Positions 1 to 64,000 of a stretch of 64,000 nucleotides of DNA are shown here, piece by piece. This stretch comes from Mesomycoplasma lagogenitalium (GTDB lineage: Bacteria; Bacillota_I; Bacilli_A; Mycoplasmatales; Metamycoplasmataceae): positions 310,001-374,000 of the forward strand of contig NZ_CP122979.1 in assembly GCF_029854295.1 (NCBI RefSeq), read 5' to 3'. The translations under genes and the position numbers were made by a program. The notes below the pieces were generated by a model. The model did not search any database. It saw only the letters and a program-made list of their open reading frames with translations, and was not told the origin of the DNA. The first letter of the stretch is position 1. Every line of letters begins with the position of its first letter.

Positions 1-137
1 CATCTGTAAAAAATGATGTAATTAAAAATAATAACTTTAACTCCGTTCCTAAAACTGACTTTTGAAATTCTTTTAAAACTAATAAAGGAGAATCTTCTAT
101 TATTCCCACAAAGGAACTTAAAGGAAAACAAAGTTAA
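1..137 (+). CDS. C-terminal end of an ICE gene upstream of virB4 (partial)
   Basis: Only the last 44 or so codons are present, ending with TAA at 135-137, three bases before the ATG of the VirB4-like gene. The tail is hydrophilic and rich in Asn, Lys and Ser, with one in-frame TGA (Trp). In mycoplasma ICEs the gene directly before the TraE/VirB4 ATPase usually encodes a large polytopic membrane protein of the mating channel; a hydrophilic C-terminal tail fits that, but the assignment rests only on position. The reading frame is clear, the function is inferred. Confidence 0.6.
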
Positions 138-139
138 TT

Positions 140-2764
140 ATGAAATATCAAATTAAAAAATTAAGAAAAAATAAGATAATTATTTATAAAGGTTTAACAA
201 TTGTAGATATTTTATTTTTAGGAATAATTATAGCAATAGCATCGCTTCCAATCATTTTTATCCAAGAAAATTGAATTTTAAAAATATCATTATTTTTTAT
301 AATTTCCTTATTTTCCGTTCCTTTGCTTTTTAAATATAGAAAACACCAAGCAAAAGGTTATCAAATATTAATAAGGATGTTTAAATTTGTTTCTTCAAAT
401 AAAAAATATAAACGAATTAAATCAAAAAATAAAAAGGGAAATATAGAAAATATTATTCCTTATTCTAAAAAAGGAAAAATTGGAATTATTAACAAGGATA
501 ATAAAAGTGTTTTTGGAGCATTGAAAATTTTTGGTAAAAACATAACATCAGAATCTAAAAATGACCAACTAGTATTAATGAGAAATTTGACTGATTTTTT
601 TAATAAAATCAAAATGAAAGCAACAATAGTTAAATTACCTGTTAAAGAAGATTTGTCTAAGAATCTTAATTCAATTAAAAATAATAAAGAAAATTACATT
701 AATTTATCTAAGTTTTATGATGAATGAAATCGTGAAATAAAAGATGATTTTTCTGAAAAATTAAAAAGTGAATATTATTTAATAATTTATGAAAAGGATG
801 AAGATAAATTAAAATCGGAAATGAATGATTTATCAAGAGAATTAAATAATTGCAAAATTAGTTCAGAAATACTAAATATACAAGAATTAACAAAATTAAT
901 AAACGAAATTTATATTCATAATCCCAATTTTAATTTCTCATTATTTGAAAAAGAAAACAAAATTCTAGATATTAATAAGGTAAATTTTAAAAAAGATTAT
1001 TTTAAAATTGATGGAAATTTTTATTCAACACAAACTATACACGAATATGCAACATTATTAAAAAATGATTGAATTTGAAAAATTTTTAATACTCCTAGTG
1101 TTGTTATATGACATATAAATACAATTGATATCGAATCCTTTTTAAATAATATTAATAGAACAGAAATTAATGCCGAAATGAATGCTTTTGAAGAAAAAAA
1201 TCGTCCCAAATCTAGAAAAATGAATCAAGAGATAGAGGCGATTAAAGAAATAGTTGACTCTGCTATGAGCGGACAAGAAAATATTGTTGAAAGCACAATT
1301 ATATTTTTAACTAAAGCCACTAATTTACAAACAATTAAAAAAGTTAAAACGATTAACGAAAGAAATTTATCAAGTATTAATTCTAAAATTGATAATTTAA
1401 TTTACCGTCAATTTGAAGGATTTTCAGCAAGTTTATTTATTAAAAACGATTTATTAAAAGAATTTCAAGAACAAGCAGTGTCAAACATTTCATATGGATG
1501 ACCATTTGTAATTGAAGAATTTAATGATGGAACTTTTCCAATTACAGGTATAGATAAAAATAATAATGTTCCCATCTTTTTTGATCCAAGATTAAAAAAA
1601 TCAGATAGAACAAACCATAATATGTTTATTTTTGGAGAACCTGGAAAAGGAAAAACAACTTTTACTAAAAAGATAATGTTATCTAATTTAGCCAAAGGTG
1701 ATGAAATCATTTTAATTGATACTCAAAACGAATTTACTGATTTTGTAGAAAAATTAAATGGTCAAATGATTAATTTAGGTTCAGATAATGAAATTGTTAT
1801 TAACCCTTTACAAATAAGAAACTTTTGAAATCCAAGACCCTTAACAGAAGAAGAATATAAATTTAATAATGAATCACTTTTAATTCAACAAGAAAATTTT
1901 ATGGAAGTTTGATTAAAGTTGCTTTATGGTGATAAATTAGGTGTTAATGAAAGAGATATGATTATCTATTATTTAAAAGATTTATATAAATCATTAGGTT
2001 TTTATGACACAAATGAAAATTTAAGTCAATTACCAAATGAAAAATATCCTATAGTTTCCGATTTAATTAAACACATTCAAAAGGGAATGAAAAAATCAAA
2101 TATCGCTTTTGATAATAAAACCAAAATCAATGTTTTAAGAACTTTAAAATTAGATTTTGAAAATAATGGAAAATTCGCCAAAAGTTTTAATAATCATTCA
2201 ACACTTGAATTAAATAATAAGGTAATTTGTTTTAATATTTCTTCTTTAATAAATTCTGAAAATAAAAACTTATTGGATTCGTATTTCTATTTATTAGTAA
2301 GTTATTTACAAGGAAAAATATCTTTACAATCAGATAAACAGAATTTTATTTGATTAGTATTTGATGAATTTCACAAGTATGTAAAAAGCGATAATATGAT
2401 GATTTTTAACTTTATCTATTCAATGGCAAAAGAGGGAAGAAAATTCCGTTCTAATTGTATTTTAACAACCCAACAAGTTCACGATTTAACAAGAACTGAT
2501 GCTCTTGCTTCAATGGGTCGTTCAATTATAGAAAGTTGTCAATATCTAGTTTTATTTAGTATTAAAGCCGATTCATTATCTAAAATTGATAGTTTCTTTT
2601 CAAGTATTGGTGGTCTTTCAGAAAACGAAAAAAGCAATATTTCTTTATTTAGACAAGGTGAGTGTTTATTAATTGTCTCACCTTTAAGAAGATTTCAAAT
2701 AAAAGTTAATTACAATCAACTTGAGCAAGAATTTTTCTTTAAAAAGAATCAGCAATCACAATAG
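140..2764 (+). CDS. VirB4/TraE-type conjugation ATPase
   Basis: An 874-residue protein read through several TGA (Trp) codons. Two hydrophobic segments near residues 14-35 and 45-62 place it at the membrane. The ATPase core carries a Walker A motif GEPGKGKTT at residues 499-507 and a Walker B LVFDEFHKY with Asp742/Glu743; between them is the long helical insert usual for VirB4/TraE proteins. Its role in type IV secretion is to power substrate transfer through the mating channel. It starts three bases after the previous stop and is followed 10 bases later by a small membrane protein, so it belongs to one transfer operon. VirB4-family assignment is firm; the N-terminal membrane anchor is seen directly. 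Confidence 0.93.
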
Positions 2765-2774
2765 AAAGGAAAAA

Positions 2775-3092
2775 ATGAAAAAAGCATTAAATATTATTAA
2801 TATTGTTTTTAAAATAGGTTTTTCAATTTTGCTACTTTTACAAGCATTTATTATAACTTATCTTTTTATTTGATGAAATTCAACTTCAACTTCCGATAGT
2901 CAAATATTAATTGAAAGCAAGGAAATAGCACTTGAAATAAGCAAAATATATTTAACACTTTTTATTATTGTATGAATTTCAGTGATATTAATATTAATTT
3001 CCTTAATTTTAGAAATAATTCTTGGAATTAAAAAGTGAAAAATTAATTTTATAGATTTATTTTTTAACAGCAAAAGGGAAACTAATGTTTAG
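2775..3092 (+). CDS. Small two-helix membrane protein of the ICE
   Basis: A 105-residue protein preceded by AGAAAGGAAAAA, a fair ribosome binding site. Two strongly hydrophobic segments (about residues 8-33 and 58-82) are linked by a polar loop, and the C-terminus is basic and Trp-containing. It lies between the VirB4-like ATPase and an SSB-like gene whose ATG overlaps its last 8 bases, so it is probably co-translated with them. No family is recognised. Position suggests an accessory component of the mating channel; that is inference only. Confidence 0.75.
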
Positions 3093-3462
3093 CATTAATC
3101 AATTAACAATAACGGGAAAAATGGTGGAAAAACCTAAATATAAAAAGATTAAATTTAAAGATAAAGATGTAGAAAATGCCGTTTTTTGCTTGCAACTTCT
3201 AGATGAAAATAAAACTGAAAATATTATTGAAATCAATGTTTGAGGCAGATTAGTAAAAACAATTGAAAAAATTTCTAACGATGATTATCTTTTAATAAAT
3301 GGAAAAATTACTTCTAACAATTATAAAGAATATAAAAATATTGTAATTATTGCTAATAGTATCCAAATTATCAAAAATAATAATTATAAACTTTTTGATA
3401 CTAATGATAAAAGTGAACAAGTCAATGATGATAACAATCTTCATCAAATATCATTAGATTAA
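3085..3462 (+). CDS. Single-stranded DNA-binding protein-like (OB fold), ICE-borne
   Basis: A 125-residue protein with the layout of a bacterial SSB: N-terminal strand MFSINQLTITGKMVEKPKY, a central VFCLQLLDE strand, IIEINVWGRLVKTIEKI and LLINGKITSNNYKEYKNIVI, matching the family pattern 'N...vtLiGrLtkdPe', 'i.vv.wgk.Ae....l.KG..v.veGrl....y'. The usual acidic DDDIPF tip is not present; the tail ends ISLD after an acidic stretch. ICE-borne SSBs are thought to protect the transferred strand or coat DNA in the recipient. Its start overlaps the previous gene by 8 bases, an ATG inside the preceding stop region. Confident at fold level. Confidence 0.8.
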
Positions 3463-3555
3463 TTTTAATAATTTCGAAAAAGACATTTTTGTCTTTTCAT
3501 CTGTTAATAATGAAAGTTGCTAACAGATGAAAATATAAAAATAAGAAAGGAAAAA
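3463..3555. promoter_or_regulatory. Intergenic double hairpin (8-bp stem plus 13-bp perfect inverted repeat)
   Basis: The only sizeable gap in the left part of the ICE operon holds two overlapping dyads. AAAAGACA (3478-3485) pairs with TGTCTTTT (3490-3497) over a 4-base loop and ends in T residues, terminator-like. TTTTCATCTGTTA (3494-3506) pairs perfectly with TAACAGATGAAAA (3521-3533) over a 14-base loop. The two stems share the four T at 3494-3497, so both cannot be fully formed at once. It could be an attenuator, a protein binding site or a nick-region (oriT) dyad. The structure is seen; the role is unknown. Confidence 0.6.
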
Positions 3556-4113
3556 ATGATTATTAAAGACAATAAATTAATTGAAATAGAAAGTGCTTTT
3601 AATGAAAGTAAAGAAAAGGCAAACAACTTTTTACTTAATAATTTACTTGAATTAATTTCAAACGAAAATAGCAAAAAAACTACTGATTTTCTTGAAAATT
3701 TACTTTCAATAAAAAAATTAATTAAAAAGATTAAGCGGTTGTTAAATAGATTTGAAAAATCAAATATCAAAAATATTATTAAAACTAAGCAATTGTCAAA
3801 ATTGCCTTTAAAACAACAAGAAAAATATTTTCAAAATATTAGGATTTATACAAATAATTTAATTGATTTAAATAAAAAAATTAACTTAATTTTATCTTTA
3901 GGTCAATATTATGGCTGTTGAAAATTTACTAAAAAATCTAAAGAAGAAGTTAAAAAGCACTTTAATAATGAAAATCAAGAACTTCAATCTTTAAATAAAA
4001 GTCAATATCAACCGGTTAATCAATATGCTAATAATCGTTATTTAAGATGAATGAAAGTTTTTGATGAAACTAGAATTACTTTAGAAAAAGCACTAATAGA
4101 AAAAAATATTTAA
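3556..4113 (+). CDS. ICE hypothetical protein, Lys/Asn-rich helical
   Basis: A 185-residue protein with two in-frame TGA codons. The ATG at 3556 is chosen because AAGAAAGGAAAAA precedes it and because the in-frame ATG-less region upstream contains the hairpins. The sequence is hydrophilic and helical, with heptad-like Leu/Ile spacing in residues 10-70 (ESAFNESKEKANNFLLNNL) suggesting a coiled coil. No signal peptide, membrane segment or known motif. It opens a run of small unknown genes in the same operon, followed 9 bases later by the next one. Function unknown. Confidence 0.7.
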
Positions 4114-4122
4114 AAGGAAGAA

Positions 4123-4548
4123 ATGAAAAATAATTTATTAACAAAAAACCAAATGGAAATTATTATTAAAAATTGAAATGAATTAGTTTTAAATGCTAAT
4201 AGCAAGGAAAAAGATAAACTATTAAAACTACTTAATAGAAAAGTAAAATTAAAGTATTATTTGCAAAATAAACATCTTTTAGAATGTTATAAATGAATTT
4301 TTAAAATCAATAAAGATTTAGTTGAAAAAGGTATTAATTCAGATTATGTAAGATTGAATTTAAAAAATTTAGTTGATAATGAAGATGATGAGCAATTATT
4401 TTATTTACACGATGAATATAAAGTGTATCAATTACAAAAATTTGATTTAATTAACGATTTTAATAATGATATTCTAATAAGTTTTTCTAATGATAATAAA
4501 TTAATTAAAGCACTAGAAGTTGTTATCAAAATGTTTAAGAAAAAATAA
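4123..4548 (+). CDS. ICE hypothetical protein
   Basis: A 141-residue soluble protein with two TGA (Trp) codons, preceded by AAAAGGAAGAA. Charged and helical, with a hydrophobic C-terminal helix ending VVIKMFKKK. Nothing in it resembles a known family. It sits 9 bases after the preceding gene and its stop is followed one base later by the next start, so it is part of the same operon. Confidence 0.65.
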
Positions 4549-4549
4549 A

Positions 4550-4723
4550 ATGGAAACAGTTAATAAACATTTTAAAAAGTTCAAAAACTACGGATTAATT
4601 TGCTTTTTATCTTGCATATTTATGGTTTTTGGCTTTAGTTATTATTTTAAAGATTATGGAATAGGGCTATTAATTTTTTCTATCTTTCAAACAATTGTTT
4701 TTATTGTTTCATTTATTTTTTAA
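4550..4723 (+). CDS. Small two-helix membrane protein, possibly frameshifted at its end
   Basis: A 57-residue protein starting METVNKHFKKF, with two hydrophobic segments (about residues 15-32 and 38-57). It stops at a TAA immediately after the second helix, inside a run of six T (4716-4721). In the -1 frame from that run the reading continues as LNFELTKYRKAKAILKNF and ends at TAA 4789-4791, overlapping the next ATG (4781) as other genes of this operon do. The longer form, about 80 residues with a basic cytoplasmic tail, may be the ancestral or recoded product. Confidence 0.55.
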   Translation: METVNKHFKKFKNYGLICFLSCIFMVFGFSYYFKDYGIGLLIFSIFQTIVFIVSFIF

Positions 4724-4780
4724 ATTTTGAATTAACAAAATATAGAAAAGCAAAAGCAATACTTAAAAACTTTAATAATA

Positions 4781-5352
4781 ATGGAAAATAAATTATTAAT
4801 TCGCATTAAAGAAAGTTTAGCAAACTTTGATTGTAGTGAAGAAGAAATTACACTAGCACTATCTAAAATGACATTAAATGGGAACTACGAAATGCTATTT
4901 CAAACTGCTTTAAAAATTATTTTCGCTTATCGTTTTGAAAAAAGGAATGGGCGATTTAAATTTATGTTATTAAAATGAGCGATAAAGAACAAGAAGTTTT
5001 TTCAAAATTTTATTACATACATTGATAATCACCATTTACCAAGTTTTAGTAATTGAAAAACAGATAATTTACCGGCAATAAAATCAGTAAGTGAATTTGA
5101 AAATTCCTTTGATTTGCCGACATTAAATTTTTAAATCGTTTTTTTGATTGTGAAAAAGAATTTACTGAAATTCAAAACTTTTATCAACAAACAAAGCATT
5201 TAGATAAAGATGAATTTATTTTAAAAGATGAAGAATTCCCTTCTATTTGAGTTCATTTATCGCTAAAAACAACTTTAAGTTTTTATATTAAAGAAAACAA
5301 TTTAAATTGAAAAAATAAAAAAGCATTATGAAAAATAATTAAAAAATTATAA
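4781..5352 (+). pseudogene. ICE hypothetical protein interrupted by a -1 shift
   Basis: The first frame runs from ATG 4781 to TAA 5132-5134 (117 residues). The second part, from about 5131 to TAA 5350-5352, has no start codon of its own but reads as a continuous protein (LNRFFDCEKEFTEIQNFY onwards) with TGA used as Trp. The join is at five T (5128-5132): one extra T, or a -1 slip of the ribosome at TTT-TAA, gives a single chain of about 190 residues. No family recognised. It is annotated as disrupted; a recoded gene or an assembly error remains possible. Confidence 0.6.
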
Positions 5353-5361
5353 AGGAAAATT

Positions 5362-5706
5362 ATGGAAAATTTTAAAACAAAAATTATAAATTATATAGAA
5401 AATCTAGACCCTAAAAAGATTTGAGATTTTTATAGTCAATTTTTAAATATAATAGAAAATTTAGAAAAAAATGGATATAAACTTTGCAAATATAGCATTG
5501 AATTAGATAGCGAACATTCGTTATTTTATGGAAAAGATTTTAAATATTTAATTGATGATGAATTAAAAGAAAAAGGTTTAAGTTCTCATTATATTTATAT
5601 TTTTAAAAATCTACAAAGAAAATTGGTCGCCGTTGATTTTTTAAGACACGGAAATTACTTTTTAAAGTTAATGATGCTCAAAATGACTTTGTGGAAGTCA
5701 AACTAG
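5362..5706 (+). CDS. ICE hypothetical protein with shifted C-terminus
   Basis: In the zero frame 114 residues, starting at an ATG after AAAGGAAAATT. Near the end, at T TTA AAG (5661-5667), the -1 frame continues as FFKVNDAQNDFVEVKLDKK and stops at TAA 5715-5717, which overlaps the ATG of the next gene; the zero-frame ending is unlike protein. The better C-terminus is therefore in the -1 frame. T TTA AAG matches the X XXY YYZ form of ribosomal slip sites. Soluble, acidic and Lys-rich, no known domain. Confidence 0.55.
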
Positions 5707-5716
5707 ATAAAAAATA

Positions 5717-6034
5717 ATGGAATTAAATGGTAGTGATTTTGATGAGCATATAGAAACAGAAGCACTATTAAATAGTGATGAATTAAAAGCATATATTCAT
5801 AGTAATTTAAAACAATATGGAATTAATAGTGCTTGATTATTAGGTAAAACAACTAATAGTGAAATTTACTATTTAGATGATGAAAAAATTTATCAATTAA
5901 ATGCTTATATGGATGAATTTATCGAACAAGATTTACAAACTCAAATGATAGATGTTATTTACCAAATTTTTGAAAATGAAAAAATTAATGATAGTGAAAG
6001 TGAAAATTTAAAATTACATTTAAAAATCAATTAA
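5717..6034 (+). CDS. ICE hypothetical protein with shifted C-terminus
   Basis: In the zero frame 105 residues, acidic, with one TGA (Trp). The ATG overlaps the TAA that ends the -1 frame of the preceding gene. At T TTA AAA (6019-6025) the -1 frame continues as FKNQLTDLMEKFQ to TAA 6058-6060, and after that stop the same frame still reads KRLVAIKNYKK before a second TAA, hinting at further decay. The phrase resembles RKLVAVDF in the preceding gene, so the two neighbours may be distant paralogues. No known family. Confidence 0.5.
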
Positions 6035-6108
6035 CCGATTTAATGGAAAAGTTTCAATAAAAGCGATTAGTAGCCATTAAAAACTATAAAAAATAAAAAG
6101 AGTAAAAA

Positions 6109-6600
6109 ATGGAGAAAGATAAAAAGCGAAATTTTTTCAATTTTAACAACGATGATGAATGATATACAACAAAAGAAGATGTGCAGTTTTTTATTGATAA
6201 TGCCAATATAAATAAAAATAAAATTATTTGATGTCCCTTTGATTTAAAAAATTCTAATTTCGTAACAACATTTAGAAAAAATGGCTATAAAGTTGTTCAT
6301 TCTCACATTAATAATGAAAAAGATTTTTATAAATACCAACCTAAAAAATGAGACATTATTGTAAGTAATCCGCCCTTTAAAAATAAAAATAAATTACTAG
6401 TAAGATTATTGGAATTTAATAAACCTTGAGCATTAATTTTTGGCATTCAAGCATTAAATAGCGAACGATTTTGCAATGAATTACAAAAATTTAGCAATAT
6501 TGAATATGTTCATTTAAAAAGGCGAATGTGCTTTACAAAGGATTATTTAAATTATGATGTAAAAAATTACAAAGACCCTCGTTTGCTAGTATGTGAATAA
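6109..6600 (+). CDS. DNA adenine methyltransferase-like protein lacking motif I, shifted C-terminus
   Basis: In the zero frame 163 residues. It carries KWDIIVSNPPFKNKNKLL, the NPPF catalytic motif of N6-adenine methyltransferases, preceded by WCPFDLKNSNFVTTFRKNGY in place of the S-adenosylmethionine site; the classical DxFxGxG motif I is absent. Similar short NPPF proteins occur in Firmicute phages. At about 6577-6582 the -1 frame gives SFASMWITSKIFNKQIQIWD and ends at TAA 6666-6668, a far better C-terminus for this family than the zero-frame one. The intact ancestor was about 186 residues. Activity cannot be judged. Confidence 0.6.
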
Positions 6601-6703
6601 CAAGCAAAATTTTTAATAAACAAATTCAAATTTGAGATGGTGTTAATTATAAAAATAGTGATAAATAATAAAAAAGTTGAAAAAGATAAAGGAATATTAC
6701 ATT

Positions 6704-8137
6704 ATGGTAAAAGAATTTAAGAATTTAGAAAATAAACAAATTAGTTTATTAACTTGAAAACAGATTTTTGATATGGACGAAAGAGAAATAAATAAATGAA
6801 GTGCAAAAATTAAGTTATTAAAATTTGTTTTAAAGCAAAATGATAAAACTGATTTACCTACTAAAAAACAGATTTTTAACATAAATCATAAACAATTAAA
6901 TTATTTTTTACTAAAACTTGATTTATTAAAATTAATTGCAGAGTTAGATGATAAAACTGATTTACCAACTTGAAAACAGATTTTTGATATGGACTTTGAT
7001 AAATTGTATAAATGATGAGATAAATTAGATTTATTAAAGTTCATTTTAGAGCAAAAAGATAAAAGTAATTTACCTACTAAAAAGCAAATTTTAAATATCT
7101 ATGATAGTCAAATGAAACACTTATATGAAAAAACTAAATTATTTAAATTTGTCATTAAACAAAAAGATAAAATCAATTTACCAACTTGAGAGCAGATTTT
7201 GAATATGAATATTGATAAACTGCATAATTGACTAGATAAATTAGATTTATTGAAGTTCATTTTAGAGCAAAAAGACAAAAGTAATTTACCAACTAAAAAG
7301 CAGATTCTTAATATAAATGATAATCAATTATCTTATTTATATAAAAAAACTAATTTATTAAAATTCACTATTAAACAAAAAGATAAAAGCAATTTACCAT
7401 CTTGAAAACAGATTTTTGATATGAATGATAATCAATTAAATAATCTCTTTCCAAAACTTGAATTTTTAGAATTAATTGCAGAGTTAGATGATAAAACTGA
7501 TTTACCAACTTGAGAGCAGATTTTTGATATGGAAAATAATCAATTATCAAATTTATATGAAAAATATTGATTACTAAAATCAATTTTAAAACAAGAAGAT
7601 AAAACTGATTTACCTACTAAAAAACAAATTTTAAATATGGATGAATATCAAATAAATAATTGAAGCGACAAAATTGAATTACTAGAATTTGTTTGAAATC
7701 AAAAAGATAAAACTAATTTACCAACTAGAAAGCAAATTCTTAATATAAATGACAACCAATTAGAGGATTTTAACATAAAACTTGATTTATTAAACTTGAT
7801 TGTAAAGTTAGATGATAAAACTGATTTACCAACTTGAAAACAGATTTTTGATATGGATATTGATAAATTGCATAACTTGCTAGAAAAATTAGATTTATTG
7901 AAATTAATTTCAAAGCAAAATGATAAAACTGATTTGCCTACTAAAAAGCAAATTTTAAATATGGATGATAGTCAAATAAATAATTGAAATAGAAAAATTC
8001 AGTTATTAAAATTTGTTTTAAATCAAAATAATAAAACTGATTTACCAACTACAAAACAAATTCTTGATATGAACGATAATCAATTAAATAATTTAAATTT
8101 AAAAATTGAATTATTAAAGCAAATGTTAAGTTCTTAA
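6704..8137 (+). CDS. Tandem-repeat helical protein A of the ICE
   Basis: A 477-residue protein built almost entirely of about 13 units of some 36 residues. The unit pattern is LPTKKQILNMNDNQL, a variable helix, then LLKLI..QKDKT. Units with LPTW(K/E)QIFDM and LPTKKQILNM tend to alternate, giving a longer period near 72 residues. There is no signal peptide or membrane segment, and the composition suggests a cytoplasmic helical solenoid. It is the first of three adjacent paralogues. TGA codes Trp many times. The family is not recognised. Start ATG after AAAGGAATATTACATT. Confidence 0.8.
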
Positions 8138-8188
8138 AATCAGTAGTGAAGATAAAAAATATTTAAAAATATAAAGGAATATTGCATT

Positions 8189-9082
8189 ATGATAAAAGAA
8201 TTTAATAATTTAGAAAATAAACAAATTAGTTCATTAACTTGAAAACAGATTTTTGATATGGACGAAAGAGAAATAAATAAATTAATAATCAAAAAACGAA
8301 TATGAGAATTTGTTTTAAAGTATAAAAATAATTTTTATTTACCTACTAAAAAGCAGATTTTTAATATGAGTGAAAATCAATTAAACTGCTTTTTTCTAAA
8401 ACTTGATTTATTAAAATTGATTGTAGAGTTAGATGATAAAACTGATTTACCAACTTGAGAGCAGATTTTTGATATGGATTATACTAAAATATTGAATTTA
8501 AATGACAAAATAGAAATCTTAAAATTAATTTCAAAACAAAAAGACAAAACTAATTTGCCTACTAAAAAGCAAATTCTTAATATGAATAATAATCAATTAT
8601 CTTATTTATATAAAAAAACTAACTTATTAAAATTTACCATTAAACAAAAAGATAAAAGCAATTTACCAACTTGAGAGCAGATTTTTGATATGGATATTGA
8701 TAAATTGTATAATTGGCAAAAAAAGTTAGATTTAATAAAACTAATTTCAAAGCAAAAAGACAAAACCGATTTACCTAATAAAGAGCAAATTTTAAATATG
8801 AATAATAATCAAATAAGTAGTTGAAATGACAAAATTGAGTTATTAAAATTTGTTTTAAAGCAAAAAGACAAAAATAATTTACCTACTAGAGAGCAGATTT
8901 TTGATATGGATAGTAATCAATTATTTTGTTTATATATTAAAATCGAATTATTAGAATTTGTCATTAATCAAGAAGATAAAAGCAATTTACCAACTTGAAA
9001 ACAGATTTTTAATATGAACGATAATCAATTAAATAATTTAAATTTAAAAATTGAATTATTAAAGCAAATGTTAAGTTCTTAA
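8189..9082 (+). CDS. Tandem-repeat helical protein B of the ICE
   Basis: A 297-residue paralogue of the preceding gene with about 8 repeat units. Its leader and first 35 or so codons are nearly identical to those of gene A (TATAAAGGAATATT before the ATG, then KEFNNLENKQISSLTWKQIF), and its last 22 codons (MNDNQLNNLNLKIELLKQML then SS) match the end of gene A. The ends are thus conserved and the interior differs in unit number and order, as expected if units are gained and lost by recombination. No known domain. Confidence 0.8.
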
Positions 9083-9149
9083 AAAACATAATTATTGATT
9101 TTTAAAATAAAAAACTATTTTATTTAAACATATAAAGGAATATTACATT

Positions 9150-9944
9150 ATGGTTAAAAAAATTGAAGATTTAAAGCCAAAGCAAAGTAATTTGCCAACC
9201 AGAGAGCAAATTATCAATATGAATGATAATCAATTAAATCATTGAAAATTTAAAATTGATTTACTAAAAATAATTTTAAAGCAAAAAGACAAAACTAACT
9301 CGCTAACTTGAGAGCAAATTTTTAATATAGATGAAGAATGAAAAGTTGAACTATTAAAATTAATTTTAGAGCAAAAAGATAAAAGTAATTTACCTACTAG
9401 AGAGCAGATTTTTAATATGAACGAAAATCAATTGTTGAATTGAGTAAATAAATTTTATCTATTAAATTTTTTATTAGACCAAAATAATAAAAAGAATTTA
9501 CCAACTAAAAAGCAGATTTTTAATTTAAGTAAAAAACAATTAAAATCTTGAGTTACAAAGGCCAAATTACTAAAATCAATTTTAGAACAAGAAGATGAAA
9601 CTAATTTACCAACTTGAGAGCAGATTTTTAATATGAATAATAATCAATTATTTTATTGACAATGGAAATTAAATTTATTAAATCTAGTTTTACAACAAGA
9701 AAATAAAACTAATTTACCAATTAGAAAGCAAATTCTTGCTTTTAATACAAAAAATATTCCATTGCCAAGTTTATTAAAAAAATATTTATTACTAGAATTA
9801 ATTTTAGAACAAAATGATAAAACTAACTTGCCAACTTGAGAGCAAATAATCAATATGAATGATAGTCAATTAAAACATTGAAAGGGAAAAATTAAACTAT
9901 TAGAGGAAATTATTAATATGAACAATAATCAGTTGGAACATTAA
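9150..9944 (+). CDS. Tandem-repeat helical protein C of the ICE, probably truncated by a TGA to TAA change
   Basis: A 264-residue third member with about 7 more diverged units. It ends NNNQLEH then TAA at 9942-9944. The same frame continues after this stop as QKNNLLKQILD and a second TAA (9978-9980), matching the ends of genes A and B (LKIELLKQML). In sibling units this position after His is Trp encoded by TGA (LNHWK, LKHWK), so a single G-to-A change of a Trp codon would explain the early stop. Loss is only about 13 residues, so function may persist. Confidence 0.75.
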
Positions 9945-10002
9945 CAAAAAAATAACTTATTAAAGCAAATATTAGATTAAAAAACAGCAGTAAGGAAAAA
10001 AT

Positions 10003-11027
10003 ATGGAAGATATTTTACAGCAACAAACAGTTAAAAATAATATTAAATCAGCAGTTTATTATCAATTTTTTAATTATCTTGAAGATAAAAAAGATTTAAA
10101 AACTGTCTATTGAGATTTTTATGATAATAGTCCCATTAAAAGTGTAAAGTATTATAAAGCCCGCATTGAAAATCTTACATCTTATTTTAATTATAAAAAA
10201 TCAAAAACTGTTTTTTTAAATAGAGAAAAAATCTTTTTCAATTTTTATCAAATAACTAAAAAGTTATCGGGAATTGATTTTGTTAAAAACATTAGTAATT
10301 ATTCAATAAAAAATTGAAGTTATAAAAATGATTGTTATAAAAATTTACTTAAAAGTATGAAATTAAAGCAATCTTGAGATAAATGAGAAATTTCATCTTT
10401 TTCAGAGCATTTAACATTATTTTTAACTTGAAAACAAAGTTTATTAAAGCAAAAATATATTGACAAAATAAAAGAATTTATAACTCTTGCAAAACTAGAA
10501 GATGAAGATAAAAGTTTTATTAAAAAAGAAAAAAATTGACTTGTGGAAAAAATTAAGCATTATATGATTGAAAACAATCTTTATGATAAAGTATTAGATT
10601 TTGATAAATGACGATTTTATAATGACAATAAATTATCTTATTGAACAGTTGAAGAAATTAAAAAATTCTTTATCAACATAAACTTGAAGGTGCCAATTAT
10701 ATTCATAAACATACAGATTATAATGATTATGGTATTGGATTTACTAGTTCAAATTTAAACTATAATGCTAAAAAGTTTTTAACTAAAACTTTATATAAAT
10801 TAATTGATAAAAATGATGATGTTCAATATATTTCCCTTATATACAGAATTACTGAAAACGATGAATATTATTTAATGTGAAATATAATAGAAACGAAATT
10901 AATTTTATATAACTATATAAAAGAAAATTCAAACAACCTTTTACAAGAGCATATACAAAAATTAAAGCAAATAATTGAAGAAACAGAAGATGAATTAAAT
11001 GAAGATGAAAACTTACTTAAGTTCTAA
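10003..11027 (+). pseudogene. ICE hypothetical protein interrupted by a -1 shift
   Basis: The zero frame runs from ATG 10003 to TAA 10756-10758 (251 residues). The part after codon 222 or so is poor; from TTCTTTATC (10666-10674) the -1 frame reads FYQHKLEGANYIHKHTDYND and continues through ISLIYRITENDEYYLMWNII to an acidic end and TAA 11025-11027. Together this gives about 341 residues. The gene is soluble, Lys-rich with many Trp (TGA) codons, and belongs to no family I recognise. The site is not a homopolymer longer than three, so a simple base-calling error is less likely here. Confidence 0.6.
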
Positions 11028-11050
11028 AAACACACAAAAAAAGGAACAAA

Positions 11051-11293
11051 ATGAAAAAAGGCAACATAATTAATTTAATAAAATACTACTCTGAAAAAGA
11101 TGATTTAAATTTTAAAAATGAAGCATATTTAATTGCTAAAGAATTTGATAAATTGGGTGATTATCAACTATCAGAATATATAAAAGAACTTCTTCGTGAG
11201 CCAAATTCTTTTAATTTCAAAGAAGATACAAAAATAAAAACCGAGCAACTTTCTTTTCCCGAAAGAATTAAAGAAGATATTAAAAAATTTTAA
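11051..11293 (+). CDS. Stand-alone N-terminal domain resembling an AAA ATPase
   Basis: An 80-residue protein, ATG after AAAAAGGAACAAA. LIKYYSEKDDLNFKNEAYLI, then AKEFDKLGDYQLSEYIKELL, and a closing LSFPERIKEDI resemble, from memory, the N-terminal helical domain and linker that precede the P-loop module of AAA ATPases often paired with subtilisin-like proteases. Here the protein stops just before the expected P-loop. It could be a remnant, or a free adaptor acting on a full-length ATPase elsewhere. It lies 20 bases before rnhC. Confidence 0.6.
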   Translation: MKKGNIINLIKYYSEKDDLNFKNEAYLIAKEFDKLGDYQLSEYIKELLREPNSFNFKEDTKIKTEQLSFPERIKEDIKKF

Positions 11294-11312
11294 ATACAAA
11301 TAAAGGAGCAAA

Positions 11313-11984
11313 ATGAATAAACAACACACTGTTAAAAGGGTTGGTTGTGATGAAGTGGGCACTGGCGATTATTTAACACCAATTGTCGCTTGTGCTGTTT
11401 ATATTCCTAAATCAAATTTAGCTATAATTAAAGAATTAAATATCAAAGATTCAAAAAAACTTTCTGATTATACAATTAAAAACCTTGCCCAAAAATTAAA
11501 AGAATATTGCATTTATAAAATCAGTTATTTATCACAACAAGAATATAATAAATTAAATAAAAAATTAAATGCTAATGAATTAAAAATGTTAATTCATTTG
11601 CAAAATATTAATTATATGGAAGAAAATTTACTAGTTGATGAAATAGTAATTGACCAATTTTCCACCGAAAAAACAATTTTACTTTATATGGAAAAATTAG
11701 CATCAAATAATTTATATAAAGTTAAAAAAATTAATTCACCTTTAACATTAGAAATTCATAGCGAAGATAAGTATTTAGAAGTTGCTTGTGCTTCCATTTT
11801 AGCAAGAGATTTTTTACTAGAAAAAATGAAAGAACAAGAGCAACTGTGAAAATTTAATTTCCCTCTAGGTGCAAGTGCTAATGTTAAAGTGGCTGCCCAA
11901 AAGTTTTTAAAAATCTACGGTTTTAATAAATTAGATAAAATTGCTAAATTACATTTTAAAACAACAAATGAACTTGAAAATTAA
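11313..11984 (+). CDS. rnhC: Ribonuclease HIII
   Basis: A 223-residue protein with the RNase HIII signature GCDEVGTGDYLTP (Asp13, Glu14), VIDQF (Asp114) and LEVACASILARD near residue 155-166, giving the acidic active site that cuts RNA in RNA/DNA hybrids. The GDEVGTGD form marks HIII rather than HII. The N-terminal substrate-binding domain of Bacillus HIII (about 80 residues) is missing: the catalytic core starts at residue 8. Start ATG follows AAAGGAGCAAA. Its place inside an ICE operon, between a small ATPase-like stub and the giant surface protein, is unusual; it may remove RNA from transferred or replicating ICE DNA. Confidence 0.88.
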
Positions 11985-12016
11985 AATATCAACAATAAAA
12001 CAAATTAAGGAGGATT

Positions 12017-15000
12017 ATGAAAAGAAAAACTAAATTTCACTTGCTATTATCAACAATACCAATAGTTTTTACTTTGCCATTTTTTATAAGTGCTAATAGT
12101 AATAATGAAGTTATATCAGGAAAATTTGAAATTAACCGAATTGAATATAGCGAAAAAATATTTAATTCTTTTTCTGACAATGTTAAAACAAAAAGTTATG
12201 AAAATATAACGATGAATAAATTGGAAAAACAACTTGAAAATTTTATAATTAATAAATCAGTAAAAACTAAAATTCTTGATAATTTGAAGAAAAAAATAAG
12301 TGAAACTCAATTTTTTAAAACTATTAATTTTGAATTTACATATTCCACTGAAGAAATTTATCGCCAAGAGGATATATTTCACGAAAAAGAACCTGAAAAA
12401 ATAATAGATTTAATTCATATAAAGTGTAGTTATGAAATAGATGAAATAAATATTAATAATTCAAATCCAATAAATAATGTTAATAATAAAGTAGAAACAA
12501 ATGAAAATATCAAAATTAATCATTATGTTTCATTATCTAATAATGATTTAATTGAAGATGCAAAATATAAATATAATAAAATCTTTACCGATATTAAAAA
12601 TATGCACTTTAATCAAGAATTTATGTCTGATAATTGAAACGAAAAATGAAAATGAAATTCAGAATTAAATAAAATTTTTCAGACATTCATTTTACCAAAA
12701 TTATTTACTAACAATATAATAAAAAATGTTAAATTTAATAATCTCATTATCGAATCAAAAATAGATAATAGTAAAAAAAATTTAAAAATATCATTCGACC
12801 TTAATTATATAAATATAAAAGACGGTTCAAAAAATCAATTACCATTGAAATTAAAAAAATCACTTGCTCCTATTGATGAATTTTTGAAAAAAAATAGTTT
12901 ATCTAACACAGATAAAAATGGCAAGAAAATTGAAAAAATAAATTTTACTACATATTTATCAACTTTTGATAAAAACTTAAACGATAATCAAAAAAGACAA
13001 TTAATTAATACAATAAAAAAGGATTTAAAAGATTTTTTCACTGACTTAAATTCAAATGAAATTTACGATTTTGATGATTTTAACGAACTTTTTGCTCATA
13101 GCGACAATTTGCCATCATCAGTCCAAGAATTAGGTTTAAATGAATTGCCAATTGAATTTTTATCAATTTTTAAACATACAGAAAATATAAAAAATATTGA
13201 ATTTGATAATATTGAAATAATTGAAAGTTATCAGAATTCGAAAACCCAATTTAATTTATCAATAAATTTTGATTTTAAATATAATTTTGCAAGCGATGAA
13301 GAAAAAACCGAAATTAATAATTCAACAACAAATTCATCAAATAATAGTAATTATTCATATTTAATAAACGATCCAAAATGATTAGAGCAACTTCCTAAAG
13401 ACAAAAGCGACATAAATATTAATACAAATAATAAAATAGGTTTTTCTGCAGAAGCTGAAACTTTCATTTCAACAGATGGTTTTGTATTTCAATCTGGAAT
13501 TAAAGAAAATAATTCAAAAGACCAAAGATGAAAAAATAATGAAAATTTTTTACCTATGATGAAATTTACAATTGATGGAATAGAAACTGTCAATAGACCA
13601 AAAGAGATTTATGCTTGAGGTCAAAATTATAATTATGGATCATTTGAGGAAAATCTTAGTATTTTGGACTATTCTGATGATGTTAATTTATCAAAAGAAA
13701 AACAAAATGATTCTAACGGTTGATTTGGGGCAAATAAAAATTTATGAAAAACTTCAACAAAAAACTGGAAAAACTTTTTATCTCTTAAACCAGAACAAAC
13801 AATAAATTATAAATTTGGTCACAAAACATATAAAGCAGATGATGGAAAATGAGCAAAGTATGAAAAACCCGATTATGAAAAAGTCATTAAAAATGAAAAA
13901 GATTTAAATCAGTGAATTGATAATTTAGACATAAAACTTTATAATTCTTCTATAAATTTGCAAGATAGAAATACGAAAATTAAAGATATTAAAAATAAAG
14001 AATGAAATATATCTGATATATTGTATGATATGAATGTTTTGGAAAATAATATTTTTAACTATGATAAAAATTATTCAATTTTAAAAAATCAAAAATCAAA
14101 AAAAATTGGAGAAGAAATTAAAAAGAAAATAATTGAAAGTTATAAAAAACAATTGGAATTTATATCAAGTAAAACAAATGAAAATGCTAATAAAATAGTT
14201 AAAATTAAAAATTTAAATATTGATGTTAATTTTAAATTTGTAAATTATTGAAAAGATGAAGCACATTTTGATTCAAGAATTACTGCCTTTAAAGTAAAAA
14301 TAAGTTTTGATTGAGATTTTTCTGAAATAAAAAAACTTAAACAACAAGAAATTAATGATTTAAATGCTAAAAATCAAGAATTAATTGAAAATTTAAATAA
14401 ATTAAAATTAAGTTTAGTTGAAAATGGTTGAATAACACCGGGCGGAACAATAAGTTATAATTCAGAAACCAATTTTGTAGATGCATTTGATAAAACTAAA
14501 ATACTAGATAAAAAATCTAATTATAAAGTTATTTTAGAAAAACAAGAGGAAATTAAACAATTTGTTAGTGAAAATAATGAATTAAATATTAATGCAAAAT
14601 TTGAAAATAATGATAGTGATAACACTTCCATTTTAAAATTCAATTATATTGATATTAATGGTAATAATTCTTCAATTATAGTGTTTGATAGAATAAATTA
14701 TGAAAGAATTGATAATTTTGTTGATTATAAAATTGAAAAAAGATTAAAAATTAAACCAAGTTCTTATATTGATAAAACAAATTCAACTGAATATAGTCCA
14801 CTTCAAAGTGAAGTTCCCACCAAAATAACAAGAGAATTTATGGTTGAAAATGAAAAAGTAATTGAAGAAATTGATATTTACTATAATTTCCCAACACTTG
14901 AATTTTTCTCTCCTAAAGAAAAAAACGAAATTTTATATATTAATAATGAAGCAATTCCGATTTATAACAATATTTATAAATATCAATTTAAAGATAAATT

Positions 15001-18000
15001 CAATGATCCTAAAACAAATACATTATTGGCAAAATTATTAGATGTGGAAAAAAAGTATAAATTAACAAATGATGAAGAGTTAAAAAAGGAATATGAAAAA
15101 ACATTAAATCAATATCAAAATATCAATCTTTATTTAATAGAGGTGAAAAAATTTGATGCTCAAACTAAAGCAACGGAAACTGTATTTAGAAAAAAAATAT
15201 TAATTCAATCGCAAAAAGACATTTTATTTAATGTCAAATTTTTTGCTTGAAATCCAAACGAAAATCCCGAGCAAAGAGAAATTATAGAACAATTTTTAAA
15301 AGATCCTAAAGGTAATTATATTTTAGATAAAAATAAAAATAGAATTCCTAATCCAAAATATAATCCATTTATTAATAGTCAAACGGGAACTAACTTAGAA
15401 TATGTAATATTAACTGATGAAATTAGAGTGCCAATTGAAAAAGGAAATAAAGCCACTTTAAAATTAATTTATAATCATAATAATCAATTTATTTTATTTA
15501 ATCCTTTAAATGCTCAAGGAGAAAAAAGGGAAATTAAAACATTAAATCAAACACATAATGTTTATGAAATTACAAATATTTATGAAGCACATGTTGTTTA
15601 TGGGGGAATAAAATTAGAATTAAGTGATGGAATTAATCGCTTTGATGTTTGAAAATATAATGAAAAAACCAAAGAATGGGATAAACAAGAATTTTATAGT
15701 AATAATTTAAATTTTTATAAAAATAAAGAAAATGTCATCGGAGATGCGGGACTTTTTAAAATAGTAGCAAATAGAGATGATGGGCAAGCAAAACATAAAT
15801 TAGTTTATATTAAAAAAAATAACGGACAAAATATTAAAATTAATGATGAATTTTTTTCTAAATCAATTAAAGAAAATTCTAACTTTGTTTATTTAAAAGA
15901 TAATATCACTCCTTTATGAGACCATTATTGAGGAAAGCAATTATTAGTATTTTTAAAAACTAAATATAATTTAGATGTAAATATTGCCAAAATACTTTCT
16001 TATGATGAAATTTTAAATTATTGAAAAGAATTTTATGCCTTTGCAACATTAGAAACTTCATTGGTTGATGTTTTGCCAATTGTTAGTTGAAAAGATGTAA
16101 AAAATTTTATGGAATATAATCCTTATCCAATTGATAAAGAAACTAAAAATAAATATCGAGAAAAATTAAAAGAATTTGTTTCTTTTCCTTACTCTGAATA
16201 TATTGATTTAAACATTGAATTTGAAAGTGAAACTGAAATAATTAATAAATTAATAAAGCAATTAAATCAAAAAGCAAAAGATGCTATTGAATTAATAAAA
16301 AATGATTTTATTAACTTAAATACCTTTCAATTATTAATTGATAATCAAGAAGGTGATTTGGTTTCTCAAATGTTATTACTTTCTCAACCTCAAGCAATAT
16401 TAAAATCATTATTAGGTGGGAATTTAGAAAATTTAAAATCCAAATCAAATAACAGTAATAAAACTTATATTAAACTTTTAGAATGAGCAATTAAAGAAAT
16501 TGATAACACTCTTAAAAATAGAAATATTTTAATTAATTATTTAGAAAGTCAAAAAACCGCGGAAAATCAACAAGAAAATAGTTTAAATTCTAAAATTAAA
16601 ATATTTTTATCAAATTTAAATGACAATTTATTAACTTCTAATACATTTAATAACAACTATAAATTGTCTTTAATTTTATTTAATCAAAAAATTAATGAAG
16701 ATTTTAAAATAAATAGTTTTAATCAATCAGAAAATATTGATGATAAAATTCATTTTAATTTTTCTACAAAAAGTAATTTTATTCACTTAAATACTAAAAC
16801 AATTACAATTTCGGGTAATTGAATGAAAGAAAGCGAATTATTTAATCCGAAAGTTAATACAAATAAAATCAATGATTTTTATTGAAAAAATAAAGAAGTA
16901 ATTACCATACAAGATTTAAATAATAAAGACAATAATTTTTTTGATGATTTAACATATGAAAATTTAGAAATTTATAGTGCTAGAGTTAATAAACTTGAAC
17001 AAAAATCAAATGAAAATCAAAGAGCAATATTAACATTTAATTTTAGAAAAAAAATTATTAGTAGTTTAGAATTCAACGACAAAGAATACACTGTTTATTT
17101 AGAATTAAAAGTTTCTACAAACGAAAATCCTTATAAAGTTGAAGAAAACAATAATGAAAAAGATAAAAATAACGGAAACAGTGGAAATGGAGACGACGGA
17201 AACGACGGAAACGGAAGTGGCGGAAATGGAAGTGGTGGAAACGGAAACGGAGATAACGGAAACGACGGAAACGGAAGTGGTGGAAACGGAAATGGCGATG
17301 ATGGAAACGGAAGCAATGGAAACGGAAACGGAGATAACGGAAACGGTGGAAATGGAGAAGACGGAAACAACGGAAACGGAAGTGGTGGAAACGGAAATGG
17401 CGATGATGGAAACGGTGGAAATGGAAACGGAGATAACGGAAACGGCGGGAATGGAGAAGATGGAAATGGTGGAAATGGAAACGGAGATAACGGAAACGGC
17501 GGGAATGGAGAAGATGGAAATGGTGGAAATGGAAACGGCGGAAACGGAAGCAACGGAAACGGAAACGGTGGAAATGGAGATAACGGAAATGGTGGAAACG
17601 GAAGTGATGATAATGGGGATGGATCAAATATAGATACATCTCAAATTACTGAAACTGATTTTTCTAAAATGAAATTAGAAGATATGTTTTTCAAAAAATT
17701 AACAAACAAAAAAGAATTATCAATTAAAATTTACGAAAATTTACAAAAGCAATTTGAAAAATATTTTGGAAATAATAATGTATCGAATTTAATTGAAATT
17801 GAAAATTTTGACAAAATTCTTAATTCTTTAGTAAAAGAACTATCACTAAATGTTGAAAAACTGATTATTAAACCTAAATTTGAAAAGTTATCTGATGATA
17901 AAAAATTTATAGGTTATACAACTGTTAATGTAACTAATAATATGTTAGATGTAAATGAATCACCTGAACATAAGAAAAAAGAAAACGAAGATTTTCAAAA

Positions 18001-18565
18001 AAGTAAAAATCAAAATGACGATGATGATAAAAATGAAAATTCATCAATAAATCCAACAGAAATTGCAGAAACTGATTTTTCTAAAATGATATTTAAAACA
18101 ATTTCGTTTAAAGAAATTATTGATAAACAAATATTAAAAGATGAAATTTTTAGAGAATTAGTAAAACAAACAACTAAATATTTTGGAAATAATGACATAA
18201 AAGAATTGATTGAAATTGAAAAAGAAGAAGATATTATAGATGCTCTATTAAAACCTAAAACTTTAAATTCGATTGTTGCAACATTAATTCCTAAAATGAA
18301 AGAATTATCGGATGGAAGAAAATTTAAAGGAAGTGCCAAAATTACTATAACTAATGATTTGTTAAACATTATTCATTCTCCTTTCTATAAAGGAAAGAAT
18401 AATAAAACAAACGATGGAGAACAAATAAAATCGGCACTTGAATCATTAGACGATTTAAAAAAAACAAGCAATATTCTTTTAATTTCTGGTGTTTTATTAA
18501 TAACTATAACTTTTTCTTCTTATGGTGGATATGTGTTATATATTAGACGAAGAAAAATAATATAA
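12017..18565 (+). CDS. Giant ICE surface protein with Gly/Asn linker and C-terminal membrane anchor
   Basis: A 2182-residue protein after a strong AAGGAGG ribosome binding site. An N-terminal signal (KFHLLLSTIPIVFTLPFFIS then ANSN) lacks a lipobox Cys, so it is probably cut by signal peptidase I. A long Asn/Lys/Glu-rich ectodomain to about residue 1715 contains a possible coiled coil near residue 780. Then comes a 150-residue GNG/GDD/GSG repeat linker, two copies of a roughly 105-residue module (each begins TDFSKM and contains KYFGNN and KELSD), and a final hydrophobic helix ending RRRK. It is thus exposed outside and anchored at the C-terminus. Large proteins of this kind are typical of mycoplasma ICEs; role in mating contact is inferred. 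Confidence 0.85.
17171..17626 (+). repeat. Gly/Asn/Asp-rich low-complexity repeat in the giant ICE protein
   Basis: About 150 codons of GGA-AAC, GGA-GAT, GGA-AGT and GGT-GGA units. This is by far the most G-rich stretch of the window; the complement gives long spurious reading frames. Blocks such as AACGGCGGGAATGGAGAAGA recur exactly (around 17440 and 17491), which makes length change by slippage or recombination likely. In the protein it forms a flexible hydrophilic spacer between ectodomain and membrane-proximal modules. Confidence 0.9.
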
Positions 18566-18744
18566 AAAAACTAACCCCAAAGGGCTAGCACATTACAATA
18601 TAATTATACAATATTTTTTAAAATTTATCTTTTATTTTATCATTTTTATTTTTTTATTATCACTTAAATATCTCATTAAACTTCTTTCATTTTAGTTCAT
18701 AAATTACTTTAAAAATATTGTATTTTTATATTTTAAAACCTTTT

Positions 18745-18770
18745 AATACACCTTTAGGTGTATTTTTCTT
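18745..18770 (+). terminator. Rho-independent terminator candidate after the giant ICE gene
   Basis: AATACACC (18745-18752), loop TTTA, GGTGTATT (18757-18764) then TTTCTT. An 8-bp stem with a T-rich tail, 180 bases after the stop of the giant gene and just before a promoter-like TATAAT. A weaker dyad CTAACCC/GGGCTAG lies at 18571-18588. Confidence 0.65.
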
Positions 18771-18795
18771 TGAAAAATATAAAAATGTGTTAGAA

Positions 18796-18934
18796 TATAA
18801 TAGTAGATTAAGTTACTACTAACTCTTTAAAAGTTGAGCCAGCCTTAAGCGATTTTGTAAATTCGCCAACGAACAAAGAGGTCGTTCTAATTTTTGAACG
18901 ATTTTTTTATATAAAAATTAACAAAAGGAGTTTG
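18796..18934 (+). promoter_or_regulatory. Promoter and attenuator-like leader of the ICE lipoprotein gene
   Basis: TATAAT at 18796-18801 is followed by a leader of about 125 bases. It folds into several small hairpins: AGTTA/TAACT (18820s), GCGA/TCGC, and a terminator TCGTTC (18882-18887) with GAACGA (18896-18901) and seven T. AACGA at 18868-18872 can pair instead with TCGTT of the terminator's left arm, so an antiterminator form is possible. The lipoprotein's AAAGGAG and ATG come only 12-27 bases after the T run, so read-through is needed or a second promoter is used. The rest of 18566-18795 holds no gene. Confidence 0.55.
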
Positions 18935-20662
18935 ATGAAAAAAACAAAAATTTTATTTTCCCTTCCCGCTTTATTATTGCCCTTATCAGTAATTTCTTGT
19001 TCTATTAGATTAAACCATAACGGAAATAGACCAGGTGGTTTTAATGGAAAATATAATCCCAAGCCCGAAGAACCTAAACCAAAAGTTTCTCCAATTGAGG
19101 AAGAACCTGGAAATAATGTTAACCAACCAATTGAACAAAGTGATTCAAATTATGGAGTTTATGATGATTTAACATATTTTCAAACCCCTCAATTCAATGC
19201 TAAAACTAAAGAAAATTTAGGAAGATTAATGGCTTGAATTTATAATTTTCCAGTTTTATCATATAAACAATCTTTAGAAGATTATGAAAGAGAAAAATCA
19301 ATATCACTTGATGGACAATATGTTTCAATTCCGAATAAATACTTTAATATTTTCTTTTCTGATAGTAGAAATGAAAGAATGTTAAAAAAATCATTTGATA
19401 TTGATAATGTAGATAAAAAATTTAATGAAGCCGTTGATGAATTTAATCGTCAAATGAGAGAAAGCAATTTAGGCATCGGCGATGCTCCGACATTTAAAAA
19501 TGTCGTTAAAGATTTAAATAGAATGTTTGTTAATCTTAATGAATTTGATGAATCAAAAATTGAAGCCGAAAAAGGAACGGATGCATATTATAAAATAATG
19601 GAAATGAAAATATTTGGACAAGTATTAATGAAAGAACTAGCAGAACCTTTATTTTTTAACTATGTTAAGCAACTAAAAAAAACTATTGATAATTGATATA
19701 TTAGTTTTAGCAAATTAATAAATCCAATTAAAAAAGAAGATCCAAATAGTTGATATGAAAAAAATATTCCTTATAAATGAGATGAAAAATTAACTTTGGA
19801 AGAACAAGCAGATAAAATTAACAATTTTAAAGATCTTTGACATTTTTATAGTTTTACCGATATTTTAAATCCAACTCTTTATCCCGCAGTAACATTGGCA
19901 GAGCCAGAATTATTAGAATACGGTTTTTCAGAACAATTTATTAATAATAATAGAAAAACTTCTAGAGAATTAAATGATGATAAAATCAGTAGTATATTCG
20001 GAACAACCAATACTTTTACTTTAGATTTACCATTTTTTAGTGATAAAAAATACCCAAAAAATGATTCAGTATTAACATTTAACAAATTTTATGAAATGGC
20101 TAGAATTGGATTGTTATTTAATAAGGTTGCAAATCCAGAAGGAACCTCCCGAAAAAAATATATTAACGGTGATTTTTTAGAAAATGAAAAATTAAGAGAA
20201 ATTTCTAAAGAACATTTTTTCAACTATAGTCATTTAGATAAAAACGGTAATGTTATTGCCACAACAATTCCATATAACACCAACAATATTTGAGATTTAA
20301 ATATGACTAGAAAAGAAGCATTAATAGAATTAGAAAATTGATTTGAACAATATGTTTGAGTTGATAAAAAAAGAGGTATTTATACTAAAAGAAAAGATTT
20401 ATTTAACATCAAATTTTTAAAAACTGATAGATTTTATACAACAAATAGTCAAACTGATAGGCGAGAATTAGATTCTTCACATTATGATACTGTCATTAAA
20501 GACAAAACATTAGAAGAAAGAGAAAAAGCATATAAACAAAAAATGATTAATAGTAAAAATTGAAGTGCAAAAGAATTGGAAAATAAAACATTTAGCGAAT
20601 TAATTAAATTGTATGAAGATTATCAAAGAAGACAACAGACAAAAAATGTTGTTGATTATTAA
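18935..20662 (+). CDS. ICE lipoprotein (paralogue of 24650-26353)
   Basis: A 575-residue lipoprotein. The start at ATG 18935, after AAAGGAGTTTG, gives a classical signal (KILFSLPALLLPLSVISC) with lipobox VISC. A Pro/Glu-rich spacer follows, then a globular domain with YGVYDDLTYFQTPQFN, LTFNKFYEMARIGLL, HFFNYSHLDKNGNVIA and NIWDLNMTRKEALIELENW. The same blocks appear in the lipoprotein at 24650, so the two are clear paralogues of unknown function. It is exposed on the cell surface. A terminator follows directly. Confidence 0.87.
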
Positions 20663-20682
20663 ACACCTTTTGGTGTTTTTTT
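20661..20682 (+). terminator. Rho-independent terminator after the ICE lipoprotein
   Basis: AAACACC, loop TTTT, GGTGTTT then TTTT, overlapping the stop codon. The same hairpin ends the paralogue at 26352. Confidence 0.85.
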
Positions 20683-20764
20683 ATTCAAAAATCAACAATT
20701 AATTAAACTAAACATAAAGAAAAAATAGTAATAAAAACATATTTTATTATTTAAATAAAAAATG

Positions 20765-20854
20765 AAAGTATTTTATCAAAATTTAATTAAAATACAAGAA
20801 TTTTAATTTATTTTTTAATTGAATTAAAATAACGATGTAAAAGGAGAAATTAAA
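20765..20854 (+). promoter_or_regulatory. Duplicated promoter region, copy 1
   Basis: About 62 bases (20765-20826) match 21933-21994, with 33 bases identical at the 3' side (20794-20826). At the end of the copy the presumed -10 element is TAAAAT (20825-20830). AAAAGGAG follows as ribosome binding site for the Panacea-type gene at 20855. Confidence 0.6.
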
Positions 20855-21361
20855 ATGAACAAATTTAAACCAATATCTGCTTTATTGTTTTTTGAAACTT
20901 TTTTAAAATATTGTAATTTAAAAAAGTTTAAGGACTGAAATTTGCTTACTTGACAGCAGAAAATGCTGTTTTTTACTCACTGAGCAGTTTTAAAGAAATT
21001 TGATATTTCACTATTTAAAGAAGAATTTAAAGCATTTTATTTTGGAACAAACATTCTAGAAGTGTTTTGAAAACAAAAATATACTGTTTTTAAAAGTGAA
21101 GATATTGAAAAAACTACAGAAAGCAAAATAAAAAGGGAATTAAGCGATAAATTTAACATTGAAGATAAAATCATTGATTACATTTTATCTGTTTGAAATA
21201 AACTCGGAAATTTAACAAGAGAGGAGTTGGTAATTTTAGCACATCAATTAAATTCTTGAAAAGATATTTATGATGAAAACAGTGTTGGCAAAACAATCAC
21301 AAACAATAAAATGAAGGAAGATAATCTAGATATTTTAGAAAAATATTTAGATATTAAATAA
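20855..21361 (+). CDS. Panacea/DUF4065-type protein 1 (diverged)
   Basis: A 168-residue protein with several TGA (Trp) codons. LLTWQQKMLFFTHWAVLKKF and a short region with EFKAFYFGTNILEVFW line up with the next gene and with the Panacea (DUF4065, SocA-like) pattern of a helix 'LqKLlYfa.g..l', then 'a..yGPv...v'. The normally conserved GP of the YGP motif is changed to GT here. Panacea domains act as antitoxins in many toxin-antitoxin pairs and are common on phages and ICEs. The partner is unclear; tandem with a second copy 21 bases downstream. Confidence 0.7.
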
Positions 21362-21382
21362 TTTAAAAGGAGTTGTTAAAAA

Positions 21383-21913
21383 ATGGAAAGTTTTGAATCA
21401 ATATTAGCAGAAGATTTATTTCCTTATTTTTTACAATTTTGTAAAAATAGGAATTTTAAAGATAAAGAATTAAGAACTTGACAACAAAAAATGCTGTTTT
21501 TTACTCATTGAGCCATTTTAAAAAAATTTAACATTGCTTTATTTTCTAATGAAATTAGAGCATATCATTACGGTCCTTTAATTATAGAACTATCAAGATT
21601 TCAAACATATTGAACAATAGATGATGTTGAAAAAAGCGACCAGAAGGAAATCAAACATAATATTGTTAAAGATTTTAATTTAAATAGCAAATTAGTAGAT
21701 TATATGTTTTTATTTGAGAAAGTATGGGCAAATTTACTAAAAAAACAATTGATAGTTTTATCACATAATTTGCATTCGTGAAAAAATAATTATGATATGA
21801 AAAAAGTTGGCAAAATAATTACAAACAACGATATGAAAAATGATAAATATGAAATCGTTGAAGAATATTTAGAAATAAAAGAGGATTCAAAATACAATAA
21901 AAAAACCTTTTAA
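21383..21913 (+). CDS. Panacea/DUF4065-type protein 2
   Basis: A 176-residue paralogue of the preceding protein. LRTWQQKMLFFTHWAILKKF and NEIRAYHYGPLIIELSRF give the intact 'YGP' core of the Panacea family, unlike copy 1. The C-terminal part keeps LSHNLHSWKNNYDMKKVGK, corresponding to LAHQLNSWKDIYDENSVGK in copy 1. It begins 21 bases after copy 1 with ribosome binding site AAAGGAG. Probably an antitoxin or a stability factor of the ICE; which gene would be its toxin cannot be told. Confidence 0.75.
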
Positions 21914-21932
21914 GAAAGGACAACAAATAAAA

Positions 21933-22017
21933 AAAGCATTTTATCAAAAATTAAATAAAACACAAGAATTTTAATTTATTTTTTAATTGAATTATAATAA
22001 TATAAAAAGGAGAAATT
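21933..22017 (+). promoter_or_regulatory. Duplicated promoter region, copy 2
   Basis: The repeat of 20765-20826. Here the aligned -10 element is a perfect TATAAT (21993-21998), against TAAAAT in copy 1, so this copy should be the stronger promoter. It drives the 54-residue gene at 22018 through AAAAAGGAG. Confidence 0.65.
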
Positions 22018-22182
22018 ATGGAAGAAATGTCAAAAGAAGAAAGAAAAAGAATTTTAGAAGAAATTAATAATGCTATCATTAATGAAGATATTAACGAACT
22101 TCCTAAAATATTTGAAAGAAATGAAAAAGGTTCTTGAAAAAATATGTTAGATGTATGAAAAATCTTGCCAAACTATAAATAA
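22018..22182 (+). CDS. Small charged ICE protein (54 residues)
   Basis: Starts MEEMSKEERKRILEEINNAI, a charged amphipathic helix, with a second segment ending WKNMLDVWKILPNYK. Both Trp codons are TGA. Good ribosome binding site AAAAAGGAG and its own promoter, terminator 19 bases after the stop, so it is a small independent transcript. Its promoter is a near copy of that of the Panacea genes, which would fit co-regulation, for example as a toxin partner. No family recognised. Confidence 0.65.
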
Positions 22183-22200
22183 CTATTAATTTAATAAATG

Positions 22201-22227
22201 AAAACACCTTTTATGGGTGTTTTTTTA
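22201..22227 (+). terminator. Rho-independent terminator after the 54-residue gene
   Basis: ACACC (22204-22208) pairs with GGTGT (22216-22220) over TTTTATG, followed by seven T. Confidence 0.8.
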
Positions 22228-22442
22228 TAAAAAATATGACATTTAATAAATTTAAAAGGAATTTAGCAGAAAAATTAATTACATAGTTAAAAAATAATCA
22301 TTGAATTTTTATTTTTATAAAAAATACAAAAAATATTAATAAAAGTTATTTATAGTGGCTTTTTTTGCTTTTTAAAATTGAAGTGATGTAAATAAATTAT
22401 ATGAAAGATATAATATTTAAAGAAAAAGAAAAGGAAGAAAAA

Positions 22443-23633
22443 ATGAATTTTTATGAATCTGACGATTTAAATAACTCATATTGATTAAAGTCAATGAAAG
22501 AGAAAATAGAAAAAGAAGATGAAGAATATCGTCTTAAAGGCGAATATCGCAAAGATAAATGAAGAGTTCAAAAGAAAATTGAAAGAAAATTAAAAACGAT
22601 TTTTGGACTTTTAGTTTTTAAAATTACTAAATATCAAAGAATAAATGAAGATGGTAAAATTGAAACAAAGCAATTTGAAAATGATTTTTACTTAAAAAAT
22701 AGAAATTATCAAATAGAAGTTGATTTGCAAAAACTTCTTGTTAATTGAGTTATAAAAGGCATTTCTGCAACCGAACTAGCATCAAAATTTGATGTTTCAA
22801 GAACTTATATAATAAATTTAGTAAAAACTAAAGCAGAACAAGTAAAAGAAAAGAATTTCATTGAAGAAAGTAAAGATAAAAACATACTTTACATTAATTT
22901 AGATGATACTTTTTTATCTTTGAAAAAGAATAATCGGAAAATAAAATTTAAACATCGTATGTTAGTTATTTCCACTGGTTTAAATGAAAAAGAGAAATGA
23001 AAAATTTATCACTTATTATTGAAGATAGAGCACAAAGACAAAAAATGTCATTCAGTAAAAGAATTAATTGAAATAACTAAAAATGTGATAAAAGAAAAAT
23101 ATGGTAATAAAAATTTTAAAATTCTAGTTATGGGTGATGGAGCAAGTTGAATTAAAAGAATAGCAAAAGGTTTAGATGCTACATACATAACAGATATTTA
23201 TCACATTTTAGCAAACGGTAATAAAGTTTTAGGTTATTATTGAAATAAATATAAAAGCAATAAAGAAGAACTTAAAAAGCCGAAAGAAAATTGAATATTA
23301 AATTTATGAAAGAATATAAAAAAATTAGTTCTAGAATTTAAATTTCAAGAAGTAATTGAGTTATTGGAAAACATTTTATCAAATGCTGGTGCATTATTGT
23401 CAGAGCAAAAAACTACACAAATAAAAAAATTAATCAATTATTTAATAAAAAATGATTTAAAAACCGAAAATTACTTACCAAAAAACGGTTATCAAGGAAC
23501 ACACACAGAAATTAGTGTGTCGCACTATTTAAAAAAATTTATAATTAAAAGATTTTCTACTTTTTCACAAAAAACTGCAAGAGCAATTTTAAAATTAAAC
23601 GAAAAGCCAAATAATACTTATATTTTTATCTAA
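22443..23633 (+). CDS. ICE transposase-like protein (ISLre2/UPF0236 type)
   Basis: A 396-residue protein. It has a helix-turn-helix-like segment ISATELASKFDVSRTYIINL, then LYINLDDTFLSLKK, then ILVMGDGASWIKRIAKGLD with TYITDIYHILANG, which fit the catalytic Asp positions of ISLre2-like DDE transposases. Mycoplasma ICEs carry this gene near one end, and it is held to drive excision and integration. The ATG at 22443 follows AAAAGGAAGAAAAA; an in-frame ATG at 22401 lacks a ribosome binding site but would add 14 residues. It is the last ICE gene and is followed by repeats. Confidence 0.87.
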
Positions 23634-23743
23634 CATTTATCAGCATTATTCTCGCCATTTTCAATCTTTTTCGCCAATATTTAATATTTTGTCGTGAAAA
23701 TATTTAATAAAAAAATAAAAACTGAAAAATATTGTGCTATAAT

Positions 23744-23838
23744 AATTTTAAGAAGCACTGAGTGATAACTATAATAAAAAATAAAAAAGTTAAATGCTTG
23801 GGATTTGCGAGATCTTGGTGCTCTTTAGTTCTTTTTTC
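23744..23838 (+). ncRNA. Candidate structured small RNA downstream of the ICE transposase
   Basis: An extended -10 (TGCTATAAT, 23736-23743) precedes about 95 bases that can fold on themselves. AGCACTGAG pairs with CTTGGTGCT (9 pairs including two G-U), enclosing GATAAC/GTTA and a small CTTG/CGAG hairpin. A T-rich tail (TTTAGTTCTTTTTT) could end transcription. No reading frame is present and I do not recognise an RNA family. Confidence 0.45.
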
Positions 23839-23901
23839 TAAAATACAAATCAGAAAAAACATTCGTTATTTAATATAAGTCCAGTGATTGGTCAGTATAG
23901 A

Positions 23902-23935
23902 ATAAAGTATAAATACTTTGGGATTTATACTTTAT
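23902..23935. repeat. 13-bp perfect inverted repeat
   Basis: ATAAAGTATAAAT (23902-23914) and ATTTATACTTTAT (23923-23935) are exact complements around the 8-base loop ACTTTGGG. There is no T run, so a terminator is unlikely. It lies 19 bases before the first of three direct repeats. Confidence 0.8.
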
Positions 23936-23953
23936 ATAAATCATCTAAAAATA

Positions 23954-24118
23954 AAGAAGTTCTCTAACAAACTATCATCTATCAATCAAGAAGTTCTTTA
24001 GCAAACTATCATCACTAAATAATAAAAACTTTCATTAAAGAAATGAAAAAACTTTTTTATGCCTTAATTGATAGGATGAAAACACTGACAGAGAAGAAAT
24101 TCTCTAACAAACTATCAT
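23954..24118. repeat. Three direct repeats of about 26 bp
   Basis: Copies at 23954-23979, 23988-24013 and 24094-24118 share AAGAAGTTCTCTAACAAACT followed by ATCAT, differing at two or three positions. Copy spacing is 34 and 106 bases. The core AGAAGTTCT is nearly palindromic. Placed after the transposase gene in non-coding DNA they look like recombinase binding sites of an ICE end, or like origin-type iterons. Confidence 0.75.
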
Positions 24119-24465
24119 AAAAGCAAGCATTTTTAAGGCATTTAAGAAGCAAAATAAGCAATTATTTAAACTGACGGTTAAAAAATTTACTAAAAATGAC
24201 AAATTTATTTACCAAAACTAAAATATACATTATTATTTATTAAAAAGCCAAACTATTAAACAACCATTAAGCATTATAAAAGCCAATAAAACAATGAAAA
24301 ATTAGAGCAATAACTTTAACTAGCAACAAAAAATCTAAAACAATGTAAAAAATCTAATATTTACCAAAAAAACCAAATTAACAATTGAGCATTTAACAAT
24401 ATAGAAGCCAAATAGCAATAAAAATCAGTAATTATTATTAAAAAACAAAATTTCTTAAAAAATAT

Positions 24466-24568
24466 TTGGTTTATTTTTAAAAAGATGCTATAATTTTTAT
24501 AAGCAACCTTAAAAAAGGTGATACCATAGATTTTCATCTACCAATGATCACCTTTTGGTGTTTTTTTT
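24466..24568 (+). ncRNA. Promoter plus short attenuator-like RNA before lipoprotein 2
   Basis: TTGGTT (24466-24471), a 17-base spacer and TATAAT (24489-24494) form a good promoter. The transcript has four pairing segments: ACCTT (24506-24510), AAGGTGAT (24515-24522), ATCACC (24547-24552) and GGTG (24557-24560) with eight T. Segments 1-2, 2-3 and 3-4 can pair, and 3-4 is the terminator, the classic attenuator arrangement. About 80 bases separate the T run from the lipoprotein ATG, and another TATAAT lies between. Confidence 0.55.
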
Positions 24569-24649
24569 ATTTTTAATTAAATTTTTAATAAAATTTTCAC
24601 ACAAATATAATGATATAATTTTTATATATAAATTAACATAAGGAGTTTA

Positions 24650-26353
24650 ATGAAAAAAGCAAAAATTTTATTTTCACTTCCGGTATTATTATTGCCTTTA
24701 TCAGTTATTTCTTGTAATAAGGCAATAAGTAATAATGAAATCAAAAAGAGAAAATTAGATCCTGAACCAGAAAAACCGAATAATTCTAAATCAGAGCCAA
24801 GTGCATCTACTAATCCAAACGGTTTAGAACCTGAAAATCCAAGCGATACAGAAGTAGAAAAACAAGTTGATAGTAAATATGGAGTTTATGATGATTTATC
24901 TTTCTATGACATTCCAAGATTTAATTCTAAAACTAACGAAAATTTAGGAAAATTAGTTGCTTGAATTTATAATCTTCCGATTTTAGCATATAAAAAAGAA
25001 GTGGAAAAATATAAACGAAATAATAGCACTTCAGTAAATCCAAAAGATAGTGAAATTACTAACTTTACGTTAAAAAATTATTTTAATTATGAAGGCAATA
25101 GAAACGAATTGGATGATGTTTTTGACATAGATAGAGTAAATTTAGAGTTTAAAAAACTGACAGAAAAATTTAATCAAGATATGAAAGATAAAAATATATG
25201 AAAAGCAGACTCATCTGCCTTCGATTCTATAATGAACGATTATGATAGAATGTTTCTTAATAAAGACAACATCGATGAAAGAATTGAATGACATTCAGAA
25301 CGTGATCCGGATTATGAAAGTAAAATAGCTAGTTTGAAAAATCAAAATTTCATTATGAAAAAAGCAGAGTTACCTTTATTTTATAGATATGTAAAAACAG
25401 TTCATAATTCAATTAAAGGTTGATTTAATTTATTTAAAGAACTATTAAATCCTATTTTAAAACCCAAAAATGAACTGGATGAATGGCTGAAAATATTCAC
25501 TACTTTTGAGTGAGATAATACACTATTGTTAGATGAACAAATTAAAAATATAAAAAATTTTGGAGGTTTATGACAATTTGGTATATATACTAATATTTTA
25601 AATCCGTTTTTATACCCCGCCCTATCAATAAGCACTAGTGAATTAGACAATTCTGAATTTTCAAGGCAATTTATTAATAATAAAGAAAAAACATACAAAC
25701 CAACACAAGAGTATATTAAATCAAAGAAAAGATATGATCCACTTTATAATCCTAAAAACGACCCTGAAGTTCCTAAATTTTCACTAGATTTTCCATTTTT
25801 TAATGATAAAACTTATAAAAACAACGATTCTGTATTAACATTTAACAAATTTTATGAAATGGCTAGAATTGGTGCATTATTTAGCCTAGCAGACGATGTT
25901 AAAATATCATTAACCAATAATCAAGAATTTGCTATTTTAATAATGAAAGAACAAAAAGAACACTTTTTTGACTATAGCCACTTAAATAAAGATGGTTTAG
26001 AAATTGCTCTAACTGTAAAATACAATACCGACGATATTTGAGATTTAAATATGAGCAGAGAGCAAGCGATTAGCGAACTTGAAAAATGATTAGAAGAATA
26101 TGTTTGAGTAGATAAAGAAAATGATGTATTTACTAAAAGAAAAAACCTATTTAATATTAAGTTCTTAAAAAGTGATGCTAGTTTAGTTGATAAATCACAA
26201 ACAGAAAGAAGAGAAATATATATACAAAAAATGCTTCAAACTCATAATTGAACTCAAGATGAATTATTAAATAAATCATTTGAAGAATTAGTTAATATGT
26301 ATGAAGATTATCAAAAAACTTTAGTATCTAAAAATGATATTAAAAATTATTAA
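24650..26353 (+). CDS. Lipoprotein, paralogue of the ICE lipoprotein at 18935
   Basis: A 567-residue lipoprotein: signal KILFSLPVLLLPLSVISC with lipobox VISC, a Pro/Ser/Glu-rich spacer, then the same blocks as the 18935 protein (YGVYDDLSFYDIPRFN, LTFNKFYEMARIGALF, HFFDYSHLNKDG, DIWDLNMSREQAISELEKW). Ribosome binding site AAGGAGTTTA is as in the paralogue, and so is the terminator. The 5' signal-coding part and C-terminal third are most alike and the middle has diverged. Whether it is an ICE gene or a chromosomal relative depends on where the ICE ends. Confidence 0.87.
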
Positions 26354-26373
26354 ACACCTTTTGGTGTTTTTTT
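26352..26373 (+). terminator. Rho-independent terminator after lipoprotein 2
   Basis: AAACACC (26352-26358), TTTT, GGTGTTT (26363-26369), TTTT; the same hairpin as after the paralogue. Confidence 0.85.
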
Positions 26374-26859
26374 AATCTAAAAATTAATATTTAAAAAATT
26401 AAAGGAAAAGATAACAATTATCAAAAAGTTAAAAATTGATAAAAACTAATGTAATTGATATTAAAAATAAAATCTATTCAAAAATATTTAGTTCATTTAA
26501 AAATACTTAAATTTCTATAATTTATCAAAAGGCCAATTCTTAATTTTTAACTAGCAATAACTATTTTTTTTAAAAAAACAATAAAAATGTGTATAATATT
26601 AATACTAGTAATTAATAAAATGATAAATATTACTAAAATAATTTTATAAAATTATGTAGAAAGTTATGATTAATGAATCTTAAATCGTCAAATTTAGTTA
26701 ATCAAATTTTTAAATATTTAATATTTTTTATAAAAAAGCCATTTTTTAAATGGTATTTTTGCTTTAATTAAAGTTATTTTAGTTGATCATTTTGCTAGTT
26801 TTTATCCAATTTATAAAATTAAAATTACAAATATATTATTTTGTAAGTAGAAAGAAACA
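26374..26859. other. Non-coding stretch between the ICE-type region and the ABC operon
   Basis: About 490 very AT-rich bases with no gene. A TATAAT-type element at 26595-26600 in GTGTATAATATT and a terminator-like dyad GCCATTT (26738-26744) with AAATGGT (26748-26754) and a T run suggest a short transcript or leader between them. The lipoprotein at 26860 starts after AGAAAGAAACA. A second candidate for the ICE boundary, but no repeat pair was seen here. Confidence 0.4.
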
Positions 26860-28791
26860 ATGAATAAAAAAATATTTTGTACAGCAATGGCATTATTTTC
26901 ATTATCGCTAAATTTTATTGCTTGCGATAATCAAAATAATGAAAGTACAATTATAAAAAATTCACAAATCATTAATAATATCGATGTTAAAAAATCGCAA
27001 AATTTATTTAAAAGTGATTTAACTAATCAGCTTAGTGCAGATTTTTTATCATTTAATCGCAAAATTTCTAATTACGAGGAATTTAAAAAAGAAGTAATAA
27101 GTTTTATTAGTTCTCAAGAAAGATTTGAACATCTTTTTCAATATGATGTTTCATCATTTTTATACTACTTTTATTATTTTAACGGAGTTAATTTTTATTT
27201 AGATAAAAATATCAGACTTTATGTTGATAAAAAAATTAGTAAACAAGATAATCGTGATGCTTATAAGCAATTTAAAAATTTTATTGTAAAAAATTGATAC
27301 TTTATGTTAAAACATCGAAACTTGTTTAACTGAATTGGCTTTTTCAGACATAGCGATCCTATGGTTGATCCAAATAAATTATTTCAAGAAGTTTATCCTA
27401 ATGAAAAATTGATTATTTCAGATCAATTAAGCACACAAGTAATAGATTATTATATTGATAATATTGATGTTGAATTAATTGATGAAAAAAAAGAAAAAGT
27501 TAATCATCGTAAAATTTGAGTTAAATATAGCGATGGAACAATTGTTTGTTTAAATCAGGAATTATTTATAAATTATCAAATTGAAGGCCAAGACAAAGAA
27601 GATGCAATTTCTTATTTTGAACCAACTATTTATGTTGTATCAAAAAACCAGACAATTAATAAACAAGTAAAATTAAAAGATTTTGCTAATGCTTATAAAT
27701 CACAAGAAAATTATCAAGAATTTACAGAGAAAAACGGCAACATTTTAACTTATGTTTTAAGTTCGGTAAAAGTAAATGAAAAAGTTAATTTAAAAAATGA
27801 AAATGTTTATGAAAAAACTGATGATAATGTCAAAAAAATAAATATATTAGATAAAAATGAGTTTATAAAACAAGATTATATTCAGACAATATTAAATCAA
27901 TATTTTGCTTATAGTCCTTATATTAATAAAACTGAAGCGGAATTAAAAAAGGAAAAAGAACAATTTATTTATGATCAGATTTATGATGATGAAAAAGTAA
28001 ATAAAACAGTTAAAGAGTTTGTGAAAGTTCTTAACTATTATAGCATTCCTAAATCATCAAGTTTTCCGACAGATAATTTAATTTTTTCTTTATTTAATAA
28101 AAAGAAAAATCGAAATGTGTTAAATAAATATTTTAAAGATGCTTTTTTAGATTTATTAGATCAAAACTGATTAACGATGTTATATTTATTGCATTATTTT
28201 GAGTTTATTGGAACAGCAGATTTAGAAGTAGGTACAGGTGGAGATTTTGGGTTAAAATATTCAACATTTGTTCCTTGAACTACTAAAATTAATTCTAATA
28301 AAATTGACGATTTATTAATTTTTACTATAGCTCGCTCTTATGAAGATGAAAATGGTAAATCTCAAGTTAGTCCATTTATGGTTAATAATAAGGAAATAAA
28401 TAGTTTAGAGGATCGAAAAAATATAAGATTTGATAATTTTAATTTTGATTATAAATATTTTAATAAAATATTTTATCTTAAAGTAAATAACCGTTTATTT
28501 ACTTTAACAATGACACAAAAATTAGATAGCGAAACTAATGAAATAGTAAGAAAAATGACTTTTATGGATAATAAAAAGATTTATGTATTACAAAATGTTG
28601 AAAATAAAAAACTACAAACTTTTGCTTTAGCTGATATTGCTCGTTATTTTACTTTATTTGATATTGATAGTTATGCAGTAGAAAATTTATCACAAAGAAA
28701 AAGATATGTTATTGAAGGTGAATATGGAAATTTAATTCCATATTATATTGCAGGATTTTTATGAAAGGAAGAAGATGAAGTATCAAAATAA
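26860..28791 (+). CDS. Lipoprotein, first gene of the ABC operon
   Basis: A 643-residue lipoprotein with signal MNKKIFCTAMALFSLSLNFI and lipobox FIAC. The mature part is acidic and Tyr/Phe-rich with no recognised domain. Its last bases overlap the start of the ABC permease by 17 bases (28775-28791), and the operon carries a second lipoprotein, so the two probably act with the exporter or uptake system at the cell surface. Function unknown. Confidence 0.85.
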
Positions 28792-30631
28792 ATGAAATTT
28801 TTTTAAGTTTCTATGATTTTATTTATTAAAAAAGAAATTTACCTTTTCTTTTTTAATTGTAGTTTTACTAATAATGATGATTTTAACAATGCTAGTTAAA
28901 ATCGCTAATAGCCAAGAACAAGCAAAATTATTTTTAATTGCACCAATTTTCTTTTCTTTATTTGCTAGTTCTGTATATGGAAGTAATTTAGCAATTACCA
29001 TTTTTAAAAGTATGGAAAGCGAGGGATTAGAACTTTTATTTAGTTCTAAATCAATTTCAAGGCAAAAAATCATTTTTTCTAGAATTTTGGTTTTACTGAT
29101 TTTCTCTTTTATTAACTGTATAGTTATTTTCTTCAGTTTTATTTTAGGATTATTAACTTCCATTAAGATAATAGATTCATCTTTATATTTAATTATTAGT
29201 TTTAGTTCGTTGATAACAAATTTTCTTTGCTTTATGCTTTTTGCATTAATAGCTGCAATTATCGCTTCCAAAGTATCACGTCGGTTTGCCATTGCTTTTA
29301 CAAGCTTAATTTTTACACCATTATTATTAATAGGAAATTTTTCTAGTTATTTTTCGCAAACTACTATCAATAGTTTTTCAAAACATTTAAATAATAATTT
29401 TCATGAAATAAAACCTTATGCTTTTGCAACAAAGAAAATGAATGATTCATATTTAATTGTCTCTCGTGATGAAACTTCAAATTTATTTAATATTAATAAT
29501 GATCAAATAGGCGAAAAAGAAAAGCGAGAAAAGAAATTATTAGAATTTGAAAATAATTTAAATAATTATTTTAATTCAACTAAAAATAATGCAATTGCTT
29601 CACAAATTCTGGGTTGAACAAGTGCTCCATATGCCTTTGGAATTTTAAATTCTAATTATGGAACCGATTATTTTAATCATAAAAAAATAGTTGCTTCTCA
29701 TTTTTTAAATAATATTATTAATTATTCTAAAAATGATGATACAAGATATACTTATAAACTAACAAAAAATTCAATGTTAAATCAATTTCAAGATAAAAAC
29801 GGAACTTTTTATTTAGTTCCAAATGCTCCTTTAATTACTGATAATGTTAATTATGCTCAAGAAAATTGAGCAACTAACGACATTATTTATGCTTGAGAAA
29901 AAGCTGAAACCAAAACTAGTTTACCACAAGATTCTTACGGTTTTACTTCTGTACAAGATTTTGCTGGTAAATTAAAATGACCAATTATTGATTGAATTAT
30001 TAGAAATTCAAATTTTGATTTACAAATTAAAAAAATAGTTGAAAATAATTTAGATAATAATTTAAGTTATAGTCAGTTTATTGATTTAATAAAAGCTGAA
30101 ATTAAAACTTTAACCTTTTTAGTTGATTTAGCAAATAAACAATTATTTAATTCTGAAATTAATATTTTAGATTATGAAAAGCAAATTTACATTTATACAG
30201 CAATTTTCTATTATATTTTTTATTTTGATGCCAATTCGCAATTATTTAAATCGTTAGTAAATGCAAATAATTTAAATTCAAATAATCAATATCAACAACA
30301 AAGATTTTTAGTTCCTATATCAATGGCGGATGGAGAAATTAGAAATTATCAAATTGGTGGTTATAGCGCTTATATTCCAACACTAGAAGCAATTGTTCCT
30401 GAAACGATGCAAGGAACAAACGATTCGGGAATTGATAATAACTTAAAAGCAAGGGTAAAATTAATTTCTGATGATAATGTTCAATTATTTGCAAAAGTTT
30501 CAAATGTTTATCAAATTGAAAGAAATGTTGATACATTAGCCAATTACAATTTAGTTATTTTTTGATCATCAATTACTATAATTTTAGCAATAGTTGTCTA
30601 TTATATTTATAAAAATAAGGATTTTAAATAA
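28775..30631 (+). CDS. ABC transporter permease (ABC-2 type, large external domain)
   Basis: A 618-residue membrane protein. The ATG at 28775 follows GAAAGGAAG inside the previous gene. Hydrophobic segments lie near residues 20-40, 50-70, 105-130, 140-170 and 175-195, followed by about 370 mostly soluble residues and one last helix near the C-terminus ending YYIYKNKDFK. The layout and the motif 'MESEGLELLFSSKSISRQKI', typical of ABC-2 permeases (GT.e.Lls.Pisr..i), fit an export-type permease. TAATG overlap with the ATPase gene. Substrate unknown. Confidence 0.8.
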
Positions 30632-31353
30632 TGAAAAAAATTGTAGAAATTAAAAATTTAACTAAATTGTATAATGATCAAAAATCAGGAATAAAAAATA
30701 TTAGTTTTGATATTTATGAAGGCAAATTTCATGCTTTTATAGGTTCAAATGGTTCTGGAAAAACCACTACGATCAAATCGCTTGTTAATGCTTATTCAAA
30801 ATTTCAAGGCGAGATTTTAATTAACGGTATTTTAAATACAAATGCAAGTGCCAAATCTTTAATTGGTTATATTCCCGAACATCCTAAATTTCCACCATTT
30901 TTCACTACTTGAGATTATTTATATGCATTTGCACTATTAAATTATAATAAGCAAGAAGCAAGTGAAAAGGTCGATAAATTAATAAAACAATTTAAATTAG
31001 AAAAATTAAAAGATTTAAAGCCATTTAATTTTTCTAGCGGACAAAAGAAGAAAGTGTTATTATCACAGTCAATAATTAACGATCCTAAAATTTTAATTAT
31101 GGATGAGCCGACAGCCAATTTAGATCCTTTAGCAAGAAGGGAATTATTTGAAATTTTAAATAGTTATAAAGAGCTAGGAAACACCATTTTTATTTCAACT
31201 CATGAATTATTTGAAATTAGTAGATTTGTTGATTATGTAACAATTATTCATCTAGGAGATATTATTTATTCAGGTCCTTTTTTAAAAAATAGTAATTTAG
31301 AAGAGTTTTATTTTCAAAAATTGAAAGAGCATAAAAAAAATTATGAAAAATAA
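30631..31353 (+). CDS. ABC transporter ATP-binding protein
   Basis: A 240-residue ATPase with Walker A GSNGSGKTTT (near residue 43), signature FSSGQKKKVLLS (near 133), Walker B ILIMDEPTANLDP and a switch His in IFISTHELFEI. It powers the ABC-2 type permease encoded immediately upstream, its ATG overlapping that stop. Its own last 11 bases overlap the next lipoprotein start. Confidence 0.95.
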
Positions 31354-32272
31354 ATTTAAACTATTTTTAATAACAAATGCCACTTGTGCTAGTTTTTTAT
31401 CAATAATAACTACTAGTTGCTCTTCTTACAATTTTGTAAATGAAAAGGAAGTTATTTTTAAAGATAATATTATTCGTAAGCAAGAAAAAATTACTCTTAA
31501 TAGCTTTATTAACACTATTTTTAATAATAATCAACAATATATTCGTGAATTTAAAGATAAACAAACAATCGATAATGAACAAAGAATGTTTTTAACAAAA
31601 ATTGCTAATGATTTTAATTGAAAATTACGACAATATCAAAATCAACCAACAACTGAAAATTTAAATGAAATTTTTAATTCTAAACAATGACACGATTTTA
31701 ATGAATTTTTAAAAGAAAAATGATATTGATATTTTACTAACTTACACCAATTTTCATACCAATATTTAAATGTTAATGATTCTTTAAATCAAATTATTGA
31801 AAAAACAAATAGTAAATGACAGCACTCTCAAGAATTTTTGGATAATAAAAAGAAAATTGAACATAATTTTTCAGGTTTTGAAAAATTTAGTAAACTCACT
31901 AAAGAAGCAGATTCAATTGAAATAATGAACGATCATCATTCATCAGAAATTGGAAGTTTTTACATTCGTTTAAATGATTATTTTTTCACAAGTTTAAGTT
32001 TTAAGCTAATTAAAGATAAAAATGATCAAGTCACAGATATAAAAATTATTTCTATTCCTAATGAAATTTGAACCACATCAGCTAATAAAAAGATTTTTTT
32101 AAAGCCATTTCAAGAAATTAGACATAACATTATGTATCACACAAGCAGCAACATTTATTCTCAGCAAACAATTGAAATCGCTATTACTAGTTCAATGGAA
32201 AATTTTGAAATTTTAACTAAAAGTAATGGCTATTGATTAAATTATTTGATGGTAGAATTTAGAAATTTGTAG
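31343..32272 (+). CDS. Second lipoprotein of the ABC operon
   Basis: A 309-residue lipoprotein: signal FKLFLITNATCASFLSIITT and lipobox TTSC at residue 26. The mature part is hydrophilic and Asn/Phe-rich with many TGA Trp codons; no domain is recognised. Start ATG lies within the end of the ATPase gene, so translation is coupled. Likely a surface partner of the transporter. Confidence 0.82.
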
Positions 32273-32282
32273 AAAGGAAAGT

Positions 32283-33254
32283 ATGTTTTATAAATTAGAA
32301 GATTTTGCAAATAATTACTATTTAACTGTTTTTATAAACTTGTTAATTTTTTCAACCATCTTATTAATAATTCCAATGTGTTTATTTTTTTTAATAATAA
32401 TTATTAAACCTAAAATCAAAAACACATCCAATATTTATTTATATGCAATTAGTTCAGGAATGTTATTAATTGTTGCTACGGTTGGTTTTTTAAAAGATAG
32501 TTATTTTGATTTAGAATTTGTTATTCATAAAAATCAGTTATTTACAAATAATAGTTCATTAGAACAATTTATAATAATGATTATTGTTGCAAGCGGTTCA
32601 TTATTTGGAATTATATTAATGTTTTTAATTAGATTTATTTATTTAAAATTTATATTAAATAAAAAAAGCAATTTACAAAAAAATAATGATCAGATAACAA
32701 AAAATAAATCATCAGTATTAACAGTTTTATTATTTGGTTGTTATAAAATAATTTCTGGTTTTATTTTAGGGACAATTATTGCTAATGTATCAGTAAATAA
32801 ATCAATGAACATTAGTTTATTGATTACATTCAATTTTCTCTTGCTAGTTGAACTATTAATAATTTATTACCGGCAAATTCAATATAAACAATCAAAACAA
32901 AGAGCAATTATTTATAATCTATCAATTGTATCATTATTTATTTTATCAATGTTTATTGGTGCATTTTTAAATTCAATTATAAATTCTGGTTGATGATTAA
33001 TTCCTTTAATTAAATCAACAGCAGGAACGATATTAGTTTTTGTTGTAATTACTGAATTTATTTATGAATTTATTCATTTAAGAAATAAATCAAAAAAAGA
33101 GTGATATTTGACATTAATTTTTTTAGCTTTGGCAATGATAATAACTTTACTTTTACTTTCATTTAATTTATATGAAAGTGATATAAAAATAATAAATAAT
33201 AATATTAATATAGATAATGAAAATGGATCTCATTATCACAATCACGCTCATTAA
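32283..33254 (+). CDS. Polytopic membrane protein with His-rich tail
   Basis: A 323-residue protein with about seven or eight hydrophobic segments spread over its length, starting after AGAAAGGAAAGT. The C-terminus ends HYHNHAH, a possible metal ligand. It closes the five-gene operon that begins at 26860. No family is recognised; the His tail together with two lipoproteins and an ABC pair leaves open a role in metal handling, though a His tail alone is weak evidence. Confidence 0.78.
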
Positions 33255-33263
33255 ACAATTAAA

Positions 33264-33296
33264 AAAATAGACCATCTAAAATAAACGGTCTATTTT
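33264..33296. terminator. Bidirectional terminator between convergent genes
   Basis: AAAATAGACC (33264-33273) and GGTCTATTTT (33287-33296) are perfect complements with A and T runs on either side, serving the ABC operon and the kinase gene on the other strand. Confidence 0.88.
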
Positions 33297-33309
33297 TTAT
33301 TAATTTAGT

Positions 33310-33978
33310 TTAATTATTAGTTTCGTTTTTGCTTGCATAATAATTGATAATTTTTTCCGCTTCTTTTTGCACTTGTTCTTCAGTTAAATTGTTAGTATCA
33401 ATTATTTCATATTTTAAATTGTAATCTTTACATAATTGAATAAAAATGCTTTTGTAATTTTTATATAAAGTTTCAAAATAATTTTTATTTTTTTCTCAAT
33501 TATCAGTCTCAACAGAACGATCTCTTTTAAAAAAGCGTTTTTTAAATGTTTCAAAATTTAAATCAAGAAAAATTGCTAAATCAGGTAATTCACTTTCTGT
33601 TATAAGCTCTTTGAAAGCTAAATCATATGCTCTCATATATTTTTCTTCTTTATGTGCCAAATTTATCTTAGCAAATATATAATGTTCTAAAGAAAAACGA
33701 TCTAAAAAAAAGTGTCCCTTTACTTTGTTTTTTTTGTTTTTTTCGTGAAATTCGCTAATTTTTTTAACAAAAATACTTGAATGGTTTTCGATAATATATG
33801 TTTGAAAACCAATGGTTAAATTTTCTTTTTGCTCATAAAATCACCTTAAAAATGTATTGAAAACTTCATCGTTTTCGTTAAATTCTAAAAGCATTTCAGA
33901 ATTGTCAAATTTTTTTACTAAATTAGTAGTTAATGTACTTTTTCCACTACTAATCATTCCGCTTATTCCTATAATCAT
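33310..33978 (-). CDS. Deoxynucleoside kinase
   Basis: A 222-residue kinase. P-loop GISGMISSGKST at residues 4-15, then FDNSEMLLEFNENDEVFN, the DRF-type motif FLDRFSLEHY and LDLNFETFKKRFFKRDR, which carries the lid arginines. These are the hallmarks of the dNK/TK2 family that phosphorylates deoxyadenosine, deoxyguanosine or related nucleosides in the salvage pathways on which mycoplasmas depend. The start follows GGAGGGAT on the minus strand. Substrate specificity cannot be read from sequence alone. Confidence 0.88.
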
Positions 33979-34176
33979 TTATCCCTCCTATTTTAAAAAT
34001 CTTGTTATTTAAATATATAAAATTTTTCAAATATATAAAAGCAAAATTTTTAAAAAATAATTAAAAATGTTTAATAAATATCAAAATATTAAATTTTATT
34101 TTTTTTTAACTTTTTTGAATATATTTAAAACAAAATAATATAAAATTTTATTTTATATCAGCAAAAGAGAGTTACT

Positions 34177-35319
34177 ATGGAAAATAAAGAAAATTGTCAA
34201 AAAGATTGTTCAGAGATAAAAGAACTTAAAAAAAGAGAGAAAAATTTAAAATTTGGGAAAAAAATAAATTTCGATGCAATTTCTAAAGAAATAATTAATA
34301 TTGAAAATCAAAATCAGCCAAAAAATTTAATTGAAATAATTAAAAAAAGACCATTTTCAATTTTTATGATGCTTATTTCGTCATTTATTTTTTCTTTTGG
34401 AATTTCTATTGTTTTATTTCAATCCAAAACCATTCCTTCGGGTTTAACAGCTATTCCAACACTTATTACTTATATCGCCCCTTCAACGGCTCCATATTTT
34501 ACTTTAATGTATTTTGGACTTAATTTACCTATGTTTATTATTTTTTGAAAAAAAATTAAAAAAAGTTTTTTGTATTTAACACTTTTATGAATTATTTTTC
34601 AAAATTTGTGAGCATTATTTTTTATGATACCAATAGGAGAATGAGGAAATATTCATAATTTCTTTGTTTATCATATATCTATAAAATCATCATGAAATAT
34701 TGATCAAGTTTTACTCGCAAATGACGATCTATTACCAATAATTTATTATTCTGTACTAGGTTCAATTTTAGTTGGTTTTTCAATTGGCATAGCTTGAAAA
34801 TTCGGAGGCTCAACAGGTGGAACTGATATTGTTTCTTATTTTTATTCTACTAAAAAGAAAAAACCAATAGGTAGACTTTTGTTTATTATTTCAATTTCAA
34901 TTGCCTTTTCTTCGTTGATAATTTTTGGTTCACTAGGTGCATTTAATATTGGTAGTGGTAAAATTTATCGATTATTTGGTGTTCAATTAATATCAACTTT
35001 AATTTATATTTTTATGACCTCTTCAATAGTGAATATAATTTATCCTAAATATAAAAAAGTTTGCATTTCAATTTATACAACTGAACCAGAAAAAATTTCT
35101 GCACATTTAAAAAATATTAACTATTGACATTCATATAGTATTTGAAAAGGAACTTCAGGATATACAGGAAATGATATTTATAAAGTACAAACAATAACGC
35201 TTTTATTGGAAGTAAAGCCGATTTTAAGACATTTAAAACAAATAGATCCTAAAATATGAATATCACTTGAACCGGTAATTGAAACAACAGGATTATTTAA
35301 TACATCAAAAGTGGAATAA
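34177..35319 (+). CDS. YitT family membrane protein
   Basis: A 380-residue protein with a roughly 60-residue charged N-terminus, five or six membrane segments between residues 65 and 290, and a soluble C-terminal domain. The segment SKTIPSGLTAIPTLITYIAP, the SIGIAWKFGGSTGGTDIVSY block and the C-terminal SIYTTEPEKISAHLKNINYW and VIETTGLFNTSK patterns match the YitT (DUF161 plus DUF2179) family, of unknown transport role. It stands alone after a 200-base AT-rich gap that holds only its promoter. Confidence 0.88.
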
Positions 35320-35371
35320 AAAAAATAAAAAATTTATTCTGCTTTTTTTATTAATTTAATAAAATTAAATT

Positions 35372-36274
35372 ATGGCAATAGCAATAATAGCGGAATACAA
35401 CCCATTTCATAATGGTCATATTTATCAACTGGAATATGTTAAAAAAAATTTTCCTAATGATAAAATTTTTGTAATTTTATCTGGAAAATATGTTCAAAGA
35501 GGCGAAATGGCAGTCGCTAGTTTCGAACAGAGAAAAAAAATAGCACTAGAATATGGTGCTGATTATGTTGTTGAACTTCCTTTTGAATATGCAACTCAGG
35601 CTGCACACATTTTTGCATCAGGCGCACTAAAAATAATTAACGATTTAAAAATTGATAAAATTATTTTTGGTAGCGAAAGCAATGATGTTAATAATTTAAT
35701 TAAAATAGCTGAAACAATTTATTTTAATGAGCAAGTTTACAACAAATTATTAAAAGCAAATTTAAAAAATGGATTTTCATTTCCTAATGCTAGTTCTAAA
35801 GCTCTTTCGGAACTAACGGGAGAAAAAATCATCTATCCCAATGATATTTTAGGTTTAGAATATGTAAAGGCAATAGTTTTTAATAATTATAAAATTACTC
35901 CCTTTACTTTAAAAAGAACAGTTGCCTATCATTCTCAAGAAACAAATAATCAATTTGCTTCAGCTTCTTTGATTAGAAAAATGATTTTTGCCAACCAAGA
36001 TGTTAGCGAATATACACCAATGAAATTTAATTTTCTTCCTGATAGAATTGAAAATTACTATGCGAAATTTCAAAAAATCGTTAGAGAAACACCTGCCAGT
36101 GAACTTTCGAAAAATCCGATGATTTCAGAAGGTATGGAAAATTTATTTAAAAAAAATATTGATGCAAAAAGTTATGAAGAATTTGTTGAAATATGCACTT
36201 CTAGACGTTATACTTCAAGCAGAATAAAAAGAGTAATGCTATATGTACTTTTAGAAAAACACAAGGAGAAATAA
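35372..36274 (+). CDS. tmcAL: tRNA(Met) cytidine acetate ligase-like nucleotidyltransferase
   Basis: A 300-residue protein beginning MAIAIIAEYNPFHNGHIYQL. The HNGH nucleotide-binding motif, SGKYVQRGEMAVASFEQR, ELPFEYATQAAHIFASGA and FGSESND match the TmcAL/YlbM family, which adenylates acetate and transfers it to the wobble cytidine of elongator tRNA-Met. Bacillus TmcAL is about 400 residues; the C-terminal RNA-binding part is shorter here, ending SRRYTSSRIKRVMLYVLLEK. Its stop overlaps the next ATG. Confidence 0.85.
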   Translation: MAIAIIAEYNPFHNGHIYQLEYVKKNFPNDKIFVILSGKYVQRGEMAVASFEQRKKIALEYGADYVVELPFEYATQAAHIFASGALKIINDLKIDKIIFGSESNDVNNLIKIAETIYFNEQVYNKLLKANLKNGFSFPNASSKALSELTGEKIIYPNDILGLEYVKAIVFNNYKITPFTLKRTVAYHSQETNNQFASASLIRKMIFANQDVSEYTPMKFNFLPDRIENYYAKFQKIVRETPASELSKNPMISEGMENLFKKNIDAKSYEEFVEICTSRRYTSSRIKRVMLYVLLEKHKEK

Positions 36275-36639
36275 TGAAAAATAAAGATAAAATATTAATA
36301 GTTTTTTTAACTATAATCACATTAGGATTTATATGAATATACTGAAAGCAAAAAGCGAAAAATAATAAGGAAAATGAACTTTCAAAAACAACTAAAATGG
36401 TTGTTGATTTAGATAAATTAATTGAAAATTTAGGTGGAAAAACAAACATTGATAGTTTAACCAATTCACATAAAAGAGTTAAATTATATTTAAATGATAG
36501 TAAAAAAGTTAATGCTAATGAAGTTCAAAATATGAAGGGAATTTCTGGAACATTAGTATCAAGCAAATATATTGAAATTATCGTTGGTAATGTTGCAGAA
36601 CATTTAGCAAATGAAGTAAAAAGAAAGTTGGAAAAATAG
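36274..36639 (+). CDS. Membrane-anchored PTS EIIB-like domain without active-site Cys
   Basis: A 121-residue protein: one N-terminal membrane helix (residues 7-23) and then a glucose-type EIIB fold (LIENLGGKTNIDSL, then TNSHKRVKLYLNDSKKVN, GTLVSSKYIEIIVG). In true EIIB the segment after NI is 'v..CiTRLRv' with a phosphorylated Cys; here it is SLTNSHKRVKL, with Asn/Ser in its place, so phosphotransfer is not possible. It overlaps tmcAL by one base. A sensor or structural role can only be guessed. Confidence 0.75.
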
Positions 36640-36642
36640 TAT

Positions 36643-39600
36643 ATGGAAACAAATTTTGAATTAGCTAAAAAAAATAAACAAAATTATAAAAGAATTTTAG
36701 ATAATTTATTTTATATTGATAAATTTGATACTTCATTATTTGTTAATATAAATAATTTTGATTTTATTGATATATATCGTTTAATAGATGAAAAAAGTTT
36801 TGAAAAACTTTATAACAACCCTAGATTTAAAATTCCTTTAGCAGAAGCGAATTTAAAAAAACTTGCTAAGGAAGTTAAAAAAGCACAAAACATTGAAGAA
36901 TTAGAAACCCTTTTCACTAATCATAATCATTTTTTAACTGAAGAAGATAAAAAACGCTTAGAATTAGATTTTGAAAACGAAATTAAAAAGATTTCTGATG
37001 ATTTTCAAGAAAAGTTTCAAAAAAATAACTATAAGTGAAAAAAATATTTAGCAAGAGCAAAAAATATTAATAGTGAAAGAAATATTTGACCAATGCAAAT
37101 TGGAATGCTTTTTGTTTCAGTTGAAATTGAAAAAAGAAAAATCTTTGCTCCTTTATTTTTTAAAGAAGTTAACATTGAAATTAGTAATTCACAAGCATAT
37201 TTATTTTCTGATGGAGAAATTAAAATTAATGAAAAACTTGTTTGAGTTTTAGAAAAAGCTGGATTTTTATTTGAAATTGACATCGATGTTTCCAATTATT
37301 CTATAAGAGAATTGGAAAAAACAATTAAAGAAGTTTGACCAAATTATAATATCAAGACTTTTAAAAACAACTGTCGAAAAATTAATGAAAATGAAATAAA
37401 TACAGGAATTCAATTTCATGAAGGAATGGTGCTTGGAATTTTCAATTCATTTGGAAGTCACCAAAGAAAAATAATGGAAAAAATCATTGAAAATGATGAA
37501 TTAGATGAGATTTTAGAAGTGGAATTTAATAAAAATAAATACCGCAAAAGAATTCATGATATTATTTTTGAAAAAAGATTTAACTTTGTAAAAATTAATA
37601 AAACTAATTTTTCTCAAGATAAAGCAACAGTTTCAGCAATGACACAAAATACAATTATATGAGGCCCACCTGGAACAGGTAAATCTCAAACAATTTCCAA
37701 CATTATTGCTAATATTATTTTCTTTAATAAAACTGGCTTAGTTGTTTCTCAGAAAAAAGCGGCTTTAGATGTTTTAAAAAGTCGTATGAATAAACTATCA
37801 ATTTTCTGTTTATTTATTTTAAATGATAATAGTATGAATAAATCGGCTTTTTATGAACCGATAATTAAATTGATTGAGATTTTGGAAAATTTCCAAAAAG
37901 ATGCAAATCCTGAGCCACTAAAAGTAATTTATGATGATGAAAAACAATATATTGACATTTTTAATAAATTTCATAATTTAGAAAATTACGAACAAATTTT
38001 AGATAGTTATTCTTATTTAAAAAGAAATATTGAAAATTTTTCCATTAAAACAATTGAATCAATTTATAAATTAAGCAAAAATATTCATTTGCAAGCTGAA
38101 AATATTCCTAAAAATATGAAAAAACTAAAATTTGCTATTTTAGAATCTCAGCTTAACAAAAAAATTAATCCATTAAAAAAATTATTTATAAAATTTAGTC
38201 CTGAAACTGAAAATGATGCACAAATAATTTTTAATGATTTAGCCAATTTTAAAGGTGATATTTATACCATAACAGAGAAAATTGAAAATATTTCTTTAGA
38301 TAGCTTAAAAGATATTAATGATTTTTATGAATTTGTTTTTAAAGATCAAAAGGTTGAAGTTAGCGACGAAGATTCAATTAGAAACTTTGTTTTTTATAGA
38401 TTATTTAAAAAAATTGATAATTTTGATAAAGAAATGAAAAAACTTTATTTTAAATTTGTAATAGCTGCTAGAACAAAACATCGCGATCCTTATAAATTTG
38501 TTTTAGAACATGAAAAAATTATTAAAGAACTTTTTCCTATAATCATTTCTTCTGTTGATACAGAATTAAGTAAGTGAAATAAAAATGAATTTGATTATGT
38601 AATTTTAGATGAATCATCGCAAATTTTTATTGAAAAAGCCTTCCCTATTTTATATTTAGGTAAAATCAAAGTTTTAGCTGGAGATGATAAACAAATGCAA
38701 CCTACAAATTGGTTTTCGGTTCGTAGTGATGTTGAAGATATTGAACTGGGAAATATTGAATCAATTTTAAATTATGCTGTTTTTAAAGGTGTTTACAGTA
38801 TTTTATTAGATAAAAATTATCGTTCTAATTCTGCTGCACTAATGACTTTTTCTTCTAAACATTTTTATGAGTCGCAACTTGATGTTATAGATAAATTTAA
38901 TGCTAATAAAATTGATCCAATTGAAGTATTTCAAGTAGATGGAAAATGAGAAGATAAATCAAATAAAGTTGAAGCAGAATTTGCAATTGAAAAGTTAAAA
39001 GAAAATTTAAATGATTATAATAAAATTATTCTTTTAACTTTTAACACTCCGCAACGTGAACTTATTGAAAATTTAATTTTTCATAATCATACAGAATTGG
39101 AAGAAGCAATTAATAGTGAAAAAGTATTATTAAAAAATATTGAAAATATTCAAGGGGATGAAGCAGATTTATTAATTGTTTCAGTAACTTATGATAAAAC
39201 CACTTCATTATATAATACATATGTTTCTAGACCAGGTGGTAAAAATGCATTAAATGTTGCTATTTCTCGTGCTAGAGATAAAATCATTGTTATTAAATCA
39301 ATTAAAGCTGAAGAAATAGAAACTTGAAATGTTAATGATGATATTTTATTATTTAGAAACTGATTATTGTTTTTAGAATTATCTAATCAAGAAAAGACAA
39401 ATTATTTAACTTTAGAAAATGAAGCAGTGAAAAAGAAACGAAAAGATATTCCTGTTTCTGAATTTGCACTTGAAATTGCAAAAGTATTAAATAATAGCGA
39501 CTTTTTTGAAAATTATTCACTAAAAACAATTACTAATTATTCAATTGGAAGTAAAAAAATCGATTTAGCAATTGTTGATCAATTTGATAATTATTTACTT

Positions 39601-39786
39601 GGATTTTTACTAGATGATTATTCAAATTATTCTAGTTATGAAGAATATATTTTATTTAAAGATAAAAATAACTATTTAAAAACTAGCGGATACCAATTGA
39701 TGAAAATCAAAAAACTTAATTGATTAATTAATAAAGATTTAATTATTCAAGAAATCAAGGAAAAAGTGAATGCAAAATTTAACTAA
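36643..39786 (+). CDS. Superfamily 1 DNA/RNA helicase
   Basis: A 1047-residue protein. Motif I is IIWGPPGTGKSQTISNI near residue 340, motif II YVILDESSQIF near 653, motif III AGDDKQMQPT, a motif near FSSKHFY, and the C-terminal QGDEADLLIVS and NVAISRARDKIIVIKSI (motif VI). This is the UPF1-like SF1B layout, with a helical insert between motifs I and II. The N-terminal 330 and last 150 residues are specific to mycoplasmas as far as I can tell. It begins 3 bases after the EIIB-like gene. Substrate unknown. Confidence 0.85.
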
Positions 39787-40858
39787 AATTTTATTTTATA
39801 ATCAAAAGGGTGAAGGGGTTGGAATTTATAATCATAAACCAATTTATTTGCCTTTTACAATATTAAATGAAATTGTAGAATTTAAAGTGATTAGCCAAGA
39901 AAAAAATTATTATAAAGGAACTGCTGTAAAAATTATTGAAAAATCTAATAATAGAATTGATAATTTACCAGAAAATTATCAATTTATTGGCGGATATGAA
40001 CTAATGCATATGAATTTGCAAGCAGAAAAGGAATATAAAATTTATACTTTAAAATCAATTTTCAAACAAATTGCTAAAATTGATTTAGAAGATAAAAATA
40101 TTAATTATTTTCAAGGGGAAAAAGAATATCGCTATAGAAATAAAATTACTTTATTTGATGGCGGATTAAAAAAGAAAAATTCTAATGAAATATACTATTT
40201 AAATGACTTTTTGTTAACTGATATTATTCCTAAAACAGATAAAAAAGGCAAAATTATAATTAGAAAACTAAACACTTTAATTGAAGGCAAAAAAACTGAT
40301 AATTTATATACATATGATCAAATGGAAGATTTGGTTTTTAAAGTATCCATTGGTTCATTTTATCAAGTTAATAAAGAAGTAGCATTAAAAATTTATCAAA
40401 AAATTTTAGATTTTATTGATGAAGATGAACAAGTTGTTTACGATTTATATGCAGGAATAGCAACAATTAGTAGTTTTTTAACTAAAAAGGCACAAAAAGT
40501 AATAGCAGTTGAAATAAATAAAAATTCATATAAAGATGCACTTTATAACAAAAAAATAAATAATTTAAATAACTTAAAAATTGTTAATGAAGAAGTATCG
40601 AAATTTTTAGCAAGAGAAAAAGAATTAAAATCCACAGTTGTTGTCGATCCTGATCGCACAGGATTGAAAAAAGAGGTTTTAAATCAGTTAATAAGATTAT
40701 TGCCTAATAAAATTATTTATTTATCTTGTAATGTAGCGACTCAAGCTAGTGATTTAGCTAAATTAAAACAATATTATCAAATTGATTATATTGAAATTTT
40801 CAATATGTTTCCTAAAACATATCATATTGAAAATTTAATAGTATTAACTTTAAAATAA
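39770..40858 (+). CDS. rlmD: 23S rRNA (uracil-C5) methyltransferase, RlmD/TrmA family
   Basis: A 362-residue protein, ATG 17 bases inside the previous gene's end. SAM-binding VYDLYAGIATISSFL, QVNKEVALKIYQKI, VVVDPDRTGLKKEVL and the catalytic IIYLSCNVATQASDL with its nucleophilic Cys are those of RNA m5U methyltransferases; the N-terminal TRAM-like part is short. Among family members the mycoplasma enzyme could act at rRNA U1939 or U747 (RlmCD-like). Good call at family level; exact target uncertain. Confidence 0.88.
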   Translation: MQNLTKILFYNQKGEGVGIYNHKPIYLPFTILNEIVEFKVISQEKNYYKGTAVKIIEKSNNRIDNLPENYQFIGGYELMHMNLQAEKEYKIYTLKSIFKQIAKIDLEDKNINYFQGEKEYRYRNKITLFDGGLKKKNSNEIYYLNDFLLTDIIPKTDKKGKIIIRKLNTLIEGKKTDNLYTYDQMEDLVFKVSIGSFYQVNKEVALKIYQKILDFIDEDEQVVYDLYAGIATISSFLTKKAQKVIAVEINKNSYKDALYNKKINNLNNLKIVNEEVSKFLAREKELKSTVVVDPDRTGLKKEVLNQLIRLLPNKIIYLSCNVATQASDLAKLKQYYQIDYIEIFNMFPKTYHIENLIVLTLK

Positions 40859-40885
40859 AGTATAATTATTTAAGATTGGAGAAAA

Positions 40886-41167
40886 ATGTTAAAAAATTTT
40901 AATGAAACAACCCAAAATATCGTGCACGAAGCTGGTGGAGTAGGTTTAGGCGGATGAATTGGAATTGTAATAGCAGTAGCTATCATTTTATTTATTGCTG
41001 GAGGAATTATTGGAATGATAGTTTCGAAAAAAATGTTTGAAAAGCAATTAAAAGAAAATCCGCCAATTAATGAAAAAATGATTAGAGCAATGTTTTTACA
41101 AATGGGAAGAAAAGCATCCGAAACACAAATTAAAGCAGTTATGCGCTCAATGAAAAATGCAAAGTAA
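40886..41167 (+). CDS. UPF0154 (YneF) family membrane protein
   Basis: A 93-residue protein with one membrane helix (about residues 23-47) and the family core KQLKENPPINEKMIRAMFLQ, followed by MGRKASETQIKAVMRSMKNA. Members are single-span proteins of unknown function found in Firmicutes and mycoplasmas. The ATG follows TTGGAGAAAA. A terminator hairpin overlaps its stop codon. Confidence 0.92.
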
Positions 41168-41180
41168 TTGCATTTTTTTT
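41156..41180 (+). terminator. Rho-independent terminator overlapping the UPF0154 stop
   Basis: AATGCAA (41156-41162), loop AGTAA, TTGCATT (41168-41174) and a T run. The stem begins within the last codons of the gene. Confidence 0.85.
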
Positions 41181-41342
41181 ATTAATTTTAAAAAAAGGTG
41201 TATTATATAACAAAAAAATGATTTTTTTATATTTTTTTAGCTCAAAAATGAAAAAAAATTAAATTTTACAATTTTTACATATTTGTATATTTATCAATTT
41301 AAATTATATATAATTATTTTGAACAAAAAATAGGAGGTGCTT

Positions 41343-41429
41343 ATGGAACATAAAAAATGCTCAATGAACACATGTTCAAAATGTTCATGCCAAATGTCAT
41401 GCAACTGCAGTTGTTCATGCAACAAATAG
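41343..41429 (+). CDS. 28-residue cysteine-rich peptide
   Basis: A tiny gene with 8 Cys in 28 residues in CxC and CxxC spacing (ends CQMSCNCSCSCNK). The evidence that it is real is its AGGAGGTG ribosome binding site 6 bases before the ATG, the strongest Shine-Dalgarno match in the window, a TATAAT upstream (41311-41316), and a strong terminator after it. It resembles a small metallothionein or a thiol buffer in composition only. No signal peptide. It is too short for most gene finders. Confidence 0.65.
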   Translation: MEHKKCSMNTCSKCSCQMSCNCSCSCNK

Positions 41430-41486
41430 AAATGAATTATGTAATAAAAGAATTTTAATGAAGGTTAAAATACTAAATTAAAATCA

Positions 41487-41528
41487 AAAAACGGATTATC
41501 TTTTTCGATAAATCCGTTTTTTATTTTT
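41487..41528 (+). terminator. Rho-independent terminator downstream of the Cys-rich peptide
   Basis: AAAACGGATTATC (41487-41499) and GATAAATCCGTTTT (41507-41520) form a long stem with one bulge, followed by T7 and more T. Confidence 0.88.
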
Positions 41529-41657
41529 TTATAAAATTTAGCTTTAATTTACTTTAATAAGGTAAATAATTCAAATTATGCCATTTTATAAATTTAAAAT
41601 TTTAAATTTTGATTTTATAGTAAAATTTATATATAAAATATAAAGAGGTTATTTATT

Positions 41658-43001
41658 ATGACAATTAAACAAATAATTTTAAATGCAAATGACTATGATG
41701 GACAAAAAATTTCAATTAGCGGATGAATTTTTAGTTTAAGAGGAAATTTAAACATTAAATTTTTAGAATTAAATGATGGTTCCACAGTGGCTAATTTACA
41801 AGTAGTTCTTAAAAAAGAGAATATTGATTTGGAAATTGTTGATAAAGCAAGAGAAGGTGCATCTATTTCAATTACCGGATTATTAAAATACACCCCTGAT
41901 GCTAAACAAAGTGTTGAATTACACGCTATTTCATTTGAACTTTTAAAAAATACTGATGAAGATTTTCCAATTCAAAAGAAAGAAATTTCAATGGAAGTTT
42001 TGAGAGAAATTCCGCATTTAAGGCATAGAACCAGATTAATTAAAGCGGTAATGCTAATTCGTTCAACTTTAGCTTTAGAAATACATAACTTTTTCGCTAA
42101 AAATAATTTTTTATATGTCTCTTCACCAATTATTACATCAAACGATGGTGAAGGTGCTGGAGAGACATTCGTTGTTGATGATGAAAGTAAAGAACATTTT
42201 TTTGGCAAAAAAGCCACTTTAGGAGTTACAGGACAATTGCATGCTGAAGCATATGCAATTGGAATGCAAAAAGTTTATACTTTTGCACCAACTTTTAGAG
42301 CTGAAAAATCACATACTAAAAAACATGCAGCTGAATTTTGAATGGTTGAGCCAGAAGTTGCATTTTATAAATTAAATGACATTATTTTACTTGCTGATCA
42401 AATGCTTAAAGAAGTTATTTCTAAAACATTAGTAGTTAACAAATTGGAATTTGACTTTTTAGAAAAAAATTATGACAGTAATTTAAGAGAAAAATTAAAT
42501 TTATTTTTAAATAAAAAATTATCAATCATTGATTATAAACAAGCAATTGAAGAACTTAAAAAAGTTAAAGATACATTCGAAGAAAAAAACATTGAATTTG
42601 GTTTGGATTTAGCAACAGAACATGAAAAATATCTTGCTGAAAAATTGTTTAATGGTCCAGTTGCTGTTATTAATTATCCAAAGGATTTTAAAGCATTTTA
42701 TATGTATCAAAATGATGATAATAAAACAGTGGCTGCTTTTGATTTACTAGTTCCAGGAATAGGTGAATTAATTGGTGGTTCACAAAGAGAATCGAGATAT
42801 GATAAATTATTAAATCGAATTAATGAACTTTCAATTCCGGCTGATGATTTAAAATGATATTTAGATTTAAGAAGATTTGGCGATTCGGGATCGGCAGGTT
42901 TTGGACTAGGATTTGAAAGATTAATTATGTATGTTACAGGGGTTGATAATATCCGTGATGTTATTCCATTTCCTAGAACACCAAATAATTTAAAAATGTA
43001 A
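41658..43001 (+). CDS. asnS: Asparaginyl-tRNA synthetase
   Basis: A 447-residue class II synthetase. The N-terminal OB fold ([20 protein letters not shown]) binds the anticodon; the catalytic domain has motif 1 around [20 protein letters not shown], motif 2 [20 protein letters not shown] and motif 3 [19 protein letters not shown] followed by PFPRTP. The absence of extra N- or C-terminal domains and the 'HAAEFWMVEPE' motif favour Asn over Asp. TGA is read as Trp inside the conserved EFWMVE motif, a good check of the genetic code. Start ATG follows AAAGAGGTTATTT. Confidence 0.96.
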
Positions 43002-43011
43002 AAGGAGAAAA

Positions 43012-44004
43012 ATGAAACTTTCTATTATTGTACCTTCTTATAATCAAAAAAACGAACTAAAATCGCTTTTAGATTCTTGTTTATTGCAAAAATATGATGA
43101 TTATGAAGTTTTGATTACTGTTAATACTCCATCAACAGATGAAATGAACTTATTAGAACAATATAAAAATATTTTTGAAAACCGTTTAAAAGTTATTTTT
43201 AATACAAGAAGGCAAAGTGTAGTGAAAAATATTTTTAAGATGCTTCATTTAGCAACTGGTCAATATTTTATCGTTGTTTATCCTGAAACAAATTTAAAGG
43301 ATGTGTTTGTTCAAAAATTTTTAGAATATGAAAAAGAATATACTCCTGATATTTTGGAGTTTAAACCTAAGTTTAAAGGATTTTTTAAATTAGAACCTCG
43401 AAAAAGAATAGAGGAAAAACAACTTTTTAATATTCAAGAAGATAAAAAAGTTGTAGCATTTACCTTTCCGACAATTTTCAATAAATTTTATAACCGTAAA
43501 AAATTTATTGAAATAATTAAAAATAAAACTTTTAAAGATGCTAATACCAAATATTTAATTGACATTGTTTATAAAACCATTTTATATTTTCAAACTTATG
43601 TTTATATCGATGAAGTGATTGTTAATGAATGAAATAATGACATTAGCATTAATAATCCAACTCAAATAATTAGAGATTGAAAAAACATCGAAATTTTTAC
43701 AAAAGAAAATAAACCAGATTTTTTAGAAGAAATAGCATATGCTAAATTATTTCATTTACAAGTATTTGTTCCAACAATTTTAGGAGTAACTAAAAAATCG
43801 CTTTTAAAAAGATTATTAAGACATCAAGAACAATTTTCTCCACTAGTTTTAAAATACTACGATAAACTTAAAATTATGAGAAAAGAAGAATTTAATTTAA
43901 TTACATCAGTTAATAAATATATATTTTTAAATACTGATGAAAGTAAATTAGTAACAAATTCTTTACCACCATCAAAATGAAACTCATTACAAGGAAAATT
44001 TTAA
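43012..44004 (+). CDS. Glycosyltransferase family 2-like protein
   Basis: A 330-residue protein starting MKLSIIVPSYNQKNELKSLL, the typical GT-A opening, and with ATGQYFIVVYPETNLKDVF at the position of the DxD motif; the DxD itself is not clear (YPET). It begins 10 bases after asnS, with AAAGGAGAAAA. No membrane helix. Substrate unknown; it may add sugars to lipids or capsule, or be an inactive relative. Confidence 0.75.
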
Positions 44005-44703
44005 TTGAAAAAAATAGCCGGTTTTTGAATTAGAACCCTTTCAGGAATTATTGATGCCATAATTTTTTTATGTATCTCGTTATTTATAACGTGGTTTTTG
44101 TTTTATGTTATTGATGATGGAAAATACTATCAGATACTTTATTATATTTGATTTTTTATTAATGCCATTTTAATATTTTTATTACAAGTCATGATGCAAT
44201 ATTTCACAAATGGTTATACAATTGGAAAATGAATATTGCGACTTAAAGTAATTTCATTAAGTACAACTAAAAATAAAAAAAGTTTTTTTAACAATATTTT
44301 AAAAAAAGAATTGTGTTTTTCAATTAACTGAATTATTTTTCTTTTTATTTTCTTAATTTTTATTCAGCCATCATTGGCATCAAAATTAATCGAAAATAAA
44401 AATCTTTTAAAAAATAAAATTAATGAAATTGAAACATTTAATTCATTAGAAAAATTTTTAGTTGGAACAGTTTTATCAATTGCGAATTTAAATATTATTA
44501 TTGAAATGATTTTAATGTTAACTTGTTTTTCTAAAACTAAAATTTCAATAATTGATTTATATTCTGAAACAAGAACTGTTTATTTAAATAAAAATCAAGA
44601 AGTTAAAAAAGTGGATATAAATTTAGCTCCCGAAAATTTAAATTGAGAAATCATAATTTGGCAGCAAGAAGAGGAAGATAATTATGAAAAATGAAATCAA
44701 TAA
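44005..44703 (+). CDS. RDD family membrane protein
   Basis: A 232-residue protein starting at TTG directly after the previous stop (TAATTG), with AAGGAAAA before it; no ATG lies nearby in frame. IAGFWIRTLSGIIDAIIFL and GYTIGKWILRLKVIS are the two conserved blocks of the RDD family, with Arg and Asp in the first two helices. Four membrane segments. Its last 20 bases overlap the helicase start. Proposed roles of the family include ion or solute exchange. Confidence 0.8.
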
Positions 44704-46861
44704 TAAAATATTATTAAATTTAAATGCTCAACAAAAAGCAGCGGTTGTTGCTAATGAAAATCATTTAAGAATAATTGCTGGTGCTGGAAGTGGTAAAACG
44801 GGAGTTTTAACTAAAAAAATTGCTTATATTATTGAAAACGGAATTGCTAAAGCTGAAAAAATTTTAGCAGTTACTTTTACTAATAAAGCTACAAACGAAA
44901 TGAAAGAAAGAATTTTTGATTTAGTCGGTATTAAAGCTAAAAATACAATGATTTCCACTTTCCATTCACTTTGTAATTTTATTTTAAGAAGAGAAATTAA
45001 TAAATTAGAAGATTATTCTTCCAATTTCGATATTTTAGATCCTTCTGATCAAAAAAATATTTTAGAAAATATTTATCGTAAATTAAATATAACCAGTCGA
45101 GATCTCAGTTATTCAACGGTTTTAGATTATATTTCTAAATGAAAAAATTTAGAAAAAAAACCAGAAGATATTAATGAACAAGAATTAGAGGAAGAATATC
45201 AAACTATTTATTCTGTTTATGATTTATATTGTAAAAAATTAGAAGAAATTAAAGCATTAGATTTTGATGATCTTATGATTTTTACTGTTAAAATTTTTCG
45301 GGAATTTCCTAGCGTTAGGGAAAAATGAAGCAAAAAATATTCAAGAATTCTAGTTGATGAATTTCAAGATACTTCAGATTTACAATTTGAAATAATTAAA
45401 ATTTTAACTTCCAATGGTGCTATTTTAACAATTGTTGGCGATCCAGATCAAACTATTTATACTTGACGTGGAGCTGATCCTCAATTAATTTTAAATTTCG
45501 ATAAATATTATCCAGGAGCAATTACTGTAACATTAGAAAGAAATTATAGATCAACTAACATTATTTTATCTGCAGCCAATTCTTTAATTGAACATAATAA
45601 ACAAAGATTGCCAAAAAAATTATTTACTGAAATTGAGGGAGAGCAAGAAATCGAATTTTTTCATGCTTTTAATATTGAAGCAGAGGCACGATGAGTCGTT
45701 ACTCAAATTAACAATTTAAAAAAGAAAAAGGTTCAGTTAAAAAATATTGCAATTATTTATCGTTCTAATTTTTATTCAAGAGAATTTGAAGAGGCATTAA
45801 TTAAAGAAAATATTCCTTATCAAATAGTCGGTGGGCAAAAGTTTTTTGATAAAAAAGTTATTAAAGATGTCATTTCTTATTTAAAAGTTATTAATGATGG
45901 TTCAACAATTGGTTTAATGAGAATTATTAATGTGCCTTCAAGAAAAATTGGTCCAGTTGCCGTGCAAAAAATGATCGATTTTGCAAATCAAAAGCAAATG
46001 AATTTATTTGATGCTTTAATCGATTATTTTGTAAATTTAAAAGACTATAAAAATTCAAAAGATTTTGTTGAACTACCTTTAAGTCATTCTATTAAAAAAG
46101 AATTGGTTGATTTTTTAAATAATATTAATTGAGCAAGAAAGATGATTAAAAATAAAAATTCCATTTCTTTAGTTTTAGAAAAATTTTTAGATAAAATCAA
46201 ATATTTACAATCAATTAAAAATCCAATTGAAAAAAACGATGCACAAGTTAATATTGCTAGCTTTTATGAGAGTTTAAAAAGTAAAGAATCGAAAAATGCT
46301 GAATTAAATTTAACTGATTATTTAAATGAAGTTGCATTGATGTATGAAGATTCTAATGAAAATTCTTTAAATTCAGTAGTTACATTAATGACAATCCATA
46401 GTGCTAAGGGATTGGAATTTCAAAATGTTTTTTTAGTAGGAATGGTTGAAGGAATTTTTCCAAGTAAAAAAAGTGTTATTCAAAGTGAGGGGCTTGAGGA
46501 AGAAAGAAGATTAGCATATGTAGCTATAACTAGGGCGAAAGAAAGATTATTTATTTCTGATTCGGGAGGAAATTACTTTGATTTAGGTACTCGTTCTCAA
46601 ACTTCGAGATTTGTTTCTGAAATGGGGATAAAATCAGAGAAATTATTGAATTTTACAAGATTAAATCCTGAAGGTAAATTAAATTATAAACACGAAAATG
46701 CTAATTCTCCACTAATTGTTGGAGACATTATTAATCATATTGTTTTTGGTGAAGGGATTGTTTTAGAAATAAATGATGAAGTTGCCACAATTAAGTTTTA
46801 TAAAACAAATGAAGTTAAAAATATAATGAAAAATCATAAATCAATTGAAAAGATAAATTAA
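44684..46861 (+). CDS. pcrA: ATP-dependent DNA helicase PcrA/UvrD
   Basis: A 725-residue SF1A helicase. Q-motif LNAQQKAAV, motif I AGAGSGKT (residues 32-39), Ia AVTFTNKATNEMKERI, II LVDEFQDTSDLQ, III VGDPDQTIYTWRGAD, IV LERNYRSTNIIL, V TLMTIHSAKGLEF and VI EERRLAYVAITRAKERLF are all present. The C-terminal VGDIINHIVFGEGIVLEI is the Tudor-like domain of PcrA that binds RNA polymerase. It unwinds DNA in repair and replication. Overlaps the RDD gene by 20 bases. Confidence 0.95.
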
Positions 46862-46875
46862 TTTAAGGGAGAAAA

Positions 46876-48411
46876 ATGCAACTAGAAAATGATGGAATAA
46901 TTTTACTAACCATTTTAATTATGATATTCATTTTGCTAACAACTTTATGTTTTATTTATTATTTATTTATTATCAAAAAACTTAAAAAAAATAATTCAAT
47001 TATTGTTCCCATGCTTTATGATCAAGAGTTAAATCGAATTAGAATGATGGATTCTAAATATTATGATAGTGCCCTAATTATTTTTAAAAATAAACCAAAT
47101 ATTTATTCAGGAAACTGAATACAAATAAATCAATTTTTAGAAATAATTTCTAAAAAAGATCGTAAAAAATTATCTAATAATTTTAAAAATTGAGATCATA
47201 GTAATCTTGAAATATCAATAATTGAAAAACATAATCAAAAATCAGTTGAAAAGAAATACAATTTCATTTTTACTGGCGAAGAAGAAAAAACATTAGTTAT
47301 TTATAAAAATAATTATATTCCTAACAATATTAAAGTTTTTCATAATTTAGCAAATAAAATCAAAATTAAAAGTTTGTCAAATATGAAAGTTACTAAAAAT
47401 TTTTTAATGTTTTATGCATTTTCGCTCAAAGAACATTTTAATAGTGAAAAAGGAATAAGGAAATTAATGGAAATTTTATTTACTCAAAATTTATCTCTTT
47501 TACTATTAATTAAAGAAATTTATTATGAAAAAGACAAGTTAATTTTTGTGTTTAATAATAAAGATAAAAAAACATTAATTTTTTACAAAAAATGATTATT
47601 AAATAAATTTAAAAAATTTAAAAATAACTTCTTTTTTAATGAACAGGCGATAATCATTTCTGAAAAAGATAATGATAAAAATTTTATTAGTAAAATTAAT
47701 AAAATAATTAATTTTTCATTATGAAAATCAAAACAAACTAAAACAGTTTTCGATATTTCAACTCCCTTTTTTGTTGATTATGCCAATGAATTGGAAATTT
47801 ATAATTCAAATAAAGATAAATATCGAAACTTAATTAATAATGAGCAAGTTCCTTATATTTTTTCATTAATTAAAAAAAATAACCAGAAAATTGGTCAAAT
47901 TATTACTGCTAATATTGATGAACAAATATTTTTATATTTGACTAGTGAAGAGAAAAATAAAATAATTGAAAAATTATTTTGACAATATAGTGAAAATAGC
48001 ACAAAAACAGATTTTTTATTTTTAGATGATTCATCTGTTTTAAAAAACTTTGAAAAATTAAACACTCAATTATCAAATTTAATTGTTATGACTAATGATT
48101 ATTTAAAATTCACTGAAGAATGTTTAAGCATTAGTGAAACTAGTGAAAGAAAATTAGAACGTTGAGGGTTTTCTTTAAAAACAATTAACGAAAATTTATT
48201 TTCAGCAATAAGAAATATGACACCTAATTTTTTAATCATTAGTAAAGAACTTACAGATAATCTAAATAAAGATAAAATTTTATTATCATTAGAATCTTTG
48301 TATGAAATATCAAAAGCAAACAATATAACATTAATTTATGAAACTGATATGAAAAAAGATCAAAAAGTATTAGAAAAAATTGGCTGTAAATATCATTTTC
48401 TTATTAAATAA
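46876..48411 (+). CDS. Unknown protein with N-terminal membrane anchor
   Basis: A 511-residue protein 14 bases after pcrA, with AAGGGAGAAA. One hydrophobic helix at residues 7-33, then a long soluble cytoplasmic or external part rich in Lys, Asn and Ile without recognised motifs; the region around PNFLIISKELTDNLNKDKIL looks like an ordered alpha/beta domain. Possibly mycoplasma-specific. Followed by a terminator. Confidence 0.75.
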
Positions 48412-48425
48412 CAATAAAAAAGTAG

Positions 48426-48456
48426 AGCAGATTGACTGCTTTTTTTTTTTTTTTTT
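48426..48456 (+). terminator. Terminator with a 17-base T run
   Basis: AGCAG (48426-48430), ATTGA, CTGCT (48436-48440), then T from 48440 to 48456. The unusually long T run also lies just upstream of the promoter of the DegV gene. Confidence 0.85.
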
Positions 48457-48493
48457 AGAAAAAAATTATGCATTTGTTATATAATTTAACATT

Positions 48494-49360
48494 ATGAAAA
48501 AAATAGGAATTTTATTAGATTCGTTCGGTGGTATTTCCGAAAAAGAGATTAAAGCAAATGGTTTTGAAATGATTCCTTTGCAATTTTCAATTGACGGAAA
48601 AGACTATATAGACAACGGCTCAGAATTGTCGAATAAAGAAATTTCTGAATTGGTTAAAACTAGTGAAGAAACAAAAACTTCTTTACCATCTCTCGCAACA
48701 ATTGAAGAACGTTTAGAACAAATGTCAAAAGAGTACGAAAATGTAATAGTTTTATTAACATCTTCCGCCCTTTCTTCAACTTTTCAAACAGTAATGGTTG
48801 AATCTAAAAAATATGGCGATAAATTTAAATTAGTTGATAATCATTTTTTCGCCGACCAAGCTTTAGAAATTAGTAAATTTTTAGTAAAAAAAGCTGCAGA
48901 AGGTAAAACTATTGATGAACTTATAAAATTTGTAAAACAAGTTAATGAAAAAAGTTTGAATTATTTAATTGTTAAAGATTTAACTTCTTTAATAAGAGGA
49001 GGAAGATTAACTGGAATGAAAAAAATTCTTTTAAATTCTTTTAAATTAATTCCATTATTAAAAGTAAGTCAAGAAGGAATAAGTTTTGGAGGATTAAAAA
49101 GAACATTAAAAGGATCATACGAAAAAGTTATTGAGAAATTAATTGAATTCATTGGCGGATTATCTTATTTAGAAAATTATGAATTTAAATTTTCATATGC
49201 TGGTGATTTAGAAATGTTTAATGAAGCTCAAAAAGCATTAAACGAATATAAAGCAAAAATAGAAAAAGATCAAATTTCTTCCGCTACAGTTTTAATTCAT
49301 ACAGGATTTAAATGTGCTTCTATTGGTATTTGACCAAAATTAAGTAAATTAAAGTTTTAA
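48494..49360 (+). CDS. DegV family fatty-acid-binding protein
   Basis: A 288-residue protein. GILLDSFGGISEKEIKANGF, SLPSLATIEERLEQM, VIVLLTSSALSSTFQTVM, IVKDLTSLIRGGRLTGMKK and IHTGFKCASIGIWPKL are the DegV blocks; the family binds a fatty acid (FakB) and presents it to the FakA kinase for use in phospholipid synthesis. It is transcribed alone from TATAAT at 48479-48484. The next to last stretch has one TGA Trp. Confidence 0.93.
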
Positions 49361-49369
49361 AAAAATAAA

Positions 49370-49395
49370 AAAATCAGCATTTATGTGCTGATTTT
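49370..49395. terminator. Bidirectional terminator between degV-like gene and thioredoxin
   Basis: AAAATCAGCA (49370-49379) and TGCTGATTTT (49386-49395) are perfect complements between convergent genes. Confidence 0.88.
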
Positions 49396-49406
49396 AATTT
49401 AAAAAT

Positions 49407-50072
49407 TTATTTAGAACATGTTTTTTCTTCTTTTGAACAAGAAGGTTTAGATGAACAAGATGATTCTGATTTAGAATAACTTAAACCTGTTTTAGGACAA
49501 ACTTTTTCTTCTTTTGAACAACTTGATTTTGAAGCGCATGTTGATTCAGATTTTGAACATACTTTTTCATTTTTTGAACAAGATGATTCTGATTTAGAAC
49601 AACTTAAACCTGTTTTAGGACAAACTTTTTCTTCTTTTGAACAACTTGATTTTGAAGCGCATGTTGATTCTGCTTTAGAACATGCTTTTTCTTCTTTTGA
49701 ACAAGAAGGTTTAGATGAACAAGAAGATTCAGATTTAGAACAACTTGATCCTTCCGAAACTTCAGGTAATGTTTCTAATAGTTCTTTAATTTGTTCTAAT
49801 GCTCTATATCCAACAAATTTTGTTGCTAATTTTCCATCTTTATATACGAATGTAGTTGGAGTTCCACTAACGCCCATTTCTTTTGCGAATTCTTCATCAT
49901 GATCGACATCTACTTTATAAACATCTAAATTTAATTTTTCTGATACTTCTTTTAATACAGGTGAAAGCATTTTACATACACCACATCAAGTCGCGTGGAA
50001 ATTTAATAATTGTAAACCCTTCCCTTTTTTAATTTCATCAGCTAATGTTGCTTTTGTAACATCTTTTAACAT
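49407..50072 (-). CDS. Thioredoxin with a long cysteine-rich repeat tail
   Basis: A 221-residue protein. Residues 1-105 are a complete thioredoxin: LLNFHATWCGVCKMLSP with Cys30 and Cys33 (the Trp is TGA), VDVDHDEEFAKEMGV and the cis-Pro loop SGTPTTFVYKDG. After LETLPEVSEG comes a tail of about 110 residues made of SSCSKEEKVC, STCASKSSCS and PKTGLSCSKSESSC units, holding some 16 Cys, Ser and Lys and no order-promoting residues. Normal thioredoxins are about 105 residues, so the tail is an addition. It may bind metal or act as a thiol reservoir. Start ATG follows AAAGGAGAATTTAAA. Confidence 0.88.
49454..49676 (-). repeat. 123-bp tandem repeat in the thioredoxin tail
   Basis: About 100 bases starting at 49454 recur at 49577 with one or two differences, giving a 41-residue period. 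One difference changes a Cys codon to Tyr (GLSY against GLSC). Flanking parts show a more diverged copy of the same SSKPSCSKEEK unit at each end. Confidence 0.85.
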
Positions 50073-50430
50073 TTTAAATTCTCCTTTTTGTTTTTTATTT
50101 ACAAAAATATTATAAATTTATATTTTAAATATTTAATAAAAAACAGATGATCGATGAAAAAAATTCAAAATTTTAATATTTTTTAATTGGATAGGACATA
50201 CAAAATGCTTTTTATATTAAAAAATTATTGAAAAAAGTATTGTATATGTTAAATTTCCTCTACAATTTTTATTAAATTTTAAGATAAATTTAAATTATTT
50301 TTAATGCAAAAATAATTTTTACTTTCAGCATATAATAGTCATTTTTTTAGGAAAAATCTCCTGTTTTTCCCAAATTTTTCCATTTTTTGACAAAAGTGGC
50401 AAAAAATTGACATTATATGTGGAGGTTTGT
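50073..50430. other. Divergent intergenic region between thioredoxin and coiled-coil genes
   Basis: No gene. It holds a TATAAT at 50331-50336 facing right, a hairpin GGAAAAA (50350-50356)/TTTTTCC (50364-50370), and two TTGACA words (50387-50392 and 50407-50412) just before the GGAGG of the next gene. Which promoter serves which gene cannot be told. Confidence 0.45.
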
Positions 50431-50949
50431 ATGAATAATAATAAAACTTTAGTTTCATTAAAAGAAGCAACTAAAATTATTAAACAATATGAAAAACATC
50501 AATGTAAAATTGATTTTAAAGATGAAAAAAAGTGTAGAATTATAATGGAAGGAGAAAAATTGAAAATGCAGGAAACTAGTGAGAAAAAAATCACACTTAA
50601 ATCTTTATATAATTTAGTTCTTAATATGCAAATTGTGCTTTTGGATGTGCAAAAACAAACTAATGAAAATTCTGCGGATATTAAAGAAATCAAAATTGTT
50701 CAAGCGGAGCATAGTAGAATTTTGCAAGAGCACAGCCAAGATATCAAGGAGATTAAAACCGTTCAAGCGGAGCATAGTAGAATTTTGCAAGAGCACAGCC
50801 AAGATATCAAGGAGATTAAAACCGTTCAAGCACAACACAGTAAAATTTTACAAGAGCACAGCCAGGATATCAAAGAAATGAAAGAAGACATTAAAATGTT
50901 AAAATCTTTCCACGAAGATGATATTAAAAAATATAAAGATAAAAAGTAA
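50431..50949 (+). CDS. Coiled-coil protein with 21-residue tandem repeats
   Basis: A 172-residue protein starting at the ATG after GTGGAGG. The N-terminal 65 residues are charged; then a hydrophobic segment LYNLVLNMQIVLLDVQK leads into three repeats of QAEHSRILQEHSQDIKEIK with a 21-residue period, three heptads, ending in a Lys-rich helix. The pattern is that of mycoplasma coiled-coil families (DUF16-like or similar repeat proteins), probably a homo-oligomer. No signal peptide. Function unknown. Confidence 0.8.
   Translation: MNNNKTLVSLKEATKIIKQYEKHQCKIDFKDEKKCRIIMEGEKLKMQETSEKKITLKSLYNLVLNMQIVLLDVQKQTNENSADIKEIKIVQAEHSRILQEHSQDIKEIKTVQAEHSRILQEHSQDIKEIKTVQAQHSKILQEHSQDIKEMKEDIKMLKSFHEDDIKKYKDKK
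50698..50823 (+). repeat. Two identical 63-bp tandem repeats plus a degenerate third
   Basis: 50698-50760 and 50761-50823 are identical; 50824-50883 is a diverged copy. They encode the 21-residue coiled-coil unit. Perfect identity indicates a recent duplication. Confidence 0.92.
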
Positions 50950-51104
50950 TTTAAAATTAATACATTGATTTTTATAAAATACTTCTTTTATAAGAAAATA
51001 AAATAAATTGACCAGCATTTTCTTGTCGGTTAATTTTGTTAAATTTTAAATAAATTTATGTTAATTTTAATTAAAAATTCACTATTTTTACTATTAAATT
51101 TTAT

Positions 51105-51137
51105 AAAAAATGAATCCCATAAGAGATTCATTTTTTT
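51105..51137. terminator. Bidirectional terminator between coiled-coil gene and transketolase
   Basis: AAAAAATGAATC (51105-51116) and GATTCATTTTTT (51125-51136), perfect 12-bp stem over an 8-base loop, between convergent genes. The rest of 50950-51104 is featureless. Confidence 0.88.
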
Positions 51138-51144
51138 ATATAAA

Positions 51145-53082
51145 TTATTTTTTTAAAAATTCTTTAACTAAATTAACTAAATTATTTTTATTAAAGCCGT
51201 TGTGCTCGTATACAAACTGTCCAGGAGCTGAATGCCCAAAATCTTTAGCTAAATATGCATCAAATTTATTATATTTAGATAATTTGTATCAAAGATGATC
51301 GTTTGATGCCTCAATGGCAAACATTGGTTTTAAATCTAATTTTAAATCTAAAACTAATTTTTGATCATTTACTAATAATTGTAGTGCTGGAACCGATATC
51401 ACATTAGCAATAATGTTTTCTTTTTCTAGCTCATTAGCAACTTGTTCTGCTAGTTGCACTTCAGATCCTGATGCTAAAATTGAAATATCGAAATTATCTC
51501 TATTTTTAATAAAATATGCAGCTTTAAATTCAGTTTTTTGTAAATTATAAGATTTTAGTTCTTGACGACAAGCAATAATAGCTACCGGTGTTGTTTTAGA
51601 ATTTAATGCATATTTAAATGCATTTAACATTTCATTTTCGTCAGCCGGTCTTAAAACTAAGTAATTCGGAATGGAACGCAATGATGTCAATTGTTCAATT
51701 GGTTGATGTGTTGGTCCGTCTCCTCCAACTTGATATGAATCGTGAGTAAAAATAGAAATTGATGGAATTTCCATTAATGCTCCCAATCTTAATGCTGCCT
51801 TTGCATAATCTGAAAAAACTAAAAATGTTGAACCGATTGTTTTAATGTTGCTATCAAGATAGATTCCATTATTAATAGCACTCATTGCAAATTCTCTAAT
51901 TCCGTATTTAATATTTTTAAAATCTTTATCAAATCCTACTTTTGTTGCCGCTCGAAGATCAGCAGATCCTCCCATTACAAATTTAAAATTATTATCAATG
52001 TAATTCATAATTTCGCCAATATAATTTCTTGTTGCAACATTTGTTTGATTAAATTTAAAATTGCTAAAATCAAAATTATATTGTTTGTTTTTTAATTGCT
52101 CAATTTCGTTTGCTAATTCAGGATATGCTTTACGATATTTATCCATTTTTGATTTTCAACGTGAAAAAAATATTTCTTTTTTATTTAGTCAATATTTACC
52201 CAGTTGATAAAAATCTTTTGAATATTCAAACGGATTTAAATCGGTTAATTTAAGAGATTTTTTATATTCAATTGTATCTTGCTCATTTAATATTCCATTA
52301 TGTCCTTTGGAAGAATTTTGCATTTTTGTTTTATAAGCGATTGTTGTAGGAATTTGAATATAAGTTGGTTTTGTTCTTAATCTAGCTTGTTTTATTGCTT
52401 TATTTATTTCGTCAATATCATTGGATTTTAAAATAATAGTTGTAAAATTATGCGCTTTAAAATATTTTTCAAAATCTAGATTGTTAACTTCATCGGCTTT
52501 AGAATCGATTTGCATATTATTATAATCATGAATAATAATTAATTTGCCTAATCTTTGAGTACCAGCTAATTGAATTGCTTCTAGTGCTACACCTTCTTGT
52601 AAATCGCCATCGCCACAGAGTACAAAAACATTATGGTCAATGATTTCCAAGCGGTCTTTATTATATTTGTTTGCTAAATATTTTTGACTTATCGCCATTC
52701 CTACCGCCATCGCTATTCCTTGCCCTAATGGTCCAGTAGATGCATCAACTAAATTAAGTTTATCAATTTCAGGATGCGAGGGAGTTTTGGAATTAAATTC
52801 TTTGTGATTTTTCATATCTTCTACAGAAAGTAAATTCATAAAATGGTATGCAGCATACATTCCCATCGAACCATGTCCTGCAGATAAAACAAAGCGATCT
52901 CTATTAATTCATTTTGGCTCTTTTTCAGTAAATTTTAAATTTTCACAAATTAAAGAGTAAAAAATTTCACTAGCACCTAATGCCATTCCGATGTGCCCTT
53001 GTTTAGCTTTGTTGATGGAATCAAGAGCAATGCCACGCATTGCTGATATTAATTTTAATTTATTTTCTTTTTTTAATGACAT
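51145..53082 (-). CDS. tkt: Transketolase
   Basis: A 645-residue thiamine-diphosphate enzyme. GHIGMALGASEIFYSLI, SAGHGSMGMYAAYHF and GPLGQGIAMAVGMA lie in the PP domain, and VLCGDGDLQEGVALEAIQLA is the ThDP-binding GDG...(N) region. In the Pyr domain are LGALMEIPSISIFTHDSYQV and GGDGPTHQPIEQL. It interconverts pentose and hexose/triose phosphates. It is the last gene of the sugar operon: its ATG overlaps the EIIC stop. The unusual pairing with an ascorbate-type PTS suggests that it handles pentose phosphate from the imported sugar. Confidence 0.95.
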
Positions 53083-54596
53083 TATGCTTTAAGTTTTTTA
53101 TTTTTCTTTAAAATATTTGCAACAATTCCATCAATAATTAATCCAATATATGCAACTAAAATTAAAGCAAGTGCAAGATATTTTCCTGCCTTTGGAATTA
53201 ATCCAATAATTCCTGGAATAAATCCAATGAAATAATCTGTATCTCCTCAATTTAAGGAATTTAAATTTAATGTTTGACCTTTTTCTTGTGCTAATATTGC
53301 CAATTGACTTCCTTCAACAGGTGTTCATTTACCTAAAGCAAAAAATACTGGCACAAATGTAATAATAATTCCACCAACAAATGGTCCAACTATTGCACCT
53401 CAAATTCCACCTTTGGCATTTCCAAATACTCCAGCTGTTGCTCCTAAGAAAAAGTGTGGTACTAACCCAGGTAAAATAACTGCTGGAATTAATTTTCCAT
53501 ATCCTAAACCAATAGTAATAAACATCCCAATTATTCCAGCCACAAATGAAGAAATAAATCCAATTACTACTGCATTTGGTGCATAAGGGAATACCACAGG
53601 ACAGTCAACTGCTACTTTTGAGTTTTTAATTAATTTATCACTAAATCCTTTAAACATCGGAACTAGTTCACCAACAAATAATCTAACCCCTGATAAAACT
53701 ATTTCTACTCCGGCGGTAAATGTAAATGCTTGAACAATCATTGTTATAATTCAGTTTCCATCAGAAAGAATCATAGCAGCTTCTGTTCCTTTAGCAATTT
53801 TACCCATTTCATATTTAATACCGGAAGGTAAAAATGCAAATAAATAAAATACAAATACAGTTATCGAAATAGAAACAAGAGTGTTTCTGAAAAAGTATAA
53901 AGCTTGTGGGAATTTTATTTCTTCTGTTGATAAAATTCTTTTTTTAGAAATTTTGGATATTCCTTCACCAATTAATCCTGAAAGTGCATATCCAAATCCT
54001 CCTGTATGACCTAAAGCAATTTCATCAGAACCGATAATTTGTTTCATATATCTTTGTTGAACCGCAGGAGAAATTACCATATAAATCGATAGCATTCCTG
54101 CTCCTGCTATTAATGCCATAACAAAATCGCCTATATTGTTTTCAAAATTAAATCCCATTACATACATTACTGCTGAAAGCATTAAAGATGTATAATAAAG
54201 AACATGACCTGATAAATATACATATTTAAATCTTGATGTTGCAGCTAATACTAAATTAGCGATCATTCCTAATAGCATAATTAATGAACCTAATGTTGCT
54301 ATTCTTGGAAGTCCTGATGCAAGCATTCCTGCAAAACCATCATTATTTGGAATAATTCCATCCAAATTATAAGCTTCTTTAAATAATGGTTGGAATTTAT
54401 TTAATGAACCTACTAGTGCACCAGCACCAGCGCCCATAATTAAAAATCCAACTGTTACTTTAAAGGAACTAATAATAACTTGGGAAAATTTCTTTTTCAA
54501 AATTAATGCCCCAATCATTGTGAACATTCCAACCAATAGGGCTGGAGTTCCGACAAATGATTTTAAAAATTCTAACATTCAATTTAGAAAATCCAT
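53082..54596 (-). CDS. ulaA: PTS ascorbate-type transporter EIIC (UlaA family)
   Basis: A 504-residue polytopic protein with about eleven hydrophobic segments. FKVTVGFLIMGAGAGALVGS, YLSGHVLYYTSLMLSAVMYV, IALGHTGGFGYALSGLIGEG and FTFTAGVEIVLSGVRLFVGE are characteristic of UlaA/SgaT, which carry L-ascorbate or related acids as the phosphate ester. Order here (reading down the minus strand) is EIIA, EIIB, EIIC, transketolase. Ribosome binding site AAGGAG. One base overlap with tkt. Confidence 0.92.
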
Positions 54597-54606
54597 TTTA
54601 ACTCCT

Positions 54607-54879
54607 TTATTTTTTAATAATTTCTTTAATTTTTGTTTCTAATTCATCTTTAGATAAGATGTTTAATAATACAATCATTCTTTCTTTAGGAAAATCCAGT
54701 GCAGGTGCAACATCGGCACCTACTACAACGTAATCAACTCCATTTTTGGAAAATGAAGAAATATTTGTGTGCTCTACAGAATCATATTGAATTTTCAATT
54801 TATCCAAAACGGATTTAACATTCATTTCTAATAATAAAGATGAACCCAATCCTGAACCACATACACATTTAATATTCAT
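54607..54879 (-). CDS. ulaB: PTS ascorbate/lactose-type EIIB (UlaB family)
   Basis: A 90-residue domain with the phosphocysteine loop IKCVCGSGLGSSLLLEM near the N-terminus (second Cys in the CxCGSGxGSS motif) and VDYVVVGADVAPALDFPKER. It receives phosphate from EIIA and passes it to the sugar in EIIC. It begins 2 bases after EIIA ends and is 10 bases before EIIC. Confidence 0.92.
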   Translation of the reverse strand: MNIKCVCGSGLGSSLLLEMNVKSVLDKLKIQYDSVEHTNISSFSKNGVDYVVVGADVAPALDFPKERMIVLLNILSKDELETKIKEIIKK

Positions 54880-54881
54880 AT

Positions 54882-55325
54882 TTAAACCTCATAATTTTTA
54901 ATTAATGCTAAAAATTCTTCTAAACTTTTAACTTTTAATGCTTTTTGTTTAAATTCATCATTCATAAAATAATGTCCAAATTGCTGAATTAAAGATAAAT
55001 GAGTATTAGCATCGGGCGCTGATAAAGTAACGATAATTCTAGCTGTTTTATCCTCTTGATTATTAAATTCAATTTCTTTATTTAATATTAAAGTTGATGT
55101 TGCAGCTTGTTTACAATGATCGCCTGCAGGACCATGAACCAATGCTATTCCCTTTTCTAAAACATAATAAGCACCAAATAATTCTGTTGATTCATAAATT
55201 TTTTGTTCTAATTCCCAAGTTGCTTTATTATTTTCAACTAGTAATTGAACAGCTTGATGAACAACTTCTTTTCAATCTTTTGGATTTTCAACTCATTGCA
55301 TCATATTTTCATCAAATAATTTCAT
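54882..55325 (-). CDS. ulaC: PTS EIIA (UlaC, mannitol/fructose type)
   Basis: A 147-residue EIIA: DWKEVVHQAVQLLVENNKAT, then LFGAYYVLEKGIALVHGPAG with the phosphorylated His, and IIVTLSAPDANTHLSLIQQF with the second conserved His. The His of ALVHGP corresponds to the PH of classical EIIA-2. Start ATG with AGAAAGGAAAA. Part of the PTS operon. Confidence 0.9.
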
Positions 55326-55334
55326 TTTTCCTTT

Positions 55335-55631
55335 CTAATTCCAAAAAGCTAAGACCATAAATATAATAAAAACTGATAATAAAACTAAACAAAAGGCAAC
55401 AAAAACTCAAATTCCTGCCTTAGAAGAAGTTTTTGTTTTTACTTCTTTAGGAACGGGCAAGGATTTAATGTATCAAAATTTATTTGGATTTTTTGCAAGT
55501 GCAATTTCTTCCTTTTCTTTTTGATCATATAATTCTTGTAATTGTTCATAAGTTAGTTTATTTAAATACTCAATTTCAAATTTATATTTATAATTAAGTA
55601 TTTCTTTTAATTCACTTTCTGTTTTATTCAT
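55335..55631 (-). CDS. Small single-span membrane protein of the PTS operon
   Basis: A 98-residue protein, soluble and Glu/Lys-rich at the N-terminus (MNKTESELKEILNYKYKFEI), with one C-terminal membrane helix GIWVFVAFCLVLLSVFIIFM. Start after TTGAGGTAATA, overlapping the preceding gene by 8 bases. No family known. It lies between two larger membrane proteins and EIIA. Confidence 0.7.
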
Positions 55632-56304
55632 TATTACCTCAATTTTTAAATAAAATAACAAGATCTTTAATTATTTGTACATAAAAAAATAAATATTTTT
55701 CAAACAAATAAAATCTTTTATATTTTGCATATTTTAAAATTAATTTTAAATTTTGATCATAAAAATTTTCAATAAAATAATTTTTTAGCAAAATATAGTT
55801 TTGCTTTTCGCTTTTGTAAGTTAATAGAAATTCAATAAAAATAACAATTAATAGTAAGATGATTATTGCCATTGCAATAATTCATAAATTAAGTGTAATA
55901 AAACAAAAGATTATAGTTATTAAAGATACAAAAACAATTTTTCAAATAAATATTAGTGTTTCTTTTTTAATAAATTTACTGTTAATAGTTTTATTTAAAT
56001 ATAAAAGGTTAACAGTAGAAAAAATAGAATCGTCAATTGAATTTGTATCAATTATTAAAGTTGCTTTTTTAAAATTTATATTTTTAGAAAAATAGTTTTT
56101 TTTACTATTAAGGTAAAAATCTTTATTAAATTCCTTTTTTAAAGTATTTCTAACGACAGATAGTGGTTTAATTTTGCAATTTAAATTTACTTTTAAATAC
56201 TTTATTTTTATGTTTTCTCTAATGATAAAATATAAAAATAATTGAATTATTAATAGTAAAACTAATGCAGCGATTCCTCAATAATTAAATTTTATTTCAA
56301 ACAT
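55624..56304 (-). CDS. Unknown membrane protein of the PTS operon
   Basis: A 226-residue protein with a first helix near residues 10-27, a soluble loop, and two further helices (about residues 135-175), the last followed by a long basic tail. No catalytic motif could be seen. It overlaps both neighbours by one and eight bases. Translational coupling in the operon suggests it acts with the others, but there is no sign of what it does. Confidence 0.7.
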
Positions 56305-56930
56305 TATTTTCTTTCTTTAAAAACATTATTTTTTGTAAAAATTTGAATTACTTTTTCAGGCACAAAATTCTTTTCTTTTTTGGAATTTAAAATTTCATTT
56401 AATTCATAAATATTAACTGCTTTAAATTCGCTTTCATTTTTAATGTTGTCCTTTTTAATATTTTCATCCACTAAAATAAAAATCTCAAAATTTTTATTAA
56501 ATCTTTTTTCAATTCATCTTTTTTGCTCTTCTAGCCATTGGGTTTCTCAATTATCAATTTTTTTCCTTTTTTTCTCATTAATTCAAAAAGCTCCTTTAGA
56601 ATTAATAAGTAATTGATTATCTTTACTACTACTGATAATATCGGAAAGTACATAAACCTTTTCTTGATTAATAGCAATACCTGAAAAAAGTGAAAATTTT
56701 TTCTTTGCAAAATTATTTTTAACTAATATATTAATTAAAATTTTTTCATTAGTCAATGAATTTAAAAAATTTAGCTTTTCAATAGTTTTTTTGCTAATAT
56801 AACCGACTTTAGTACTTTGTTTTTGTGTGTCTTTTTTTGATAAAAAGTCATATAATCTTCAAATGAGAACACCAACTAAAATCAAACCCAAAACCGAAGA
56901 AAGAGAAATTATTGCAATTTTAAGAATCAT
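56304..56930 (-). CDS. Unknown membrane-anchored protein of the PTS operon
   Basis: A 208-residue protein with one N-terminal membrane helix (residues 4-22) and a cytoplasmic domain. The segment LLINSKGAFWINEKKRKKID followed by EIFILVDENI faintly recalls NERD-type nuclease-related domains, but conserved acidic residues are not clear. It overlaps the epimerase gene by 11 bases and the following gene by 3. Function unknown. Confidence 0.65.
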
Positions 56931-57567
56931 ATTTTTCTTTCCATCATTTATAAAAAGATTTTGGATTTTCAAATGAAAATATAATCGAACCGCCAACTGC
57001 TATATCAATTTCATTGTTGTAAAATAAATCAGAATTATTAACTCTTAAGCCACCATCTGAATAAATTGTTATATGTTGATTAATATTTTTAATTTCTTTA
57101 ACTTTTTCAAATAATTTTTGATCTAATTGAACTCCAGTTCCGCCTATTTTATTAATAGTCATTAAAAGTATTTTTTTAGAATTTATTATTAAGTTTTTAT
57201 AATCTTGTGGATTATTTTTAGCTTCAAGCATTATTCCAAAAGATAAATTTGGATAATTTTTAGATGTATTTATAAAATCATTTTGATTAATTTCGTTTGC
57301 TGGTAAAAAAATTGTTTTAAAACCTATATTTTGTAATTTTTCAATTAATCTAAGCGGTTTTTTAACCATTAAATGAGCATCAAAATTAATTTCAGGATAT
57401 CTATTAATTAAAAATTCAGCCATTTCATAAGAAAATCCAAAATTTTCAACATAGAAGCTATCCATAAAATCGATATGAATAAATTTCATTCCGCTTGCAA
57501 CTAATTCATCGATAATATTTAGCGATGAATATAAATTTAATGCACAAACACTTTGAGAATATTTCAT
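56920..57567 (-). CDS. rpe: Ribulose-phosphate 3-epimerase family protein
   Basis: A 215-residue TIM-barrel protein. The ATG at 57567 is chosen since TGGAGG lies 5 bases before it; an ATG at 57588 in the same frame has no such site. Metal ligands are seen: His31 and Asp33 in FIHIDFMD, His in FDAHLMVKKP, Asp in IYSDGGLR; and phosphate-loop IAVGGSIIF. The usual MTVNPGFGGQ is changed to MTINKIGGTGVQ, so it is divergent and may prefer another ketose phosphate. First gene of the PTS operon. Confidence 0.88.
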
Positions 57568-57604
57568 AAAACCTCCATTATTATCCAATCATATTTTACA
57601 ATTT

Positions 57605-57643
57605 TTGAAAGATATTTAATATAATTTTGACATTTTCTTTCAA
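57605..57643. promoter_or_regulatory. Inverted repeat in the rpe/rpiR divergent promoter region
   Basis: TTGAAAG (57605-57611) and CTTTCAA (57637-57643) flank 25 bases between divergent genes. TATAAT at 57661-57666 lies just 7 bases before the regulator's ATG, giving a nearly leaderless transcript. The repeat is a plausible operator for the RpiR-family regulator; this is inference. Confidence 0.5.
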
Positions 57644-57672
57644 TTAATTTTCAAATTGTTTATAATTTTGCT

Positions 57673-58521
57673 ATGGATAACAATATATTAAAGAGAATTA
57701 ATTCATTAACTAATGTAGAAAAAAGAATTTTAGATTTTATAAATCTTTTTCATGAAAAAGAATTTGATTTTTCACAAAAGGAATTGTCACAAATTATTTA
57801 TTGTTCTGAAGCTTCAATTTCAAGATTTGCAAAAAAATATGGCTTTAATTCATATAAATTATTAACTATTTATATTAATAAAAGAATTAAAGAAATTGAA
57901 TTTTTAGAAAATTCTATTGATCATCTAAAAAATGAAAAGGGTTTTTTAAATATTTATGAAACACAAAAATATGCTGTTAATTCAGCGCTTTCAAAAGAAA
58001 ATATTTTTAAAATTAAATTAGCGACATCATATATTAAAAAAGCAAATAAAGTTTTTCTTTTTGCTTTAGGAACTAGTGCAAAAATAATGTCTGAATTTGC
58101 TGTAAATTTAAAAAAAATATCAATTCATTCAATTTTTGATATGGATTTTCACTCAATTTTTCCACTTTTAGGAACAATTGAAAAAGATGATGTAGTAATT
58201 TGTTTATCAAATAATTTTAATAACAATGAAATTCATTTTGCCATTCATAAAGCTAAAGAATTAGGTGCAAAAACAATTGTTATTACTTCTAATTATGAAA
58301 ACATTTTTGCTAATTTAATTGATATTAAAATAATTTATTCAAAAATTTCTAATTTGGAAAATTTAGTCCCTCTTTCATCAAAAATTTCACACTTAGTCAT
58401 TCTAGATTATTTATTTAATTACATTTTAAATTCTGATAAAAAATATCAATATTATTTACAAAAAACAAATAATATATTACTAGAATGAAGAAAATTAGTT
58501 ATTTTAAAGGAAAATAAATAA
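57673..58521 (+). CDS. RpiR family transcription regulator (HTH plus SIS)
   Basis: A 282-residue regulator: N-terminal winged-helix domain LTNVEKRILDFINLF, then FSQKELSQIIYCSEASISRF as the helix-turn-helix, and a SIS domain from about residue 105 (KANKVFLFALGTSAKIMSEF, VVICLSNNFNNNEIHFAIHK) that binds sugar phosphate. It is transcribed away from the PTS operon and probably controls it. Start ATG after TTTTGCT without a clear ribosome binding site, consistent with a leaderless or weak start. Confidence 0.9.
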
Positions 58522-58663
58522 ATTTAAAATTAATTTGATATCATATAGACAATATAATATAAAACAAAATAAAAATTTTTAATAAATGCATTTTGGCAAT
58601 TATTAAAATAGTTTTTATATATCATATTTTTATTTTTTTCAAAGCAAAAAAGCAAATAGTGCT

Positions 58664-58680
58664 AAAAAAAAAAAAAAAAA
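58664..58680 (+). repeat. Poly(A) tract of 17 bases
   Basis: A17 within the loop of a long imperfect hairpin (AAAGCAAAAAAGCAAA against TTTTGCATCTTTTGCTTT) in the 247-base gap before the giant surface protein. It could belong to a terminator of the RpiR gene. It is 88 bases before the ATG at 58769. Confidence 0.85.
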
Positions 58681-58768
58681 GGTGTTTTGCATCTTTTGCT
58701 TTTTCGGCATTTTTTATACTAAAAAATAGATACAATTATAAAACAAAAATATTTTATTAGGAATAAAT

Positions 58769-61700
58769 ATGCAAAAAAGGAAAAGCAAAAAAATAAGAAA
58801 ATTAATCGCAATAATAACTTTAGGGATAACAGGAGCTGCAATCGGTTCCGCTACAATTATTCCGTTTATTTTACGAAACTGAAAAACCATTCAATATTAT
58901 GAAATTTTAGACATTAACCAGAATAATGATAAAACTACTGATACTAGTTTGGCTTTTTCATTTGAATTCAGTGATAAACAATCATTTGATTTAGAAAAAA
59001 AACAGATTAAAGTTAACATTTTAGAAAATCCAAATTCTGAAAATGAAAAAATTGTGCAAACTGGATTTGCCAAATATGTTTCAGGATTAAGAAAATGAGA
59101 ATTTGAATCTGATTTAGTTAATAAATTAAAAGCAGGACAAAAATATAAAGTTGATGTAGTTTCGGAAGATGAATTTAAAAAATTCAAAATTTTAAACGAA
59201 AACAAACAAATTATGCATACAAAGGCAAATGTTTTATCATTTGACTTTAAAACTTTAAGTCCTTCAGAAAAAGAAGTAAAAGTAAAATTTGCTGATGATG
59301 TTAAATCATTAGAAAACAGACAAGCAGAAATAAAATACTATTATTTAACTGATGATGGTAATGGTAATGTAGTGAAAAATCAAGAAACAGTAAGTCAACG
59401 CTCACTAATTAAAAATGGTGAGTCAGTTTTTGTTCTTGAAAATTTACTTCCATCAAGAAATTATTTAATTGAAACTGTTTCTTATATTAATTCAGCAGAA
59501 AATAATGGAGTGGTAAATGACAGTCCAGTTACTATTCCATGAGATTCATCAATTTCAAAAGATATATTTACAGGAGAGGAAAAATTAGCAACTCCTAAAA
59601 CACCAATTTTTGTTTCTAGCATTAATTATGTTGCTCAAAGCAATAAAATTAATACATCAATTATTTTTAGTAAAAAAAATGGTGAAATAATTGATGATCT
59701 TTTAAATAATAAAGAAAGAAAAGTAATACTAAAATATAAACTAAAAGATAATGACGAAATTTTAATAAAAGAATCACTTATTAAAAATAGTGTTGCAGAT
59801 TTTGAATTAACTAATTTAAAATCAGGAAGTATTTATGAAATTGTTGGATTTGAAATTGAAGATGCAATAGTAGAATTCAATGAAAAACTTAATAAAGATC
59901 AATTATTATTAAATACACCAGTTGCAGTAAGTTCAATAGAAATTAAAGATGTTGATAGCATTAGTGCAAAAGTAAAAGTTGAAATTATTAATCAAGAAAA
60001 TAAGGATAACATCGAAAATTCTTATATTTCTTTAGAAATTAATAATCCAAATAAGCCAAATGTTGCTGTTACTAGAACAAAAGTAGTTAAAAAAGATAAT
60101 GATGCAAATATTTATACAGCGTCATTTGATGTTAAAGGTTTATTACAAGGAAAAGATTATTTAATCAATAAAATAACTATTTGAAAAGCAGATAATTTAG
60201 AAAAAGAACAAACTTTAGAATTTAATGATTTTACTAGTCAAGAAAGTTCTAGATCATTTACTACACCAATTTCTAAAGCTAATTTATTTTTACAAGGTCA
60301 TATTGTTGCAAATCACAATTCAGCAACAGCAAATTTTGTTTATGATCCTGATAATGATTTTATTAATGGACATAAATTAGTTTTAAAATATCGTAAAATC
60401 GTTCCTAATTCAGAAGAAATTTACAGTGTTAGTGCCACTGCCGAAAGTAATTATGTTAATTTTAAATTAGGTGGAGATAATATTGTAATTAAAGATCCAA
60501 ATTCTCAGGACGAAGATCAAGAACAACAATCAATTCAACCATTAGATTCAGGAACTAAATATCAATTAATTTCTTTAGAATTTGCAGATAAAAATCAAAA
60601 TCTAGATTCGCAATTTGCTAATGTTAATTTACAAATTGTAACAAACAGTGAAGAAGATAAGCAATTTACAACTTTTTTAAAAATCGATCAAATTAGTTAT
60701 TCTGATAAAAGCGAAACAAGCATTAAAGTTAAAGTGAAATTTTTAGATTTAACTAATAGTTTAATTTATGATAATTTAAATAATCAAAATTCTAGAACAA
60801 ACAGACAAGCTAAGATTTTTTATAATTCTTTAAATTTAAATCTTTCACCTGCATCAACAGAGCTGGTTACAATTAATGAAAATAATGAAGTTGAATTTAC
60901 TTTAACTAATTTAGTAAAAGGTGGACAATATCAAATTACTGATATTCAGCTATATCCTGACATCTCCACTTTCTATAAAAAAGATATTTTAGGAAGAAAT
61001 GACACTACATTTACTACCTTAGCACAAAATTTTGAAGTAGCAAATGCAACAGTTAATAATATTAGTTACAATAGTGCTAATGTTAATTTAAATTTCGATT
61101 TAAAAACAGATATTATTTTAATAAATAAACAAGTAAAAGTTTATTATCAAGAAAATTTAGAACCTAATCCAGTAGTAAAATCATTTACTACTACTATTGA
61201 TGATACTGGTGAAATTAATTATAATTTAACTGATTTAAATGAAGCATCTTCATATACTATAACAAACATTGAAGTGCTTGATAATAATAATGAAAATTAT
61301 AATTTTACTTTTAACGATCAAATAAAAAATAATTTATCATTTTTTACAAAACCAGTAATTAATAGTTTTGCTTTTAAAAATATTAAGCAAAATTCAGCTG
61401 ATGTGCAAGTTAATTTAACTACTAAAAATGATCAGTTATTTACAGATACAAATGCTAATGTGCCTGTAGCAATTTATTATTTATCAAATAATGGCGTTAG
61501 TCAAGTTTATAATACAACAGTTACTACAAGTCAATTAAATAATAAAACTTTTACTGTTAATTTAGCAAATTTAGAAAAAGATAATATTTATACAATTGAA
61601 AAAGTATCAATAAATAATGAATTTATTAAAAGAGCAAATGATTTTAGTGAAGATAATAACAGCTTTAAAACAGCAGCATCTAGTGCAACAATTATTGGCT

Positions 61701-64000
61701 TTAACCAAATAAGCAATTCAAAAAATTCAGTTGCTTTTGAAATGGCATTTGATCCATATGTTGATTCATTTATGAACAACAAAACTGTGACTTTAGAGTA
61801 TCAAAATGCCGATACTCTTGAAACTCACACAGTACAAGCAACAGTTGATCATAATAGTAATTTAAGATTTAAAATAGATAATTTACCACCGGGAAGTAAA
61901 TTTAATATCACTAATATTAGTGCAACAAATGAACAAAACCAAAATATTGCCTTAGATTTTGCAGGTTCTATTAATAATGATTCAAAATACTTTTTTACAG
62001 CTCCGCTTGTAAATAAAATTGAATTTAAAAATATCGGTGAAACTAGTGCTACAATGGAAATTGGTTTTGGAGATGTGCAAAATCAATATAATAATAAACA
62101 CTTTTTAATTACTTTAATTAATGATAAAACTAAAGCAACAACCGAAATTAATTCTAAAACACTAACACCTAATAAAGTAATTGAAAATAATTCTATAAGT
62201 TTACAGTTAAGTGATTTAGATAAATTAACTACTTATAAATTAATATCTATAAAAGTTGAAAAAGCAAATGATGTTTATGAAACAGTTGCTATTTTAGAAT
62301 CGTTAGTTAAAGAATTTACTACTACAGCAACAAATGTTGCAATTACTAATAAATATATAGAAAATGTAACTAATAATAGTGCTAATTTATCTTATGTTTT
62401 CTCTGATCAAGATTGATATTTGGAAAACAAAAATGCTACAATTACTTATCAGTATCAAAAAAATAATCAAACAGTCAGCGCTACTGAAACTGTGTTAATC
62501 ACCAGAAATCAAGGAGCATTAGTTGCTAATTTTAATTTAAATAATTTAGAAGAAGGAACTAATTTTAATATTACTAATTTAGCAATTGATGGTGTACAAA
62601 CAATTGAAAATTATCAAACAACTTTCAACACTTTTGCTGTTGTTGATAAAATGAGTATTAATGATATTGGTGAAACTAGTGCTACTGTAAATGTTGAATT
62701 TAAAAATCAAAATCCTAACAATTCATTTGAAAACAAAAATGCAATTATTAAATTTATTTCCGAATTTAACGGAACTACAAAAAGTGCTAGTGCAACTGTA
62801 AATAATAATCGTGTTACTTTTAATTTAGATAATCTTGAAAAAATTACTAAATATGTACTCCACGAAGTGCAAGTACAAGATGATAGTGGTCAATATCAAA
62901 CCATTAATTTAAGCGATTCATTTGGTGATGGCAATCAGGAATCAAAAGTTAATAATTTTACAACCGTTGCAAATACAGCGGAAGTTGTTTTAATCGATGT
63001 TTCGCCAACAACTAGAACTACAACCAGTTTAGATTTAGCAATTGGATTTAATAAAATTAAAGATTCATATTTAGCTAATAAAAGTGCGACAATTACTTAT
63101 AAAAATTTAAAAACCCCTGATCAACTAATTACTACTCAAGTTGCTCAAGTAATTGATAGTGAAAGCAATTCGGCAATTTTCCATTTAGATAATTTACCTG
63201 AAGGAGACGGTTTTGAAATTCATTCAATTAACATTGATAATGTAAATGTTAAAATTCCTCAAACAATTAATAAAAAGTTTGCAACAGCTCCGGTTGTAAA
63301 ATCGATTATTTATGGACAAACAGGCGATCAAGTTCTTTATAATTACACCGTTAGTTTAAATGATGATTCTAGATCGTTAGAAAATCAAGAAATTAAATCA
63401 TATTTTATTTCTAAAGAAACAGGAAAATCGTTTGTTTTCACTCATTCAGCAAGAATTGCTAATGGTTCATCATTTAATAATATTTCATCAGCACCAGTAT
63501 TTGATAAATTTAACACTTATGTATTAGAAAGAGTTGAAGTGGGTGGCGCTGATGTTCCGCTTGCATCAACATTAACTGAAGAGCAACGTTTATTTAAAAC
63601 CACCGCCTCAAGTGCTACTGTAAAAGAAATTCGGGTAATTGATTTTACAAAAGATCGGGTAGTAGTGGAAGTATTATTTGATCCAATTGTTGATTGATAT
63701 TTATTAAATAAACGCATTAAAATGAATTTTTCAGGTGATAATAAGCAATTTGTATCTAATGATGTAACAATCGATTCTCAAGGAGCGGCGCAATTTATTT
63801 TATCAAATGATACTATTACTAATGGTTCGCAATTAACTTATGGTAAAACATATACAATTAATAGTATCGAGGTAAAATCTGAAGATAATGTTGATACTAG
63901 AACAAATATTACAATTAGTCCAACAACTTTTTCAACTGCTTCAATTATTAATGGAATTAGCTATTCTAATAAAACTGAAAATTCTTTAACTGCTACAGTT
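58769..64000 (+). CDS. Giant surface protein of fibronectin-III-like repeats (3' end outside the window)
   Basis: At least 1744 residues, without a stop before the window end. MQKRKSKKIRKLIAIITLGI and a hydrophobic stretch to about residue 35 form an uncleaved signal anchor, so the rest is exposed outside. From about residue 45 on it is made of about 16 beta-rich modules of 100-120 residues. Each carries a form of 'NSANVNLNF' or 'ETSATVNVEF', then 'NKNATITYQ', 'FNLDNLEEGT.F.I..I', and a linker FTT. The module resembles the mycoplasma DUF1410 family, thought to be fibronectin-type III-like adhesive repeats. Later modules are more alike than early ones. Confidence 0.85.

Follow-up and report, generated by a model that had tools for sequence, protein, structure and literature searches.

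A thioredoxin with a cysteine-repeat tail in Mesomycoplasma lagogenitalium, a candidate tethered thiol reservoir

A single unbroken open reading frame of Mesomycoplasma lagogenitalium, 221 codons long when read with genetic code 4, encodes a thioredoxin domain followed by a 116-residue tail of evenly spaced cysteines (Table 1). We tentatively read the tail as a thiol/disulfide reservoir tethered to its enzyme, one that its own domain or a companion thioredoxin would cycle, drawing in the end on thioredoxin reductase, and give this reading a probability of roughly 0.4. The gene lies in the 64,000-nucleotide stretch of DNA analysed here (the window), which is part of a complete single-contig genome of 973,223 bases. 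An earlier note on this DNA had described a complete thioredoxin domain fused to a repetitive cysteine tail, about 16 cysteines, a 123-bp DNA repeat and a Cys-to-Tyr change in one copy, all of which held on analysis, the cysteines of residues 106-221 numbering exactly 16. Beyond the note, the analysis brought out the CGVC active site, a tail-less paralogue in the genome and a tail free of CC, CxC and CxxC. A frame error separating the tail from the thioredoxin, which the note had named as grounds for abandoning the idea, is excluded for this assembly; of its other ground, a tail both missing from all relatives and unexpressed, the first half agrees with the searches below.

Table 1. Features of the tailed thioredoxin gene and its flanks, in window positions
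Feature	Position	Strand	Basis
Whole gene, thioredoxin with C-terminal cysteine-repeat tail	49407..50072	-	open frame, genetic code 4
Thioredoxin domain, residues 1-101	49770..50072	-	PF00085, AlphaFold, Foldseek
Active site CGVC, residues 30-33	49974..49985	-	alignment A1
Cys-repeat tail, residues 106-221, predicted disordered	49410..49757	-	sequence reading, AlphaFold
123-bp direct repeat, copy 1 (plus-strand order), with the Cys-to-Tyr codon	49452..49574	-	
123-bp direct repeat, copy 2, 94% identical	49575..49697	-	
Codon 199, TAT (Tyr); other units TGT or TGC	49476..49478	-	
Shine-Dalgarno AAGGAG, 8 nt 5' of the ATG	50081..50086	-	read directly
Intrinsic terminator-like hairpin, 10 pairs and T-run, 3' of the stop codon	49370..49395	-	
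Possible sigma-70 promoter TTAACA-17-AATAAT, weak	50224..50252	-	10/12 positions

The only residue of the frame that depends on the genetic code is Trp29, which is encoded by TGA and sits in the active site; because this TGA shortens the frame, the product under table 11 is 187 aa. Sigma-70 patterns of the quality of the possible promoter were found at 12 sites where 8.5 are expected. The terminator-like hairpin (1 found versus 0.1 expected; z -3.5) is placed between the tailed gene and the convergent gene of a DegV-family protein, and the adjacent genes are those of the DegV-family protein and a transketolase. The divergent neighbour (50437-50949, plus strand) encodes a 170-aa protein that resembles a coiled coil and has no Pfam family above cut-off, and it contains a 63-bp unit repeated three times in tandem (QAEHSRILQEHSQDIKEIKTV), so that both neighbouring genes, the tailed thioredoxin and this one, bear in-frame tandem repeats. 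Elsewhere in the window, all on the plus strand, we observed three consecutive ORFs (6665-9941) made up of some twenty diverged copies of a 108-bp (36-aa) repeat with the pattern LPTxKQIFxMxxNxxxxWxxKIxLLKxIxKQKDK, an Asn/Gly-rich GNGGNGN repeat array (17196-17603) towards the end of an ORF of 2188 codons, and two adjoining 177-codon ORFs (20828-21910), an apparent tandem duplication, that have the motif LTWQQKMLFFTHWA in common.

Residues 1-101 matched PF00085 (6.9e-23; 81.1 bits against a cut-off of 23.5), with WCGVC at residues 29-33 and GTPT, which holds the cis-proline, at residues 70-73; C30, G31, C33 and P72 are invariant in our alignment (A1). AlphaFold predicted the thioredoxin fold with confidence, the block-mean pLDDT being about 88-95 over residues 1-100, and Foldseek matched S. 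aureus and E. coli thioredoxins with a probability of 1.00 and a TM to target of 0.85-0.89. The score against the thioredoxin equivalog TIGR01068 (NCBIfam) was 80.0 bits, below its cut-off of 96.8, and that against the PDI domain TIGR01126 was 61.4 bits against a cut-off of 107.2, the motif being CGVC and not CGHC. Instead of the canonical TrxA motif CGPC, which the paralogue and the congeners have (alignment A1), the tailed copy has CGVC, and it may be a weaker reductant than a CGPC enzyme. In two of the congeners (G002 and G004; L006, L007), the thioredoxins read TCGPCIM versus WCGPCKM, with the active-site Trp and the next Lys lost.

The same genome encodes a second thioredoxin (C1:272045-272344; 104 aa, CGPC) that has no tail and is 64% identical to the tailed copy. 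This makes the tailed gene an additional copy, free to specialise. In the tree, its domain has a branch of 0.16 versus 0.28 for the tail-less paralogue, which argues that the domain is not decaying; given this short branch and the Pfam, fold and PDB matches, we conclude that the domain is intact and under constraint. The phylogeny gives no order for the two copies, and synteny was rejected as a guide to the ancestral copy, the DegV-family and transketolase genes lying apart in the congeners and thus being uninformative. A third and more distant thioredoxin-like protein, with the motif WCGDC, adjoins secA (L003:1486-1821; G000:C1:19224-19502), and a protein of this kind is also a weak second match in other relatives. 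The genome contains one clear thioredoxin-reductase (TrxB)-like gene (G000:C1:248358-249233), whose 295.5 bits fall below the NCBI equivalog cut-off of 343.45, and a redoxin.

In composition, the tail has 40 Ser, 22 Lys and 15 Glu beside its cysteines, and no His. Successive cysteines are 6 or 7 residues apart in 14 of the 15 intervals, the remaining interval of 14 falling at Tyr codon 199, and when the tail residues were shuffled 20,000 times this regularity was never reached. Against a Cys background of about 0.45% in the other ORFs of the window, the Poisson probability of 16 Cys in 116 residues is about 1e-18, a value that treats the copied repeat units as independent. From residue 101 on, the block-mean pLDDT of the AlphaFold model was about 42-66, and the tail is predicted to be disordered. 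A coiled coil, which the seven-residue spacing might bring to mind, was rejected given this predicted disorder and the Ser, Lys or Glu at nearly all other positions. The protein sequence contains no signal peptide, lipobox or membrane segment.

At the DNA level, the tail is a mosaic of 60/63-bp units together with the tandem 123-bp block, whose two copies have seven base differences. The first codon is Cys (TGT or TGC) in 16 of the 17 units, two of them using the synonymous TGC, and Lys (AAA) is present in all 16 complete units, while the other columns vary. Four of the five codons changed between the 123-bp copies are nonsynonymous and pN/pS over all heptad pairs is about 0.30/0.35, which does not demonstrate selection on the tail overall; however, these figures are weak either way because the units were recently duplicated, and some unit pairs differ synonymously only (e.g., residues 111-117 versus 158-164). 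Across the genome, the Cys-heptad codon pattern had 17 matches, seven in the tail and ten isolated, with no second array. Other matches to the tail DNA in the genome were short (73-95%), and the best, L107, which sits in an AT-rich stretch of a lipoprotein-like repeat ORF, was taken as chance.

Thioredoxin itself is widespread in the group, with a match in 115 of 117 related genomes, the closest named relative being that of Mycoplasma procyoni (73% over residues 2-99). Every homologue whose whole sequence was read ends about 64-72 residues past the CxxC, which is the domain end and the point where the tail starts; a few longer open frames outside that set (e.g., in G029, G044, G056) may carry an extension of another kind. 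The fusion that the earlier note proposed to seek in other mycoplasmas did not appear in the related genomes searched, and a query with the tail found only its own gene among 135 family, 320 order and 392 sampled phylum genomes. Faint matches (E 2.5e-4 to 0.08) came from other mollicutes and from one further genome. Those inspected (L044, L045 and L068-L070, the match L071 in G524 lying outside this set) were rejected as relatives, being unrelated low-complexity repeats, such as the CAKYGMT repeat of L068, shadow frames or a different gene, with none beside a thioredoxin. The whole protein had no relative among viral contigs, the tail matched no plasmid and no PDB sequence and had no Pfam or NCBIfam match above cut-off, and the open-access literature searched yielded no cysteine-rich thioredoxin tail or fusion. 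The protein belongs to the thioredoxin family, and its tail matches nothing known in the searches made here, which bears out the note's statement that it knew of no described family with this layout. The tail has no cross-species conservation, since it is present in one genome and in none of the relatives searched; as far as sampled, and on the basis of that one genome, the tailed thioredoxin is species-specific.

The serious null hypothesis is neutral repeat growth, in which replication slippage made a redundant thioredoxin gene longer at its 3' end and the resulting tail, being hydrophilic and disordered, was tolerated without any function. We consider it unlikely, yet the strongest of the rivals: it fits a tail found in one genome only, a recent 123-bp duplication whose differences are mostly nonsynonymous, a heptad pN/pS near 1, the loss of one Cys, the presence of a redundant paralogue and a 63-bp tandem repeat in the neighbouring gene as well. 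It is less easily reconciled with the Cys kept in all but one of units that otherwise differ, twice through a synonymous codon, with the invariant Lys of the complete units, with the synonymous-only pairs, with a Cys content that is striking beside the genome's other sampled proteins, and with a frame that is open throughout. That the array is an assembly or sequencing artefact within the repeat is very improbable. Only a single assembly of the organism exists and the units of such an array can be miscounted, but the frame holds for 348 bases through every unit, the units differ from one another, and the genome is a complete single contig with a correct terminator 3' of the gene.

Among functional alternatives, the tails might, when oxidised, form disulfides with each other or with thiols of the surface or envelope, which the thioredoxin domain would rearrange or undo; assembly would then be redox-dependent, and a CGVC site would tilt the domain towards isomerase or oxidase activity. 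Many evenly spaced, exposed cysteines in a soluble Ser/Lys/Glu chain suit such cross-linking, as does the replaced active-site proline, which by analogy may shift the domain towards isomerase activity. The best Foldseek matches include structures of S. aureus thioredoxin proline-31 mutants, which are reportedly less reducing. There is also the precedent of P34H, which raises PDI-like activity in E. coli thioredoxin (PMC3375227). However, CGVC alone is weak evidence for an isomerase or oxidase role because family relatives also carry CGAC, CPPC and CAPC, the protein has no recognisable means of reaching the envelope in its sequence, and the mycoplasma cytosol is presumably reducing. We regard cross-linking or anchoring as less likely than neutral growth. 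Less likely still is the metal trap that the earlier note had put forward, in which the tail would bind soft metals (Zn, Cd, Cu, Hg) while the thioredoxin domain keeps the thiols reduced. Sixteen thiols at high local density would serve this, but the idea was weakened by the absence from residues 106-221 of CC, CxC and CxxC, the motifs typical of metallothioneins, and of His, and the nearest genes, those of the DegV-family protein and transketolase among them, include no metal transporter. The candidate thiol-buffer and self-substrate functions that the note also raised are compatible with the data.

We therefore return to the tethered thiol reservoir as the best explanation. We hypothesize that tandem duplication of DNA gave the extra thioredoxin a hydrophilic, disordered tail in which about every seventh residue is Cys, and that the thiols of this tail would react with oxidants or disulfides and form disulfides among themselves; these would be re-reduced by the attached CGVC domain or the companion CGPC thioredoxin, with electrons supplied by thioredoxin reductase. 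Given the 6-7 residue spacing without CxxC or CxC and the predicted disorder, each thiol should be separately reachable. The intact and constrained domain, the Cys and Lys codons kept in the tail units, the Shine-Dalgarno sequence and terminator, the TrxB-like gene and redoxin, and the separate tail-less CGPC copy support this reservoir, while the tail's occurrence in a single genome, the mostly nonsynonymous changes between the 123-bp copies, the heptad pN/pS, the one Cys already lost and the CGVC motif count against it. That the gene is expressed, that its product is cytosolic, that the tail reacts at all with the domain and that the protein acts as a buffer are what we infer. It is possible, if doubtful, that the duplicated thioredoxin went further and evolved an expandable array of substrate thiols, placing buffer and recharging enzyme in one polypeptide and letting the repeat number tune capacity. 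From the general biology of mycoplasmas, M. lagogenitalium is presumed to lack glutathione. The annotated antioxidant set of M. iowae, which was called typical, comprises thioredoxins, thioredoxin reductases, peroxiredoxin and glutathione peroxidase (PMC4134286).

Compared with known systems, the protein resembles bacterial TrxA (PF00085/TIGR01068) in its full domain, CxxC, cis-Pro in GTPT and fold match to the S. aureus and E. coli enzymes, and departs from it in CGVC for CGPC, the Cys tail and the sub-cut-off TIGR01068 score. With PDI-type domains (CGHC) it shares the replacement of the active-site proline, but it has Val and not His, a single domain and no visible export signal. Metallothioneins are likewise short, disordered and Cys-rich, whereas the tail lacks their clustered motifs and has no Pfam metallothionein match. 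The combination of a thioredoxin domain with a long, repetitive, low-complexity segment has an analogue in mammalian SPTRX-1/TXNDC2, for which we claim no homology of the repeats; those of SPTRX-1/TXNDC2 are N-terminal and not Cys-rich. Sperm-specific thioredoxin 1 (SPTRX-1) is a thioredoxin linked to disulfide and fibrous-sheath biology (PMC11276731).

If the tail does nothing, the gene would still illustrate cleanly how a repeat can grow at the end of a recently duplicated gene while its cysteine is retained. If the tail works with its domain, the protein would clearly exemplify a redox enzyme that grew its own substrate array through DNA slippage and would offer engineered thiol buffers a natural model, and a bacterium with a minimal genome would thereby gain a genetically tunable thiol capacity.
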